The notes below the pieces were generated by a model. It did not search any database. It had not been told where the DNA came from and saw nothing but the letters and a program-made list of their open reading frames with translations. A stretch of DNA of 64,000 nucleotides from an uncultured Lachnospiraceae bacterium (GTDB taxonomy: Bacteria; Bacillota; Clostridia; Lachnospirales; Lachnospiraceae), in contig CALWPC010000027.1 of NCBI GenBank assembly GCA_944383325.1, forward strand, positions 62,001 to 126,000, read 5' to 3'. Numbering within the stretch: position 1 is the stretch's first letter; every line of letters starts with the position of its first letter. Below, piece after piece: positions 1 to 64,000 of the stretch. The translations under genes and the position numbers were made by a program.

Positions 1-483
1 GGGTTTCCAATGATTGTAAAAGAATGTTACGGGTCGTTCGGGGCGCAGGTTTATCTTGTACACGATCTATCGGAGTGCAGAAAGCTTCTTTCCGAAAAAG
101 CGGGTACGCCGATGCTGTTTCAGAAATTTTTGGCGCATACTGCAGGAAGGGATGTGCGGATTTATATGGTCGGCGGAGAGATCGCAGCAGCCATTGAGCG
201 GAAAAACCCGTCGGATTTTCGCGCAAATGTGGCGGCAGGCGGTCAGGCGGCTGCGTACCGGCCGAATACACAAGAGGCGGCGATTGCGAGGGCAGCCTGT
301 ATATGTCTGCATTTGGACTTTGGCGGAGTGGATCTTTTGTGGGATGAGCGCGGAAGACCGTTAGTGTGTGAAGTGAATTCCAATGCGCATTTTCAGGGCA
401 TTGCGGATGCGACCGGGGTTCATGTGGAGGAGTGGATTTTAGACTGGATTTTACATGCGGTAAAGACCGGAAAGACAGTATAA
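1..483 (+). CDS. RimK-type ATP-grasp ligase, C-terminal part (5' end outside window)
   Basis: The reading frame is open from base 1 and ends with TAA at 481-483, so only about the last 160 residues are present. The first residues (GFPMIVKEC) are not an N-terminus but the ATP-grasp strand carrying the ATP-contacting lysine. Further on, DVRIYMVGGEIAAAIERK and FRANVAAGG match the RimK signature, and CEVNSNAHF near the C-terminus supplies the Glu/Asn Mg2+ ligands. The family joins an amino acid or peptide to a carboxylate using ATP. Substrate cannot be told from this fragment; RimK-like glutamate ligase or a related peptide ligase are both possible. Confidence 0.85.
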   Translation, partial: GFPMIVKECYGSFGAQVYLVHDLSECRKLLSEKAGTPMLFQKFLAHTAGRDVRIYMVGGEIAAAIERKNPSDFRANVAAGGQAAAYRPNTQEAAIARAACICLHLDFGGVDLLWDERGRPLVCEVNSNAHFQGIADATGVHVEEWILDWILHAVKTGKTV

Positions 484-559
484 AACCTCCATTTCCTGCC
501 CATAATGCTAATACAGTATATCGCAGTAGTCAGGAACATCGGAAAAGATGCGGTTGTGC

Positions 560-613
560 TTGACAGAAAAAAAGAAGAAAGGTATACTGATGATAGTTAG
601 TTTTAACTAACTA
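560..613 (+). promoter_or_regulatory. Sigma-A promoter with palindromic operator upstream of ahpC
   Basis: TTGACA at 560-565 and TATACT at 583-588 are 17 bp apart, a near-perfect vegetative promoter. Starting 5 bp after the -10 element is TAGTTAGTT-TT-AACTAACTA (594-613), a perfect 9-bp inverted repeat with a 2-bp centre lying over the expected start of transcription. That placement is what a repressor operator needs. The regulator is unknown; the alternating TTAG/CTAA pattern recalls DtxR- or MarR-type sites, but this is only a resemblance. Confidence 0.8.
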
Positions 614-645
614 AAACCTTAAAAAATCGGCAGGAGGGATGACAT

Positions 646-1209
646 ATGTCAATGATTGGCAGGGAAGTCAGTGAGTTTTCCGTTCAGTATTTTCAGAACG
701 GCAAATTTTCCACAATGAAAAAGGCGGATATTATGGGAAAATGGAGTGTGTTTTTCTTTTATCCGGCGGATTTTACGTTTGTTTGCCCGACAGAATTGGA
801 AGATTTGGCAAACAAGTATGCAGAGTTTCAAAAAATTGGATGTGAAATTTATTCCGTTTCCTGCGACACGCATTTTGTGCATAAGGCATGGCATGACGCG
901 TCGGAACGTATAAAGAAAATTCAGTATCCGATGCTAGCGGATCCGACGCATTGTTTGTCCAGGGATTTTGAAGTATACATTGAGGCGGACGGACTGGCGG
1001 AGCGGGGAAGCTTTATTGTGAATCCGGAAGGGAAAATTGCGGCTTATGAAGTGAGCGCGGGTAATGTCGGGAGAGATGCGGATGAATTGTTCCGCAAGGT
1101 ACAGGCGTGTCAGTTTGTGTATGAACACGGTGATGAAGTGTGCCCTGCGAAATGGCAGCCCGGCGAGACGACTTTAAAGCCCAGTCTTGAGCTTGTGGGG
1201 CAGTTGTAA
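646..1209 (+). CDS. ahpC: Peroxiredoxin AhpC
   Basis: A typical 2-Cys peroxiredoxin (187 residues, normal length) that reduces H2O2, organic hydroperoxides and peroxynitrite in the cytoplasm. The peroxidatic cysteine is C47 in FTFVCPTEL and the resolving cysteine is C166 in EVCPAKW near the C-terminus. AGGAGG at 632-637 lies 8 nt before the ATG. The next gene starts 3 nt after the stop and encodes its likely electron donor, so both form a peroxide-defence operon. The palindrome over the promoter suggests stress- or metal-responsive control. Confidence 0.96.
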   Translation: MSMIGREVSEFSVQYFQNGKFSTMKKADIMGKWSVFFFYPADFTFVCPTELEDLANKYAEFQKIGCEIYSVSCDTHFVHKAWHDASERIKKIQYPMLADPTHCLSRDFEVYIEADGLAERGSFIVNPEGKIAAYEVSAGNVGRDADELFRKVQACQFVYEHGDEVCPAKWQPGETTLKPSLELVGQL

Positions 1210-1212
1210 GAG

Positions 1213-2841
1213 ATGGGCGGCGCGTCAACAGAAAACCTCTATGATGTGGTCGTTATCGGCGGCGGTCCGGCAGGTCTTACCGCAGCGCTTTATCTTGCCA
1301 GAGCGCGGTATCGCGTTGTTGTACTTGAAAAAGAACAGTTTGGCGGGCAGATTACGATTACATCGGAGGTTGTCAATTATCCTGGAATTGAGAAAACAGA
1401 CGGAAAAGCGCTGACGGAATCTATGCGCAGACAGGCGCAAAATTTTGGCGCCGAATTTCTGCTGACAAAAGCGGAGGCGCTGGATTGCAGCGGGGACGTC
1501 AAAAAGGTAAAAACTAGCCGCGGAACACTGGAGTGTTTTGGAATTCTGCTAGCGACAGGGGCTCATCCGCGCATGGTTGGGTTTGCAGGTGAACAGGAGT
1601 TTCAGGGGCACGGGGTTGCGTACTGCGCTACCTGTGACGGAGAATTTTTTGCCGGACTGGATGTGTTCGTGGTCGGCGGCGGGTTTGCAGCAGCGGAAGA
1701 GAGTGTCTTTTTGACAAAATATGCGAGACATGTGACGATTTTAGTTCGGGAGGATGATTTTACATGCGCCCGGTCAGTGGCCGAGAAGGCGAGAAAGCAC
1801 CCTGACATCACCGTGTTGACCAGTACAGAAGTGGAGAATGTATCCGGGGACAGCGTCCTGCGCTTACTTCGCTATCGCAATACGAAAACGGGAGAAGTGC
1901 ATGAATACAGGCCGCCGCAGGGAGAGACGTTCGGCGTGTTTGTCTTTGCCGGATATGAGCCGGCCACTGCTCTCGTGAACGGCATTGCAGAACTTGACGA
2001 ACAGGGATATGTCATTACAGACCGGATGCAGAAAACAAATGTCGACGGGTTGTATGCGGCAGGAGACGTTTGTATCAAAAATCTGCGGCAGGTGGTGACC
2101 GCTGTGGGAGACGGCGCGCTCGCAGCAACCGAGCTTGAGCGCTATGCGGCGGATATGCAGGAGAAAACAGGGTTATATCCGGTGTTTCGCAGTCCGGTAC
2201 AGACGCAGGTGGAACAACAAACGACTGACGGTGAATCGGAGCTGTTTGGCAGTGAGATGATTGCGCAGTTGGGCGTGTTGTTTGAAAAAATGCGTCAGCC
2301 GCTTATTTTGCAGCTGACGCTAGATGATCGTCCGGTTTCCGAAGAGCTCAGAAATTATATGGAGAAATTAGCAGGGCTGACGGATAAACTGCGCGTGGAA
2401 TTTGCGCCCTCAGGTCACCAGGAAGAATTTCTGCCGTCTGTACGGGTGCTGAGAAACGATGGCGCAGAAACAGGTCTTGCGTTTCACGGAGTGCCCGGAG
2501 GCCATGAGTTCACCTCATTTGTGCTCGGACTTTATAATGCGTCCGGTCCGGGACAAACGATCGACGAGTCACAGGCTGCGCGGATCCGCCAAATTGACCG
2601 CGAGATCCGGCTGAAAATCATGGTGTCCTTGTCATGTACCATGTGTCCGGAGCTTGTCACCGCGGCGCAGCGCATTGCGGCTGAAAGTCCGCTCGTCACC
2701 GCGGAGGTATATGATCTGAATCATTTCCCGCAGCTGAAAGAACAGTATCGTGTGATGAGCGTGCCCTGTATGGTCATGAATGATGATCAGATCACGTTTG
2801 GAAAGAAAGATCTGGGGCAGGTTCTCGACTTTATCGGGTAA
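1213..2841 (+). CDS. AhpF-like flavoprotein: thioredoxin reductase fused to a C-terminal thioredoxin-fold domain
   Basis: 542 residues. Residues 1-315 are a thioredoxin-reductase module: FAD-binding GGGPAG near 16-21, redox pair CATC at 138-141, a pyridine-nucleotide site GGGFAA at 155-160 and the FAD-contacting YAAGDV at 281-286. Residues about 345-542 resemble the tandem thioredoxin folds of AhpF, with a second CxxC (CTMC, 475-478) and a cis-proline SVPC at 516-519. In enterobacterial AhpF the thioredoxin folds come first; here the order is reversed. It should pass electrons from NAD(P)H through FAD and both disulfides to AhpC. Only 3 nt separate it from ahpC; its ribosome site is weak, suggesting coupled translation. 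Confidence 0.88.
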   Translation: MGGASTENLYDVVVIGGGPAGLTAALYLARARYRVVVLEKEQFGGQITITSEVVNYPGIEKTDGKALTESMRRQAQNFGAEFLLTKAEALDCSGDVKKVKTSRGTLECFGILLATGAHPRMVGFAGEQEFQGHGVAYCATCDGEFFAGLDVFVVGGGFAAAEESVFLTKYARHVTILVREDDFTCARSVAEKARKHPDITVLTSTEVENVSGDSVLRLLRYRNTKTGEVHEYRPPQGETFGVFVFAGYEPATALVNGIAELDEQGYVITDRMQKTNVDGLYAAGDVCIKNLRQVVTAVGDGALAATELERYAADMQEKTGLYPVFRSPVQTQVEQQTTDGESELFGSEMIAQLGVLFEKMRQPLILQLTLDDRPVSEELRNYMEKLAGLTDKLRVEFAPSGHQEEFLPSVRVLRNDGAETGLAFHGVPGGHEFTSFVLGLYNASGPGQTIDESQAARIRQIDREIRLKIMVSLSCTMCPELVTAAQRIAAESPLVTAEVYDLNHFPQLKEQYRVMSVPCMVMNDDQITFGKKDLGQVLDFIG

Positions 2842-2856
2842 GTGCCTTATAGGGTA

Positions 2857-3561
2857 TTAATATCCCATTAAATAGTCCAGAAAACGGAGCGCATTGTCCA
2901 CCTGCTGACTATGTACGGTGATGCTGAAGTAGACCGGATCGTCAAATACATTGTCGGATTGTAAAACAGGGCTGTCGGTGACGTTGACGGCGAATACGCC
3001 GGTTTCTCCCTCGTCGCCGCTCTTCGCAGTATAGAACAGCGGCTCATAGCGCGACAGCTGCTCTTCGGTCATTACGTCTCTCAGGTCGACATAGGTATTT
3101 TCTTTGGCGTAGAATTTGACGTTTTCTTCGTCTTCGATGACGACGTCCATGGATTTACTTGCAAACAATGCAAGCATTTTCTGACTGGAATGTGAAGCAA
3201 CCTCACTGGGGTTGGCGCGGTTGATGTGCATCGAGGTGTCGAGCACCAATCTCTTGTTGTCCATCTCAATCTGTTTGTTTTCCACATAATCGTCCATCAG
3301 TGTGGTTTCATCCTGGGAGGGAATATTTGAGTTTAAGAATACGGCGTACAGCGCGACTTCTTTTTGATTGTATATAATGGTGGGCACCGTAATGACGGCG
3401 ATTGTAATAAAGCATGCGGCAAATACAAAGTACCATTTATAATAGTCCCATATATATTCCAGTTTTTTCTTAAACGTCAGATCGCGAAAGCGCATGGTTT
3501 CTTTTTGAAAGGCCCGCTGCATTTTGGGGCTTTCGCCGACAGGATCGCGTGTAATTCGCAT
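2857..3561 (-). CDS. Uncharacterised single-pass membrane protein
   Basis: 234 residues with a basic, cytoplasmic N-terminus including KKKLEYIWDYYKWYF, one membrane segment at about 44-64, then roughly 170 residues predicted outside the membrane. The outer part has no cysteines and no enzyme motif that I recognise. A GAGGAGGAG ribosome site just before the ATG supports this start. It is convergent with the ahpC operon and divergent from the gene at 3789. The KKKLEYIWDYYKW segment before a transmembrane helix looks typical of small Lachnospiraceae membrane proteins, but no function is known to me. Confidence 0.75.
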   Translation of the reverse strand: MRITRDPVGESPKMQRAFQKETMRFRDLTFKKKLEYIWDYYKWYFVFAACFITIAVITVPTIIYNQKEVALYAVFLNSNIPSQDETTLMDDYVENKQIEMDNKRLVLDTSMHINRANPSEVASHSSQKMLALFASKSMDVVIEDEENVKFYAKENTYVDLRDVMTEEQLSRYEPLFYTAKSGDEGETGVFAVNVTDSPVLQSDNVFDDPVYFSITVHSQQVDNALRFLDYLMGY

Positions 3562-3716
3562 TATTTCTCCTCCTCGTTTCTTAAAATTTGTCAGGCGCAG
3601 TGAGTGCGGAACGATGTCCGGGTTTGGAAAAGTTTCGACGTTTGCTGCGCTTATTTTATTGTACTGATTATATCATATCTTTTTTTTGTTTGGTATTGTT
3701 TTCAATAAAAAAAGGT

Positions 3717-3744
3717 TTGAAAATTTGGAGAATTTTAGTATACT
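3717..3744 (+). promoter_or_regulatory. Promoter for the gene at 3789
   Basis: TTGAAA at 3717-3722 and TATACT at 3739-3744 are 16 bp apart in an AT-rich intergenic region, followed by GGAGG at 3778-3782 and ATG at 3789. Confidence 0.65.
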
Positions 3745-3788
3745 ATATTTATATATTGTACGATCAGCGGAATGGACGGAGGATGTGT

Positions 3789-4295
3789 ATGGGTGACGTT
3801 TATGAAGAACAGTTAATCAGAAGAAAGACACCGCAAAAGTATAAAATTTATGTAGGCTGCCTGATCGCGCTTACGGTGCTGCTAGCGCTGCTCTCGTTTT
3901 TGACTGCAATGATTTTATTTTTTGTGCCGGCAGTGTTTGTCGCGTGTCTTGCGTATTATTTCTCGCGGCGGTGGGATTTGGAATTTGAGTATATTTATGT
4001 GAACGGAGAGCTTGATATTGACAAAATCATGGCGAAATCGAGCCGAAAGCGTGTGGTCAGCGTAGATATGCAGAATCTGGAAGTGATGGCTCCGGTTGGC
4101 TCGCACGGTCTGGATTCGTTTCGGAATCTCAAGTGTGCGGAATATGACTGCACGTCGTATGCAGAAGACGCGCAGGTATACGCACTGATTACGACCGGCG
4201 AAGACGGCGAACGTGTTCGGATTTTGTTTGAGCCAAACGAGAAAATTGTAAGCGCAATCCGCAGAATTTCACCGAGGAAGGTGCTTCCGTATTGA
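3789..4295 (+). CDS. Small membrane protein, DUF6106-like
   Basis: 168 residues from the ATG at 3789, which lies 6 nt after GGAGG (3778-3782); the ATG at 3783 abuts the ribosome site and is less likely. An N-terminal MGDVYEEQLIRRK is followed by two close hydrophobic segments (about 19-56) and a soluble domain with FEYIYVNGELDIDKIMAK and an arginine-rich C-terminus. It resembles the DUF6106 proteins I associate with Lachnospiraceae, recalled rather than searched. The hairpin-in-membrane plus PH-like soluble part suggests a peripheral membrane role; function unknown. Confidence 0.75.
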   Translation: MGDVYEEQLIRRKTPQKYKIYVGCLIALTVLLALLSFLTAMILFFVPAVFVACLAYYFSRRWDLEFEYIYVNGELDIDKIMAKSSRKRVVSVDMQNLEVMAPVGSHGLDSFRNLKCAEYDCTSYAEDAQVYALITTGEDGERVRILFEPNEKIVSAIRRISPRKVLPY

Positions 4296-4302
4296 TGTCT
4301 TG

Positions 4303-4380
4303 TTGACACGCCGTGGGAACTTTGATAAAATTGGAAAAATATTTTCTCATGACGGCGCCTGTTCTTGGGACAGTCATGAG
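4303..4380 (+). promoter_or_regulatory. guaB promoter and structured 5' leader
   Basis: TTGACA (4303-4308) and TAAAAT (4326-4331) are 17 bp apart, placing transcription start near 4338 and giving a leader of about 100 nt. The leader contains CTCATGAC (4346-4353) pairing perfectly with GTCATGAG (4373-4380), with a nested TGTTC/GGACA hairpin inside the loop, and a further short GGTT/AACC stem at 4385-4398. There is no U-tract before the start codon. It does not match the conserved core of the purine riboswitch or of any class I can recall. Confidence 0.6.
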
Positions 4381-4420
4381 GGGCGGTTGCCTGAAACCCG
4401 GTAATATATTAACTTTATAA

Positions 4421-5896
<1,476 letters not shown>

Positions 5897-5969
5897 ATAA
5901 ATAGTACAGGGAGAAGACATATTGTTTCGCATTGAGGTGTATGTATGAGAATGGGGGGAGTGTGCGTCA

Positions 5970-7943
5970 ATGTATTCTTCACAGGAAATGGACATGGAGT
6001 TTCGTTATCTCAAAATTATGTCCGATCTTTATCCGACGATCGCAACAGCGTCGACAGAAATTATCAATTTGCAGTCCATTTTGAATCTGCCGAAAGGTAC
6101 GGAGCATTTTCTGACGGATATTCACGGGGAGTATGAGCCGTTTTTACATGTGCTGAAAAATGGTTCGGGCTCGGTTCGCCGGAAAATTGATGATGAATTT
6201 GGAAATTCCATTTCGTCCAAAGATAAAAAGAGCCTTGCCACGCTGATTTATTATCCAAAGGAAAAGATGGAGCTTGTGCTGCAGGAAGAGGAGAATATTG
6301 AAGATTGGTATAAAATTACGCTTCACCGTCTGATACAGATGGCCAGGCGCGCAGCCTCAAAATATACCCGCTCGAAGGTGCGCAAGGCGCTGCCGAAGGA
6401 TTTTGCCTATGTCATTGAGGAGCTGATTACGGAGAAGAGCGAGGTGCACGATAAGGAGGCGTACTATAACGAAATTATCCTTACGATTATACGGATTAAC
6501 CGGGCGCAGGAATTTATTATTGCGCTCAGCAATCTGATTCAGCGTCTGGTAGTGGATCATCTGCATATTGTGGGGGATATTTTTGACCGCGGTCCCGGAC
6601 CTCATATTATAATGGACACGCTGATGAAATATCACTCGGTAGATATTCAATGGGGAAACCACGACATTGTGTGGATGGGAGCGGCAGCAGGACATCCGGC
6701 CTGCATCGCCAACGTGATTCGTCTTTCGGCGAAATACGGCAATCTGGACACACTGGAGGAGGGGTACGGAATCAATCTGATTCCGTTAGCAAAATTTTCT
6801 CTGGAAACTTATCGCGATGATCCGTGCCAGTGTTTTAAGATTGATTATAATTCGGATATTTATAATACGGGTGATCTGGAATTGGATCGGAAAATGCATA
6901 AAGCGATTTCCATTATTCAGTTTAAACTGGAGGGGCAGGTCATTTTGCGCAATCCGTCGTTTCATATGGAGAAGCGGCTGTTATTAGACAAAATTAATTT
7001 TGAAAAAGGCACGGTCTATGTGGACGGTAAGGAGTATCCGCTGATTGAGTGCAATTTCCCGACGATTGATCCGAAAAATCCGTATGCCCTTTCTCCCGAG
7101 GAGGAGGAAGTGATGACGCGACTGGAGATTGCGTTTAACAAATCCGAAAAGCTGCAGAAGCATGTCCGCTTTTTGTTTTCCAAAGGCAGTCTCTATAAAG
7201 TGTTCAACGGTAATCTGCTCTATCACGGCTGTATTCCGCTCAATGCAGACGGATCGTTTCGGCGTGTACAGGTTTTCGATCAGGAATACAGTGGGAAAAG
7301 CCTGTATGATATTTTGGAAGTGTATGCCCGGAAAGGGTATTATACGATACATAATGAGGAGGAACGTCAAAAAGGACAGGATATTATGTGGTTTATCTGG
7401 TCCAATGAGAATTCCCCGGTGTATGGAAAAGCGAAAATGGCGACGTTTGAGCGCTATTTCCTCACGGATCACGAAGTAAAAAGTGAAAAGAAAAATCACT
7501 ACTACAAATTGATCAACGACGAGAATATTGTCCGAAAAATTTTTGAAGAATTTGGACTTGAGTGGGAATATGCACATATTATAAACGGCCATATGCCAGT
7601 GCAGCGTAAAAAAGGAGAGTCGCCGGTTCACTGCAACGGAAAGGTGCTGATTATTGACGGCGGTTTTTCGAAAGCCTATCAGAATCAGACCGGCATTGCA
7701 GGATATACGCTTGTGTATAACAGTCACGGGCTGATCCTTGCCTCGCACGAGCCGTTTGAGTCCATGGAGGCGGCAATCCGAAACGAGTCGGATATTCACT
7801 CAGAGTCGGTCGTGCTTGAGAGTGTGGCGCGCAGACAGCTTGTGGCGGACACAGACGCCGGCCAGGATATTGCGCTTCGCATATATGAGTTAGAAAAATT
7901 ACTGGGCGCTTACCGCACAGGACTGATTTCAGAAAAAGGATAA
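5970..7943 (+). CDS. fbp: Fructose-1,6-bisphosphatase, class III
   Basis: 657 residues, the length of the Firmicute class III enzyme and unrelated to class I/II. It hydrolyses fructose-1,6-bisphosphate to fructose-6-phosphate for gluconeogenesis. Metallophosphatase motifs are visible: DIHGEYEPF (about 50), GDIFDRGPG (about 207), WGNHDIVWMGA (about 230) and a C-terminal NGHMPV and DGGFSKAYQ. GGGGGGAG at 5953-5960 stands 9 nt before the ATG. It follows guaB by 73 nt and may be partly co-transcribed. Confidence 0.96.
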   Translation: MYSSQEMDMEFRYLKIMSDLYPTIATASTEIINLQSILNLPKGTEHFLTDIHGEYEPFLHVLKNGSGSVRRKIDDEFGNSISSKDKKSLATLIYYPKEKMELVLQEEENIEDWYKITLHRLIQMARRAASKYTRSKVRKALPKDFAYVIEELITEKSEVHDKEAYYNEIILTIIRINRAQEFIIALSNLIQRLVVDHLHIVGDIFDRGPGPHIIMDTLMKYHSVDIQWGNHDIVWMGAAAGHPACIANVIRLSAKYGNLDTLEEGYGINLIPLAKFSLETYRDDPCQCFKIDYNSDIYNTGDLELDRKMHKAISIIQFKLEGQVILRNPSFHMEKRLLLDKINFEKGTVYVDGKEYPLIECNFPTIDPKNPYALSPEEEEVMTRLEIAFNKSEKLQKHVRFLFSKGSLYKVFNGNLLYHGCIPLNADGSFRRVQVFDQEYSGKSLYDILEVYARKGYYTIHNEEERQKGQDIMWFIWSNENSPVYGKAKMATFERYFLTDHEVKSEKKNHYYKLINDENIVRKIFEEFGLEWEYAHIINGHMPVQRKKGESPVHCNGKVLIIDGGFSKAYQNQTGIAGYTLVYNSHGLILASHEPFESMEAAIRNESDIHSESVVLESVARRQLVADTDAGQDIALRIYELEKLLGAYRTGLISEKG

Positions 7944-7972
7944 GCTGTCAGTTTCTGCCCGCAGAAGAGCTT
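7942..7972 (+). terminator. Possible weak terminator or processing hairpin after fbp
   Basis: AAGCT (7942-7946) pairs with AGCTT (7968-7972), and TTCTGC (7953-7958) pairs with GCAGAA (7961-7966) inside. No run of T follows, so termination efficiency is doubtful. Confidence 0.35.
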
Positions 7973-7983
7973 GGGAAAATGCA

Positions 7984-8012
7984 TTGACTTTTTTGCTTTT
8001 GCATGGTAAAGT
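7984..8012 (+). promoter_or_regulatory. Promoter for the amino-acid ABC transporter operon
   Basis: TTGACT at 7984-7989 and TAAAGT at 8007-8012 with a 17-bp spacer, about 54 bp before the start codon of the binding protein. Confidence 0.7.
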
Positions 8013-8065
8013 AGTAGCGAAAAAAATCCTTGCTGTTGCAGGAAGGAAAGTATCGGAGGAAGAGT

Positions 8066-8992
8066 ATGAAAAAATTAAAAGCATTGGCACTGGTGTTGGC
8101 TGTAATGATGTGCATGGTCGGTTTTGTGGGATGTTCGAATTCCGGAGATGAGAAGAAGGACACGGACGCAAAGACGACGGAGTCGGCGGACGCTACCGAG
8201 GAGGCCGTGAGCGAAGAAATACCGGAAGGCGGCACCTTTACAGTCGGCTTTGACGCAAGTTTCCCGCCGTATGGCTACACGGCGGACGACGGATCTTATA
8301 CCGGATTTGATATTGAACTGGCAACGGAGGTTGCCGCGCGCAGAGGTTGGACGATTCAGCTTCAGGCGATTGACTGGGATTCCAAGGATTTTGAGCTTTC
8401 ATCCCGTGCGATTGATTGTATCTGGAATGGCTTTACAATGAACGGGCGTGAGGATGAGTATACGTGGTCCAGAGCTTATGTGGACAATAGTCAGGTATTT
8501 GTTGTAAAATCGGACAGCGGCATTGCTTCTCCTGCAGATTTGGCGGGCAAGAATGTTGTTGTACAGGCGGATTCTTCAGCGGAGGCGGCGCTGAATGAGG
8601 AGGAGAATGCAGAGCTTACCGCAAGTTTTGCACAGCTGTTGTCGGTTCCGGAGTACAACACTGCATTTTTGAATCTGGAGTCCGGAGCTGTGGATGCGGT
8701 GGCAATGGACATCGGCGTTGCGGAGTATCAGATTGAGAGCCGCGGCGAGGGCTATGAGATTCTCGAGGAGAAGTTGGCGACAGAGCAGTACGGCATCGGC
8801 TTCCTTCTGGGAAATACCGCTCTTCGCGATCAGGTGCAGGAGACACTGGATGAGATGATGGCGGACGGAAAGTTTATGGAAATTGCAGAGAAATATGGCC
8901 TTCAGGATTCGGTGATCATGAAGGAAGATGCAGACAGCAATACTGCTGCTTCCTCGGAGGAGAGCGCAGAGGTTACAGAGGCCGCACAGTAG
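8066..8992 (+). CDS. Amino-acid ABC transporter substrate-binding lipoprotein
   Basis: 308 residues from the ATG at 8066, which follows CGGAGGAAGAG. A signal peptide ends in GFVGC with lipidation at C23, then an acidic, Thr/Glu-rich tether (about 24-52), then a family 3 binding domain: GTFTVGFDASFPPYGY, GSYTGFDIELA and IDWDSKDFELSSRAIDCIWNGFT are hallmarks of polar amino-acid binders. The C-terminal tail is again Glu/Ser-rich. It captures the ligand outside the membrane for the permease and ATPase that follow. The ligand cannot be fixed from sequence; glutamine-, cystine- or arginine-type are all possible. Confidence 0.93.
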   Translation: MKKLKALALVLAVMMCMVGFVGCSNSGDEKKDTDAKTTESADATEEAVSEEIPEGGTFTVGFDASFPPYGYTADDGSYTGFDIELATEVAARRGWTIQLQAIDWDSKDFELSSRAIDCIWNGFTMNGREDEYTWSRAYVDNSQVFVVKSDSGIASPADLAGKNVVVQADSSAEAALNEEENAELTASFAQLLSVPEYNTAFLNLESGAVDAVAMDIGVAEYQIESRGEGYEILEEKLATEQYGIGFLLGNTALRDQVQETLDEMMADGKFMEIAEKYGLQDSVIMKEDADSNTAASSEESAEVTEAAQ

Positions 8993-9049
8993 ACTTTGGT
9001 TCCAGGGCGTGCGGTTTATACGAAAGGAACCCAATTTCAGGTGAATTTG

Positions 9050-9080
9050 ACAGGGCGGAGCGGCAAATGTTCCGCCCTGT
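9050..9080 (+). terminator. Hairpin between binding protein and permease (attenuating terminator)
   Basis: ACAGGGCGGA (9050-9059) pairs perfectly with TCCGCCCTGT (9071-9080) around an 11-nt loop. Only three T follow directly and the longer T run comes at 9093-9098. The position suggests it lowers read-through so that the binding protein is made in excess over the membrane parts, as is common for such operons. Confidence 0.6.
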
Positions 9081-9145
9081 TTGACTACAGTCGTTTTTTC
9101 GGAATGTACAGTTTCAAATAATCGGAAATGTGTAGGGAGGTACCT

Positions 9146-9820
9146 ATGATTGTATCGGCGATAGATGTTGATAAACTGATGTTGATGGCTCAACAGATGT
9201 CTCAGGGTGTGGCGACGACATTGAGTCTGTTTATTCTGACATTGCTGTTTGCGATGCCGCTTGGTCTGCTAGTGTCTTTCGGGCGTATGTCGAAAAATGT
9301 AATTGTGCGCAATGTAACCAAATTTTATATTTCGGTTATGCGCGGCACGCCGCTGATGTTGCAGCTGTTAGTTGTTTATTTTGGCCCTTACCTGCTGTTT
9401 GGTATTACGATTTCTCCGTCTTATCGTTTTCCTGCGGCAGTAATCAGCTTTTCGATCAATTATGCGGCGTATTTTGCCGAGATTTACCGCAGCGGTATCG
9501 AATCCATGCCCGCGGGCCAGTATGAGGCGGCCAATGTGTTGGGCTACGGAAAGGGACAGACTTTCTTTAAGATTATTTTTCCGCAGGTTGTCAAGCGGAT
9601 TTTGCCTTCGGTGACCAATGAGATTATTACTTTAGTGAAAGATACCTCTCTTGCGTTTGCCATCGCGGTGTTGGAAGTGTTCACTATTGCAAAACAGATT
9701 GCCTCGGCCCAGACTTCCATGGTTCCCTATGTGGCGGCCGGTATTTTTTATTATCTGTTTAATTATCTCGTGGCGTTTATCATGGAGCGCGTTGAGCGCA
9801 AACTGAATTATTATCATTAG
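9146..9820 (+). CDS. Amino-acid ABC transporter permease
   Basis: 224 residues with about five membrane helices, HisM/GlnP type. [17 protein letters not shown] at the N-terminus is the family signature, [16 protein letters not shown] is the conserved motif after helix 2, and the EAA loop that docks the ATPase is seen as [24 protein letters not shown]. The start at 9146 follows AGGGAGG (9134-9140) by 5 nt; an upstream in-frame ATG at 9128 lacks a ribosome site. It likely acts as a homodimer since only one permease is encoded. Confidence 0.95.
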
Positions 9821-9831
9821 GAGGCGTCAGT

Positions 9832-10569
9832 ATGAGTGTACTCAGTATGAAGAACATTTTTAAGTCATTTCAGAATCTGGATGTTTTAAAAGATATTTCG
9901 CTTGAAGTTTCAGAAGGAGAAGTCGTGGCAGTGATTGGCCCGTCCGGTTCCGGAAAATCTACATTGCTTCGCTGCGCGACATTTCTGGAGTCTGTCGACG
10001 CGGGGCAGGTGGCGTATCTGGGGGAAGCTGTTGATTTTCGAAAAAAGGCAAGTATTCAGAGGGCAAAAGGGTGTTTTGGCCTTGTATTTCAAAATTTTAA
10101 TTTGTTTCCGCACTACAGCGTGCTGAAAAATATTATGGACGCGCCTGTCACAGTTCAGAAAAGAAATAAAAGCGAGGTTTATCAGCAGGCGATACAGCTG
10201 CTTGACAAACTGGGACTGGCCGACCGCACGGACGCTTATCCGTGCCAGTTGTCGGGAGGGCAGCAGCAGCGCGTCTCGATTGCGCGCGCATTGGCAATGA
10301 ATCCGAAGATTTTGTTTTTTGACGAGCCGACGTCGGCGCTTGATCCGGAGCTGACCGGAGAGGTTTTAAAAGTCATACGTTCGCTTGCCAGGGAGCATAT
10401 GACTATGGTGATTGTCACGCATGAGATGGCATTCGCAAGAGAAGTGGCGGATCGGGTGATTTTTATGGACGGCGGAATCATCGTCGAGGAGGGAACGCCG
10501 AAAGAAGTGTTTGATCAGCCGCGTCAGGAGCGTACCAGACAGTTTCTTCGCAACTATTCCGGTTTGTAA
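9832..10569 (+). CDS. Amino-acid ABC transporter ATP-binding protein
   Basis: 245 residues, GlnQ/HisP family. Walker [10 protein letters not shown] (about 41-49), Q-loop [13 protein letters not shown], signature [14 protein letters not shown], Walker [15 protein letters not shown] and the switch histidine in [10 protein letters not shown] are all intact. It powers import through the permease encoded 11 nt upstream. TAGGAGG stands before the ATG. Confidence 0.96.
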
Positions 10570-10625
10570 AATTGGTTTTGATGATCGATGTGTGTATGGA
10601 AAACAGGGAGAAGGGAAGGGTGAAT

Positions 10626-11726
10626 ATGCAGCAATATTTTATGCCGGTCAGAGTCATGTGCGGTGAGCGGATTGTGTCAGATCAATCTCGTGCGGTCGCT
10701 TCGTTCGGAAAGCGGATTCTGTTGGTGACCGGCCGAAATTCCGCAAAAATCTGCGGTGCGCTTCAGGATGTGGAACAGGTTCTGAAGAACAATGGACAGA
10801 TTGGCGTGCTTTTTGATCAGGTAATGAGCAACCCGACGATTGACTGTGTTTATGAAGGTGCGCGGATCGCCAGACAGGAGCAGGTGGATGCGGTGATTGC
10901 GATTGGAGGCGGTTCACCGATGGATGCGGCCAAGGCGATCGCCATGCTTGCAAAAAATGATTTGGCGAGGGCAGATCTGTTTTCCGGACATTATCCAAAT
11001 GGCGCGCTGCCGATGATCCATATTCCGACAACAGTGGGTACCGGTTCGGAAGTGACGCCATATGCGATTCTCACCAATGAAGAACAGCAGACAAAAACCA
11101 GTATGTCTTCGCCGGATTTATTTCCGAAGCTCGCTTTGCTAGATGCCAAATATCTGGAAAAATTGCCGGCGCGGTCGGTGATTTATACCGCGGTGGATGC
11201 ACTTTCACACAGTATAGAGGGGATGCTCACAAAAAAGGCGAACGTGTTTACGGACAGTATGGCGTATCAGGCGATTTCAATGTTTTCAGAGACGCTGCCG
11301 GCGCTTGAAACAAGGTCCTTTTCGTATGCGGATCTGGAGCGGTTGCTGCGGGCGTCTGCGCTTGCTGGGATGGTCATTGCGAATACCGGTACAAGTGTGG
11401 TTCATACAATGGGTTATTCATTCACTTATTTTAAAGGAATTGACCACGGATGTGCGAATGGGTTGCTGCTCGGAAGTTTTTTGGAATTAGCGCAGCGTCA
11501 GCTTCCAGAGCGTGTCGGGGAAATTGTGCATCATTTGAGAATGCAGCATGCGAAGGAGCTGACCGCGTGTCTGCGTGGGCTCATCCTGGAGCGGCCGTCG
11601 CTTACGGAGGAAGAAATCGATTTTTACACACGGCAGGCGGCCAGTTCCAAAAAGATACAAAACGGTCTTGTTGCAGTCAGCGCCGATGACATACGCCGCA
11701 TGTTTGCGGATGCGGCAGAGCGGTAA
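10626..11726 (+). CDS. Iron-containing alcohol dehydrogenase family protein
   Basis: 366 residues. The NAD(P)-binding half carries GGGSPMDAAKAIA and TVGTGSEVT; the metal-binding half has DALSHSIEG and HTMGYSFTYFKGIDHGCANG, supplying the His ligands expected of group III dehydrogenases. The substrate may be a short-chain alcohol/aldehyde or a polyol. The ATG at 10626 follows an AAGGGAAGGG stretch; earlier in-frame ATGs at 10572 and 10596 have no ribosome site. It sits 56 nt after the ABC operon with no clear terminator between, and before the separate hprK promoter. Confidence 0.88.
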   Translation: MQQYFMPVRVMCGERIVSDQSRAVASFGKRILLVTGRNSAKICGALQDVEQVLKNNGQIGVLFDQVMSNPTIDCVYEGARIARQEQVDAVIAIGGGSPMDAAKAIAMLAKNDLARADLFSGHYPNGALPMIHIPTTVGTGSEVTPYAILTNEEQQTKTSMSSPDLFPKLALLDAKYLEKLPARSVIYTAVDALSHSIEGMLTKKANVFTDSMAYQAISMFSETLPALETRSFSYADLERLLRASALAGMVIANTGTSVVHTMGYSFTYFKGIDHGCANGLLLGSFLELAQRQLPERVGEIVHHLRMQHAKELTACLRGLILERPSLTEEEIDFYTRQAASSKKIQNGLVAVSADDIRRMFADAAER

Positions 11727-11790
11727 CGGTGCAGTGTCTGTTTTTTGCCCAGCTGCGGCGGAAATGCTTCCGTTGTCCTGTAAACGCAGA

Positions 11791-11819
11791 TTGAAAAGCG
11801 GGACGTTCTATGATATGAT
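11791..11819 (+). promoter_or_regulatory. hprK promoter
   Basis: TTGAAA (11791-11796) and TATGAT (11814-11819) with a 17-bp spacer, 60 bp before the hprK start. Confidence 0.7.
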
Positions 11820-11878
11820 AATTTTATCTGTTAGACTTGTCTGGCGAGTGTGAAAAGGAACAGGAAATGGAGGGTATT

Positions 11879-12817
11879 ATGAAGGGTGTAGCATTGCAGC
11901 AGATGGCTGAGAAAATGTCGTTAAAAAATTTGACGCCGGATATTCCGATGGATCACAAAAAGATCACGACGCCGGATGTCAACCGACCGGCGCTGCAGTT
12001 GGCCGGCTATTTTGAACATTTCGCGGCTGACCGTGTGCAGATTATCGGATATGTGGAATCTACCTATCTCTCGGATATGAGTTCCGAGAAGAAAGAACAG
12101 GTGTACACACAGCTGTTATCGTATGATATTCCGTGTATTGTATTCAGCTCCGATCTGAAACCGGACGAGCAGCTGATGCGGATTGCCGGAGAACGTCAGA
12201 TTCCGGTTTTGCAGTCGCATAAAAGCACTTCGGCATTTATGGCAGAGCTGATCCGTTGGCTGAATGTGCAGCTCGCTCCTATGATTTCAATCCACGGCGT
12301 TTTGGTGGACGTATATGGCGAAGGCGTGCTGATTATGGGCGAGAGCGGTATCGGAAAGAGTGAGGCGGCTTTGGAACTGGTGAAGAGAGGACATCGTCTG
12401 GTGACGGATGATGTTGTCGAAATCCGAAAGGTGAGCGACGAGACGCTGATCGGTTCGGCGCCGGATATTACGAGGCATTTTATTGAGCTTAGAGGAATCG
12501 GCATCGTTGATATTCAGACGCTGTTTGGTTTTGCCAGTGTCCGTGAAACACAATCCATTGATCTGGTGATCAAACTGGAAGACTGGGATCGGGATCGGGA
12601 ATATGACCGGTTGGGATTGGAGGAGGAATATACGGAATTTCTTGGAAATAAAGTGGCCTGCCATTCGATTCCCATCCGTCCGGGGCGCAATCTGGCAATC
12701 ATCTGCGAATCAGCCGCAGTAAATTACCGCCAAAAAAAGATGGGTTATAATGCGGCGCAGGAACTGTATAAACGCGTACAGGAAAATTTGCTGAAGCGGT
12801 GCGAAGAGGAGGAATAG
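11879..12817 (+). CDS. hprK: HPr kinase/phosphorylase
   Basis: 312 residues, normal length. This bifunctional enzyme phosphorylates and dephosphorylates Ser46 of HPr (and Crh), setting carbon catabolite repression. The P-loop is GESGIGKS (154-161), preceded by the conserved His139, and the family signature LRGIGIVDIQTLFG follows. The ATG at 11879 is 4 nt after GGAGGG. The next gene, a DeoR regulator, begins 1 nt after the stop, giving an unusual operon of a global carbon sensor with a sugar regulator and sugar kinase. Confidence 0.97.
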   Translation: MKGVALQQMAEKMSLKNLTPDIPMDHKKITTPDVNRPALQLAGYFEHFAADRVQIIGYVESTYLSDMSSEKKEQVYTQLLSYDIPCIVFSSDLKPDEQLMRIAGERQIPVLQSHKSTSAFMAELIRWLNVQLAPMISIHGVLVDVYGEGVLIMGESGIGKSEAALELVKRGHRLVTDDVVEIRKVSDETLIGSAPDITRHFIELRGIGIVDIQTLFGFASVRETQSIDLVIKLEDWDRDREYDRLGLEEEYTEFLGNKVACHSIPIRPGRNLAIICESAAVNYRQKKMGYNAAQELYKRVQENLLKRCEEEE

Positions 12818-12818
12818 A

Positions 12819-13625
12819 ATGCTTGCCATTGAGCGTAAAAACGAGATTCTGTCCATTTTACAAAAAGAGCAGAGCGTTCTGGTCTCCGATTTGAGCCAGA
12901 GATACCGTGTGACGGAGGAAACGATTCGCCGTGATTTGGAGAAGCTTGAAAAAGAAGGTTTTGTCAAAAAGACTTACGGCGGAGCGGTGCTGAATGAAAA
13001 TACCAATACGGATCTTCCATTTAAAATCCGCGAGCGCACAAATAAATCTGAAAAGATGGCGATTGCCAATCAGATTACGGAGCTTGTCGCGGAGGGGGAG
13101 AGTATTGTCATGGATAGTTCGTCTACCTCGCTGATGGCGGCTAAAATTTTAAAACATTATAAAAACCTGACGGTCGTCACAAATTCGGTGGAGATTTTGC
13201 TAGAAATGTCTGGCAATAAAGGCATTCACCTGATTTGCACAGGGGGCGCGATGCGGGATTCCGCATTGTCTCTCGGCGGTAAAATTGCCGAAAATACGCT
13301 TTTAAATTTTAACGTCGATAAAGCGATCATGTCCTGTAAAGGGATTGATATGCAAAAGGGAATTACCGATTCCAATGAGTTTGAAGCAAATTTAAAAACG
13401 ATTATGGCTCGCTGTGCAACCGAGATTATCTGGCTTGTGGACAGCAGTAAATTTGGCAGGGTAAATTTTGTAAAAATCATGGACTTTCGGCCGGGAGACC
13501 GCATTGTCTCTGAAAAAGTTCCGGACGGAAATTGGCTTGATTTTTTCCGTGAGCAGAATGTCCGGTTTGTCTGTGCGGAGGACGCTAGCAGAGTGGATAA
13601 ACGGACGGCGGCCGGAGGAGAGTGA
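12819..13625 (+). CDS. DeoR-family sugar-responsive transcriptional regulator
   Basis: 268 residues. The N-terminal winged helix shows the family signature (VSDLSQRYRVTEETIRRDLEKLE, split here at residue 20: VSDLSQRYRVTEETIRRDLE) followed by GFVKKTYGGAVL. The C-terminal DeoRC domain (about 75-235) resembles a sugar isomerase fold and normally senses a phosphorylated sugar. Placed directly between hprK and a rhamnulokinase-like gene, it probably controls that kinase or a related sugar pathway elsewhere. Confidence 0.93.
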   Translation: MLAIERKNEILSILQKEQSVLVSDLSQRYRVTEETIRRDLEKLEKEGFVKKTYGGAVLNENTNTDLPFKIRERTNKSEKMAIANQITELVAEGESIVMDSSSTSLMAAKILKHYKNLTVVTNSVEILLEMSGNKGIHLICTGGAMRDSALSLGGKIAENTLLNFNVDKAIMSCKGIDMQKGITDSNEFEANLKTIMARCATEIIWLVDSSKFGRVNFVKIMDFRPGDRIVSEKVPDGNWLDFFREQNVRFVCAEDASRVDKRTAAGGE

Positions 13626-13666
13626 AACAATGCGTTGTGGATATACTGTAAAAGGAGGAGAATGGG

Positions 13667-15091
13667 ATGAGTGAACCGATATACAATTTGGCGTTTGATT
13701 TTGGAGCGTCTAGCGGACGTATGATTCTCAGTAAGTTTGAAAATGGAAAAATTTTTCTGGAGGAGCTTCACCGTTTTCAGAATGAGCCGGTGAGAATCGG
13801 CAAACATTTTTACTGGGATACGTTTCGTCTGTTCCATGAGCTCAAGCAGGGACTGAAAAAAGCGGCTGCGAAAAAGATTCCGATTGCAGGCATGGCTATC
13901 GATACATGGGGAGTGGATTACGGCCTGATTGATAAAAACGGCAATTTGATCGGAAATCCGGTGAATTATCGGGACGACCGCACGGTGGGCGTGATTGATG
14001 AATATGCAAAGCTTGTGCCGTTAGAAGAATTATATGCATCGACCGGAATTCAATTTATGAATTTTAATACGATTTTTCAGTTTTATGCGGATCAAAAAAT
14101 GAGACCGGAGATCTACCAGGCCGCGGACAAGTTCCTGATGATGCCGGATCTGTTTAATTATTTTTTGACCGGAAATATGTATAATGAGTATACGAACGCG
14201 AGCACGGGCCAACTGTTGGATGCAAAAAAGCGCGATTGGGATTTGTCCATTTTAGAGCGCGCCGGTTTACGGACCGATCTGTTTTGTGAATTGATTCAGC
14301 CGGGCACTGTTGTCGGGGAACTGACGGATTCTGTTGTCAAAGAGTGCGGTTTGCCGGGCGTCAAAGTGATTGCGGTCGGAAGCCATGATACGGCTTCCGC
14401 TGTGGCGGGCACGCCGTTTGCAGATCAGAATTCAGCCTTTTTAAGCTGCGGAACGTGGTCGCTGCTCGGTATGGAAATGGAGGAGCCGGTCCTCACGAAG
14501 GAATCTTTTACGTACAATTATACAAATGAGGGCGGTGTGGAGGGCACAATCCGTCTGCTGAAAAATATTAACGGTCTGTGGATTATGCAAAATCTCCGCC
14601 GCAATTACAGCGAATTTGTACAGGAGGTTTCGTTTCCTGATATTATTGAGGCGGCGCGCTCGGCGAAGCGTCCGCATTTTATCATTGATCCCAACGATGC
14701 GCGTTTCACAGCGCCCTATAACATGATGGACGAGGTGGTTGGGTACTGCCGGGAACACGGACAGGGCACGCCGGAGGGACTCGGCGAGATCGCGATGGCG
14801 ATCTATAACGGCCTGACGAATGAATACCGCCATACGGTAGACAACCTGGAGGTCATTACGGGGAAAACAATTTCGTGCATCAATATGGTTGGCGGAGGTA
14901 TTCAGGATCAGCTTCTCTGTGAGCTGACGGCGAATGCAACCGGGAAAAAGGTGGTCACGGGACCAATTGAGGGTTCGGTGCTTGGCAATATTATTATGCA
15001 GCTAAAGACGCTTGGCGCGATTTCCAGTTTGGAAGAGGGGCGTCAGGTCATCCGGGCGTCTTTTGAACAGAATACGCATCTGCCGGCTTAG
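13667..15091 (+). CDS. rhaB: Rhamnulokinase-like FGGY sugar kinase
   Basis: 474 residues. FDFGASSGRMIL is the N-terminal phosphate loop of the FGGY family, and GMAIDTWGVDYGLID plus the NYRDDRT and GTWSLLGME motifs match rhamnulokinases more than xylulo- or glycerol kinases. ATP-binding NMVGGGIQDQLLCELTANATGK is split by the glycine-rich loop near residue 405. The reaction expected is ATP-dependent phosphorylation of L-rhamnulose at O-1. No rhamnose isomerase or aldolase lies nearby, so substrate is inferred from similarity alone. AGGAGG precedes the ATG. Confidence 0.88.
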   Translation: MSEPIYNLAFDFGASSGRMILSKFENGKIFLEELHRFQNEPVRIGKHFYWDTFRLFHELKQGLKKAAAKKIPIAGMAIDTWGVDYGLIDKNGNLIGNPVNYRDDRTVGVIDEYAKLVPLEELYASTGIQFMNFNTIFQFYADQKMRPEIYQAADKFLMMPDLFNYFLTGNMYNEYTNASTGQLLDAKKRDWDLSILERAGLRTDLFCELIQPGTVVGELTDSVVKECGLPGVKVIAVGSHDTASAVAGTPFADQNSAFLSCGTWSLLGMEMEEPVLTKESFTYNYTNEGGVEGTIRLLKNINGLWIMQNLRRNYSEFVQEVSFPDIIEAARSAKRPHFIIDPNDARFTAPYNMMDEVVGYCREHGQGTPEGLGEIAMAIYNGLTNEYRHTVDNLEVITGKTISCINMVGGGIQDQLLCELTANATGKKVVTGPIEGSVLGNIIMQLKTLGAISSLEEGRQVIRASFEQNTHLPA

Positions 15092-15118
15092 GCGGTGCAG
15101 AAATGAGGGAATACATTC

Positions 15119-18061
15119 ATGCAGTATGGAGAACAGCAGGCAGTAAAAATAGAAAATCTGGAAGCGTACGAATTGATCGAGGAACGTCCTGTGGAGGATG
15201 TGAATGCCGTCAGCTATTATTTTCAGCATAAGAAAAGCGGCGCTCGCGTGGCGGTGCTATCCAATGACGACGAAAATAAAGTGTTTATGATCGGGTTTCG
15301 CACGCCGCCGGACAACAGTACCGGTCTGCCGCATATTCTGGAACATTCTGTTTTGTGCGGGTCAGAGCATTTTCCGTCCAAGGATCCGTTTGTGGAGTTG
15401 GTGAAGGGATCTTTAAATACCTTTTTAAATGCAATGACGTACCCGGATAAGACGGTTTATCCGGTTGCGAGCTGTAATGATCAGGATTTTCAAAATCTGA
15501 TGCACGTATACATGGATGCAGTATTCCTGACGAATATTTATAAACAGGAAAAGATTTTCCGTCAGGAGGGATGGCATTATGAATTGGACCGTCCGGACGG
15601 GGAACTGAAAATTAACGGTGTGGTATACAATGAGATGAAGGGGGCATTTTCGTCTCCTGAGGGAGTACTGGAGCGGGAAATTCTAAATGCACTGTACCCG
15701 GATACTGCGTACTGCAATGAGTCGGGCGGAGATCCGGAGGTTATCCCGACATTAAAGTATTCTGAATTTCTCGCGTTCCACAGTAAATATTATCACCCTT
15801 CCAACAGCTATATTTATCTGTATGGAAATATGGATGTGACAGAGAAACTGCGGTTTCTGGATGAGGAGTATTTGTCAAAATATGACGTACTGCCGGTGGA
15901 TTCTGAGATTGCACTGCAAAAACCGTTTGATCAGATGCGGACAGTAACACGCCGGTATTCGATCACGACGGAGGAATCGCTGAAGGAGAATACGTATCTG
16001 TCATACAACAAATCGATTGGTACGTCGGGAGATATGAAACTTACGTGCGCGTTCCAGGTGTTGGAGTACGTGCTGCTCAGCGCCCCGGGCGCTCCGCTTC
16101 GGAAAGCCATTCTTGAGGCTAAAATTGGGAAGGACGTGTTTGGATCATACGACAACGGCACGCAGCAGCCGATGTTTTCGGTAATTGTAAAAAATTCCGA
16201 CCGGGAGAAGCTGCCGGAATTTACGCGTGTGATTGAGACAACCCTTTTGGGACTTGTGAAAAACGGAATTGACCGGAAAGCGCTTGAGGCAGGGCTTCAC
16301 TATTATGAATTCCGTTACCGCGAGGCGGATTACGGACATTATCCGAAGGGTCTTATGTATGGCCTTACAATGTTAAACACGTGGCTTTATGATGACCAAA
16401 AGCCGTTTGCTGCTATTGAATTGCTTTCGGTATTTGAGGAGCTGAAACGAGAACTTTCCGGGCGTTATTTTGAGGAATTGGTAGAAACCTATCTGTTAAA
16501 TAATACACACGGAGCGTATGTGCTCATCGAACCGGAGCAGGGGCTGACAGCCAGGATGGAGCAGGAACTGGCAAAACAGCTTGCCGCTTATAAAGCGTCG
16601 CTGTCACAACAGGAAATTCATGAGCTGATCGCACAGACAGCGTCGCTGAAAAAATATCAGGAGGAGCCTTCTGCGAAGGAAGATCTTGAAAAAATTCCGG
16701 TTTTAACGAGGGCGGATCTGCGCAGAGAAGTGACGCCTCTGGTCAATGAAACATTTGCAGGATTGCCGGCGGACGGTTTGAAACATGATATTTTTACAAA
16801 TGGTATCGGGTATGTTTCGCTTTTGTTCGACACGCGCGATGTGCCGGAGGAGCTGTTTGGTTATATGGGCTTATTAAGCGCCACGCTTGGCCTGATTAAT
16901 ACAGAGCATTATGATTACGGAGAGCTGTTTAATGAAATTAACCGCAGTACAGGCGGCATTACAGCCAATTTGGAGTATCTTTCCTGCAAAGATCCGAATC
17001 GTCCGTATAAAGTTTATTTCCGCATTGCAACGAAAGCACTTTATGACAAGCTGCCGGTCGCATTTGATATGATCCGGGAAATTTTAGGCTTCTCAAAGCT
17101 TGACGACAAGAAGCGTCTTCATGAGATTGTCAGCGAGCAGCGGTCGCGTGTGCAGATGTTTTTGCAGAATTCCGGTCATGTGGCGGCGGCCGGACGCGCC
17201 AATTCCTATATTTCTGCGGCTGCATATATTTCAGACTGTGCGGAGGGCATTGGCTATTACCAACTGCTCAGGGATCTGGAAACAAACTTCGACGAGCAGT
17301 TTGAAACGCTCTCGGACAATCTGAAAAAGCTGATGCATTTGATTTTTCGGAGAGACACCCTGTTTGTCGACTATACCGGCGAGACTTTGGGGGAGCAGGC
17401 AGTAGCGGAAGGCGTATCGAAATTGACGGACACCTTGTACGATGTTCCCAAGACCAGGCCGGAACCATTTGTTTTTCATGTGAACAAGAAAAATGAAGGG
17501 ATACGTACGGCGTCAAAGGTGCAGTATGTGGCTCGTACAGGAAATTTCGGCGCCGCAAAGCTTACGTATACCGGAGCGCTTCGCGTGTTAAAAGTGATTC
17601 TCGGGTATGACTATCTTTGGAATCAGGTCCGTGTGCTCGGAGGGGCATACGGATGTATGAATAATTATGCGCGCAATGGATTTGGATATTTGGTTTCATA
17701 CCGGGATCCGAATTTGAAACGAACATTTGAGGTTTATGAACAGGCGCCGGCGTTTATCGCGTCGTTTGCCGCAGATGAGCGCGAGATGACGAAATATATT
17801 ATCGGAACGCTGAGCGATCTGGATGCGCCTCTTGGCCCGGCGGCGAGCGGAAAACGAAGCATGGTGATGTATCTGACCGGTCAGACGCAGGAGGATCTGC
17901 AGAAAGCGCGCGATCAGATACTGACCGCTTCTGCGGAGGACATTCGGGCGCTGTCGGCTTATGTGCAGGCAATCATCGACGAGCAATGTCTGTGTGTCAT
18001 TGGATCGGAAGAGGCGATTAATGAGGAGCGCGGGCTGTTTGGGAATGTATTTACATTGTAG
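15119..18061 (+). CDS. M16C-family metallopeptidase (presequence-protease-like)
   Basis: 980 residues, the length of the single-chain PreP-type enzymes that fold as two halves around a closed chamber. The inverted zinc motif HxxEH is H72-ILE-H76, and the distal glutamate ligand is in YNEMKGAFSSPEG about 95 residues on. No signal peptide is seen, so the site is the cytoplasm. It degrades short unfolded peptides in known relatives; the bacterial substrate is not established. It is followed after 12 nt by era. Confidence 0.93.
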   Translation: MQYGEQQAVKIENLEAYELIEERPVEDVNAVSYYFQHKKSGARVAVLSNDDENKVFMIGFRTPPDNSTGLPHILEHSVLCGSEHFPSKDPFVELVKGSLNTFLNAMTYPDKTVYPVASCNDQDFQNLMHVYMDAVFLTNIYKQEKIFRQEGWHYELDRPDGELKINGVVYNEMKGAFSSPEGVLEREILNALYPDTAYCNESGGDPEVIPTLKYSEFLAFHSKYYHPSNSYIYLYGNMDVTEKLRFLDEEYLSKYDVLPVDSEIALQKPFDQMRTVTRRYSITTEESLKENTYLSYNKSIGTSGDMKLTCAFQVLEYVLLSAPGAPLRKAILEAKIGKDVFGSYDNGTQQPMFSVIVKNSDREKLPEFTRVIETTLLGLVKNGIDRKALEAGLHYYEFRYREADYGHYPKGLMYGLTMLNTWLYDDQKPFAAIELLSVFEELKRELSGRYFEELVETYLLNNTHGAYVLIEPEQGLTARMEQELAKQLAAYKASLSQQEIHELIAQTASLKKYQEEPSAKEDLEKIPVLTRADLRREVTPLVNETFAGLPADGLKHDIFTNGIGYVSLLFDTRDVPEELFGYMGLLSATLGLINTEHYDYGELFNEINRSTGGITANLEYLSCKDPNRPYKVYFRIATKALYDKLPVAFDMIREILGFSKLDDKKRLHEIVSEQRSRVQMFLQNSGHVAAAGRANSYISAAAYISDCAEGIGYYQLLRDLETNFDEQFETLSDNLKKLMHLIFRRDTLFVDYTGETLGEQAVAEGVSKLTDTLYDVPKTRPEPFVFHVNKKNEGIRTASKVQYVARTGNFGAAKLTYTGALRVLKVILGYDYLWNQVRVLGGAYGCMNNYARNGFGYLVSYRDPNLKRTFEVYEQAPAFIASFAADEREMTKYIIGTLSDLDAPLGPAASGKRSMVMYLTGQTQEDLQKARDQILTASAEDIRALSAYVQAIIDEQCLCVIGSEEAINEERGLFGNVFTL

Positions 18062-18073
18062 AGGAAAAGCGAT

Positions 18074-18979
18074 ATGGAAAAACAGTTTAAATCAGGTTTT
18101 GTCACGCTAGTCGGACGTCCGAACGTCGGAAAATCGACGCTTATGAATCAGCTGATTGGCCAGAAGATCGCGATTACATCGAAAAAACCGCAGACGACGC
18201 GAAATCGGATACAGACAATCTATACGGGTGAGCAGGGACAGATTGTGTTTGTGGATACCCCTGGCATTCATAAAGCCAAAAACAGGCTCGGCAATTATAT
18301 GGTCCGCACAGCCAAAAGCACGTTTAAAGAGGTCGACGTGATTTTGTGGCTTGTAGAAGTGACGACGTTTATCGGCGCGACAGAACGGCAGATTGCGTCC
18401 GAATTATCGGATGCGGATGTGCCGGTCATCCTTGTGATTAATAAAACGGATACCGCGGGACCGGAAGAGATTTTACAGGCGATTGACACTTACCGGAAAG
18501 TGATGGATTTTGATGAGATCGTGCCGGTGAGCGCGTTGAAAGGCGACAATACGGACGATTTGATCCAGACGATTTTGAAATATTTGCCCTACGGGCCGAT
18601 GCTGTATGATGAAGATACCGTGACGGATCAGCCGGAACGGCAGATTGTAGCCGAGCTGATCCGGGAGAAGGCGCTCCATGCGCTCAACGAGGAAGTTCCG
18701 CATGGTATCGCCGTTGTGATTGAGCAGATGAAAAAACGGCCGGGAAAAAGCCGGATTACGGATATAGACGCTACGATCATCTGCGAAAAGGCTTCCCACA
18801 AAGGCATTATTATTGGAAAAGGCGGTGACATGCTGAAAAAAATCGGGTCAAACGCGCGGTTTGAAATTGAAAAGCTGTTGGGCGGCAGAGTGAATTTGAA
18901 ACTTTGGGTCAAGGTAAAAAAGGATTGGCGGGACAGCGAGTTTCTTTTGAAAAATTACGGCTACCGGGAGCATGAGTAA
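18074..18979 (+). CDS. era: GTPase Era
   Basis: 301 residues. G1 GRPNVGKST, G2 with TTRNR, G3 DTPGIH, G4 NKTD and G5 VSALKG are in order, then the KH RNA-binding domain with GIIIGKGGDMLKKIG. Era binds the 3' end of 16S rRNA and aids 30S assembly. The order era-yqzL-recO seen here is the conserved Firmicute arrangement. Confidence 0.98.
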   Translation: MEKQFKSGFVTLVGRPNVGKSTLMNQLIGQKIAITSKKPQTTRNRIQTIYTGEQGQIVFVDTPGIHKAKNRLGNYMVRTAKSTFKEVDVILWLVEVTTFIGATERQIASELSDADVPVILVINKTDTAGPEEILQAIDTYRKVMDFDEIVPVSALKGDNTDDLIQTILKYLPYGPMLYDEDTVTDQPERQIVAELIREKALHALNEEVPHGIAVVIEQMKKRPGKSRITDIDATIICEKASHKGIIIGKGGDMLKKIGSNARFEIEKLLGGRVNLKLWVKVKKDWRDSEFLLKNYGYREHE

Positions 18980-19075
18980 CCGGGTGTCAATAACTGCCAG
19001 CATAAAAGGATCAAATATGCAGACACTATTGGAAAGGACACAGTGACGGGTTCATTCACAATGGAGGGTGCATAA

Positions 19076-19270
19076 ATGAGAGATACACATTGGGATCAAT
19101 TTATGAAGACAGGCAATATTTTTTCGTATTTGTCGTACCGCGAGGAGATTGCGGCGACGCATGAGGCAAATGACGGAGGAGACCCTGTCAGGACAGGAGA
19201 CGTTGCTGATGGCTCGGATTACAGTTACCGGAATTATACTCTCGGCCACTCCGATGGGAGAATACGATAA
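19076..19270 (+). CDS. yqzL: YqzL-family small protein
   Basis: 64 codons beginning MRDTHWDQFMKTGNIFSYLSY, which matches the pattern W..F..TGN...YL.Y of the small YqzL proteins found between era and recO in Bacillus. AGGGTG precedes the ATG. YqzL is normally under 50 residues; here the frame runs on to 19270 and overlaps the likely recO start at 19209 by 62 nt in another frame. The tail after residue about 35 shows no family resemblance. Function of the family is unknown. Confidence 0.7.
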   Translation: MRDTHWDQFMKTGNIFSYLSYREEIAATHEANDGGDPVRTGDVADGSDYSYRNYTLGHSDGRIR

Positions 19271-19862
19271 AAGAGTCGTCCTGCTCACAAAGGAATGCGG
19301 CAAAATTTCGGCGTTCGCAAGAGGCGCCAGAAGAACAAAGAGCCCGCTGATGGCCGGGGCAAATCCGTTTGCATTCGGACAATTTGAGTTATATGAGGGT
19401 CGGGATTCCTATACGCTTGTCAACGCAAATATCCAACAATATTTCAGAGAATTGTCAAAAGATTTGGATGCGGCGTATTATGGATTTTATTTTCTGGAGT
19501 TGGTCGATTACTTTGCGAGAGAGTATACCGACGAGCTTCAGAGTCTTCGGCTGTTATATCAGTCGCTCAGGGCCCTGATCAATCCGTCGCTTCCAAACCG
19601 GTTGGTGAGACTGATCTATGAAATTCGCCTGCTGAAATTAAACGGCGAGTTTCCGGAGCCGGGCAGTTTTCATTTGAGCGGAGATGCGCAGTATGCAATG
19701 CATTACATACAGACCGAACCGGTCGAGCACCTTTATTCGTTTGTACTCAGCGAGGCGGTATTGACGGAGCTAGAACAGATTGCTCATCGTTATCGGATTC
19801 ACGCTGTGGATAAACCGTTAAAGTCGCTGAAGATGTTGGAGCTGCTTGAACCTCCAGAGTAA
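19209..19862 (+). CDS. recO: DNA repair protein RecO
   Basis: 217 residues from the ATG at 19209 ([15 protein letters not shown]), 9 nt after AGGAG; in-frame starts at 19149 and 19173 would add an N-terminal tail not usual in the family. The OB-fold opens with the recognisable [26 protein letters not shown] stretch (shortened: [11 protein letters not shown]). RecO helps RecR load RecA on SSB-coated DNA. The C-terminal part lacks the four-cysteine zinc site present in many RecO proteins and is slightly short. Confidence 0.88.
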   Translation: [217 protein letters not shown]

Positions 19863-19909
19863 GCGCATGTCTTTTTGTGGCTGTTTGAGCGTGTATTGAA
19901 AAAAAGGCT

Positions 19910-19937
19910 TGTAATCTGTTGGCTGAAGTGTTAAAAT
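19910..19937 (+). promoter_or_regulatory. Promoter for tRNA-Arg and downstream gene
   Basis: TTGTAA (19910-19915) and TAAAAT (19932-19937) are 16 bp apart and end 22 bp before the tRNA. Confidence 0.6.
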
Positions 19938-19959
19938 GATTTGGCAATCGTGTGAATCT

Positions 19960-20032
19960 GCACCCGTAGCTCAGGGGATAGAGCAGCGGTTTCCGGTGCC
20001 GCGTGTCGGGGGTTCGAATCCCTCCGGGTGTG
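19960..20032 (+). tRNA. tRNA-Arg (anticodon CCG)
   Basis: Folds as a full cloverleaf: acceptor GCACCCG (19960-19966) with CGGGTGT (20025-20031, one G-U end pair), D stem GCTC/GAGC, anticodon stem GCGGT/GCCGC with loop TTCCGGT giving anticodon CCG at 19993-19995, five-base variable loop and T arm GGGGG-TTCGAAT-CCCTC. It reads CGG arginine codons. The 3' CCA is not encoded. The next gene starts 41 nt downstream with no terminator between. Confidence 0.95.
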
Positions 20033-20073
20033 TTAGTTGGTATGTTGTACGGAAGGAGAAAGGCAGGGATTGT

Positions 20074-21234
20074 ATGAACTTTGCAAGGAATAAATTGCTC
20101 TTTTTCGTTCTCGGTATTTTAAGCATCATATTGGTAATATTGTTAGTTCAGACCGGAAAAGAACTGTACGGCGGCGAAACACAGCCGTCCCCTACGGCGC
20201 AAGCCTCCGAGACGCCTGCTCCCACCGAGGACGCGCAGGCGCTGAAGGTCAATGCCTATCCGAAAGTCAATGCCCTGATTGAGAAATATTATTCGGCCAG
20301 TGTGACCGCAAATCTGGATGCGCTCAGGGAGATTATCCGACCGTTTACGTCACAGGACGAAACGGTGGCCGGACGTAAAAGCGAATTTGTCGAAAATTTT
20401 CAAAATATTTCCTGCTATACGGTAGACGGCGTTGATGAGGGCAGTTACATAGTATACGCATATTATGAGATTAAGTTTCCAGACGTAGATACGCTGACGC
20501 CGGGACTGGAGACATTGATTGTCTCCACGGACGAGAGCGGTACAGAGTACATTAACAACGACGTGGAGAGTCTGAGCGAACAGATGCAGTCGCAGATCAG
20601 CGAGCTGTCTCAGAGGGAAGACGTCATGAAGCTGTTTCAGGATACGGATGCAAAGTTTTTGGCGGCGATCCAGGCGGATGAGAGTGTCAAATCACTCTGT
20701 GAACAGCTTGGTCTGGATGTCAACGCGATGCTTGCCGAGACGGGGACGGATACTCCGGCATCCTCTGCAGAGCCGACGGCCGGCGCCGCAGAGTCGGCTG
20801 CGCCACAGGGTACGCTCACTGCGCCCGAGGCGCCTTCAACGGCGGTTGGTCCGGTCAATCAGCAGCTTGTCGCGATGGTGTATGCCAAAGTGCGGTCTGC
20901 TCCGAGCCATGACGCTTCGGAGATCGACATTATCGCCGTAGGCAACAGCGTGACTGTTTTAGAGAATGTGGACGGAGGCTTCAGCAAGGTACAGCTTGAT
21001 ACGGGCGCCGAAGGTTATGTCAATTCTGTGGAGTTAGCGGCGGCCGCTACGGTTGACAGCGAGGTAACCGGGACGGCTACATATTTCAGCTCCTGCTCCG
21101 ACGGGGCGGCGGAGCTTGGACAACTGAGCGAGGGCACAAAATATTTTTGCACGTTTGTCTACAGCAGCGGTTGGAGTCAGCTGATTGTTGACGGCGAGCG
21201 CGTGTATGTGCGGACAGCGCAAATATCACAATAG
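20074..21234 (+). CDS. Membrane-anchored SH3-domain protein
   Basis: 386 residues. One N-terminal membrane segment (about 7-26) is followed by a Pro/Ala/Thr-rich stretch, a globular domain of about 45-215 with a FYSAS-like NTF2-type look (LIEKYYSASVTANLDALREI), a second low-complexity linker (about 226-256) and a bacterial SH3 domain from about 267 (VYAKVRSAPS to EGYVNSVEL). A further SH3-like half may close the protein. Likely extracellular and cell-wall facing. The ATG at 20074 is chosen because the frame upstream of it runs through the tRNA. Confidence 0.8.
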   Translation: MNFARNKLLFFVLGILSIILVILLVQTGKELYGGETQPSPTAQASETPAPTEDAQALKVNAYPKVNALIEKYYSASVTANLDALREIIRPFTSQDETVAGRKSEFVENFQNISCYTVDGVDEGSYIVYAYYEIKFPDVDTLTPGLETLIVSTDESGTEYINNDVESLSEQMQSQISELSQREDVMKLFQDTDAKFLAAIQADESVKSLCEQLGLDVNAMLAETGTDTPASSAEPTAGAAESAAPQGTLTAPEAPSTAVGPVNQQLVAMVYAKVRSAPSHDASEIDIIAVGNSVTVLENVDGGFSKVQLDTGAEGYVNSVELAAAATVDSEVTGTATYFSSCSDGAAELGQLSEGTKYFCTFVYSSGWSQLIVDGERVYVRTAQISQ

Positions 21235-21250
21235 AATATATTAAATCGAT

Positions 21251-21275
21251 GAGGACAGTCCTGGCGGCTGTCCTT
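21251..21275 (+). terminator. Intrinsic terminator after the SH3 gene
   Basis: AGGACAG (21252-21258) pairs with CTGTCCT (21268-21274), extended by a G-T pair, loop of 9 nt, followed by TATATTTTGTT. Confidence 0.7.
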
Positions 21276-21283
21276 ATATTTTG

Positions 21284-21312
21284 TTGAAATTCGGGCATAC
21301 TACTCCTATCTT
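21284..21312 (+). promoter_or_regulatory. Promoter for the gene at 21334
   Basis: TTGAAA (21284-21289) and TATCTT (21307-21312), 17-bp spacer, immediately after the preceding terminator. Confidence 0.6.
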
Positions 21313-21333
21313 AATAAAATGAGGTGTGGACGA

Positions 21334-21765
21334 ATGATCACAAATGCGGACAGGGAAGTGTTGGGAGAAACTTACCGCAATGCGACCATGGCGGTGGAAT
21401 CGATTTACAGCGTTATCCGAAAGGTGGATGACGAGGATCTTGCGCTTGATCTGAACAGACAGGTTGGAAAATTTGTGGCGATCTCTGACAAAGCGGAAGA
21501 TGAGCTGCTAAAGGCGGGACATTGGCCGCCGGAATATGCGATGGGTAAAGTTGCGCTCAAGGCCGGCATTATGCGCAAGACAATGCGGGATTCTAGCTGC
21601 GGGCATATTGCCGATATGCTTATTCAGGGAAATACGAAGGGAATTATTGAAACGACAAAAATTTTAAATGAACATCCGTCTGCAAAGAAAACATACTGTG
21701 AGATGGCCGAGGAGCTGATTGCTTTTGAGCAAAAAAATATTGAGCGTATGAAGGAGTATCTTTGA
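21334..21765 (+). CDS. Uncharacterised helical protein
   Basis: 143 residues, almost entirely predicted alpha-helical, with no signal peptide or membrane segment. The pattern of four long helices (start MITNADREVLGETYRNATMA) with scattered His, Glu and three Cys recalls ferritin-like or DUF2383-like bundles, but a complete di-iron ExxH pair is not evident. GAGGTG lies before the ATG at 21334. Its stop overlaps the region leading to the next membrane-protein gene. Function not recognised. Confidence 0.7.
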   Translation: MITNADREVLGETYRNATMAVESIYSVIRKVDDEDLALDLNRQVGKFVAISDKAEDELLKAGHWPPEYAMGKVALKAGIMRKTMRDSSCGHIADMLIQGNTKGIIETTKILNEHPSAKKTYCEMAEELIAFEQKNIERMKEYL

Positions 21766-21836
21766 CGGAGGAACTTTACGCATATCTGCGGCGGGGTAGA
21801 CATACATTAAAACAAAGATTTTTAGGAGCTTGTTTT

Positions 21837-22187
21837 ATGAAAGCGATCTCATTTTTGAAGGTGCTTTTATTGACGTATGTGTTTACCGGATTGCTGCTAT
21901 TGCTTCTATCTCTTGGCTTGTATAAGCTTGGCATGAATGAACAGCAGGTTGGAATTGGAATTTTTGTTATTTATTTTCTTTCCGGGTTTTTCGGAGGTTT
22001 CCTGATGGGGAAATCAAGCGGGAAGAATAAATTTTTGTGGGGCCTGCTGCTCGGGGTACTGTATTTTGCAGTGCTGACGGCAGTTTCGCTCGGAGTCAAT
22101 CATTCCTTTTCCGGAAGCGCCGCGGCCGTGCTGGCGGTCTTTGCACTCTGCGCGGCAGGCGGTACGCTTGGCGGAATGGTCAGTTGA
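21837..22187 (+). CDS. TIGR04086-type small membrane protein
   Basis: 116 residues with four predicted membrane helices and glycine-rich turns (SGFFGGFLMGKSSGKNKFLWG). The ATG at 21837 follows TTTAGGAGC by a suitable distance; the longer upstream frame would overlap the previous gene and lacks a ribosome site. The fold and position just before the SCIFF gene fit the TIGR04086 membrane family, which I recall from Clostridia in this neighbourhood. Role unknown. Confidence 0.75.
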   Translation: MKAISFLKVLLLTYVFTGLLLLLLSLGLYKLGMNEQQVGIGIFVIYFLSGFFGGFLMGKSSGKNKFLWGLLLGVLYFAVLTAVSLGVNHSFSGSAAAVLAVFALCAAGGTLGGMVS

Positions 22188-22224
22188 TAAAACGTCGTTT
22201 TTCATGTCAAATCAGAAAAAATAC

Positions 22225-22268
22225 TTTAAAAATATGTATAAACATGTTATAATAACTCCAGTTATTAT
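22225..22268 (+). promoter_or_regulatory. scfA promoter with overlapping palindrome
   Basis: A -35-like TTTAAA (22225-22230) and an exact TATAAT (22248-22253) are 17 bp apart. ATAATAACT (22249-22257) and AGTTATTAT (22260-22268) form a perfect 9-bp inverted repeat with a CC centre. One arm covers the -10 element and the other reaches the start of transcription, as expected for a repressor site. Confidence 0.65.
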
Positions 22269-22285
22269 GATTAGGAGGGAATGCG

Positions 22286-22432
22286 ATGAGGCACATTAAG
22301 ACGTTACATACAAGGGATTACAGGCAGTCGATGAAAAACGGCGGCTGCGGCGAGTGTCAGACATCCTGTCAGTCTGCATGCAAGACCTCTTGCACGGTTG
22401 GCAATCAGAGTTGTGAAAATCAAAAAAAATAA
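22286..22432 (+). CDS. scfA: SCIFF ranthipeptide precursor
   Basis: A 48-residue peptide starting MRHIKTLHTRDY with a basic leader and a core holding six cysteines at 21, 24, 28, 32, 36 and 43 (CGECQTSCQSACKTSC then QSCEN). This is the 'six cysteines in forty-five residues' signature, nearly universal in Clostridia. AGGAGGG stands 6 nt before the ATG. In studied cases the radical SAM partner installs a thioether from cysteine sulfur to a threonine residue, making a ranthipeptide; threonines at 26, 34 and 37 are candidates here. The gene is below usual size cut-offs and easily missed. Confidence 0.95.
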   Translation: MRHIKTLHTRDYRQSMKNGGCGECQTSCQSACKTSCTVGNQSCENQKK

Positions 22433-22445
22433 AAGCGACTCGTTT

Positions 22446-22472
22446 ATAAGCAGCGGCTTTGTCGCTGCTTAT
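22446..22472 (+). terminator. Hairpin between scfA and scfB
   Basis: ATAAGCAGCG (22446-22455) pairs perfectly with CGCTGCTTAT (22463-22472) around a 7-nt loop. There is no strong T-tract after it, so it may act as a partial terminator or as a 3' stabiliser that keeps scfA mRNA more abundant than that of scfB. Confidence 0.6.
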
Positions 22473-22524
22473 TATATGTTGCAGAGTATCTGGTTGTCCG
22501 GCGATAGATTTAAAGGAGTATATT

Positions 22525-23901
22525 GTGATACATCAGTATAAAAATAACGGTTACAACATTGTTCTGGATGTGAACAGCGGCAGTGTGCATGTCGTGGACG
22601 AGGTTGCCTATGATGTGATTGCGGTATGCAATCAGTGCACTGATAAGAAGAATATGGAAAAGCAGGTATACGGGACGCTCACGGGACGCTATCCGAGGGA
22701 GGAGCTGACGGAAGCGCTCGCAGATGTACGGGAGCTGATGGAGGCGGATCAGTTGTTCAGTGAAGACGTCTACGAACCGTATATTCAGGATTTTAAAGAG
22801 CGCGAAACGGTTGTCAAAGCGCTCTGCATACATATCACGCACGACTGTAATTTGGCCTGCAAGTATTGCTTTGCCGGCGAGGGCGAGTATCACGGTTCCC
22901 GTGCGCTGATGAGTGTGGAAACCGGGAAAAAGGCTCTGGATTTTCTTGTGGCGAATTCAGGAAACCGAACCAATCTTGAGGTGGATTTTTTTGGCGGCGA
23001 GCCTCTGATGAACTGGGAAACAGTCAAGGAGTTGGTAGCATATGGGCGTTCGCTAGAGAAACCATTTCAAAAGAAATTCCGCTTTACGCTGACGACAAAC
23101 GGAGTGCTTCTGGATGAAACGATCGAGGAATTTTTAAATCGTGAGATGAGTAATGTCGTGCTGAGCATTGACGGTCGCAAACAAGTCCATGACTCGATGC
23201 GCCCGACAAAAAATGGAAAAGGCAGCTACGATCTGATTGTGCCGAAGTTTCAGCATTTGGCGCAGAGCCGCGGTCAGACGAATTATTATGTGCGGGGAAC
23301 ATACACTCATCACAATCTGGATTTTTCTGAAGATGTACTTGCCCTGGCCGATCTGGGCTTTACACAGATTTCGGTGGAACCGGTAGTGGCGCCGGAGAGT
23401 GAGGACTATGCAATCCGTGAGGAAGATCTGCCAAAGTTGTTCGACGAGTATGACCGTCTGGCGAGGGAATTGTTAAAACGAAGGCAGGAAGGGCGACCGG
23501 TCAATTTTTTCCATTTTATGATTGATCTGGAAGGCGGCCCGTGCGTGGCGAAAAGGCTCAGCGGCTGCGGTTCCGGAACAGAATATTTATCGGTGACGCC
23601 GTGGGGAGATCTGTACCCGTGTCATCAGTTTGTCGGGCAGGAGCAGTTTTTGATGGGAAATCTGGAGGACGGCATTGTGCGCTCAGATATTCAGAATGAA
23701 TTCAAATGCTGCAATGTCTATGCGAAACCGGAATGTCAGGATTGTTTTGCAAAGTTCTACTGCAGCGGCGGATGCGCGGCGAACGCTTATCATTTTACCG
23801 GAAAGATCACGGGGAATTATCAGATTGGCTGTGAGCTGCAGCGCAAACGCGTTGAATGTGCAATTATGATAAAAACTGCATTGGCAGAAGAAAAGGAGTA
23901 G
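22525..23901 (+). CDS. scfB: SCIFF maturase, radical SAM/SPASM enzyme
   Basis: 458 residues from a GTG start at 22525, 6 nt after AAAGGAG; the product then begins IHQYKNNGYNIVLDVNSG, the family start. Residues 1-90 look like a PqqD-type leader-binding (RRE) domain. The radical SAM cluster is C108-x3-C112-x2-C115 (CNLACKYC), followed by FFGGEPLMNW. The SPASM region near the C-terminus holds CGSGTEYLSVTPWGDLYPC and CCNVYAKPECQDCFAKFYC, binding auxiliary [4Fe-4S] clusters. It modifies the peptide encoded just upstream. Confidence 0.96.
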   Translation: MIHQYKNNGYNIVLDVNSGSVHVVDEVAYDVIAVCNQCTDKKNMEKQVYGTLTGRYPREELTEALADVRELMEADQLFSEDVYEPYIQDFKERETVVKALCIHITHDCNLACKYCFAGEGEYHGSRALMSVETGKKALDFLVANSGNRTNLEVDFFGGEPLMNWETVKELVAYGRSLEKPFQKKFRFTLTTNGVLLDETIEEFLNREMSNVVLSIDGRKQVHDSMRPTKNGKGSYDLIVPKFQHLAQSRGQTNYYVRGTYTHHNLDFSEDVLALADLGFTQISVEPVVAPESEDYAIREEDLPKLFDEYDRLARELLKRRQEGRPVNFFHFMIDLEGGPCVAKRLSGCGSGTEYLSVTPWGDLYPCHQFVGQEQFLMGNLEDGIVRSDIQNEFKCCNVYAKPECQDCFAKFYCSGGCAANAYHFTGKITGNYQIGCELQRKRVECAIMIKTALAEEKE

Positions 23902-23906
23902 TCACT

Positions 23907-26057
23907 ATGACAAAGAGGAAAGGAATACTTACATTGGTTTTAACGGCGGTTTTTATTGCGGTGTGCGCATTTGTCGTTTTTGTAGGTATTGGAAAAACAA
24001 AGACCGGATCCATGGAAAATATTATTCTTGGGTTGGATCTGGCAGGCGGCGTCAGCATTACCTATGAGACGGTAGATGAGAACCCGTCTGCGGAGGATAT
24101 GGCGGATACCGTCTACAAGCTTCAGATGCGTGCGGACAGCTACAGCACCGAGTCTGAGGTCTATCAGGAAGGTTCAAACAGAATCAGTATTGAGATTCCC
24201 GGTGTTTCAGACGCCAATGAAGTGCTTGAGGAGCTAGGCAATCCGGGAACACTTCAGTTTGTCACAACTACGGGAGACGTCGTGCTGACCGGTACGGATG
24301 TTGAGAATGCGGAGGCAGGTACGTATACGGATCAGACGACCGGCGCAACGATGTATATTGTCGCTCTGACGCTTACGGATGCAGGCAGGGAGGCTTTTGC
24401 GGAGGCGACGGCAGATAATATCGGCAAGCAGATTGCAATTATTTATGATGATACAGTAGTCAGCTCGCCGACCGTGCAGGATACCATTTCAGATGGCAAC
24501 GCTCAGATTACCGGAATGTCTTCCTTTGAAGAAGCGGACGAGCTCGCTTCGATGATTCGAATCGGCGCTCTCAATCTGGAGTTAAATGAGATTCGCTCCA
24601 CAGTGGTCGGAGCAAAACTTGGCAGCCAGGCGATCAGCAGCAGCTTGATTGCCGGAGCGATTGGTCTTGCGATCGTCTGCGTTCTGATGATGATCGTATA
24701 TTTGGTGCCCGGAATTGTGGCCTCGCTGTCGTTGATTATTTATACACTATTGATTTTGCTTGTGTTAAATGCATTTGATATTACAATGTCCCTCTCTGGC
24801 ATTGCCGGCATCGTGCTCTCGATTGGTATGGCTGTGGATGCCAATGTAATTATCTATGCGCGGATCAGGGAGGAAATTGCAGCCGGCCGGCCGGTGAAAT
24901 CGGCTGTTAAAATCGGATTTCAAAAAGCGCTGTCCGCGATCGTGGACGGAAATGTCACGACGTTGATTGCCGCCGCCATTTTGATGTGGCGCGGAACCGG
25001 CATGGTGAGAGGCTTTGCGCAGACATTGGCGATCGGTATTGTGCTGTCGATGTTTACGGCGCTTGTTGTTACGCGGCTCATTATGTATGCGCTTGTTGCG
25101 CTTGGCATGACGAAGGAAAGTTATTATGGACGGGCAAAAACCCGCAAGACGATTCCGTTTCTGGAGAAAAAAGCAGTGTGCTTTTTGATCCCGATTGTGA
25201 TTTTCGTCATTGGCATCGCCTCCATGGCAATTCAGCATTTTAATGGAAATCAGATCTTCAACTACAGCCTTGAGTTTGTGGGCGGTACGTCTACGACTGT
25301 GACGTTTAACGAAGATATGTCCATTGAGGAGTTGGATGCGCAGGTAGCTCCCGTCATTGAGGAAGTGACCGGCGACAGCAATATTCAGATGCAAAAAATT
25401 GCGGACAGTACGCAGGTTGTAATTAAGACAAGAGAGCTGTCCCTGGAGGAGCGCAGTGCGATGAACAGCGCACTGGAGGACAATTTTGACGTGGACACGG
25501 AAGAGATTACCGCGGAGAGCATCAGTTCTACGGTGAGCAATGAGATGAAATGGAATGCGATTGTATCGGTAATCATTGCCGGAATCTGTATGCTTATTTA
25601 TATCTGGTTCCGCTTCAGCGACGTCCGCTTTGCAGCAAGCGCTGTACTTGCGCTGCTGCACGATGTTTTAATTGTCCTGGCTTTTTATGCAGTGTTCCGC
25701 GTTTCAGTCGGAAGTACCTTTATTGCATGTATTTTAACAATCGTTGGATATTCGATTAATGCGACCATTGTTATTTTCGACCGGATTCGGGAAAACCTGA
25801 AAAACGAAGGATCCAAAGCCGATCTGAAGGAACTTGTAAACCGCAGTATTACACAGACGCTCACGAGAAGTATTTATACGTCGCTGACGACATTTATCAT
25901 GATTGTCGTGCTGTTTATTCTCGGAGTGTCGTCGATCCGTGAGTTTGCGGCGCCGCTTATGGTAGGAATTGTGGCCGGCGCATATTCCTCTGTCTGCCTG
26001 ACCGGGGCCATTTGGTTTATTCTGAGGAAAAGGCTCAGTAAAAAGACTTCTGATTAA
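23907..26057 (+). CDS. secDF: Fused protein translocase subunit SecDF
   Basis: 716 residues joining SecD (about 1-420) and SecF (about 430-716), each with six membrane helices predicted. GLDLAGGVSITYE marks the SecD start, GMAVDANVIIYARIREE the helix 4/5 region, and FVGGTSTTVTF plus INATIVIFDRIREN the SecF half. SecDF uses the proton gradient to pull proteins through SecYEG on the outer face. AAGGAG before the ATG at 23907 and 5 nt spacing from scfB place it in the SCIFF operon. Confidence 0.96.
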   Translation: MTKRKGILTLVLTAVFIAVCAFVVFVGIGKTKTGSMENIILGLDLAGGVSITYETVDENPSAEDMADTVYKLQMRADSYSTESEVYQEGSNRISIEIPGVSDANEVLEELGNPGTLQFVTTTGDVVLTGTDVENAEAGTYTDQTTGATMYIVALTLTDAGREAFAEATADNIGKQIAIIYDDTVVSSPTVQDTISDGNAQITGMSSFEEADELASMIRIGALNLELNEIRSTVVGAKLGSQAISSSLIAGAIGLAIVCVLMMIVYLVPGIVASLSLIIYTLLILLVLNAFDITMSLSGIAGIVLSIGMAVDANVIIYARIREEIAAGRPVKSAVKIGFQKALSAIVDGNVTTLIAAAILMWRGTGMVRGFAQTLAIGIVLSMFTALVVTRLIMYALVALGMTKESYYGRAKTRKTIPFLEKKAVCFLIPIVIFVIGIASMAIQHFNGNQIFNYSLEFVGGTSTTVTFNEDMSIEELDAQVAPVIEEVTGDSNIQMQKIADSTQVVIKTRELSLEERSAMNSALEDNFDVDTEEITAESISSTVSNEMKWNAIVSVIIAGICMLIYIWFRFSDVRFAASAVLALLHDVLIVLAFYAVFRVSVGSTFIACILTIVGYSINATIVIFDRIRENLKNEGSKADLKELVNRSITQTLTRSIYTSLTTFIMIVVLFILGVSSIREFAAPLMVGIVAGAYSSVCLTGAIWFILRKRLSKKTSD

Positions 26058-26081
26058 TTCCCGCGCGTACGGGGAACGCTT

Positions 26082-26119
26082 AAACAGTCTATAGAATGAA
26101 AATTCTATAGACTGTTTTT
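26082..26119 (+). terminator. Strong intrinsic terminator after secDF
   Basis: A 16-bp perfect stem (26082-26097 with 26102-26117) is closed by a GAAA tetraloop and runs into TTTTT. The flanking A run on the other side would also allow termination from the opposite strand. Confidence 0.92.
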
Positions 26120-26171
26120 ACTCATGGCACAGTGGTATTTGGCGGCAGACTATATTTTGGAGGCTGGCAGC

Positions 26172-26747
26172 GTGAAAAGGGACGGCGCGTTTTATCGGAA
26201 ACTGTTTTGGACAATGTTTAAGCTCAGCGCGTTCACATTCGGAGGAGGATATGTCATTGTTCCTCTGATGAAAAAACAGTTTGTGGATGGCCTTGGATGG
26301 CTTGATGAGCAGGAAATGTTAAATTATACAGCTCTGGCGCAGAGCGCGCCTGGAGCGGTTGCAGTGAATGCTTCGGTATTAATTGGATTTCGGTTGGCCG
26401 GGTGGAAAGGCGCGCTGTTGTCAGCGGCGGCGACGATTCTTCCGCCGCTATTGCTGTTGTCGGTCCTTACTTATATTTACGAGGCGATTGTGGATAATCG
26501 GGTGGTGGCAGGCCTGTTGCGCGGCATGCAGGCGGGCGTCTGTGCAGTCATCATTCAGGTTGTCATGGAGATGGGTGGAACAACCATTCGGGAGAAAAAT
26601 GGTTTTGGATGTGTGGTGATGGTTGCTGTTTTTCTGGCGGTTGCTTTTTTGGATCTTCATGTGTTGGCGGTGATTGTAATCGCTGCTCTGATTGGCTTTG
26701 TACGGATGCTTTTTATTTTCCGTAAAGGCGGAGGGGTGAGAAGATGA
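26172..26747 (+). CDS. Chromate transporter, first half-size subunit
   Basis: 191 residues from a GTG at 26172 that follows TTGGAGG; an ATG upstream at 26124 sits at the foot of the terminator with no ribosome site. FKLSAFTFGGGYVIVPLMKKQ is the CHR-domain signature (short form FTFGGGYVIVPLM), followed by SAPGAVAVN. Half-size CHR proteins work in pairs with opposite topology, and the partner overlaps this gene by 4 nt. Chromate or sulfate-like anion export is the family role; the true substrate in anaerobes is uncertain. Confidence 0.88.
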   Translation: MKRDGAFYRKLFWTMFKLSAFTFGGGYVIVPLMKKQFVDGLGWLDEQEMLNYTALAQSAPGAVAVNASVLIGFRLAGWKGALLSAAATILPPLLLLSVLTYIYEAIVDNRVVAGLLRGMQAGVCAVIIQVVMEMGGTTIREKNGFGCVVMVAVFLAVAFLDLHVLAVIVIAALIGFVRMLFIFRKGGGVRR

Positions 26748-27295
26748 GTGCGGTACAATATATCCAGCTGTTTGTTTCTTTTGTGCAGGTTGGCCTGTGT
26801 AGCATCGGGGGAGGATACGCTGCTCTTCCGTTTATTCAGGAACAGGTGGTAAACCGTCATGCATGGCTGACGGAGGGAGAATTTGCAGACGTTATTTCGA
26901 TTTCTCAGATGACGCCGGGTCCGATTGCAATTAATGCAGCGACGTTTGTGGGGACGAAAACCGGAGGTCCGCTTGGTGCGATAACAGCGACAATGGGGTG
27001 CGTTCTGCCGTCCTTTTTCATTGTCCTGTGCTTATTTTTGCTGTACCGCCGTTTTCATACGCTTAGGGTTGTAGACGGGATTTTTGAAGGTCTGAGGCCT
27101 GCGGTTGTCGGGCTCATTGCCGCAGCCGGTTATTCGATGCTCTGTCTGGCGTTGTCTGACCGTACAGCGATCGGGGGACTGGATGTTCCGATGCTTGTGC
27201 TCACGGCAGTCGGTGTGTTTGTCATCCGGCTGACTAAATGGTCTCCGCTAGTGATTATCGCGCTGTGCGGGGTCGTTGGCGTTTTTCTGCAATAA
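26744..27295 (+). CDS. Chromate transporter, second half-size subunit
   Basis: 183 residues, starting in an ATGA overlap with the preceding CHR gene. SIGGGYAALPFIQEQ and MTPGPIAINAATFVG are the conserved motifs of the CHR fold, and about five to six membrane helices are predicted. Together with the upstream subunit it should form one heterodimeric transporter. Confidence 0.88.
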   Translation: MSAVQYIQLFVSFVQVGLCSIGGGYAALPFIQEQVVNRHAWLTEGEFADVISISQMTPGPIAINAATFVGTKTGGPLGAITATMGCVLPSFFIVLCLFLLYRRFHTLRVVDGIFEGLRPAVVGLIAAAGYSMLCLALSDRTAIGGLDVPMLVLTAVGVFVIRLTKWSPLVIIALCGVVGVFLQ

Positions 27296-27349
27296 CGGGG
27301 CGGTACGGAGGCGCTGTAACGGGGGTGCAGGCGGAAAGGAGTCGATTCG

Positions 27350-29077
27350 GTGAGAGAACAGAAATGGGTGGTTATGGCCAAGGGCGCAGATTTTCATGGG
27401 ATTGCCCGGCGCTTTTCCATAGATCCGATCGTGGCGCGGCTTATTCGGAACCGGGATGTCGTAGGTGATGAGGCGATCCAAAAATACTTATATGGCGGGC
27501 GCACGGATCTGTATGATCCTTTTTTAATGAAAGATATGGACAAGGCGGTGGCGACTGTCGCCGAGGCGATTGCGGGCAAAAAACGAATCCGTATTATCGG
27601 GGATTATGATATTGACGGTATCTGTGCAACGTATATTTTGTCGGTAGGATTGAAAACATTAGGCGCAAAGGTGGATTATGCGATACCGGACCGGATTAAG
27701 GACGGATATGGGATTAATGAGTCTCTGGTTGCAGACGCACATGCCGCAGGAGTGGAAGTGCTGCTGACCTGTGATAATGGAATTGCGGCGATTGCTCCTC
27801 TGGAGACGGCGGCCAGGTTCGGAATGACGGTTGTTGTGACCGATCATCATGAGGTTCGGTCGGAACAGACGAAGGACGGCCTGCGCGAAATATTGCCGAG
27901 AGCGTCCGCAGTTGTGAATCCAAAGCAGAGAGACTGTCAATATCCGTTCAAAGGACTGTGTGGAGCGGCGGTTGCTTATAAACTGGTGGAGGCGCTCTTT
28001 TTACATTACCGGCGCACCGATGCGCAGGACACGATTTTGAACCCGCTTCTTGCCTTTTGCGCGATTGCGACTGTCGGTGACGTCATGGAACTAGTGGATG
28101 AAAACCGAATTTTGGTTAAGCTTGGGTTGTCCTGTCTGCACTGTACGGAGCATGTGGGACTGCGCGCGCTGATTCAGGCGAATAAGCTTTCTGTGGCAGA
28201 GGTAGATACCTATCACATTGGTTTTATTATCGGTCCGTGTCTCAATGCGACCGGCCGGCTAGACACGGCCAAGAGGGCGATGAGATTGTTAGAGTGCGGA
28301 CAGGAGCAGGAGGCGGTGCAGATTGCCGCGGAGCTTGTGGAGCTCAACGCAAGCCGAAAGGAGATGACCGAGCAGGAAACAATGAGGGCCGTCTCTTGTC
28401 TGGAAGAAAGCGGATGCCTGTCCGATTCTGTGTATGTGATTTATCTGCCCGGATGTCACGAAAGCCTGGCCGGTATCATTGCGGGACGTATTCGCGAGCG
28501 TTATGGGAAACCGGCGATTGTACTGACGGACGCCAGAGACGGCGTAAAAGGGTCGGGCCGTTCGATTGAAGGGTATTCCATGTTTGAAAAGCTTCAGGAA
28601 TGTTCAGATTTGCTGAGAGAGTTTGGAGGTCATCCGATGGCAGCCGGCTTGTCGCTGCCAAAAGACAATATTTTGGAACTGAGAAAACAGTTAAATGCGC
28701 GCAGCGGTCTGTGTGAGGCGGATTTTGTGGACAAGGTGCGCATTGATCTTCAAATGCCTTTTTCGTCTGTGAGGCGTGAGCTGATCAGTCAGCTCGATAT
28801 GCTGCGGCCGTTTGGAAAAGGCAATGAGAAACCGCTGTTTGCGGAAAAGAATGTGCGTGTCATCGGTGCAGAGCTTTTGGGGAAACATCAAAACGTGCTG
28901 CGGATGCGCCTGCAGGGGCCAGATGGCGTGATATTGCCCGCAGTTTGTTTTCGGGAGGCGCAGATTCTGTTTGCACTCATTCAGAAGAAAAAGGAACTGA
29001 TGATTACCTACTATCCGCAGATCAATCAGTTTCGCGGACAAACGACGGTGCAGTTGGTAGTGGTCAATTATATGTGA
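27350..29077 (+). CDS. recJ: Single-stranded-DNA-specific exonuclease RecJ
   Basis: 575 residues from a GTG at 27350 with AAAGGAG upstream. DHH-family motifs are in order: DYDIDGICATYIL, CDNGIAAI, the DHH itself in VTDHHEVR, then the DHHA1 motif GSGRSIEGYSMFE and FGGHPMAAG, and a C-terminal OB-like domain. It digests single-stranded DNA 5' to 3' in recombination and mismatch repair. The position before rel matches many clostridial genomes. Confidence 0.95.
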   Translation: MREQKWVVMAKGADFHGIARRFSIDPIVARLIRNRDVVGDEAIQKYLYGGRTDLYDPFLMKDMDKAVATVAEAIAGKKRIRIIGDYDIDGICATYILSVGLKTLGAKVDYAIPDRIKDGYGINESLVADAHAAGVEVLLTCDNGIAAIAPLETAARFGMTVVVTDHHEVRSEQTKDGLREILPRASAVVNPKQRDCQYPFKGLCGAAVAYKLVEALFLHYRRTDAQDTILNPLLAFCAIATVGDVMELVDENRILVKLGLSCLHCTEHVGLRALIQANKLSVAEVDTYHIGFIIGPCLNATGRLDTAKRAMRLLECGQEQEAVQIAAELVELNASRKEMTEQETMRAVSCLEESGCLSDSVYVIYLPGCHESLAGIIAGRIRERYGKPAIVLTDARDGVKGSGRSIEGYSMFEKLQECSDLLREFGGHPMAAGLSLPKDNILELRKQLNARSGLCEADFVDKVRIDLQMPFSSVRRELISQLDMLRPFGKGNEKPLFAEKNVRVIGAELLGKHQNVLRMRLQGPDGVILPAVCFREAQILFALIQKKKELMITYYPQINQFRGQTTVQLVVVNYM

Positions 29078-29128
29078 TAGAACAAAGTGTGTAACTCCCC
29101 CTCAAGATTGAGTGCTTTCCTATCGAAT

Positions 29129-29167
29129 AAAAAAGAGATGCCAGCTTCCGCGTCTGACATCTCTTTT
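29129..29167. terminator. Bidirectional terminator between recJ and the XRE gene
   Basis: AAAAGAGATG (29131-29140) pairs with CATCTCTTTT (29158-29167), A run before and T run after, so it can stop transcription of the converging genes from both sides. Confidence 0.8.
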
Positions 29168-29169
29168 AT

Positions 29170-29538
29170 TTACTTTCTCGTGCGTTCGCGTTCCTGTTTG
29201 TCACGAATAATCAGCAATTCTGCATATTTGACAAGATCGTCGCGGGATTGGTCTGTCAGAACCTCAAAATGATTTACGAGTGAGGTGAGCTGCGAGTTTC
29301 CGTAAAACGATTCATCCGCCTCTGAAGGAGGAAACGGGCGATTAATGCCGGTGATGAGATAATCTACGGAGACTTCAAATAAGAGAGCAAGCTGCTCCAG
29401 TTTTTCGTAATCAGGCTGTTTATTTTTTGTTTCATAGCCTGCGATAGTCGGTCGGGAAACATGCAGATAATCTGCAAGGTCTTTTTGGCGTAAATTTTTA
29501 CTTTTACGCAGTCGTTTGAGAGTTGATCCAAAGTTCAT
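29170..29538 (-). CDS. XRE-family helix-turn-helix regulator
   Basis: 122 residues. The Cro/CI-type helix-turn-helix lies at about 5-60 (KNLRQKDLADYLHVSRPTIA, then YETKNKQPDYEKLEQLA). The C-terminal 50 residues are charged and helical, ending in a basic tail, probably for dimer formation. The start at 29538 is preceded by AGGAGG on the minus strand; a longer frame upstream lacks a ribosome site. It is divergent from rel across 326 bp and may regulate itself or rel. Confidence 0.85.
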   Translation of the reverse strand: MNFGSTLKRLRKSKNLRQKDLADYLHVSRPTIAGYETKNKQPDYEKLEQLALLFEVSVDYLITGINRPFPPSEADESFYGNSQLTSLVNHFEVLTDQSRDDLVKYAELLIIRDKQERERTRK

Positions 29539-29610
29539 TTGTTGATTGGCCTCCTGTCTGTGCAAAGTGATGTTATATCGCTGCCATAATACATGTTTTA
29601 TTGTAACATA

Positions 29611-29640
29611 TTCATACTTATTAGAAAAGAGTTGTATCAA
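29611..29640 (-). promoter_or_regulatory. Promoter of the XRE gene
   Basis: Read on the minus strand, TTGATA (29635-29640) and TATGAA (29611-29616) are 18 bp apart. This is within the 326-bp gap between the XRE gene and rel. Confidence 0.5.
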
Positions 29641-29738
29641 AACGAAACAGAAAGTTTAAATTTAAAATCATTCCAGAACAAAAAGATTGTTTTGTCTGCT
29701 GATTTTCGGAATATGGCCAGAAACGATGAAACAAATAT

Positions 29739-29840
29739 TTGCTTTTTTACCGTAATATAACTATAATAAAAATATTAAAGCCTTTTTTAACTCTTTTTGG
29801 TTCTCATTATACAGCAGAGGACCTCAGTAATTCAATTACT
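29739..29840 (+). promoter_or_regulatory. rel promoter and leader palindrome
   Basis: TTGCTT (29739-29744) and an exact TATAAT (29762-29767), 17 bp apart, would start the rel transcript near 29774 with a leader of about 90 nt. The leader contains AGTAATT-C-AATTACT (29826-29840), a perfect 7-bp palindrome followed by TTTTT, just before the GAGGAAG ribosome site. No other gene or RNA is seen in the gap. Confidence 0.5.
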
Positions 29841-29864
29841 TTTTGACGAGGAAGTGGCGAAAGA

Positions 29865-32183
29865 TTGTCGAATACAGGGAAACGAGCATTGAACAATGAA
29901 ATTGAAGTGCAGATGGAACATGTCGGGGAGGACACGGTTGTCGCTCCTGCGGATTTTACTTCGCCGGAAGTCCTGTTTCAGCAGCTGCTAGACAGCGTTC
30001 ATAAGTATCATCCGTCCACAGACACTTCGATGATTAGCAAGGCGTTTCATATTGCCAGCAGTGCGCATGAGGGTCAGACGCGCAGATCAGGAGAACCGTA
30101 CATTATTCATCCTCTCTGCGTTGCAATTATTCTGGCAGAGCTTGAGCTCGATAAAGAGACGATTGTCGCAGGTCTGCTGCACGACGTTGTGGAGGACACG
30201 GTGATGACCGACGAGCAGGTGCGGGCGGAATTTAATGATGAAATTGCGCTTCTTGTTGACGGAGTTACCAAACTGGGACAATTAAATTATCAGACAGAAA
30301 ATAAGGTCGAAATCCAGGCGGAAAATCTGCGGAAAATGTTTCTGGCGATGGCAAAGGATATTCGCGTCGTGATTATCAAGCTAGCAGACCGGCTGCATAA
30401 TATGCGGACACTGAAATATATGAGTCCCGAAAAACAGAAAGAAAAAGCCAGAGAGACGATGGATATTTACGCGCCGATCGCACAGCGTCTCGGTATTTCC
30501 AAAATCAAGACGGAGCTCGACGATCTTGCGCTGAAATACCTGGAGCCGGAAGTATATTATGACCTGGTTGACAAAATTGTATACCGCAAAAGTGTCCGGG
30601 AGGAGTATGTGCGCGAAATTGCGGAGGATGTTCGCCGCCATATTGAAAACGCGGGCATTGAGGCGCAGATTAAAGGCCGTGTAAAGCATTTTTTCAGTAT
30701 TTACCGCAAGATGGTCAATCAGGACAAAACGCTTGATCAGATTTACGATTTGTTTGCCGTCCGCATTATTGTAAAGACCGTGAAGGACTGTTATGCGGCG
30801 CTCGGTATTATTCATGAAATGTATAAGCCGATCCCGGGGCGTTTTAAAGATTATATTGCCATGCCCAAGCAAAATATGTATCAGTCACTGCACACAACGC
30901 TGATCGGACCGAACGGACAGCCGTTTGAAATACAGATCCGCACCGAGGAAATGCACCGCACTGCGGAATATGGAATCGCAGCGCACTGGAAGTATAAAGA
31001 GGCCTCGGACGGCCGCAAAGTGGAAACACAGGAGGAAGAAAAGCTAAGTTGGCTTAGGCAGATTCTGGAGTGGCAGCGAGATATGTCAGACAATCAGGAG
31101 TTTTTGAGTCTGCTCAAAAGTGATCTTGATTTGTTTTCGGATAACGTATACTGTTTCACCCCGACCGGAGACGTCAAAAATCTGCCGAGAGGTTCTACGC
31201 CGATTGATTTTGCCTACAGTATCCATTCGGCGGTGGGCAACAAGATGATCGGAGCGCGCGTCAACGGTAAACTGGTGCCGATTGACTATGAGATCCAAAA
31301 TGGGGATCGCATCGAAGTGCTGACTTCACAAAATTCAAAAGGGCCGAGCCGTGACTGGCTGTCGGTTGTAAAGTCGACACAGGCAAAAAGCAAGATTAAT
31401 CAGTGGTTTCGAAATCAATTTAAGGATGAGAATATTACCAAAGGCAAGGAAATGCTTGCCCAATATTGTAAAATCAAGTCGATTGTGTTATCGAATTTGA
31501 TCAGGCCGGAGTACCAGGAAAAGGTCATGCACAAGTATGGCTTTAAAGATTGGGAGTCTGTTTTGGCTGCAGTCGGGCACGGCGGATTAAAAGAGGGTCA
31601 GGTCATTAATAAACTTCAGGATGAGTATAATAAGGCCCATCCAAAGATTGTGTCGGACGCGCAGGTGCTAGAGAGCGTGGATGAAAATAATGCGGTCAGC
31701 CGGCCGGGCGATAAAGCCGGACGAGGCGGAATTATTGTCAAGGGAGCGCACGACGTGGCGGTTCGCTATTCCAAGTGCTGTTCACCTGTCCCGGGTGATG
31801 AGATCGTAGGGTTTGTGACAAGAGGGCGGGGAATTTCCATCCACCGCACGGACTGTATTAATATTATTAATTTATCAGCCGCAGATCGGAGCCGTCTGAT
31901 CGAGGCGGAATGGCAGGATGCAGATTCTATGGTGCATCAGGAACTGTACAGCGCCGAGATCAACATTTATGGCAATAATCGAAGCGGGCTTTTGGTCGAT
32001 GTCTCAAAGGTGCTTACCGAGCGCAAAATTGATATTAAATCCGTCAATGTCCGCACGAGTAAACAGGGGACCGCTACGATTAATATGTCGTTTGATATTC
32101 GTTCGACAGAAGAGCTGCGCCAGATTATTGATAAACTTCGGCAGATTGACAGCGTGTTGGATGTGGAGCGCGCCATTGGATAG
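29865..32183 (+). CDS. rel: Bifunctional (p)ppGpp synthetase/hydrolase Rel
   Basis: 772 residues. The start is a TTG at 29865 with GAGGAAG 10 nt upstream; the first in-frame ATG, some 16 codons later, lacks a better site. Hydrolase HD domain with GLLHDVVEDT, synthetase domain with RFKDYIAMPKQNMYQSLHTT, TGS domain (VYCFTPTGDVKNLPRGSTPI), a zinc-finger-like CCSPVPGDEI and a C-terminal ACT domain are all present. It makes and breaks the stringent-response alarmone on sensing uncharged tRNA on ribosomes. Confidence 0.97.
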   Translation: MSNTGKRALNNEIEVQMEHVGEDTVVAPADFTSPEVLFQQLLDSVHKYHPSTDTSMISKAFHIASSAHEGQTRRSGEPYIIHPLCVAIILAELELDKETIVAGLLHDVVEDTVMTDEQVRAEFNDEIALLVDGVTKLGQLNYQTENKVEIQAENLRKMFLAMAKDIRVVIIKLADRLHNMRTLKYMSPEKQKEKARETMDIYAPIAQRLGISKIKTELDDLALKYLEPEVYYDLVDKIVYRKSVREEYVREIAEDVRRHIENAGIEAQIKGRVKHFFSIYRKMVNQDKTLDQIYDLFAVRIIVKTVKDCYAALGIIHEMYKPIPGRFKDYIAMPKQNMYQSLHTTLIGPNGQPFEIQIRTEEMHRTAEYGIAAHWKYKEASDGRKVETQEEEKLSWLRQILEWQRDMSDNQEFLSLLKSDLDLFSDNVYCFTPTGDVKNLPRGSTPIDFAYSIHSAVGNKMIGARVNGKLVPIDYEIQNGDRIEVLTSQNSKGPSRDWLSVVKSTQAKSKINQWFRNQFKDENITKGKEMLAQYCKIKSIVLSNLIRPEYQEKVMHKYGFKDWESVLAAVGHGGLKEGQVINKLQDEYNKAHPKIVSDAQVLESVDENNAVSRPGDKAGRGGIIVKGAHDVAVRYSKCCSPVPGDEIVGFVTRGRGISIHRTDCINIINLSAADRSRLIEAEWQDADSMVHQELYSAEINIYGNNRSGLLVDVSKVLTERKIDIKSVNVRTSKQGTATINMSFDIRSTEELRQIIDKLRQIDSVLDVERAIG

Positions 32184-32225
32184 ATGCGTATTTCGGTGTC
32201 ACTGCCAGAAAGGGCGGGAATTGCG

Positions 32226-32858
32226 ATGTCTAAGTTAAAAATTCACAAGATGATTGTAGGGCCGGTACAGACCAACTGTTATCTTGTCTATAATGAGGAG
32301 AGCAAGGAAACCTTGATTATTGATCCCGGGGACCAGGCAGATCGGATCCGGGAGCAGATTCGTATTCATCAGCTTTGTCCGTGTGCTATTTTACTAACGC
32401 ACGGCCATTTCGATCATATTATGGCGGCAGAGGAGCTGCGCAGGGAATATGATCTTCCGGTTTATGCGGGTGAGGAGGAACGGACGCTCACCGGCGATCC
32501 GAGCATGAATGCGTCCCGTGAATTTGGCGTCAGCTGCGCGGTTACAATCGACCGCGGCCTGTCGGACGGGCAGCAGCTTTCTCTGGCGGGATTTTCGATT
32601 CGCGTTATTCATACTCCCGGTCATACGAGGGGAGGAGTCTGTTATTATTTTGATGCCGAACGCGTACTGTTTTCCGGCGATACACTGTTTGCGGCGTCGG
32701 TCGGCAGGACGGATCTTCCGACGGGCAGCATGTCGCAGATTATCCGCTCGATCCGGGAAAAGCTGTTCCATTTACCGGACGATACAAGGGTGTTGCCGGG
32801 GCATGGGGAGGACACGATGATTGGTTACGAAAAGAAACACAACCCGTTTCTGTTTTAA
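32226..32858 (+). CDS. MBL-fold metallohydrolase (glyoxalase II-like)
   Basis: 210 residues. THGHFDHI is the two-zinc HxHxDH motif; HTPGHTRGG, FSGDTLFAASVGRTDL and LPGHGEDT complete the ligand set of the hydroxyacylglutathione-hydrolase-like group. The ATG at 32226 begins MSKLKIHKMIVGPVQTNCY, the usual family start. Its place between rel and hemZ is conserved in Clostridia. The substrate is unknown, since these bacteria normally lack glutathione; another thioester is likely. Confidence 0.9.
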   Translation: MSKLKIHKMIVGPVQTNCYLVYNEESKETLIIDPGDQADRIREQIRIHQLCPCAILLTHGHFDHIMAAEELRREYDLPVYAGEEERTLTGDPSMNASREFGVSCAVTIDRGLSDGQQLSLAGFSIRVIHTPGHTRGGVCYYFDAERVLFSGDTLFAASVGRTDLPTGSMSQIIRSIREKLFHLPDDTRVLPGHGEDTMIGYEKKHNPFLF

Positions 32859-32917
32859 AGACAGACGCCGATGTCTGCGGGAGTCAGGGAACGGACAGAG
32901 AGCTACGGAGGTTCGGT

Positions 32918-34507
32918 ATGATTGAAATACAGTTGCAGAAGGAAGATTTTGAGCAGGATATTCGCGCGCTTCTGATGGCTTTTTATCCGAATACTCCCAT
33001 TCGGGCGGTGATTGGAAACGACATGCCAAAGATTGGGATGCCGCCGGCCAAAAACCAGGTGCAGCCGGAGCCGTTTCATGAGAATGAGCTGCATCGCCTG
33101 TTCAAAATTGACATTCAAACAGACAGCGTATCGATTCGTATCTATGACGGAGAGCCGGCCTGTGGAGTGTATAAAAACAAGGCCTGTTATACGATACTGC
33201 CGCGATCGGTGCTGTATGATCATCGCTTTGTTCTCCCTGCGGATGCCGGCGAAGATGCGGCACCTGAAGAGCAAAGGGCATGCCGGTTAACCAGAAAAAA
33301 CGAGTTAAAAAAAGGTCTCTATGAAGCGGCGGCGTCCGATACCGGCCGGCAGCTCGCATGGGGAACACTGACAGGGATCCGGCCAACAAAAATTCCGACG
33401 GCCATGTTGGAAAAAGGATGTACGCACGATGAAATTGCGGTGCATTTACGGTCCGAATATTGGGTTTCTGATGCAAAGAGTGCACTGGCAGTTGAAATTG
33501 CTGAGAGGGAGCGGGCGCTTTTATCTTCCTTAGATTATAAAAACGGTTACAGTCTGTATATCGGTATTCCGTTTTGCCCAAGTACATGCGCGTACTGTTC
33601 CTTTACTTCGTATCCGCTGTCCAGGTGGAGCCGCAAGGTAGATCAGTATGTCCATTGTGTGATTAAGGAACTGGAATATATCAGTGAAGTTAACCGAGAT
33701 AAAACACTCAATACGATCTATTTCGGCGGCGGTACGCCGACTACGCTGCTCCCTGAACAGATGGATATGCTTTGTGATGCCATTGAACGCCTGTTTGTGC
33801 TTGATCAGGTGCGGGAGTGGACGGTGGAGGCCGGACGTCCGGACAGTATTACAAGAGAAAAGCTGCTAGGGTTAAAGCGCCATCCGGTCACAAGAATTTC
33901 GATTAATCCGCAGACGATGAAGGAGGAGACGCTCCGTCTGATCGGACGGCAGCACAGTGTCCGACAGATTCGCGAAGCGTTTGAAATGTCGCGTGAGTGC
34001 GGATTTACGAATATCAATATGGATATGATTCTGGGACTGCCGGGCGAGACGTCGTCCGATGTCGCGCATACGGTAGAAGAAATTTGCCGGTTATCGCCGG
34101 AAAGTCTGACCGTGCACACGTTAGCCCGAAAGCGGGCGGCACGGATGAATACAGACCGCGCCGCATTTTCGGGTTATTCGCAGGGCAATACGGAGGACAT
34201 GCTTGAGATTGCGGATCAGGGCGCCCGGTCAATCGGTCTTCGGCCTTATTATTTATACAGGCAAAAAAACATGGCGGGCAATCTGGAAAATGTCGGTTAT
34301 GCCCGTGAGGGATGCTTTAGCCTGTATAATATTTTAATTATGGAGGAGCTTCAGTCCATTTTTGCGGCGGGCGCTGGAGGCGCAACGAAGCTTGTATTTG
34401 CGCAAAACCGGATTGAGCGCGTGGAAAATGTAAAGGCAGTGGATCAGTATATGACCCGCATTCATGAAATGATTGACAGAAAGCGGACGGCGCTGTCCAT
34501 GACATAA
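32918..34507 (+). CDS. hemZ: HemZ-type radical SAM protein (coproporphyrinogen dehydrogenase-like)
   Basis: 529 residues. An N-terminal region of about 190 residues specific to HemZ precedes a radical SAM domain with CPSTCAYCSF (Cx3Cx2C), IYFGGGTPTTL and a HemN-like C-terminus. By homology it would act on coproporphyrinogen III, but clostridial HemZ function is unproven and heme-chaperone or other roles are possible. It lies 59 nt after the MBL gene and immediately before hisS. Confidence 0.9.
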   Translation: MIEIQLQKEDFEQDIRALLMAFYPNTPIRAVIGNDMPKIGMPPAKNQVQPEPFHENELHRLFKIDIQTDSVSIRIYDGEPACGVYKNKACYTILPRSVLYDHRFVLPADAGEDAAPEEQRACRLTRKNELKKGLYEAAASDTGRQLAWGTLTGIRPTKIPTAMLEKGCTHDEIAVHLRSEYWVSDAKSALAVEIAERERALLSSLDYKNGYSLYIGIPFCPSTCAYCSFTSYPLSRWSRKVDQYVHCVIKELEYISEVNRDKTLNTIYFGGGTPTTLLPEQMDMLCDAIERLFVLDQVREWTVEAGRPDSITREKLLGLKRHPVTRISINPQTMKEETLRLIGRQHSVRQIREAFEMSRECGFTNINMDMILGLPGETSSDVAHTVEEICRLSPESLTVHTLARKRAARMNTDRAAFSGYSQGNTEDMLEIADQGARSIGLRPYYLYRQKNMAGNLENVGYAREGCFSLYNILIMEELQSIFAAGAGGATKLVFAQNRIERVENVKAVDQYMTRIHEMIDRKRTALSMT

Positions 34508-34531
34508 ATGGGAAAGGAATTGAAGAACAAT

Positions 34532-35773
34532 ATGATTACACAGGCACCAAGAGGGGTACAGGACTGGTATGGCGAAAATATGCACAGGCGTGCAGAAGTG
34601 GAGAAGATTGCGAGAGATCTCGCAAAGACGTATCATATAAAGGAAATTATTACGCCGGTATTTGAGCATACGGTGTTATTTCAGCGCGGCGTCGGCGAGA
34701 CGACAGATGTGGTACAAAAAGAAATGTATACGTTTCTTGATAAAGGGGAGCGGAGTATTACCCTGAAACCGGAGGGAACAGCCGGGGTGATGAGGGCGTA
34801 TCTGGAACACAATATGTATGCGGATCCTGCTCCGACAAAATTGTTTTATGTCACTCCGGCGTTTCGGTATGAGAAGCCGCAGAGCGGAAGATTGCGGCAG
34901 CATCACCAGTTTGGCGTTGAATTTGTAGGTTCCAAAAGTCCGCTTGCGGAGGTGGAAGTGATTACGCTCGTCACGGAATTGATCCGCAGGCTTGGCTTAA
35001 AAGACGCAAAGCTGCATATTAACAGTATCGGCTGTGCAAACTGCAGAGCGGATTATAACCGGGCCCTGCTCAGTTATTTGTCGCAGCATGAGCAGTCGCT
35101 TTGTCCGACCTGCCAGGAGCGTATGAAAAAAAATCCGCTTCGTGTCATTGACTGCAAGGTGCCGTCATGTCAGGATATTGTGCGGGAGGCTCCGCGCACG
35201 ATCGACTATTTGGACGAGGAGTGCCGGATGCATTTTGAAGAACTTCAGAGTCTGCTGAATCAGCTTGCGATTCCGTATGAAATTGATACGGGTATTGTGC
35301 GCGGATTAGATTACTATACCAAGACGGTGTTTGAGTTTGTAAATAGCGAAGGGTTTACACTCTGCGGAGGAGGACGCTATGATGGGCTGATCCATGAGAT
35401 CGAGGAAAAGCAGGATATACCGTCGGTGGGATTTGGAATGGGTATTGAGCGTATTCTCTATTTTCTTGACAAAGAAGGAGTGATACTGGAGCCGGAGCCT
35501 CCGGTCGAATTGTATGTCGGAATTTTAGGCGCAGAGGCGCGCGGACGCGCTTATCAGCTTGTGAATCAGCTGCGTTTTGCGGGGCATATCGTAGAGACGG
35601 ATTATATGGACCGAAGCGTGAAAGCACAGATGAAATATGCGAATAAAATCGGCGCGCAAAAGGCGGTTGTAATCGGTGATAATGAGCTTGAAAGCAACAA
35701 AGCTCAGTTAAAAGATATGCTGACCGGAGAGGTCAGGGAAATCGCTCTGGATGCGCTTTTGGAATGTCTTTGA
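34532..35773 (+). CDS. hisS: Histidyl-tRNA synthetase
   Basis: 413 residues from the ATG at 34532 ([12 protein letters not shown]), which matches family starts; an in-frame ATG at 34508 abuts the hemZ stop without a ribosome site. Class II motif 2 is seen as [20 protein letters not shown] and the histidine-specific [12 protein letters not shown] follows, with an anticodon-binding domain at the C-terminus. It charges tRNA-His. Grouped with aspS as in most Firmicutes. Confidence 0.95.
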
Positions 35774-35814
35774 GATTTCAGGTCAGGGAACAGATAGAAA
35801 AATAGGAGGAGATT

Positions 35815-37614
35815 ATGGCAGAATCGATGAAAGGGTTGCACCGTACGCATCGGTGTACCGAGGTGAGCAGCGACTGCATTGGCCAGACGGTCACGGTGAT
35901 GGGATGGGTGCAGAAGAGAAGAAATCTTGGGAGTCTTATTTTTGTTGATCTGAGGGATCGTTCGGGTATTCTTCAGATTGTGTTTGATGAAAATGATGCG
36001 GGACATGAGAATTTTGAAAAAGCAGAGCTTCTGAGAAATGAGTTTGTAATCGCGGTAACCGGAGAAGTAACAAGACGGGAGGGTGCGATTAATGAACAGC
36101 TTTCTACCGGAGAACTGGAAATCCGAGCCAGAGAGCTTCGCATTTTATCTGAGGCAGAGACTCCTCCGTTTCCCATTGAGCGGAATTTGCAGACAAAAGA
36201 TGAGCTGAGATTGAAATACCGTTATCTGGATCTTCGGAGACCGGATTTACAGCACAATTTGATGCTTCGGAGCAAGGTGGCGACGGCGGTGCGCACATTT
36301 CTGACGGACGAGGGATTTCTGGAGATTGAGACACCGATGCTGATGAAGTCTACGCCGGAGGGGGCGAGAGATTATCTGGTGCCGAGCCGCGTACATCCCG
36401 GCAGTTTTTATGCGCTGCCCCAGTCGCCGCAGATTTTTAAACAGCTTCTGATGTGCTCAGGTTATGACCGGTATTTTCAGATTGTACGGTGCTTCCGCGA
36501 TGAAGATCTGCGGGCAGACCGTCAGCCGGAATTTACGCAGATTGATATGGAGTTATCTTTCGTGGATGTCGAGGATGTCATTGATGTCAATGAACGTCTG
36601 TTGGCCAAAATCTTTGGAGAGGTCGGCGTGCATGTTCCGCTTCCGATACCACGGATGACGTATCAGGAAGCAATGGACCGCTATGGATCGGATAAGCCGG
36701 ACACACGTTTTGGCATGGAGCTTACGGATGTAACTGAGATCGCGAGAAATTGTGAGTTTGGGGTATTTCGCAGCGCGGTTGAGAATGGAGGCACGGTTCG
36801 CGGTATAAATGTCAAGGGACAGGGAGCCATGCCGAGAAAGAAGATTGACGCGCTAGTGGAAAAGGCCAAAGAATTTGGCGCAAAGGGACTGGCTTATCTG
36901 AGTATTCAGGAAGATCAGAGCGTGAAATCATCGTTTGCAAAGTTTTTGTCTCAGGATGAAATACAGAGTCTGGTGTCTACTATGGGCGGAGCGCCCGGCG
37001 ATTTGCTGCTGTTTGCCGCCGATCAGAGTCAGATTGTCTGCGAGGTGCTTGGTCATCTTCGCCTGCATTTGGCGGACGCATTGGATCTTGTTAATAAAGA
37101 GGATTACCACTTTTTGTGGATTACGGAGTTTCCGCTGCTTGAGTGGTCAGAGGAACAAAATCGTTTTGTGGCGAAACATCATCCGTTTACAATGCCGATG
37201 GATGAGGATCTGGATAAACTGGAGAGTGATCCGGGCGCAGTGCGGGCCAAGGCATATGATATTGTGCTCAACGGTACGGAAATCGGCGGAGGCAGCGTGC
37301 GAATTTATCAGAATGAGATCCAGGAAAAAATGTTTGAAGTGCTTGGATTTACAAAAGAGCAGGCATATGAGCGCTTTGGGTTTTTGCTCAATGCGTTTAA
37401 ATATGGGGTTCCCCCTCATGCGGGACTGGCATATGGGTTTGACCGCCTGATTATGCTTATGACCGGGGAGGACAGTATTCGTGATGTCATTGCGTTCCCG
37501 AAAGTGAAGGATGCGTCGGATCTCATGTCAGAAGCGCCGGGGACAGTTGACCAGAAACAGTTGGAGGAGCTCGGAATACAAATTATCAGACAGGAGGACA
37601 ACGAGGATGTATGA
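35815..37614 (+). CDS. aspS: Aspartyl-tRNA synthetase
   Basis: 599 residues, bacterial type. N-terminal OB-fold anticodon domain (about 15-110), class II catalytic motifs with [18 protein letters not shown] (motif 2) and [12 protein letters not shown] (motif 3), and the bacterial GAD insertion between them at about 290-420. AGGAGG precedes the ATG. Whether it also charges tRNA-Asn for amidation cannot be judged here. Its 3' end overlaps glyA by 8 nt. Confidence 0.97.
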
Positions 37615-38845
37615 TTTTGAGGAAATCAGAAAAACAGATCCCGAAATTGCAGAGCTGATTATGGCGGAAGTGGAACGTCAAAACAGGCATATTGAGCTGA
37701 TTGCGTCAGAAAACTGGGTCAGCAAGGCCGTGATGGCGGCGATGGGTAGCCCTTTGACAAATAAGTATGCCGAGGGGTATCCGGGAAAACGCTATTATGG
37801 AGGATGCGAGTGTGTGGATCAGGTAGAGACGCTAGCGATTGAGCGTGCCAAAAAATTATTTGGGTGCGATTATGCCAATGTACAGCCGCATTCCGGCGCT
37901 CAGGCCAACATGGCGGTATACTTTGCCGTGTGTCAGCCCGGTGATACGGTAATGGGTATGAATCTCGATCATGGCGGACATCTCACGCACGGAAGTCCGG
38001 TTAATATGTCCGGGGCATATTATAATATTGTACCTTATGGAGTGAATGAGGATGGTTTTATTGATTATGACCGTCTGCGCGAAATTGCCCTGGAATGCAG
38101 GCCGAAAATGATTATTGCCGGGGCGAGCGCTTATGCGCGCACGATTGATTTTGCGAAGTTTCGCGAGGTTGCCGACGAGGTAGACGCCTGCCTGATGGTG
38201 GATATGGCCCATATTGCCGGTCTGGTGGCGGCAGGACTTCATCCGAGTCCGATCGGCATTGCCGACGTTGTGACGACAACGACGCACAAGACGCTGCGCG
38301 GGCCCCGTGGCGGAATGATTCTGGCAAATCAGGAAGCTGTGGACAAATATAATTTTAATAAATCGATTTTCCCGGGTATTCAGGGAGGGCCGCTGGAACA
38401 TGTGATTGCCGCGAAAGCCGTGTGCTTCCAGGAGGCGCTCAGCGATGATTTCAAGGTTTATCAGAAACAAATTATTGATAATGCGCAGGCGCTCTGCAAG
38501 GGCTTATTAAACCGCGGCATTCAGATTGTCAGCGGAGGAACGGACAATCACCTGATGCTTGTGGATTTGAGGGAATTGGATGTAACCGGCAAAGAGGCCG
38601 AGCATTTGCTCGACGAGGCAAATATCACCTGCAATAAAAATACGATACCGAATGATCCGAAGTCTCCGTTTGTCACAAGCGGCATTCGGTTAGGTACTCC
38701 CGCGGTAACTTCCAGGGGAATGAAGGAGAGCGATATGGATCAAATTGCAGATGCAATTTCGATGATGCTAAAAGATCCGGACGAAAACAGAGCGCGCGCG
38801 ATGGCGATTGTCAAGTCTCTGACAGATCGGTACCCGTTGGCATAA
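37607..38845 (+). CDS. glyA: Serine hydroxymethyltransferase
   Basis: 412 residues. It interconverts serine and glycine while loading a one-carbon unit on tetrahydrofolate. [28 protein letters not shown], and the PLP lysine in [14 protein letters not shown] are intact. AGGAGG at 37592-37597, 9 nt before ATG 37607, lies inside the end of aspS, so translation is probably coupled over an 8-nt overlap. Confidence 0.97.
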
Positions 38846-38885
38846 GGGATTATGGCGTTAACCGCAGCAGAAGGGAGAGAATGGG

Positions 38886-39521
38886 ATGAGCTATTTAAAA
38901 GAAGCGTGGGCTCATACGGCAGAGTCCATTATTAAAAACATGCGTCCCCGAGGGATCGAAGGACACTATTGTGAAACCCGGGAGGAAGCCGTTGCTCTGG
39001 TGATGAATATGATGCCCCAGGGATCGGTGATCGGTTGGGGAGGCTCCATGACGCTGCAGGAGAGCGGGTTGATGGAGGCACTGGAGTCGTCAGATTATAC
39101 ATTGCTTGACCGTATGACGGCGAAAACGGATCAGGAGAAACGCCAGATGCATGCGAAGATGGTCATGACCGATTATTATCTGATGAGCGCAAATGCCATT
39201 ACTCTGGACGGACAGCTGATGAATATTGACGGAAACGGAAACCGCGTTGCCTGTTTGATTCACGGGCCGGAGCATGTGATTGTCCTGGCCGGCATGAATA
39301 AAGTAGTGCCGAACGAACAGGCGGCGTACGACCGGATTCGCAATATGGCGTCGCCCGCCAACGCAGTGCGTCTGGGCTTAAATACGCCGTGCGCAAAGCT
39401 CGGCGTATGCAAAGATTGTCAGCAGACGGACTGTATGTGCAGTGTCTTTGTCACTACGCGGAGATGTAAACCGGCGGGCAGAATTCAGGTGGTTTTGATT
39501 GGCGAAGCGCTTGGTTATTAG
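38886..39521 (+). CDS. LUD-domain protein (LutC/YkgG family) with cysteine-rich C-terminus
   Basis: 211 residues. The DUF162/LUD fold is recognised by GSVIGWGGSMTLQESGLMEAL and DGNGNRVACLIHGPEHVI. Residues 169-194 hold six cysteines (169, 175, 178, 183, 185, 194) in CxxxxxCxxCxxxxCxC spacing, suggesting a metal or Fe-S site. LutA and LutB partners are absent, so a lactate-oxidase role is not supported by context. AGGGAGAG precedes the ATG. Confidence 0.88.
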   Translation: MSYLKEAWAHTAESIIKNMRPRGIEGHYCETREEAVALVMNMMPQGSVIGWGGSMTLQESGLMEALESSDYTLLDRMTAKTDQEKRQMHAKMVMTDYYLMSANAITLDGQLMNIDGNGNRVACLIHGPEHVIVLAGMNKVVPNEQAAYDRIRNMASPANAVRLGLNTPCAKLGVCKDCQQTDCMCSVFVTTRRCKPAGRIQVVLIGEALGY

Positions 39522-39590
39522 GACGTATCTCTTTTAAGTCAAAAATTTTGTGCAAAATAGATAATAATTTGTCGCAAAAGCTCTTGTTTA

Positions 39591-39619
39591 TTGACAAAAC
39601 ATCCCAATAGAGGTATAAT
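39591..39619 (+). promoter_or_regulatory. Exact-consensus sigma-A promoter
   Basis: TTGACA (39591-39596) and TATAAT (39614-39619) with a 17-bp spacer, fully matching the consensus, drive the DUF1508 gene. The gap from 39522 holds no other gene. Confidence 0.9.
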
Positions 39620-39645
39620 TTGAAGAAAGCAAGGGGGTGTTTGCG

Positions 39646-40023
39646 ATGGGATCGTTCACGATACGCAGTATGGAATCCGGAATTTTATTTGATTTGATGA
39701 CCTCCAATGGAGATGCACTCGGAACATCGGGTTTTTATTGTACAAGAAGTGCATGCATACATGGAACGGAGAGTGTAAAGAAGAGTTCTCAGACAAGAAA
39801 TATTGAAGATCAGACGGTTTCAGAGTTTACTGCGCTTACATTTCCGAAGTTTGAAATTTATAAAGACGAGGGCGGCGTGTTTGGTTTTCGGCTTCTTTCA
39901 AGAAACGGAGAGATGATTTTTTCCGGCGGAGGATATGAGTCGAAGACAAAGTGCCTGGAAGGAATTGAACAAGTGCGTAGAAATGCACCGCTTGCGTCTT
40001 TAAACTTTCTGTGTGAAATATAA
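39646..40023 (+). CDS. DUF1508 (YegP-like) two-repeat protein
   Basis: 125 residues formed by two DUF1508 repeats: the first about 3-50 (FTIRSMESGILFDLMTSNGD), the second about 68-112 (FEIYKDEGGVFGFRLLSRNG, then GGGYESKTKCLEGIEQVR). The second repeat keeps the family pattern, the first has drifted. The ATG at 39646 is 8 nt after AGGGGG. No signal peptide. Family function unknown; an exact-consensus promoter suggests high expression. Confidence 0.85.
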   Translation: MGSFTIRSMESGILFDLMTSNGDALGTSGFYCTRSACIHGTESVKKSSQTRNIEDQTVSEFTALTFPKFEIYKDEGGVFGFRLLSRNGEMIFSGGGYESKTKCLEGIEQVRRNAPLASLNFLCEI

Positions 40024-40047
40024 TCCATCCAAGTCATAACATTTTTA

Positions 40048-40094
40048 ACAGTGCCGAAGAGTGATGAGTGTTGATCATGACGTTTCGGCATTGT
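40048..40094 (+). terminator. Terminator after the DUF1508 gene
   Basis: ACAGTGCCGAA (40048-40058) pairs with TTCGGCATTGT (40084-40094) with one G-T pair, large 25-nt loop, then CTTTGT. Moderately convincing. Confidence 0.5.
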
Positions 40095-40153
40095 CTTTGT
40101 ATTGAACCAAATATAATTCCATGAAAAGATGTGAGGAGAAAGGATGCACAGTG

Positions 40154-40984
40154 ATGAGTGAAGAATGTAATCATGTATGTTCCGAGTGTGAGGCGGACTG
40201 TGAAAGCCGCACGCAGCAGCCGGAGAGTTTTTTGGAGAAACCGCATGAGCTGAGTAATGTCAAGCATGTGGTCGGTGTTGTAAGCGGTAAAGGAGGCGTC
40301 GGCAAATCGTTGGTTACCGCAATGATGGCAGTCGAGATGAGCCGTCAGGGATACACAGTCGGAATTTTGGATGCGGATATTACCGGTCCGTCCATCCCCA
40401 AAATTTTTGGCGTACACACCAGGGCTGCGGGGACGGAGATGGGGATCTATCCGGTGCTTTCCAAAACGGGTATACGCCTGATGTCTCTGAATTTACTGCT
40501 GGATTCTGACACGGAGCCAGTCATCTGGCGCGGTCCGATTATTGCCAACGTAGTCAAGCAGTTTTGGTCCGATGTCATGTGGGGGGATATTGATTATCTG
40601 TTTGTCGACATGCCGCCGGGAACGGGCGACGTGCCGTTGACGGTGTTCCAGTCTCTTCCGGTGGACGGTATTCTTGTTGTGACGTCGCCGCAGGATCTGG
40701 TGTCGATGATTGTCGAAAAGGCGGTTCGGATGGCTGAACAGATGAATATTCCCATTCTCGGAATTGTGGAAAACATGAGCGGATTGATCTGTCCGGACTG
40801 CGGAAAGTACATTTCGGTGTTCGGAGAGAGCCATATTGAAGAAATTGCAGGGCAGCACGGAATCAAAGCGGTGGACAGACTGCCGATTGATCCAAAACTG
40901 GCAAAGCTGTGTGACGAGGGGCGTCTGGAAGAAAAAGAGACGGACATGCTCTCTGTGTGCAGAGAGGCGTTGGAAAATTTATAG
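40154..40984 (+). CDS. mrp: Mrp/ApbC-family P-loop ATPase (Fe-S carrier)
   Basis: 276 residues. The deviant P-loop GKGGVGKS near 48, MPPGTGDVPLTV and the bridging-cluster CxxC in LICPDCGKYISVFG are diagnostic; dimers carry a labile [4Fe-4S] cluster to target proteins. A short N-terminal tail adds four cysteines (CNHVCSECEADC), a feature of NBP35-like forms. The ATG at 40154 follows AAAGGA; an ATG at 40121 has no ribosome site. Confidence 0.93.
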   Translation: MSEECNHVCSECEADCESRTQQPESFLEKPHELSNVKHVVGVVSGKGGVGKSLVTAMMAVEMSRQGYTVGILDADITGPSIPKIFGVHTRAAGTEMGIYPVLSKTGIRLMSLNLLLDSDTEPVIWRGPIIANVVKQFWSDVMWGDIDYLFVDMPPGTGDVPLTVFQSLPVDGILVVTSPQDLVSMIVEKAVRMAEQMNIPILGIVENMSGLICPDCGKYISVFGESHIEEIAGQHGIKAVDRLPIDPKLAKLCDEGRLEEKETDMLSVCREALENL

Positions 40985-40991
40985 GCAGCGT

Positions 40992-41030
40992 TTCACATGG
41001 ACGCCTTTTAATGTTCACAAAGTATTCATA
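40992..41030 (+). promoter_or_regulatory. PhoB/OmpR-like direct repeats before the response regulator
   Basis: TTCACA at 40992 and 41014 and TTCATA at 41025 are spaced 22 and 11 bp, that is whole helical turns. Tandem repeats with an 11-bp period are what dimers of PhoB/OmpR regulators bind. The repeats lie about 80 bp before the regulator's own start, pointing to autoregulation. A TATAAA at 41040-41045 could be the -10 element. Confidence 0.55.
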
Positions 41031-41107
41031 TTTGACTGGTATAAAAAACGTATAAGAGTCGTCGGCGGATTCGGTTGCGGACGGTTCAGGACGGAGGAGT
41101 GAGTATT

Positions 41108-41785
41108 ATGGATACAGTGAAGGTTTTAGTTGTGGATGATGAAAGCAGAATGCGAAAATTGGTCAAAGATTTTTTAGTCAAAAAAGACTTTGAAGTTTTG
41201 GAGGCGTCGAATGGCGAAGAAGCTCTGGATGTCTTTTATGACAATAAAAATATTTCGCTCATTATTCTGGACGTCATGATGCCGAAAATGGACGGTTGGC
41301 AGGTGTGCAAGGAGATTCGCTCTTACAGCGACGTGCCGATTATTATGCTGACGGCGAAAGGCGACGAGCGGGACGAGCTTCAGGGCTTTGATTTGGGGGT
41401 GGATGAATATATCTCCAAACCGTTTAGCCCGAAGATCTTGGTAGCCCGTGTGGAGGCTATCCTCAGAAGAAGTAATGTGATTGGAGATTCCGTAATTTCA
41501 GTGGGCGGCATTGAAATTGATAAAGCGGCTCATCTGGTTAAAATTGACGACAAACCGGTTGAGCTAAGTTTCAAGGAATTTGAATTACTGACTTATTTTG
41601 TAGAAAATAAAGGGTTGGCGCTTTCGCGCGAGAAAATTCTGAATAATGTATGGAATTATGACTATTTCGGGGACGCCCGTACGATCGATACACATGTCAA
41701 AAAACTTCGCAATAAGATGGGAGATAAAGGAGAGTATATTCATACAATCTGGGGAATGGGATACAAATTTGAGGTACCCGAATGA
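41108..41785 (+). CDS. OmpR/PhoB-family response regulator
   Basis: 225 residues. Receiver domain with acidic pocket D10-D11, phospho-acceptor D55 in IILDVMMPKMDG and K105-like KPFSP; then a winged-helix output domain with FKEFELLTYFVENKG and the RTIDTHVKKLRNK recognition helix. GGAGGAG precedes the ATG at 41108. It overlaps the sensor kinase gene by 4 nt. Confidence 0.95.
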   Translation: MDTVKVLVVDDESRMRKLVKDFLVKKDFEVLEASNGEEALDVFYDNKNISLIILDVMMPKMDGWQVCKEIRSYSDVPIIMLTAKGDERDELQGFDLGVDEYISKPFSPKILVARVEAILRRSNVIGDSVISVGGIEIDKAAHLVKIDDKPVELSFKEFELLTYFVENKGLALSREKILNNVWNYDYFGDARTIDTHVKKLRNKMGDKGEYIHTIWGMGYKFEVPE

Positions 41786-43302
41786 GAAAATCAATTAAAA
41801 TTGAGGTTGCGGTTGTATTTTTTGGTATTCTGTTCTTCACCTTTTTTCTCTGTTGGGGAATTAATACGTTTTTTCTCGAAAGATTTTATCTGAGCAATAA
41901 GGCGGATACGCTGTATAATGCGTATGCGACTATTAATGAGGCTGGAAATAATAATACGCTCGGTACGGCGGAGTTTTTGCTGAACTTTGAACAATTATGT
42001 GAAAACGGCAATCTGTCGATTCTGGTTGCCGATTCCTCTATGCAGATTATCTGTGCGTCCAAAAATGAGACTGAGCAGGAATATCAGCTGCTGTACCGGT
42101 ATATTTATGGTCTGCAATCCGAATCTGGTCTCGAAGTCATCCTGGATCAGACAGACATGTATACATTGTCCAGGACGCGCGATCCGAGATTTAATTCTGA
42201 CTATATTCAGCTGATCGGTATTTTTGAAAACGGCAATTTTTTTATTATGCGCTCTGCGATCGCCAGCATTCAGGAAAATGTAGAAGTCTCGAATCGTTTT
42301 CTGGCGTATATCGCTACCATTATCATCTTTTTCAGTATTTTTGTAATCTGGTATGTAACCGACCGTATCACGAGGCCGCTTCAGTCGCTCGTCCAAATTT
42401 CCGAACAGATGGCGCATCTCAATTTTGACGCCAAATATCCGGTGGAACCGGGAGGAAATGAGATTGACCTGTTGGGAGAGCGCATGAATCAGATGTCTGA
42501 GAAACTGGAGCAGACGATCTCTGATCTCAAGACGGCCAACAATGAATTACAAAGTGATATTGAGCAGAAAATTCAGATTGATGAGATGCGGAAAGAGTTT
42601 TTGTCAAATGTCTCTCACGAACTGAAAACGCCGTTAGCGCTGATTCAAGGTTATGCGGAAGGACTCAAAGAGTGTATCAATGACGATCAGGAGAGTCGGG
42701 AGTTTTACTGTGACGTGATCATTGATGAGTCGATGAAGATGAATCGCATGGTACAAAAGCTGTTGACGCTGAATCAGATTGAATTTGGCAATGATGTGGT
42801 TGTTATGGCCCGTTTTAATATTACCGCGCTGATTCAGGGAATTATCCAGTCCACAAGCATTCTTGCGGAACAGAAAGAGGTACAGGTGACATGTAATGTT
42901 TCATCGCCGGTTTATGTGTGGGCGGATGAGTTTAAAATCGAAGAAGTCGTCACAAATTTTATGAGCAACGCGCTCAATCATGTGGATTATGAAAAGCGGA
43001 TTGAAGTGAAAATTGTTCAGAAGACGGATCGGGTGCGTGTTTCGGTGTTTAATACCGGCGATCCGATTCCCGAGGAGGATCTCGACCAGATCTGGGTGAA
43101 ATTTTATAAGGTTGATAAGGCGCGCACGCGCGAGTATGGCGGCAGCGGTATCGGATTGTCCATTGTAAAGGCGATTATGGACTCGCTGAACCGGGACTGC
43201 GGCGTGATTAATTATGATAACGGCGTAGAATTCTGGTTTGAGTTGGATGCAGGAAACGGCTCTGCCAGCAGTCAGGCGGACACCAAAGAAGCGCTCCGAT
43301 AA
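41782..43302 (+). CDS. Sensor histidine kinase
   Basis: 506 residues. Two membrane helices (about 8-30 and 173-193) enclose an extracytoplasmic sensor of about 140 residues; then a HAMP linker, a HisKA domain with H279 in VSHELKTPLALIQGYAEGL, and an ATPase domain with NFMSNALNH and GGSGIGLSIVKAIM. It phosphorylates the regulator encoded upstream. The signal is unknown; the sensor has no cysteine-rich or PAS-type mark that I can name. Confidence 0.94.
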   Translation: MRKSIKIEVAVVFFGILFFTFFLCWGINTFFLERFYLSNKADTLYNAYATINEAGNNNTLGTAEFLLNFEQLCENGNLSILVADSSMQIICASKNETEQEYQLLYRYIYGLQSESGLEVILDQTDMYTLSRTRDPRFNSDYIQLIGIFENGNFFIMRSAIASIQENVEVSNRFLAYIATIIIFFSIFVIWYVTDRITRPLQSLVQISEQMAHLNFDAKYPVEPGGNEIDLLGERMNQMSEKLEQTISDLKTANNELQSDIEQKIQIDEMRKEFLSNVSHELKTPLALIQGYAEGLKECINDDQESREFYCDVIIDESMKMNRMVQKLLTLNQIEFGNDVVVMARFNITALIQGIIQSTSILAEQKEVQVTCNVSSPVYVWADEFKIEEVVTNFMSNALNHVDYEKRIEVKIVQKTDRVRVSVFNTGDPIPEEDLDQIWVKFYKVDKARTREYGGSGIGLSIVKAIMDSLNRDCGVINYDNGVEFWFELDAGNGSASSQADTKEALR

Positions 43303-43331
43303 TTGTGCGGGGATCGGCGGCAAAATGCAAA

Positions 43332-43371
43332 ACGGCGCGGCAACTATGAAAATCCATAGTTGCCGCGCCGT
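43332..43371. terminator. Bidirectional hairpin terminator
   Basis: A 17-bp perfect stem (43332-43348 with 43355-43371) around a 6-nt loop. The A-rich left flank becomes a T run for the minus-strand gene at 43410, so it mainly serves that gene; it also blocks read-through from the kinase. Confidence 0.8.
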
Positions 43372-43409
43372 GATTATGTACAGAATGCTCGTCTATGATC
43401 GCGCAGCGG

Positions 43410-43607
43410 TCAAAGTGAAAAGCTTTCGGTGAATGTCTCGTTGATTACAACATATACGGTCTGCTCTTCAGGTTTCACGTAGAGTTGTAAAGATGTGATT
43501 TCACTCACTTTATGGCCGCTTTTCGTCCATAATGCCTTGGCACGCTTTACAAGATCTGTTTCCGAAAATTGTCTGTCTGCGTATTCTACGTAAACATTGG
43601 CTTTCAC
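43410..43607 (-). CDS. DUF6465 family small protein
   Basis: 65 residues, complete. KANVYVEYADRQFSETDLVK at the start, and LQLYVKPEEQTVYVVINE match the DUF6465 proteins of Lachnospiraceae. Predicted alpha/beta, no signal or membrane segment. Preceded on the minus strand by AAGGAGGCG and by a promoter at 43640-43668. Function unknown. Confidence 0.85.
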   Translation of the reverse strand: MKANVYVEYADRQFSETDLVKRAKALWTKSGHKVSEITSLQLYVKPEEQTVYVVINETFTESFSL

Positions 43608-43639
43608 ACGTATCGCCTCCTTTTTCTTTGATTAAATAT

Positions 43640-43668
43640 AGTTTATTACATATGGATAAAAAATGCAA
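43640..43668 (-). promoter_or_regulatory. Promoter of the DUF6465 gene
   Basis: On the minus strand TTGCAT (43663-43668) and TAAACT (43640-43645) are 17 bp apart. Confidence 0.6.
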
Positions 43669-43686
43669 TTTGTTTTTTGATTCTTA

Positions 43687-43715
43687 TTCAATTTGATGCA
43701 AAAATATGCTACAAT
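43687..43715 (+). promoter_or_regulatory. Likely hisH promoter
   Basis: A poor -35 TTCAAT (43687-43692) and a good -10 TACAAT (43710-43715) are 17 bp apart, 48 bp before hisH. The weak -35 leaves room for an activator. Confidence 0.45.
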
Positions 43716-43763
43716 AGACGCAAAACATGTGAAGAATCATGTGAAAATGCGGAGGTAGGAGCG

Positions 43764-44369
43764 ATGATTGCGGTCATTGATTATGATGCAGGCAATTTAA
43801 AAAGCGTTAAAAAAGCATTGGAATATCTCGGGGAACCATGTTGCGTCACGCGCAGGAGGCAGGACATTTTGGGAGCGGATAAAGTGATTTTGCCAGGCGT
43901 GGGTGCGTTTGGCGACGCGATGGATCATCTTCGAACATTTGGGCTTGACGAGGTGCTGCGGGAGGTGGCGGCGCGGCGTATTCCTCTTCTTGGTATTTGT
44001 CTCGGTTTGCAATTATTATTTGAGAGCAGCGAGGAAAGCCCGGGGGTTTCCGGTCTTGGAATTTTAAAGGGCAGAATTTTGCATATTCCAAGGGCGGAAG
44101 GGCTGAAGGTTCCTCATATCGGATGGAATTCGCTTCATTTGCAAAATGAGGGAAGGCTGTTTCGTGGGCTGTCGGAGCAGTGTTATGTCTATTTTGTGCA
44201 TTCGTATTTTTTGCAGGCGGATGAGCCTGAAATTGTCAAGGCGACTTGCGAATATGGGACGCTCATTCATGCGTCGGTGGAACAGGATGAGGTGTTTGCC
44301 TGCCAGTTTCATCCGGAGAAGAGCGGTGAGGTCGGACTGACCATTCTGAAAAATTTTGCTGCGCTCTGA
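43764..44369 (+). CDS. hisH: Imidazole glycerol phosphate synthase, glutaminase subunit
   Basis: 201 residues. Class I amidotransferase with nucleophile cysteine in GICLGLQLLF and His/Glu in CQFHPEKSGEVG; VPHIGWN and FVHSYF are HisH hallmarks. It feeds ammonia to HisF for ring closure in histidine synthesis. The ATG at 43764 follows GGAGGTAGGA. Only hisH and hisF are present here; the remaining his genes must be elsewhere. Confidence 0.96.
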   Translation: MIAVIDYDAGNLKSVKKALEYLGEPCCVTRRRQDILGADKVILPGVGAFGDAMDHLRTFGLDEVLREVAARRIPLLGICLGLQLLFESSEESPGVSGLGILKGRILHIPRAEGLKVPHIGWNSLHLQNEGRLFRGLSEQCYVYFVHSYFLQADEPEIVKATCEYGTLIHASVEQDEVFACQFHPEKSGEVGLTILKNFAAL

Positions 44370-44406
44370 ATGAGGTGCGGTAAATGCGATAAAAGGGGAG
44401 GACGAT

Positions 44407-45168
44407 ATGTTTACAAAGCGAATTATTCCCTGCCTTGATGTACATAACGGGCGAGTGGTAAAAGGGGTCAATTTTGTCAATTTGAGAGACGCCGGAGATC
44501 CGGTGGAAATTGCGGCCGCATATGATCAGGCCGGTGCAGATGAATTGGTTTTTCTTGACATTACCGCCTCGAGCGATGCGCGCGCAACCGTAGTGGATAT
44601 GGTGCGCCGGGTGGCGGAAAAGGTGTTTATTCCGTTTACTGTCGGAGGAGGTATTCGGACTGTAGATGATTTTCGGGCGCTGCTGCGGGAGGGAGCCGAT
44701 AAAATATCCATCAACAGCGCGGCAATCGAGCGGCCGGAGCTGATTTCGGAAGCTGCGGATAAATTTGGCAGTCAATGCGTGGTCGTGGCGATTGATGCGC
44801 GGCGCAGGCCCGATCAGTCTGGTTGGAATATTTTTAAAAATGGGGGACGTGTCGATACAGGCATGGATGCGGTGGAATGGGCAAAGCGTGCGTATCATCT
44901 CGGAGCCGGAGAAATTTTGCTCACCAGTATGGACTGCGACGGTACAAAGGCCGGATACGATCTTGTGCTGACGCAGGAGATTGCAGAGTCGGTTCCGATT
45001 CCGGTTATCGCTTCAGGCGGAGCGGGGACGAAGGAGCATTTTTATGACGTGCTGACGGAAGGAAAGGCTGATGCGGCGCTTGCAGCGTCACTGTTTCACT
45101 ATAAAGAACTGGAGATTTGTGAGGTGAAACGCTATCTGCAGCAGCGGGGAGTCTCTGTGCGCCTGTAA
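44407..45168 (+). CDS. hisF: Imidazole glycerol phosphate synthase, cyclase subunit
   Basis: 253 residues, TIM barrel. Catalytic D11 in [15 protein letters not shown] and the second aspartate in [13 protein letters not shown], with phosphate loops VGGGIRT and ASGGAGT. It makes imidazole glycerol phosphate and AICAR, linking histidine to purine synthesis. It lies 37 nt after its partner hisH. Confidence 0.97.
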
Positions 45169-45226
45169 CCTTTCGGAGACATTCGGGGGTATTACTGAAC
45201 AAAAGAAAAGAAGGGAGTGTGCAAAC

Positions 45227-45895
45227 ATGCCGCCAATTACGAATGACTGGGCTGCGGTATTAAAACCGGAGTTTGCAAAACCGTATTATCGATCGCTCTA
45301 TGAGAAAGTGATGGAGGAGTATAACACCCGGATTGTTTATCCGCCGGCTGAGGAGCTGTTCACCGCTTTTCATCTGACGCCGCTTGGAAAGGTCAAATGC
45401 GTGATTTTAGGGCAGGATCCATACCACGAGCCGGGACAGGCGCATGGACTGTGTTTTTCGGTCAAAAAGGGCGTAGCCATTCCGCCGTCGTTAGTAAATA
45501 TTTATAAAGAACTGCATGACGATCTCGGATGCCGGATACCGGATCACGGATATTTGACGAAATGGGCCGAGCAGGGGGTATTGATGCTCAATACGCTCCT
45601 TACGGTGCGCGCTCATCAGGCGTTTTCCCACAAGGACATCGGTTGGGAAACATTTACGGATGCAGCGATCCGGGCCGTAAACGGACAGGATCGGCCTATT
45701 GTTTTTTTGTTGTGGGGTGCGCCCGCGCAGAAAAAGGCTGCGCTTCTTGACAATCCAAAGCATTTGGTGCTGAAGGCTCCGCACCCGAGTCCGCTGTCTG
45801 CATACCGGGGGTTTTTCGGCTGCAGGCATTTTAGTCAGGCAAATCAATTTCTGACAGAGCACGGGGAGATGCCGATCGACTGGCAGATTGAGTGA
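45227..45895 (+). CDS. ung: Uracil-DNA glycosylase
   Basis: 222 residues, family 1. GQDPYH (catalytic D64) and the intercalation loop [14 protein letters not shown] are both intact. It removes uracil from DNA as the first step of base excision repair. AGGGAG stands before the ATG. It is the last gene of the hisHF group before a bidirectional terminator. Confidence 0.97.
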
Positions 45896-45925
45896 GAAAC
45901 AGGGCACTGTTGTTTGTGAAAAAAG

Positions 45926-45972
45926 AAAACGGCGTACCGGATTGCATTGATTACAATCCGGTACGCCGTTTT
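45926..45972. terminator. Strong bidirectional terminator between ung and the pyruvate oxidoreductase gene
   Basis: A 19-bp perfect stem (45926-45944 with 45954-45972) with a 9-nt loop, A-rich on one side and T-rich on the other. Confidence 0.92.
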
Positions 45973-46004
45973 ATTGTAGTATAACGCGCATAGATGCAAA
46001 AGTT

Positions 46005-49000
46005 TTAGTTGTCGCCGTAAAGAGTAACGAGCTTGTTCAGATACTCGTAACGCTCTTTTGCAAATTCCTCAGATTTGCTAAAGAGTGCAGCAGCGCGCTC
46101 AGGATTCATCCGTGCAAGCGCATTGTAGCGCACTTCGCCGTTGAGGAATTCCTGATAATCTCCGGTCGGAGCTTTGCTGTCGAGCGTGAAGGCCGGCTTG
46201 CCCTCAGCTTTGAGCGCCGGATTGAACCGGAACATATGCCAATATCCGGCCTGTACCGCGTTCTTTTCTTCGGTCTGTGCCTTTGACATACCAACCTTGA
46301 TGCCGTGATTGATACAAGGAGCGTATGCAATAATCAGCGACGGTCCCGGATACGCCTCTGCCTCGGAGATGGCCTTAATGGTCTGATTATAATCAGCGCC
46401 CATTGCAATTTGTGCAACATATACGTAGCCATAGCTCATTGCGATGGAAGCGAGATCTTTCTTTTTCACTTCCTTGCCGGCTGCGGCAAACTGTGCGGTT
46501 GCTCCGACAGGCGTCGCCTTGGAAGACTGACCGCCGGTGTTGGAATATACCTCGGTATCAAATACCATGACATTAATATCCTGACCGCTAGCGAGGACGT
46601 GGTCAACGCCGCCGAAGCCGATGTCATATGCCCAACCGTCGCCGCCGAAGATCCACTGTGATTTCTTTGCCAGATAATCTTTGTCTTTTAAGATCGCTGC
46701 AGCGCGGTCGCAGTCGCATGCCTCAAGTGCGGCAACCAGTTTATCGGTAGCAGCGCCGTTTGTAGCGCCGCAGTTGAATGTCTCTAAGTATTCTTCAGCG
46801 GCAGCCTTGACATCTTCTTTTTCTGCATTTGCAGCAAGATCTTCTACTTTTGTCTTGAGGCTTGCGCGGAGTGCATTCTGTGCAAGCAGCATGCCGTAAC
46901 CAAATTCTGCAGCGTCCTCAAACAGTGAATTGGACCATGCGGGGCCTTTGCCCTCCGGAGTCATTGTATACGGTGTGGACGGTGAAGAGTTGCCCCAGAT
47001 CGAGGAACAACCGGTTGCGTTGGCAATGTACATGCGGTCGCCGAATAACTGTGTGATCAGCTTTGCATACGGGGTCTCACCGCAGCCTGCACATGCGCCG
47101 GAGAACTCAAGGAGCGGCTGTTTGAACTGGCTTCCCTTGACGGTGTTTGCCTTAAATTTCTCAAGCACATCCTCCTTCTTCGGAAGAGTGCGTCCATAAT
47201 CGAAAGTTTTCTGCTGCGCAATGTTTTCCTCAAACGGCTTCATCGTCAGCGCTTTCTCGCCCTTCTTGCCCGGGCATACGTTCGCACAGGAACCGCATCC
47301 CGTACAGTCGAGAGAGGAAATGCTGATCGCAAATTTATACTGAGGCATTCCGGTCATCGGAAGTACGCTCGTTCCCTCGGGAGCATTCGAAGCCTCCTCG
47401 TCAGTCATTACAACCGGACGGATAACTGCATGCGGGCATACGTAAGAACAGAAGTTACACTGAATACAGTTGTCGCTGTTCCAAACCGGGACATTCACTG
47501 CAATACCGCGTTTTTCATAAGCGGATGATCCGGACGGCGTCGTACCGTCCACATAGTCTGTGAAAGCGGATACCGGAAGAGAATTACCCTCCTGGGCGTT
47601 AATTTTGCACTGGATATTGTTGACAAAATCAACGACATCTTTGCGTCCGTCGGATGCAGTTGTATAGGAAAGGCCGTCGTCGGATGCGTTTTTCCAGTGT
47701 TCCGGCACGTTGATCTCGACAACCTGTTTTGCGCCTTCTTCGATCGCTGCCCAGTTTTTCTGCACAACGTCGTCGCCCTTGCGTCCGTAAGTAGCCTTTG
47801 CGGCTGCTTTCATCAGTTCAATCGCATGTTCCTCCGGAATAATAGCGGCAAGTTTGAAAAAGGCGGACTGCAGAATCGTGTTGATACGGGTAGGTCCCAT
47901 GCCTGTCTCAATACCGATTTTTACACCGTCAATGACATAGAATTTAATATTGTGGTTGGCAATATAGCTCTTTACCTGTCCGGGAAGATGCTTCTCAATG
48001 CCTTCCATATCCCACGGACAGTTCAGCAGGAATGTGCCTCCGTCCACAAGCTCCTGAACCATATTGTATTTCGTCACATAAGAAGGATTGTGACAGGCAA
48101 CAAAGTTGGCCTGATGGATCAGATAAGTCGATTTGATCGGTTTCTTTCCGAAGCGCAGGTGTGACATCGTGACGCCGCCGGATTTCTTCGAGTCATAATC
48201 AAAATATGCCTGCGCGTACATGTCGGTGTTATCACCGATAATTTTAATGGAGTTTTTGTTTGCGCCGACCGTGCCGTCCGCGCCGAGACCCCAGAATTTG
48301 CAGTTGATGGTTCCTTCCGGTGTCGTTACCGGATTTTCCGTTACGTCCAGTGACAGATTGGTCACGTCATCGACAATGCCGATTGTAAACAATTTCTTTT
48401 CGGTATTGTTGTACACGGCAACGATCTGTCCGGGCGTCGTGTCTTTGGAACCAAGTCCGTAACGGCCGGAGAATACCGGCGTCGTCTCGAAGCGGGAGCC
48501 TTTCAGCGCTGCTACAACGTCAAGGTAGAGCGGCTCGCCCATAGCGCCGGGCTCTTTTGTCCGGTCGAGAACAGAAATCTGTTTTACGGTCTCAGGAATT
48601 GCCTCAATGAGCGCTTCTGCACAGAACGGGCGGTAAAGGCGGACTTTGACAACGCCGACCTTTGCGCCTTTTGCATTGAGGTAATCAATCGTCTCGGTGA
48701 TGGTGTCGCAGACAGAACCCATGGCAATAATGATATGTTCTGCATCGGCAGCTCCATAATAATTAAACAGCTTATAATCTGTTCCGATTTTTGCATTTAC
48801 CTTGTCCATATATTCCTGGACAATTGCGGGCATCGCGTCATAGTACGGGTTGCATGCCTCGCGCGCCTGGAAAAAGATGTCCGGGTTTTGTGCGGAACCG
48901 CGTTCTACCGGGTGGTTCGGATTGAGCGCGTGACGGCGGAACTCGTCAATGGCGTCCATATCCACCATATCTTTTAAGTCGTCATAATCCCAGGTTTCAA

Positions 49001-49547
49001 TTTTCTGAATTTCATGTGATGTACGGAATCCGTCAAAGAAGTTGATAAACGGAATTTTGCCCTTGATAGCGGCGCAGTGAGCAACCGGCGTCAAGTCCAT
49101 AACCTCCTGTACGCTTGATTCGCAGAGCATAGCGGCTCCGGTCTGACGACAGGCATAAATATCAGAATGGTCACCGAAAATGGAGAGAGCGTGGCTTGCA
49201 AGCGCACGTGCGGATACGTTGAATACGCCCGGAAGCTGTTCGCCGGCGATTTTATACAAGTTCGGAATCATCAGCAGAAGTCCCTGGGAAGCAGTATAAG
49301 TAGTTGTAAGCGCACCTGCAGCGAGCGAGCCGTGTACGGTTCCTGCTGCGCCGGCTTCTGACTGCATTTCAGTTACCTGAACGGTCTGTCCGAAAATGTT
49401 GGTGCGACCCTGTGTCGCCCATTCATCCGTAGCCTCCGCCATAACAGATGAAGGAGTGATGGGATAGATGGCAGCCACATCCGTATACGCATAGGAGACA
49501 TGCGCAGCGGCGTGATTGCCGTCCATGGTCTTCATTTTTCTTGCCAT
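46005..49547 (-). CDS. nifJ: Pyruvate:ferredoxin (flavodoxin) oxidoreductase
   Basis: 1180 residues, the single-chain homodimeric form. It converts pyruvate and CoA to acetyl-CoA, CO2 and reduced ferredoxin, central to clostridial fermentation. Order: pyrimidine-binding domain with YPITPSSVMAE near 30, gamma domain, a two-cluster ferredoxin insert (CIQCNFCSYVCP near 692 and CTGCGSCANVCP near 745), a proximal cluster site CAGCGETPYAK, and the TPP-binding motif GDGWAYDIGFGGVDH near 974 with NTGGQSSKATP. AAGGAGG precedes the ATG. It stands alone as one transcription unit with a good promoter. Confidence 0.98.
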   Translation of the reverse strand: MARKMKTMDGNHAAAHVSYAYTDVAAIYPITPSSVMAEATDEWATQGRTNIFGQTVQVTEMQSEAGAAGTVHGSLAAGALTTTYTASQGLLLMIPNLYKIAGEQLPGVFNVSARALASHALSIFGDHSDIYACRQTGAAMLCESSVQEVMDLTPVAHCAAIKGKIPFINFFDGFRTSHEIQKIETWDYDDLKDMVDMDAIDEFRRHALNPNHPVERGSAQNPDIFFQAREACNPYYDAMPAIVQEYMDKVNAKIGTDYKLFNYYGAADAEHIIIAMGSVCDTITETIDYLNAKGAKVGVVKVRLYRPFCAEALIEAIPETVKQISVLDRTKEPGAMGEPLYLDVVAALKGSRFETTPVFSGRYGLGSKDTTPGQIVAVYNNTEKKLFTIGIVDDVTNLSLDVTENPVTTPEGTINCKFWGLGADGTVGANKNSIKIIGDNTDMYAQAYFDYDSKKSGGVTMSHLRFGKKPIKSTYLIHQANFVACHNPSYVTKYNMVQELVDGGTFLLNCPWDMEGIEKHLPGQVKSYIANHNIKFYVIDGVKIGIETGMGPTRINTILQSAFFKLAAIIPEEHAIELMKAAAKATYGRKGDDVVQKNWAAIEEGAKQVVEINVPEHWKNASDDGLSYTTASDGRKDVVDFVNNIQCKINAQEGNSLPVSAFTDYVDGTTPSGSSAYEKRGIAVNVPVWNSDNCIQCNFCSYVCPHAVIRPVVMTDEEASNAPEGTSVLPMTGMPQYKFAISISSLDCTGCGSCANVCPGKKGEKALTMKPFEENIAQQKTFDYGRTLPKKEDVLEKFKANTVKGSQFKQPLLEFSGACAGCGETPYAKLITQLFGDRMYIANATGCSSIWGNSSPSTPYTMTPEGKGPAWSNSLFEDAAEFGYGMLLAQNALRASLKTKVEDLAANAEKEDVKAAAEEYLETFNCGATNGAATDKLVAALEACDCDRAAAILKDKDYLAKKSQWIFGGDGWAYDIGFGGVDHVLASGQDINVMVFDTEVYSNTGGQSSKATPVGATAQFAAAGKEVKKKDLASIAMSYGYVYVAQIAMGADYNQTIKAISEAEAYPGPSLIIAYAPCINHGIKVGMSKAQTEEKNAVQAGYWHMFRFNPALKAEGKPAFTLDSKAPTGDYQEFLNGEVRYNALARMNPERAAALFSKSEEFAKERYEYLNKLVTLYGDN

Positions 49548-49590
49548 GTTTTGTGTCCTCCTTGAACATTAATAGAATAGTAAATTAACA

Positions 49591-49649
49591 GGATTTTTAT
49601 GAAAAAATCCCCTTGTTTCTATAATAAGATTTTGCAGGAAAAAGGTCAA
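49591..49649 (-). promoter_or_regulatory. Promoter and 5' hairpin of the pyruvate oxidoreductase gene
   Basis: On the minus strand TTGACC (49644-49649) and TATTAT (49621-49626) are 17 bp apart. The expected RNA begins with GGATTTTT pairing with AAAAATCC (49591-49610) within a few bases of its 5' end, a typical mRNA-stabilising arrangement. The rest of the 323-bp gap to 49870 is AT-rich with only the forward promoter at 49774. Confidence 0.75.
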
Positions 49650-49773
49650 GTGAAATGACAGAAAAAACCAGAAAAGTGCTGTTTTATAAGAGAAAAAAAG
49701 CGATGTATTTTTTTGGAGCGCCGGCATAATTTTATAAAATGTTACCAAAATATTAAAAAAATAATAACAATAG

Positions 49774-49802
49774 TTGAAATGATTTATCATATATAGTATA
49801 AT
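49774..49802 (+). promoter_or_regulatory. Promoter of the amidase-deacetylase gene
   Basis: TTGAAA (49774-49779) and an exact TATAAT (49797-49802) with a 17-bp spacer, 69 bp before the ATG. Confidence 0.8.
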
Positions 49803-49870
49803 GATTAAAATTCTGGCAATTTGACAGGAATATACAGGAAAAAACAAAGGCAAAAAGCAGGGAGTAGGTT

Positions 49871-51544
49871 ATGGCTGGTAAGAAATACAAAATGCCCCGG
49901 CGAAGTGAGTTTCGCTCTCAGAGCGCCTATGAGCGGGCAAGAGCAGCGCGTATCCGTCAGATCCGGAAAAAACGGCGGAGACTGCGCGCACTGGTAAAGT
50001 CTGCGATTATTGCGGTGATGGTTCTGGTAGCCGGCGCTTTGTGTATGGGTCTTTTTTTTGGTGTGACAAAATTGTTTTCCGCGCTTGGCTTCGGAGGCAA
50101 AAGCGTCCGGGAGTCTATTTTAGCAGAGCGCTATGAAGTGATGCCGGATCTTAGCACAGTCACGGTCAACGATTCGTCAGAGGAGGATACGCCTTTTCTT
50201 GATGTGACGGTATGTATTGATCCTGGGCACGGCGGAATGGATCCAGGGACGAGCAATACAGAAAAGACGCGGACGGAAAAAGAGGACGCATTGGATCTTG
50301 GGCTTTCTTTAAAAGAGCAGCTTGAAGACGCGGGAGTCACCGTTGTGATGACGCGCGACGACGATTCGTTCCCATCGCTCTCGGATCGGACGGAATTTGC
50401 CAATTCAAGCGGAGCGGATTATTACATTTCGATTCACCGCAATGCGGTGGAGAACTCGCCGGATTCACAGGGCGTTGAAATTTACACGAAAGTGGGCAGC
50501 GAGGAATCTCTGTTGCTCGGAAATAAAATTATGGATAAGCTCAAAGAGGTTGGTATCTCGTCTGACCGAGGCGTCAAACCGGGATCAAAGACGAGCGAGA
50601 CGTCCGATTTTCAGGTAAACCGCGACACTCAAATGCCGAGCTGTCTTCTGGAACTGGGATTTATGACGAATGCAGAGGATAATCAGTTGTATGATGAGCA
50701 CCTGGACGACTATGCCAAGGCGATTAAAGATGCGGTTGTTGCCATGGTCGTGCCGGAGGCGGACAGTCCGAGCGAACCTCTCGGCGCCCAGCTGACAAAT
50801 GCAAAGATTATGGATGTGGATACGCTTGATAATTCGGTCAAGGTCTGGGGACCGGGCGCTGAGGTCAATGAGAACAATGTGCCGACCGGAGTAGTCAGCG
50901 CGCAGGAAGAGTACGGCTCATTCCAGACGCTGTTTTATAAAGGAAATGCGGGTAAAGAAATTTTCCTGACATTTGATGTCGGCTATGAGGCGGGGTATAC
51001 AGAACAGCTTCTGGATACGCTGAAAAGTAACGACGTCCATGCGGTCTTTTTCATCACGCTTCCCTTTGCGCAGAGCAGTCCGGATCTTGTGCAGCGCATG
51101 ATTGACGAGGGACATATTGTGGGCAATCACAGCGCCACATATCCCGAGGAGGGCTTGACTGCGTTAAGCGTGGATGAGCAAAAAGAAGAGATTGAGAAAC
51201 TGCACGAATATATGCTGGAAACATTTAACTACCAGATGACGCTGTTTCGTTTTCCGAACGGACGGTTTAGCGAACAGTCGCTTGCGGTAGTCAATAATCT
51301 GAATTATGCGAGTGTGTTCTGGAGTTTTGCTTACGGCGATTATGATCAGAATCATCAGCCGGATGCGACCGAAGCGGTCAATGTTATGACCGATTGCCTG
51401 CACAGTGGGGCGATTTATCTGTTGTCTGCCAATTCTCAGACAAATGCCAATGTTCTGAATGAATTTATTGATCAGGTCAAGACCGACGGCTTTGTCTTTT
51501 CAAAACTCAGTGTGGCTTCGAATGAATCCGTTCAGGATGAATAA
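49871..51544 (+). CDS. N-acetylmuramoyl-L-alanine amidase fused to a NodB-like deacetylase domain
   Basis: 557 residues. A very basic cytoplasmic N-terminus (about 1-42) and one membrane anchor (43-66) place the rest outside. Amidase_3 domain at about 112-295: zinc ligands H120 (CIDPGHGG), a Glu in TEKED, H189 (YISIHRN) and catalytic E261 (LLELGF). NodB-like domain at about 350-550: D369 in LTFDVGYEAG, H420 in GNHS and FRFPNGRFSE. The usual second histidine of HxxxHP is tyrosine (Y424, HSATYP), so deacetylase activity is doubtful. It should cut peptide stems from peptidoglycan, with a sugar-binding or altered second domain. Confidence 0.93.
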   Translation: MAGKKYKMPRRSEFRSQSAYERARAARIRQIRKKRRRLRALVKSAIIAVMVLVAGALCMGLFFGVTKLFSALGFGGKSVRESILAERYEVMPDLSTVTVNDSSEEDTPFLDVTVCIDPGHGGMDPGTSNTEKTRTEKEDALDLGLSLKEQLEDAGVTVVMTRDDDSFPSLSDRTEFANSSGADYYISIHRNAVENSPDSQGVEIYTKVGSEESLLLGNKIMDKLKEVGISSDRGVKPGSKTSETSDFQVNRDTQMPSCLLELGFMTNAEDNQLYDEHLDDYAKAIKDAVVAMVVPEADSPSEPLGAQLTNAKIMDVDTLDNSVKVWGPGAEVNENNVPTGVVSAQEEYGSFQTLFYKGNAGKEIFLTFDVGYEAGYTEQLLDTLKSNDVHAVFFITLPFAQSSPDLVQRMIDEGHIVGNHSATYPEEGLTALSVDEQKEEIEKLHEYMLETFNYQMTLFRFPNGRFSEQSLAVVNNLNYASVFWSFAYGDYDQNHQPDATEAVNVMTDCLHSGAIYLLSANSQTNANVLNEFIDQVKTDGFVFSKLSVASNESVQDE

Positions 51545-51592
51545 AAAAAGGCTGCAAAATCATCTATGCGATGGTTTTGCAGTCCTTTTTTT
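51543..51592. terminator. Bidirectional terminator between the amidase gene and argG
   Basis: Arms AAAAAAAGG-CTGCAAAA-CATC and GATG-TTTTGCAG-CCTTTTTTT with two single-base mismatches and a 5-nt loop; T runs on both strands. Confidence 0.88.
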
Positions 51593-51604
51593 ACAGTCTG
51601 CTTT

Positions 51605-52831
51605 TTAGGATTCCTGTTCGTTGCGCTTGGCATCGAGCATTGCGCGCGCCTTCATAGAGAGGCCGAACAGATTGATAAAGCCTTCTGCGTCGTGATGGTC
51701 ATATAAATCGCCGGTTGTAAAGCTTGCCAGTGATTCGCTGTAAAGTGAGTACGGCGATGTGGTTCCTGCCTTGATAATGTTTCCTTTATACAGTTTGAAT
51801 TTCACCTCGCCTGTCACCCGCTGCTGTGTGGACTCTACAAATGCCTGCAGCGCTTCCCGCAGCGGCGTGAACCACTTGCCCTCATACACAAGATTGGCAA
51901 ATTCATTAGCGACAATCTTTTTAAAAGAAAGCGTCTGGCGGTCCAGAATCAGTTCCTCGAGCTGTGTGTGCGCTTCCATCAGGATCGTACCTCCCGGAGT
52001 TTCATATACGCCGCGGGATTTCATGCCGACAACACGGTTTTCCACGATGTCGATGATTCCAATGCCGTGCTTTCCGCCGAGACGGTTCAGCTCGCGGATG
52101 ATGTCGGATGCTTTCATGTGTTTTCCATTGACGGAAGTCGGCACGCCTTTTTCAAAGGTCATGGTCACATATTCGCCTTCTTCCGGAGCTTTTTCAGGAG
52201 AAACACCGAGGACGAGCAGATGGTCGTAGTTCGGCTCGTTAGCGGGATCCTCAAGCTCCAAACCTTCATGGCTGATATGCCAGAGGTTGCGGTCGCGGCT
52301 GTAGCTGTTGTCCGCCGAAAACGGGAGATCAATTCCGTGTGCCCGGCAGTATGCAATTTCATCTTCACGAGACTGCATGTTCCATGTTTCGTTGCACCGC
52401 CATGGCGCAATAATTTTCAGATCGGGCGCGAGCGCTTTGATCGTCAGCTCAAAGCGTACCTGATCGTTGCCTTTTCCGGTTGCTCCGTGGCAGATGGCGA
52501 CTGCACCCTCTTTGCGTGCAATTTCTACAAGACGCTTTGCGATAATGGGTCTTGCAAATGAAGTGCCGAGAAGATATTTATTTTCATAAACGGCGTTTGC
52601 CTGCACGGTGGGGATGACATAATCGTCTACAAATTCGTCCACCAGATCTTCAATATACAATTTAGAAGCACCGGAGAGAGCAGCGCGCTCCTCAAGTCCT
52701 TCAAGTTCGCTTTCCTGCCCGACGTCCGCGCAGACACAGATGACATCATAATCATAGTTTTCTTTCAGCCAAGGGATAATGGCTGTGGTGTCCAGTCCGC
52801 CGGAATAGGCGAGAATTACTTTGTCTTTCAT
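51605..52831 (-). CDS. argG: Argininosuccinate synthase
   Basis: 408 residues from the ATG at 52831 ([15 protein letters not shown]), which follows AAGGAGG. The ATP-pyrophosphatase loop is [24 protein letters not shown] and [21 protein letters not shown] are further signatures. It joins citrulline and aspartate, the penultimate step to arginine. Divergent from argC, with shared ArgR-like boxes between. No argH was seen in the window. Confidence 0.97.
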
Positions 52832-52880
52832 AATAAAATGGCCTCCTTTAGTATTGACCTGCAGAAGCAAGTAATTGAGT

Positions 52881-52943
52881 ATTCAATCTTATGTATTTCT
52901 GCATAGCTAATCCAAATATACATCATGCATGCATGGATTTCAA
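52881..52943 (-). promoter_or_regulatory. argG promoter with ArgR-like half-sites
   Basis: Minus-strand TTGAAA (52938-52943) and TATATT (52915-52920) are 17 bp apart. The start of transcription falls on an imperfect palindrome TATG-TATTTCTG-CATA (plus strand 52890-52905), next to TATTCAAT at 52880-52887, both resembling halves of ARG boxes. Part of the 320-bp argG-argC gap. Confidence 0.65.
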
Positions 52944-52970
52944 GTATAAATTGCAAATGAAGCATTTTTT

Positions 52971-53009
52971 CTTGCATAATATTCAAAATAGATGTATAAT
53001 TATTCAAAT
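52971..53009 (+). promoter_or_regulatory. argC operon promoter overlapped by two ARG-box-like sites
   Basis: TTGCAT (52972-52977) and exact TATAAT (52995-53000), 17 bp apart. Two sites resembling the ArgR consensus lie on it: 52971-52987 (one base short in the centre) over the -35 element and 52991-53008 (TGTATAATTATTCA core) over the -10 element, 3 bp apart, the usual tandem layout. A second possible promoter is TTTACT (53066) with TATTAT (53089). Confidence 0.7.
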
Positions 53010-53151
53010 CAAAAAGACTGTGCTGCTTCCGGGAAAGAAGGGGAGGCAAAAAAATCCGGGAATGCTTTACTTGATGCCAAAAATGTTATATTATAAAAGA
53101 ATTCCTGTGATCAAATGATCGGGCAGAAATTTGGAAAGGAAGTTATTACTT

Positions 53152-54192
53152 ATGATTAAAGTTGGAATTATCGGCGCCACCGGTTACGCCGGGGGCGAGT
53201 TAGTGCGTATTTTATCTGGACATCCGCATGCAGAAGTGGTTTGGTACGGATCCAGAAGTTATATTGATCAGTCGTATGCGGACGTGTATCGCAATATGTT
53301 TCAGCTTGTGGATGCAAAATGTATGGATGATAATATGGAAGAGCTTGCCAATCAGGTGGATGTCATTTTTACAGCGACGCCTCAGGGATTGTGCGCTTCG
53401 CTGATCAATGAACAAATATTATCTAAGTGCAAGGTTGTTGATTTAAGCGCAGACTTCCGAATCAAGGATGTCCATGTATATGAGCAGTGGTATCATCTGC
53501 ATCATCCGAGCGCTCAGTATCTGAAAGAAGCGGTCTATGGTCTTTGCGAGGTAAACCGCGATCAAATCCGTAAGGCTCGTTTAGTGGCAAATCCCGGATG
53601 CTATCCGACTTGCTCGTTTTTGTCCATATATCCGTTGGCGCGGAAAGGATATATTGACATGAATACCGTTATTATTGATGCGAAATCCGGTGTAAGCGGC
53701 GCGGGCCGCGGAGCAAAAGTAGCTAATTTGTATTGCGAGGTCAATGAGAATATGAAAGCGTATGGCGTATCTACCCACCGTCATACGCCTGAGATTGAAG
53801 AGCAGCTTACCCTGGCGTCAGGGGTCAATACGGTCATAAATTTCACGCCGCATTTGGCGCCGATGAACCGGGGGATTTTGGTCACCGCATATGCGTCGCT
53901 CACAAGAGAGGTGGGTGAAAAGGAACTGCGGGAAGCGTATGAGCATGTTTACCGCAATGAATATTTTGTGCGTGTGCTGCCACAGGGCTGCTGTCCGGAG
54001 ACGAGATGGGTGGAAGGAAGCAATTTTGTGGATGTCAATGTGCAGTTGGATCTGCGTACAAAGCGTGTGATCATGATGGGCGCGATGGACAATCTGGTAA
54101 AGGGGGCTGCCGGTCAGGCCGTACAGAACATGAATTTAATGTTTGGTTTTTCAGAGAGAGAAGGACTGGGCATGGCGCCATTGTTTCCGTGA
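53152..54192 (+). CDS. argC: N-acetyl-gamma-glutamyl-phosphate reductase
   Basis: 346 residues. NADPH-binding GATGYAGGELVRIL at the N-terminus and the catalytic cysteine C150 in ANPGCYPT. It reduces N-acetylglutamyl phosphate to the semialdehyde. The ATG at 53152 follows GGAAAGGAA; an in-frame ATG at 53131 would add seven residues before the nucleotide-binding strand. First gene of argC-GNAT-argJ-argB-argD. Confidence 0.97.
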   Translation: MIKVGIIGATGYAGGELVRILSGHPHAEVVWYGSRSYIDQSYADVYRNMFQLVDAKCMDDNMEELANQVDVIFTATPQGLCASLINEQILSKCKVVDLSADFRIKDVHVYEQWYHLHHPSAQYLKEAVYGLCEVNRDQIRKARLVANPGCYPTCSFLSIYPLARKGYIDMNTVIIDAKSGVSGAGRGAKVANLYCEVNENMKAYGVSTHRHTPEIEEQLTLASGVNTVINFTPHLAPMNRGILVTAYASLTREVGEKELREAYEHVYRNEYFVRVLPQGCCPETRWVEGSNFVDVNVQLDLRTKRVIMMGAMDNLVKGAAGQAVQNMNLMFGFSEREGLGMAPLFP

Positions 54193-54237
54193 TGGGTGTG
54201 AGAGCAGCGGGCGGTTGTAACAGAGAGGACAAGACAG

Positions 54238-54684
54238 TTGAAAATCAGAAGTATGTGTGCGCAGGATTATGATGGAGTTTATGCGTTATGGCTTCGAATT
54301 AAAGGGTTTGCAATCCGAAGTATTGATGATTCTGAAAATAATATTACGCGTTTTTTGGAACGCAATCCGGGGATGAGCCATGTGGCGCTAGAGGATGGAA
54401 AAGTAGTCGGCGCAATTTTGTGCGGACATGACGGCCGGGTCGGTTGCCTGTATCATGTGTGTGTTGATCCGCAGTACCGCAAGCGCGGTATTGGGACAGC
54501 ACTTACAGCGGCGACGTCGGAGGCTTTGAAAAGAGAGGGGATCAACAAAGTACAGCTTGTCGCTTTTTCGTCAAATATGACCGGAAATGCATTTTGGAAA
54601 AAACTCGGATGGACGATGCGCCGAGATATTAATTCTTATGAAATGAGTTTAAATGATCAAAATACGATCAGTATTGTCGAATAG
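54238..54684 (+). CDS. GNAT-family N-acetyltransferase in the arginine operon
   Basis: 148 residues from a TTG at 54238, 9 nt after GAGAGG. The acetyl-CoA loop is YRKRGIGTAL, preceded by LYHVCVDP and followed by NAFWKKLGW; overall it resembles YpeA-type GNAT proteins. Its site between argC and argJ makes a role in arginine synthesis possible, for example acetylating glutamate to prime the ArgJ cycle, but it lacks the amino-acid-kinase domain of classic ArgA and the substrate is unproven. It ends 13 nt before argJ. Confidence 0.9.
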   Translation: MKIRSMCAQDYDGVYALWLRIKGFAIRSIDDSENNITRFLERNPGMSHVALEDGKVVGAILCGHDGRVGCLYHVCVDPQYRKRGIGTALTAATSEALKREGINKVQLVAFSSNMTGNAFWKKLGWTMRRDINSYEMSLNDQNTISIVE

Positions 54685-54697
54685 GAGGATCGGAGAG

Positions 54698-55921
54698 ATG
54701 AAACAGATACAAGGCGGCGTGACAGCGGCAAAAGGCTTTTTTGCCTCCGCGGCAGAAGCGAATTTGAAATATGAGAACAGAACGGATATGGCGCTTGTCT
54801 TTTCCGAAGTTCCGGCAGTATCGGCAGGCACCTTTACGACAAATGCGGTCAAAGCGGCGCCGGTTCGGTGGGATCAGCAGTTGATCAGGGAAAACCGGAC
54901 AGCGCGGGCGGTTGTGCTAAACAGCGGGATTGCAAATGCCTGCACCGGAAAAGAGGGCGAACAGTGCAATCTTGAGATGGCACAGGCGGTGGCAGACGCG
55001 CTTTCTCTTTCCGAGAAGGAGGTGCTCACCGCGTCGACCGGTGTGATCGGGCCGCAGCTTCCGATGGATCGTGTGCGTCAGGGAGTCGGTCAGTTAAAAG
55101 AGCGTCTAAGCAGCGGACTGCAGGCGGGAAGCGACGCCGCAGAGGCTATTATGACTACGGATACGTACCGAAAAGAGTTTGCGGTATGTCTTGAGATCGA
55201 CGGAAAGACAGTGACGATCGGCGGGATGGCAAAAGGCTCCGGTATGATTCATCCGAACATGGCGACAATGCTGTCGGTTATTACAACAGATGCGGCTGTT
55301 TCTAAGACGTTGCTGCAGCGGGCGATTTCGCATGCGGTGACCGAAAGCTTTAATCAAATTTCGGTTGACCGGGATACATCCACGAATGATACGGTCATTG
55401 TACTGGCAAACGGGGAAGCTAAAAATGAGCAAATAACCGGAGACGGAGAGAGTTATCATGCGTTTTGTGAAGCGCTTAAGTATGTGTGCATCTCTCTCGC
55501 CCGAAAACTGGCGGCAGACGGAGAAGGCGCTACCAAACTTCTGACCGTGGAAGTACGTCATGTTCCGGAAAAGGAGCAGGCGAGGGCGCTTGCAAAATCA
55601 GTAATCAGTTCGAATTTGGTCAAAACCGCAGTGTTTGGCGGCGATGTGAACTGGGGACGGATTTTGTGCGCGATGGGATATAGCGGAGTGGTGTTTGACC
55701 CGGAGCGCGTGAGCCTGTATATTGAGAGCGAATTAGGCGCGCTGCAGATTGTCAGGGACGGCGCGGCTACAGATTACAGTGAGGAAAAAGCTGCGGAGAT
55801 TTTTTCGGCCAAAGAAATCACCTGTATTGCGGATTTGAATGCGGGAACGGAACAGGCGGTCGCGTGGGGATGCGATCTGACCTATGAGTATGTGAAAATT
55901 AACGGAGACTACCGTTCATAG
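54698..55921 (+). CDS. argJ: Glutamate N-acetyltransferase/ornithine acetyltransferase
   Basis: 407 residues. The self-cleavage site is between A189 and T190 in [14 protein letters not shown], giving alpha and beta chains with Thr190 as nucleophile. It moves the acetyl group from N-acetylornithine to glutamate, recycling it. DRDTSTNDT and GDVNWGRI are conserved as well. AGGAGG at 54683-54688 precedes the ATG at 54698. Confidence 0.96.
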
Positions 55922-55977
55922 CACAAAACAGGCCGGGAAGAGCAAACAGAAATACGGGAAAGGAAGTAAGAACACAG

Positions 55978-56874
55978 ATGGGTATGGAATTATGGCAGGA
56001 AAAAGCGCAGGTTCTTATTGAGGCGCTGCCTTATATTCAGCGGTTTAACGGCAAAATTATTGTAGTCAAATACGGCGGGAGCGCGATGATTGACCGGCAG
56101 CTGCAGCAGTCGGTGATCACGGATGTGGCGCTTCTCAAATTGGTCGGTTTTCGTCCGATCATTGTGCATGGCGGTGGAAAAGAGATCAGCCGATGGGTAA
56201 AAAAAATCGGGATGGAACCGCGGTTTATCAATGGGCTGCGCGTGACCGATGAGCCGACGATTGAGATTGCGGAGATGGTACTTAATAAAGTAAATAAAGG
56301 TCTGGTCCAAATGATGGAGAGTCTCGGCGTCAAGGCGGTCGGCATCAGCGGAAAAGACGGCGATACGCTTCGCGTGGAAAAGAAATTATCGGATGGCCGG
56401 GATATTGGTTATGTCGGGGAGGTTAAGGCTTTAAATCCGGACTTGCTTTTGACGTTGATGGACAATGATTTTATTCCGGTGATTTGTCCGATCGGAATGG
56501 ACGATCAGTTTCAGAGCTATAATATCAATGCGGATGACGCGGCATGCGCGATTGCCCGCGCCGTGGGAGCGGAAAAACTGGCGTTTTTGACTGATATTGA
56601 GGGCGTATACCGAGATCCGCTGCGTCCGGAAACGCTGATTTCCGAGCTGACGGTGGATGAGGCAAAAGAGTTTTTAGGCACAGGCCATGTGGGAGGCGGA
56701 ATGCTTCCCAAGCTTCAAAATTGTATTGAGGCTATCGAGGCAGGGGTTTCGCGCGTACATATTTTGGACGGCAGAATTGAACATTGTCTTTTGCTTGAAT
56801 TTTTTACAAACAAAGGAATCGGAACAGCAATTTTAAGCAATACGGAAAGCAGGTATTACCATGAAGAAGACTGA
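55978..56874 (+). CDS. argB: Acetylglutamate kinase
   Basis: 298 residues. KYGGSAM and HGGGKEIS bind phosphates, and [11 protein letters not shown] with [10 protein letters not shown] are typical of the arginine-regulated hexameric type; an N-terminal helix (about 5-22) of the kind needed for hexamer formation and arginine feedback is present. It phosphorylates N-acetylglutamate. Its end overlaps argD by 14 nt. Confidence 0.97.
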
Positions 56875-58057
56875 GATTATCGGACAGGCTGAACAGGTGT
56901 TCGTGCATACATATAATCGGTATCCGATTGTGTTGGATCACGGCGAGGGAGTATATCTTTACGATACAGATGGAAAACGGTACTTGGATTTTGCCGCGGG
57001 CATCGCCGTGATGGCGTTGGGCTACGGCGTGAAAGAGTATAATGATGCGCTGAAATCCCAGATTGACCGGTTGATCCACACTTCAAATTACTATTACAGC
57101 GAACCTGCGATGACGGCGGGAAGAAAACTGGCAGCGGCTAGCAAAATGGACCGGGTATTTTTTACAAACAGCGGAACAGAAGCGATAGAGGGCGCGATTA
57201 AGGCCGCAAAAAAGTATGCATATACCAGACACGGGCATGCAGATTTTGAGATTATTGCAATGGAACATTCCTTTCATGGCAGAAGCATCGGGGCGCTGTC
57301 CGTGACGGGCAATGAACATTACCGCGAGGCGTTTCTTCCTCTGATGGACGGCGTGCGTTTTGCCAGACTGAATGACTTTGAAAGTGTTTTACAGTCGGTG
57401 TCAGAGAAAACCTGCGCCATTATTTTGGAACCGATTCAGGGGGAAGGCGGAATTTATCCGGCTTGTCCGGAATTTTTGCGGCAGGTGAGAGCGCTCTGTG
57501 ATGAGCGGGATCTGGTGCTGATTTTTGATGAGATACAGTGCGGTATGGGGCGGACTGGAACGATGTTTGCATGGCAGCAGTATGGCGTCAGGCCGGATGT
57601 GCTAGCGATGGCCAAAGCAATCGGCGGGGGCGTTCCGGTCGGAGCGTTCGCTGTGACGGAACGGATTGCAAAGCAGTCGCTTGCGCCGGGTGATCACGGA
57701 ACGACGTATGGAGGAAATCCGTTCGTATGCGCTGCGGTCAGCACGGTGTTAGATTTATTTGAACGAATGGATGTCTTGGCCAATGTCAGCCGGGTGGGAG
57801 ATTACCTGAGCGAAAAGCTTGATGAACTGTGCGCTAGCGACGGCCGGATTCAAGAGCGCCGGGGGATTGGCCTGATGCAGGGGCTGCAGTTTGAATGTCC
57901 GGTCGGCGAAATCATTCAGGATTGTCAGAATCGGGGGTTGATTTTGATTAATGCGGGCGCCAATGTGATACGGTTTGTACCTCCGCTTGTCATTACCGAA
58001 CAGCATGTGGACGAAATGATCGAAATCCTGAAAGAGTCTCTGCGCCAAAAATCCTAA
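56861..58057 (+). CDS. argD: Acetylornithine aminotransferase
   Basis: 398 residues, class III PLP aminotransferase. [42 protein letters not shown] and the PLP lysine in [15 protein letters not shown] are intact. It converts N-acetylglutamate semialdehyde to N-acetylornithine. Last gene of the arginine operon; no clear terminator follows before comEA. Confidence 0.97.
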
Positions 58058-58079
58058 AAAATTCCCGGCAAAAATTCAA

Positions 58080-58121
58080 AATCCTATTGTAATAGGTTTT
58101 AAAATTCGTTAATATAGGATT
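58080..58121 (+). repeat. Interlocked inverted repeats upstream of comEA
   Basis: AATCCTAT (58080-58087) is the exact reverse complement of ATAGGATT (58114-58121), and CCTATT (58083-58088) with AATAGG (58091-58096) forms a tighter palindrome on the same left arm. The stretch lies between argD and comEA and could be an operator or alternate RNA structure; no clear promoter spacing was found. Confidence 0.5.
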
Positions 58122-58189
58122 GTACTTGTTGGTCGGATCTGGTGTCCGATATTTGCTGTATAGTGATTGTCAGCTCGTAAATACAGGCA

Positions 58190-58852
58190 ATGAAGTTACA
58201 CCAGAGAGTATGGAAATGGATTTATCTGCCCATTTTGACGGCGGCGTTTGGCTCCTGTCTCGCCTGCGGCAGCAGCCGGAGGCAGCTTATGAGCGTGCAG
58301 TCTGCCCAGACAACATCGCCCGCTTTGGACGATTTGCCCGGGGAAATCAACGAGACAGAACTGGCCAGCGGCGCCGTATCTGCTGCGCCTTCGGAGGAAC
58401 TTGGCATTTATGTGCATATATGCGGCGCGGTCAATCAGCCTGGCGTTTATTGTCTTTCTGGAAACGCGCGCGTGTTTGAACTTGTTGAGTCTGCCGGAGG
58501 GTTTACGGAGGATGCGGCACAGTGGTGCGTCAATATGGCGTCGAAGCTGTCGGACGGCGAGCAGTTGATTGTTCCGACAAAGGAACAGGCGGAAAGCGGG
58601 GAATGGACAGTTGGCACCCAGGGGACGCCTGGCGGCGGTACGGAGGAACCGGAAGGGGCACGGATTGATCTCAACACCGCAAGTAAAGAGCAGCTGATGA
58701 CGCTGCCGGGTATTGGGGAGAGCAAAGCGGAGGCGATTCTTTCCTACCGTGAAACAAAAGGCGGCTTTGCTTCCATTGAAGAACTCAAAAACGTAGATGG
58801 CATAAAGGACGGAACATTTTCGAAATTAAAAGATTTTATTACTGTCCGTTAG
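58190..58852 (+). CDS. comEA: ComEA-like DNA-binding competence protein
   Basis: 220 residues. An N-terminal hydrophobic segment (about 9-22) ends in FGSC-LAC, an imperfect lipobox, so it may be lipid-anchored instead of having a normal membrane helix. An SLBB domain at about 71-130 (YVHICGAVNQPGVYCL) is followed by a Gly/Glu linker and a C-terminal double helix-hairpin-helix from about 158 (IDLNTASKEQLMTLPGIG) that binds incoming double-stranded DNA. The ribosome site before the ATG is weak. Confidence 0.92.
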   Translation: MKLHQRVWKWIYLPILTAAFGSCLACGSSRRQLMSVQSAQTTSPALDDLPGEINETELASGAVSAAPSEELGIYVHICGAVNQPGVYCLSGNARVFELVESAGGFTEDAAQWCVNMASKLSDGEQLIVPTKEQAESGEWTVGTQGTPGGGTEEPEGARIDLNTASKEQLMTLPGIGESKAEAILSYRETKGGFASIEELKNVDGIKDGTFSKLKDFITVR

Positions 58853-58860
58853 GAGGGCAT

Positions 58861-59550
58861 ATGGCACAGAAAGTTTTGGTAGTGGATGATGAAAAACTGA
58901 TTGTAAAGGGAATCCGTTTTAGCCTGGAGCAGGACGGGTTCGAGGTGGACTCTGCTTACGACGGAGAGGAAGCGCTTGAAATGGCGCGGGCGAACGATTA
59001 TGATATTATTCTTCTTGACGTGATGCTGCCGAAACTGGATGGTTTCGAGGTGTGCCAACAGATTCGGGAGTTTTCTTCGGTTCCGATTATTATGCTGACG
59101 GCCAAAGGCGACGATATGGATAAAATTCTTGGTCTGGAGTATGGAGCGGATGATTACGTGACAAAGCCGTTTAATATTTTGGAAGTGAAAGCGCGGCTAA
59201 AGGCGATCATGCGCCGCGCAAGGCAAAAAGACGTTCAGCCGAAAACGGCAAAGGTCATTGAGGCCGGAGATCTGAAGATGGATTGTGAGAGCCGGCGCGT
59301 GTATATTGCCGGAAAAGAAATTAATTTGACGGTGAAGGAGTTTGATGTGTTAGAGCTCCTCGCATTTAATCCCAATAAGGTATACAGCAGAGAAAGTCTG
59401 CTTAATCTTGTCTGGGGATATGAGTATCCGGGTGATGTGCGCACTGTGGATGTGCATATCCGTCGGCTGAGAGAAAAAATTGAGGCGAATCCGAGCGAGC
59501 CTCAGTATGTTCACACGAAATGGGGCGTTGGTTATTATTTCCAAAATTAA
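58861..59550 (+). CDS. OmpR/PhoB-family response regulator (WalR-like)
   Basis: 229 residues. Acidic pocket D9-D10, phospho-acceptor D53 in LLDVMLPKLDG, KPFN loop, and a winged-helix output domain with VKEFDVLELLAFNPNKVYSR (wing) and RTVDVHIRRLREK. TAGGAGG overlaps the comEA end, which is only 8 nt upstream, so the regulator is co-transcribed with comEA. Its partner kinase begins inside its last codons. Confidence 0.95.
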   Translation: MAQKVLVVDDEKLIVKGIRFSLEQDGFEVDSAYDGEEALEMARANDYDIILLDVMLPKLDGFEVCQQIREFSSVPIIMLTAKGDDMDKILGLEYGADDYVTKPFNILEVKARLKAIMRRARQKDVQPKTAKVIEAGDLKMDCESRRVYIAGKEINLTVKEFDVLELLAFNPNKVYSRESLLNLVWGYEYPGDVRTVDVHIRRLREKIEANPSEPQYVHTKWGVGYYFQN

Positions 59551-60970
59551 AGATACACTGCTGTATTTTCGAAGTCTGAAATTCTATCTCTTCCTGCTAG
59601 TTGTCATTGTGGGGATTGTTCCCTGTCTGTTTCTGCAGTTTGGCATTCTGGGCAACTTTGAAGAGCGGTCGGTGTCCGTGCTTGCAATGGATGTGCGGAC
59701 ACAGACGGAGATCGTTGCCAATCGCATCAGCAACTCCGATTATCTGGACAATCCGTCCTCGGAGGTGATCAGCGCACAGCTTTCCCAGTTATCAAATATA
59801 TATGGAGGACGTATTCTTGTTGTCAACAGCCGTTTTGAAATTGTACAGGATACGTATGCGATGAGTATTGGCAAGATGATGGTATCCGAAGAAGTCATCC
59901 GCGGATTTCATGGAGAAGAGGATACTCATCTTGATTCGAAAAACGGGTATCTGGAGATCACCGTGCCCATACGGAATGAAGATGCATCCAAGGTTGTCGG
60001 CGTGATGGTGATCAGCGCTTCAACCGCGACGATTTCCGACAGTCTGGATTTGTTGAAACAAAAGACATTTGTATTGCAGATTGTCATTGTTATTTTAATT
60101 ATTGTACTGGCATTGGTTCTCAGCATCGCGCTAGTGCGGCCTCTTGAAATTCTCACAAAGAAGCTTCGGGAACGCTTTGACGGATATGGTGAAGAACAGA
60201 TTCATGTCAATACGTACCGTGAAACGAGAGAAATTTCCGAGGAAATTAACGCGATGATTGACCGGATGCAGGTGTTGGACGATTCCAGACAGGAATTTGT
60301 CTCCAATGTGTCACATGAGCTTAAAACTCCGATTACGTCGATGAAAGTACTGGCGGATTCGCTGCTGATGATGGACAATGTCCCCATTGAAATGTATCAG
60401 GAATTTATGGAGGATATTACCGAAGAAATTGACCGCGAGAGTAAAATTATCGACGATCTGCTGTCCATGGTTAAGCTCGACAAGACGGGCGCGGTACTGA
60501 ATATTGCGCAGATTAATATCAATGAGCTTCTGGAATTGCTGATGAAGCGCCTTGGTCCGATCGCACAGAAGCGGGGAATTGAACTCGTTCTGGTGTGTGA
60601 GCGCCAGGTGATTGCGGATGCAGACGAGGTGAAGCTGACATTGGCGCTTTCTAATTTTATAGAAAATGCAATTAAATATAATCGTGATAATGGTTGGGTG
60701 CATGTGAAGTTAGATGCGGATCACAAACAGTTTACGGTTATTGTAGAGGATTGCGGTATTGGAATACCAAGGGAAGATCAGGCGTATATTTTTGAGAGAT
60801 TTTACCGGGTGGATAAGTCGCATTCCCGGGAAATCGGGGGCACCGGGCTTGGCCTTTCCATTGCGAGAAGTACGGTGCTGCTGCATAAGGGTGCGGTCGA
60901 GGTGGAGAGTGAACCGGATGTCGGGACGAAATTTACGATCCGTATACCGCTGACTTATATCCCGAATTAA
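59528..60970 (+). CDS. Sensor histidine kinase (WalK/ResE-like)
   Basis: About 480 residues if started at the TTG at 59528, which overlaps the regulator gene by 23 nt; there is no ATG near the expected N-terminus, so the exact start is uncertain. Two membrane helices (about 17-40 and 178-200) flank an extracytoplasmic sensor of about 135 residues; HAMP, HisKA with H263 in VSHELKTPITSMKVLADSL, and HATPase with NFIENAIKYN and GGTGLGLSIARS follow. Its neighbour, a GerMN lipoprotein, may modulate it. Confidence 0.92.
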   Translation: MVIISKIKDTLLYFRSLKFYLFLLVVIVGIVPCLFLQFGILGNFEERSVSVLAMDVRTQTEIVANRISNSDYLDNPSSEVISAQLSQLSNIYGGRILVVNSRFEIVQDTYAMSIGKMMVSEEVIRGFHGEEDTHLDSKNGYLEITVPIRNEDASKVVGVMVISASTATISDSLDLLKQKTFVLQIVIVILIIVLALVLSIALVRPLEILTKKLRERFDGYGEEQIHVNTYRETREISEEINAMIDRMQVLDDSRQEFVSNVSHELKTPITSMKVLADSLLMMDNVPIEMYQEFMEDITEEIDRESKIIDDLLSMVKLDKTGAVLNIAQININELLELLMKRLGPIAQKRGIELVLVCERQVIADADEVKLTLALSNFIENAIKYNRDNGWVHVKLDADHKQFTVIVEDCGIGIPREDQAYIFERFYRVDKSHSREIGGTGLGLSIARSTVLLHKGAVEVESEPDVGTKFTIRIPLTYIPN

Positions 60971-60992
60971 CGGTGTAGTGAGGTGATCAGTC

Positions 60993-61919
60993 TTGAAAAA
61001 GTCGGCGATCAGCGTTTTGATGTTCTGTTGTATGGCGCTGTTTCTTTTCGGATGCGCTGCCGGTGACGGGGAGAGACAGCCGAATGGGTATCAGATTTAT
61101 TATACGAACTCTGAAGGGACCGGACTTGTTTCTTTTACGTATTCCATTGAGAATCAGGTGACGGAAGAATTGGTAAATGAATTGCTGAATCTGCTTGGCA
61201 ACGCTCCGGATGAGCCGGATTATATTTGTGCGAAGCCGGACGGAGTGACCGTGACAGGGGTACAGATGTCGGATGATACATTGTTGGTTTACTTTGATGA
61301 AGCGTACACCCAGATGAATCCGACGCAGGAAATTTTGTGCAGAGCGGCATATGTGCGCACGCTTACACAGGCGCCAGGAGTGGATTCAGTAGAATTTTAT
61401 GTCGGCGACAATCCGTTGAAAGATTCCGCAGGCGAGGAAGTCGGCCGCATGAAGAGCGAGGATTTTATTGAAAATACAAGTGATGAGATTAACGCCTACC
61501 AGAGCGGACAGGTAACATTGTATTTTGCATCAAAAGATGGAAAATCGCTTGTTGAGGTCGGGGCCAATGTGATTTTGAGCGCCAATAGTTCGACAGAAAA
61601 ACTGATTGTAGAAAAACTGTTGGCGGGGCCGGACAGCAATATGCACGGCGTCAATGCGACGATTCCTTCCAACACAAAGCTTCTGGGCGTGTATACAGAT
61701 GAGAGGATTTGTTATGTGAATTTGAGTGAGGACTTTCTTGTGCCTATGCCTGAAGTCAGTGAAAAGGTAACGCTGTATTCAATTGTAAATTCTCTCTGCG
61801 CACTTCCAACGGTGGACAAAGTGCAAATTTCAGTTAACGGTGAAGTAAATAAAAGTCTGACGGATTCCCTGACATTAGAAACGCCTTTCGAAGAAGATCA
61901 AAGTCTGATTTCTGAATGA
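60993..61919 (+). CDS. GerMN-domain lipoprotein
   Basis: 308 residues from a TTG at 60993 with GAGGTGATC upstream. Signal peptide ending LFGC with lipidation at C21. Two GerMN (sporulation/germination GerM-type) domains, about 40-165 and 172-300; the motifs LLVYFDEAYTQMNPTQEILC and CYVNLSEDFLVPMPEVSEKV show the repeat. It immediately follows a response regulator and kinase, the same gene order as mtrA-mtrB-lpqB in Actinobacteria, where the GerMN lipoprotein acts on the kinase. Confidence 0.9.
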   Translation: MKKSAISVLMFCCMALFLFGCAAGDGERQPNGYQIYYTNSEGTGLVSFTYSIENQVTEELVNELLNLLGNAPDEPDYICAKPDGVTVTGVQMSDDTLLVYFDEAYTQMNPTQEILCRAAYVRTLTQAPGVDSVEFYVGDNPLKDSAGEEVGRMKSEDFIENTSDEINAYQSGQVTLYFASKDGKSLVEVGANVILSANSSTEKLIVEKLLAGPDSNMHGVNATIPSNTKLLGVYTDERICYVNLSEDFLVPMPEVSEKVTLYSIVNSLCALPTVDKVQISVNGEVNKSLTDSLTLETPFEEDQSLISE

Positions 61920-61922
61920 TTT

Positions 61923-64000
61923 GTGAGAGGAGGCGCTTGTATAAGGGAACTTGTTAGAGCATTTCAAAAACGAAAGGCGTTTAAGTGGCTGTTGTTTACA
62001 GTGTTGGCGATCCTGTGCGTTCGTTATATGTCAGATCAAATGTTTCAGGGTGAATATGACTGGGGCTTGTTGCTGAGAGAAAACGGACAGACGCCGGCTG
62101 TTTCGGTCAGCGGCACGGTAGATGAGGTTCGGAAGACGGATTATGGAGCGGTCTGTACGGTCGGAAGATTGAATGGACGCCGATTTTCCGTGCGCCTGCT
62201 GTTATATCTGCCGAGCGCGGAGCACATTGAGGCCGGAGATATAGTCGAAATATCCGGCGTCATCCGTTCGTTTGCAAAGCCTGCAAATGACGGAGAATGG
62301 AATGCGGCTGCGTATTACCGGTCGATGAATGTGGCGGGGTATATGGATACTCCGGCTGTGCTGTCCGTCAAGAGACCGGATGTTTCGCTGTCGCGGGTAT
62401 TTTCGGATTTGAGCGGTCAGGCGGCCAGTCGCCTGATGCGCACGTCGGTTTGGTGTGCGCAGGAGATGAAGCAGGTGCTTGCTGCTATGGTGTTTGGCGG
62501 CGGTGCAGAAGTTGATGAGCAGCTGCGCCAGACATTGGCGATGACTGGAATTGTACATATTTTAAGTATTTCCGGTCTGCACATTTCCTGCCTGGGGTGG
62601 TTCTGTTATCGTCTGTTTTCCGTGCTGACAAGACATGAGCTTCCGGCTGCGATCGGCGCGGTCGGATGTATGGTCGTTTATGTATGTTTTGTTGGAACTC
62701 CGCTTTCTGCTCTGCGGGCGCTTGTCATGTTCAGCTACGCATTGGGCGCAAAACTGGCCGGACGAACGGCAGATCAGGGGATTTCGCTTGCTTTCGCGCT
62801 TGCATGTGTCCTTTGTTGGAGACCGTTTTCTTTTACACAATCCGGTTTTCTGTTTTCCTTTGGCGCGGTATGTTCGATTTATTGTTATTTAGCGTGTAAG
62901 ACAAAAAAGAAAATTCACAATACGCGTTCGCCTGTCCGAAAGTTGATCAATTCCTGCGTGGATGCACTCTACGTTTCTGTGTTCGTCTTTTTTGGCACAT
63001 TGCCGATTTCACTGAGTCAGAATTTTTACGTTTCTCCATACAGCATTCTTTTTAATCTTCTTGTTATTCCCACCGTTTCCATTCTCATGTTTTGTTCCGT
63101 GCTTAGTTTTTTAGCCGGTTTTTTTGGGCCCGCGCTTTCTTCGGCGGCGCTGTCAATTGGTTGTCTGCTGATGCAGGGCATTGTCTCGGCGGCCGAGTGG
63201 ATTTTGACGCTGCCTGGCGCGGTGATTGTATGCGGGCGCCCGGCGATTGTTCAGTGTCTGTTTTATTATGGCCTGATGGGCGGCGGCCTTTTTTTGTATT
63301 TCCGGAAACGCCGGTCAGAATATGAGGCGGGGACGTCTGTCAGCCGTCTGCGGCGTTTTTTCAGGAAGGGTTGTTTTGTGATCGCCGCAGTGTGCGCCTG
63401 TGCGGTGTTAATGATACGATGGACCTCGCTTTTTGCAGGTTCGGCAGTGACGATGTTGGATGTCGGGCAGGGGGACGGTTTTGTGATGACCTTTGCAGAT
63501 CAGAGCGCCTATTTAATTGACGGCGGAAGCTCGGATCATCGGGTATTGGGAGAGAACATTCTGGAACCGTTTTTGATGTCGCGTGGGATTACGGACATTT
63601 CCTGTGCGTTTGTCAGCCATGGGGATGAGGATCATATTTCCGGTCTTATGTATCTGCTTCAAAAACAGCGGGATCAGATTTATGCTCCGGTTAAAATCAG
63701 GTCAGTCGCTATTTCCGATGCGGCTGACCGTGATGACCGGCTCAGAGATCTGAGGACACTTGCTATACAGGCGGGGGCAGCTGTGTGCGAAATGGCAGCG
63801 GGTGATCAGATGGCTTTTAGCCACGCGTTCTTTTTCTGTCTGTATCCGCGAAGAGACGCACGCGAAGGAGATGCGAATGAGGCGTCTATGGTGCTTTCTG
63901 TCCGCGGCAGTGATGGATTTTCGGTATTGTTTACCGGTGATATTGGACAGCAGCAGGAGAGGGAAGTAATAGAGCTTGCCGCTTCGTTTCAGTATTCGCT
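61923..64000 (+). CDS. comEC: ComEC/Rec2 DNA-uptake channel (3' end outside window)
   Basis: The frame is open from just after the previous stop (61917-61919) to the window end. N-terminal membrane helix, DUF4131/OB part (about 40-170), the Competence channel domain with LAMTGIVHILSISGLHIS and LSALRALVM, then a metallo-beta-lactamase domain with MLDVGQGDG, LIDGGSS and SHGDEDH, cut after FTGDIG. It forms the inner channel for transformation and may degrade the non-transported strand. AGGAGG at 61928-61933 points to an ATA codon at 61941; canonical in-frame starts are GTG 61923, GTG 62001 and ATG 62028, so the start is unsettled and the widest is given. Confidence 0.92.
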   Translation, partial: MRGGACIRELVRAFQKRKAFKWLLFTVLAILCVRYMSDQMFQGEYDWGLLLRENGQTPAVSVSGTVDEVRKTDYGAVCTVGRLNGRRFSVRLLLYLPSAEHIEAGDIVEISGVIRSFAKPANDGEWNAAAYYRSMNVAGYMDTPAVLSVKRPDVSLSRVFSDLSGQAASRLMRTSVWCAQEMKQVLAAMVFGGGAEVDEQLRQTLAMTGIVHILSISGLHISCLGWFCYRLFSVLTRHELPAAIGAVGCMVVYVCFVGTPLSALRALVMFSYALGAKLAGRTADQGISLAFALACVLCWRPFSFTQSGFLFSFGAVCSIYCYLACKTKKKIHNTRSPVRKLINSCVDALYVSVFVFFGTLPISLSQNFYVSPYSILFNLLVIPTVSILMFCSVLSFLAGFFGPALSSAALSIGCLLMQGIVSAAEWILTLPGAVIVCGRPAIVQCLFYYGLMGGGLFLYFRKRRSEYEAGTSVSRLRRFFRKGCFVIAAVCACAVLMIRWTSLFAGSAVTMLDVGQGDGFVMTFADQSAYLIDGGSSDHRVLGENILEPFLMSRGITDISCAFVSHGDEDHISGLMYLLQKQRDQIYAPVKIRSVAISDAADRDDRLRDLRTLAIQAGAAVCEMAAGDQMAFSHAFFFCLYPRRDAREGDANEASMVLSVRGSDGFSVLFTGDIGQQQEREVIELAASFQYS

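Follow-up and report, generated by a model that had tools for sequence, protein, structure and literature searches.

The window, by which we mean the whole stretch of 64,000 nucleotides that was analysed (G000:C27:62001-126000), comes from a genome of 2.0 Mb in 53 contigs, and it contains a gene whose product has its closest named relatives among Lachnospiraceae records. The coordinates, reading frame and residues of this gene match those in the original prediction, which had described a membrane-anchored chain joining an Amidase_3 domain to a NodB-like domain; the open reading frame, its one hydrophobic stretch and matches to both Pfam families bear this description out. The gene and its main elements are as follows.

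49774..49802, + strand: sigma-A-type promoter-like site TTGAAA-17-TATAAT, matching the consensus at 11/12 positions, 68 bases 5' of the ATG
49871..51544, + strand: fusion gene (557 aa; open reading frame and profile searches), a membrane-anchored Amidase_3 domain plus a PdaA-like NodB domain, a putative pseudo-deacetylase
50003..50059, + strand: core of the membrane helix, aa 45-63 (hydropathy; the AF2 model gives a helix at 17-71)
50210..50737, + strand: Amidase_3 domain, aa 114-289 (Pfam, 157 bits against a cut-off of 27; the model matches 4rn7 and CwlD 7rag)
50825..51529, + strand: PdaA-like NodB/CE4 domain, aa 319-553, with a degraded active site (TIGR02884; the model matches PdaA 1ny1)
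51550..51584, + strand: intrinsic-terminator-like hairpin of 15 pairs with a T-run, directly 3' of the stop codon (sequence)

The gene stands unaccompanied, with nifJ upstream in the opposite direction and argG convergent downstream (names assigned by reading the translations). Ahead of the hydrophobic stretch the N-terminus is basic, with 17 Lys or Arg among 41 residues. The amidase half had been predicted to be intact, and H120, E136, H189 and E261 are indeed all present and conserved; these correspond to the zinc ligands and catalytic glutamate of the family, and together with the Pfam score they place this half in Amidase_3. For CwlD, excerpts of PMC8496864 name H49/E65/E199 for the amidase site. 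The second half belongs to the CE4/NodB-homology group, since Polysacc_deac_1 matches aa 360-480 with 101 bits (cut-off 23.1). At the level of finer families, the best NCBIfam match of the NodB half is spore_pdaA (TIGR02884), whose 203.2 bits lie under the curated cut-off of 298, and that of the amidase half is spore_cwlD (TIGR02883), whose 99.0 bits lie under the cut-off of 221.55, so that neither half scores as a member of the corresponding sporulation family.

By alignment to the PdaA structure 1w17 we assigned the following equivalences in the NodB active site.

50975..50977, + strand: D369, the PdaA catalytic base D73, kept (alignment; invariant in 17/17 fusions)
50978..50980, + strand: V370, at the position of PdaA N74 (alignment, codon)
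51128..51130, + strand: H420, the first metal histidine (PdaA H124), kept (alignment)
51140..51142, + strand: Y424, codon TAT, replacing the second metal histidine (PdaA H128) within H420-S-A-T-Y424-P (alignment)
51425..51427, + strand: S519, codon TCT, replacing the general-acid histidine (PdaA H222) (alignment)

The tyrosine in place of the second histidine of HxxxHP had been recognized in the original prediction, which overlooked the loss at S519. The motif-3 arginine (R460) and the motif-4 aspartate (D490) are still present. Thus the base aspartate and motif-3 arginine of PdaA are retained, while the H124/H128 pair is incomplete and the H222 equivalent is missing, and the general-acid histidine that the SwsB cyclase retains (H282) is likewise replaced by S519. 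The change at V370 is a minor one, because PdaA itself already lacks the usual second aspartate of motif 1. According to excerpts of PMC12444981, PdaA lost its cyclase activity when H222 was mutated, as did SwsB when H282 was, and metal is required for deacetylation. Since the equivalents of both H128 and H222 are gone, neither PdaA reaction should run in the window protein, and we infer from these substitutions that deacetylase and cyclase activities are both probably absent.

We searched 397 genomes of the family, 103 of which gave a match at 1e-40 or better, and observed the fusion in at least 11 of the 397 (G000, which carries the window, and G182, G122, G106, G167, G389, G201, G263, G387, G336 and G171); this is a lower bound, with three candidates scored per genome. 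The genus of G182 contributes two further fusions (G421, G422), and named records contribute four (L042, L043, L044 and L074, in genomes G425, G426, G423 and G424, respectively), bringing the total to 17. This set leaves out L142, which is a NodB domain alone, and L065 and L068, whose arrangement is different; it includes L170 and also L171, which is truncated where its contig stops, so that most of its amidase is missing and only the E261 region of the site is covered. An open frame without an amidase match, L167, was rejected as a truncated fusion. In a wider draw from the order, only G000 and G122 were found (2/392) at E 1e-85, a cut at which fusions with a match split in two escape detection as well. 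All 17 fusions match both Pfam families, and the amidase site residues are kept in every one of the 16 that cover the whole site.

The NodB active site is more variable. Position 424 is histidine in 11 of the 17 fusions, tyrosine in G000 and G336, asparagine in G182, G421 and G422, and methionine in G122; position 420 is arginine in G122 and leucine in G336; and position 519 is serine in G000, G182, G421 and G422, an aligner gap beside a serine in G122, and histidine in the other 12, G336 included. The second metal histidine is therefore gone in all four clade relatives of the window protein (G122, G182, G421 and G422, from two other genera), and none of them keeps the H222 equivalent. Outside this clade, all five catalytic residues are kept in the 12 remaining fusions with the exception of G336, in which both metal histidines are lost. 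D369 and R460 are invariant across the 17 fusions, as is D490, even within the decayed clade.

In a quick tree of the NodB domains, G000, G122, G182, G421 and G422 group together (SH-aLRT 95), with G122 on a long branch (end branch 1.92), and G336 is placed among the intact fusions. The amidase tree, in which the tip L144 is the same G336 fusion and L065 is the fusion of different arrangement, recovers G000, G122, G182 and G421 as a group (four members, SH-aLRT 97). The trees indicate that the second histidine was lost twice independently, in the window clade and in G336. Reading neighbouring genes from their translations, we found no conserved operon around the fusion loci; the fusion gene adjoins nifJ in G182 and G421, and hisF and a uracil-DNA-glycosylase-like gene in G122, and these shared neighbours support orthology with the window gene. 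While the window clade adjoins nifJ or the hisF/ung-like genes, L044, L074, L158 and L165 (the G336 locus) share other neighbours.

The notion that orthologues share the lost histidine thus holds within the window protein's own clade, where five of five lack it, but not across the wider family, where HxxxHP stands in 11 of 17 fusions. A sequencing or assembly error in one genome has a negligible probability: although Y424 is a single base from histidine (TAT against CAT), S519 (TCT) differs from either histidine codon at two or more positions, and the same two histidines are missing in four other genomes. We rejected a single-strain variant or error on the grounds of this clade-wide loss. The suggestion that the domain uses another metal geometry is disfavoured as well, given that residue 424 varies within the clade (Y, N, N, N, M), that G122 has arginine at 420, and that the general acid has also been lost.

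Several other proteins with altered CE4 sites came to light. Two named Lachnospiraceae records (L065:5551-7134 and L068:4386-5987) contain another kind of Amidase_3-NodB fusion, whose motif 1 is TFDDGP (PgdA-class) and in which the first metal histidine is glutamine in L065 and histidine in L068. In Fictibacillus, stand-alone CE4 proteins of another subfamily (L103, L110, L115, L116 and L121) have both metal histidines replaced, the first by leucine and the second by tyrosine or phenylalanine, and keep the aspartate, the arginine and the general-acid histidine, which is the pattern of the G336 fusion; judging from the sequences, this is apparently convergence. In the genome of the window, L006:493-1974 (G000:C27, outside the window) encodes a 494 aa protein with a partial Polysacc_deac_1 match (27.9 bits, profile positions 42-95), perhaps another divergent CE4 protein, and L038:955-1707 (G000:C21) encodes an Amidase_3 domain with a SPOR domain.

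We compared the constraint on the two halves. Among the 11 intact fusions, 54 of 55 pairs show higher identity in the NodB domain than in the amidase (means 67 and 54%, respectively), whereas in the decayed clade this is so for only 2 of 10 pairs (rounded values). Within the genus of G182, NodB identity is 71%, like that of the amidase, while G122 shows the lowest values, 38-42% to the rest of its clade. Estimates of dN/dS by the Nei-Gojobori method are rough, as dS is 1.0-3.7 or saturated: for G182-G421 they are 0.10 (amidase) and 0.12 (NodB), for G182-G422 0.17 and 0.05, for NodB of G421-G422 0.11, and for NodB in pairs with G000 or G122 0.15-0.47 where computable. Selection on the decayed NodB domain therefore looks relaxed yet not absent.

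The AF2 model of the window protein (17 sequences; mean pLDDT 83.7, pTM 0.51) keeps both folds. It superposes on 4rn7 with a Z score of 29.5, on CwlD (7rag) with 27.1, and on PdaA (1ny1) with 28.1, the last at 35% identity and with a root mean square deviation of 2.3 over 231 residues. The linkers at 73-107 and 296-300 are of low confidence, so that the relative placement of the domains is unsupported. A model of the intact G106 fusion has the same general make-up.

These data bear on a doubtful but serious possibility, that decay is ongoing and that the NodB half is functionless, persisting as a stabiliser of the chain or as a remnant not yet deleted. The relaxed constraint relative to the intact fusions is in keeping with this, as is the further erosion of G122, which has arginine at 420, methionine at 424, RYFNG as its motif 3 and only 125 bits to TIGR02884; the divergence of its NodB domain is as expected for a domain being lost rather than for one maintained in a new role. 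The presence of an intact paralogue in every genome with a decayed fusion (below) also agrees with it. However, there is no stop within the matches of the five clade members (that of G422 ends at a contig end), the 71% NodB identity within the genus of G182 is like that of the amidase, and the rough dN/dS values are far below 1.

Turning to the genomes that carry the fusion, we searched 16 genomes for SpoIVA, which 14 of them have, and for Spo0A_C, which 13 have; G000 has both and G336 neither. This set includes G075, G066 and G381, which have no full fusion, and leaves out G421, G422, G425 and G426. CwlD, PdaA and SwsB profiles were searched in a second set of 16, all fusion genomes, without G422. 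A separate CwlD-like match of 205-224 bits is present in 14 of these (one over the cut-off; 209 bits on C51 in G000) and is missing from G336 and G426, which weakens the idea that the fusion replaces CwlD. PdaA matches of 285-299 bits occur in six of the 16 (G389, G426, G423, G167, G171 and G424; one over the cut-off), the fusion is the sole PdaA match above 185 bits in G106, G201, G387 and G425, and SwsB has no match over its cut-off in any of the 16. A stand-alone PdaA-like protein with the full D, H, H, R, H set is found in all six genomes whose fusion is decayed (L166 in G000, L174 in G182, L172 and L175 in G421, L173 in G422, L176 in G122 and L177 in G336; read by eye from translations except for L166). 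This is as expected if redundancy permits loss, but the association is not significant, with decay in 5 of 12 redundant and 0 of 4 sole-copy genomes (Fisher p = 0.24).

Sigma-A-type sites also precede the fusion gene in the clade relatives (12/12 consensus positions in G122, 10/12 in G182 and G421), whereas in 11 other fusions examined the best such sites match at 9-10 positions or there is none; from the promoter sequences there is a hint of expression in growing cells. The original prediction had linked the protein to cortex or division wall remodelling. Kinship of the two halves with PdaA and CwlD supports the cortex link, but separate CwlD-like and PdaA-like proteins are encoded and the promoter-like site is of sigma-A type, and therefore a role in remodelling the wall during growth is no less likely.

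From these observations, we hypothesize, with moderate confidence, that the window protein is an amidase with a retained pseudo-deacetylase, which would read glycan freed of its peptides and thereby place the amidase. A membrane-anchored N-acetylmuramoyl-L-alanine amidase would remove stem peptides from peptidoglycan outside the membrane. The PdaA-like domain in cis would no longer be an enzyme, as the catalytic metal would not be held normally and the general-acid histidine is absent, but it would still fold and, by ancestry, still recognise the peptide-free glycan made by the amidase, and so may position the amidase on its own product, much like a SPOR domain. The ancestor would have been a bifunctional amidase-plus-PdaA enzyme, and intact fusions would still pass the product of the first domain to the second; this second domain may have ceased to be needed in genomes with an additional, intact PdaA-like protein. 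A reader function is the simplest because glycan without peptide is what PdaA naturally recognises: in a reconstitution described in excerpts of PMC10116595, PdaA deacetylates and cyclises only those residues from which CwlD has already removed the peptide. By analogy, the SPOR proteins of E. coli bind to denuded strands (PMC12440217, in excerpt), and BA0330 and BA0331, CE4 proteins for which the excerpted text of PMC4505593 gives no detected activity, bind peptidoglycan and matter for the wall. The glycan-binding role originally proposed for the NodB half is thus plausible.

Counting against this hypothesis are the strong divergence of the NodB domain of G122, which is not what a maintained reader would be expected to show, the lack of a significant link between redundancy and decay, and the invariance of D369, R460 and D490 within the decayed clade, which could reflect a residual reaction. 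That the NodB half carries out an altered, metal-free reaction nevertheless appears improbable. SwsB, itself a degraded CE4 protein, cyclises without a transition metal, but the window clade lacks the H222 equivalent whose mutation abolished cyclase activity in PdaA and SwsB (both points from excerpts of PMC12444981). The G336 fusion (L165:4869-6590), which keeps this histidine and has lost both metal histidines, is the better cyclase candidate; its genome has no SpoIVA, no Spo0A_C and no CwlD-class match of at least 205 bits, making it a candidate metal-free cyclase outside sporulation.

It is also unlikely, though slightly less so, that the dead domain is an allosteric cofactor in cis, activating or restraining the amidase to which it is fused, in the way that GerS acts on CwlD. 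Precedents exist in that CwlD requires GerS to hold zinc (PMC8496864, in excerpt), and in that NlpD-AmiC of E. coli is inhibited by SddA, a deacetylase whose relative ATU2773 has no metal site and is suggested to be regulatory (PMC12440217, in excerpt); against this, the low-confidence linkers around the amidase and the pTM of 0.51 give no support for a packed interface.

More broadly, and tentatively, we propose that Lachnospiraceae possess a single-chain amidase-transamidase that would contain the whole CwlD-to-PdaA chemistry (peptide removal, deacetylation and lactam formation) and that is the sole PdaA-class protein found in some genomes that have spore genes (G106, G201 and G387 among them). 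Its second half would have been re-purposed at least twice: in the window clade it would read denuded glycan without catalysis and so target the amidase, while in G336, with its cyclase histidine and no metal histidines, it would perhaps be a metal-free cyclase. This proposal as a whole is rather unlikely to hold in every part. The one-chain architecture of CwlD-like and PdaA-like domains looks like a route to deacetylated or lactam muramic acid, and we found no description of such a chain in the open-licence literature, although CE4 enzymes with degraded sites are already known, as are Amidase_3 enzymes. Published work leaves unexplained how PdaA and SwsB can make an amide bond with no supply of energy (excerpts of PMC10116595 and PMC12444981). 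The naturally occurring fusions range from a complete set of active-site residues through partial sets to none, and tell apart the contributions of metal, base and general acid. The case bears on whether cells employ muramic-lactam chemistry beyond the spore cortex, and could reveal how a wall deacetylase turns into a non-enzymatic module beside an active amidase.

Among known systems, B. subtilis PdaA (CE4; TIGR02884, PDB 1ny1/1w17) is the closest to the NodB half in fold and sequence, with the equivalents of D73, H124 and the motif-3 arginine kept; the window protein differs in lacking H128 and H222, in scoring under the family cut-off and in being fused to an amidase. SwsB/YlxY (IPR014228; TIGR02873) is likewise a CE4 protein whose deacetylase site has degenerated, but it lost the base aspartate and kept H282, the H222 equivalent, and is a cyclase, whereas the window protein has the opposite pattern and scores 88 bits against a cut-off of 391.5. 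BA3943, which we presume to group with SwsB, is called a 'CE4 family pseudoenzyme' in the titles of its PDB entries. CwlD (TIGR02883; 7rag, with GerS) shares the Amidase_3 fold and the catalytic residues with the window protein, which reaches 99 of the 221.55 bits for this family in a genome with a much better separate candidate (C51, 209 bits). BA0330 and BA0331 of B. anthracis likewise have peptidoglycan-binding CE4 domains without detected deacetylase activity, but they are lipoproteins in which the Asp-His-His metal site is retained, and the excerpted text of PMC4505593 mentions no amidase fused to them. Finally, SPOR-domain amidases join an amidase to a module proposed to bind denuded glycan; in the window protein, where such binding is putative, the second module is a decayed CE4 domain rather than a SPOR domain.
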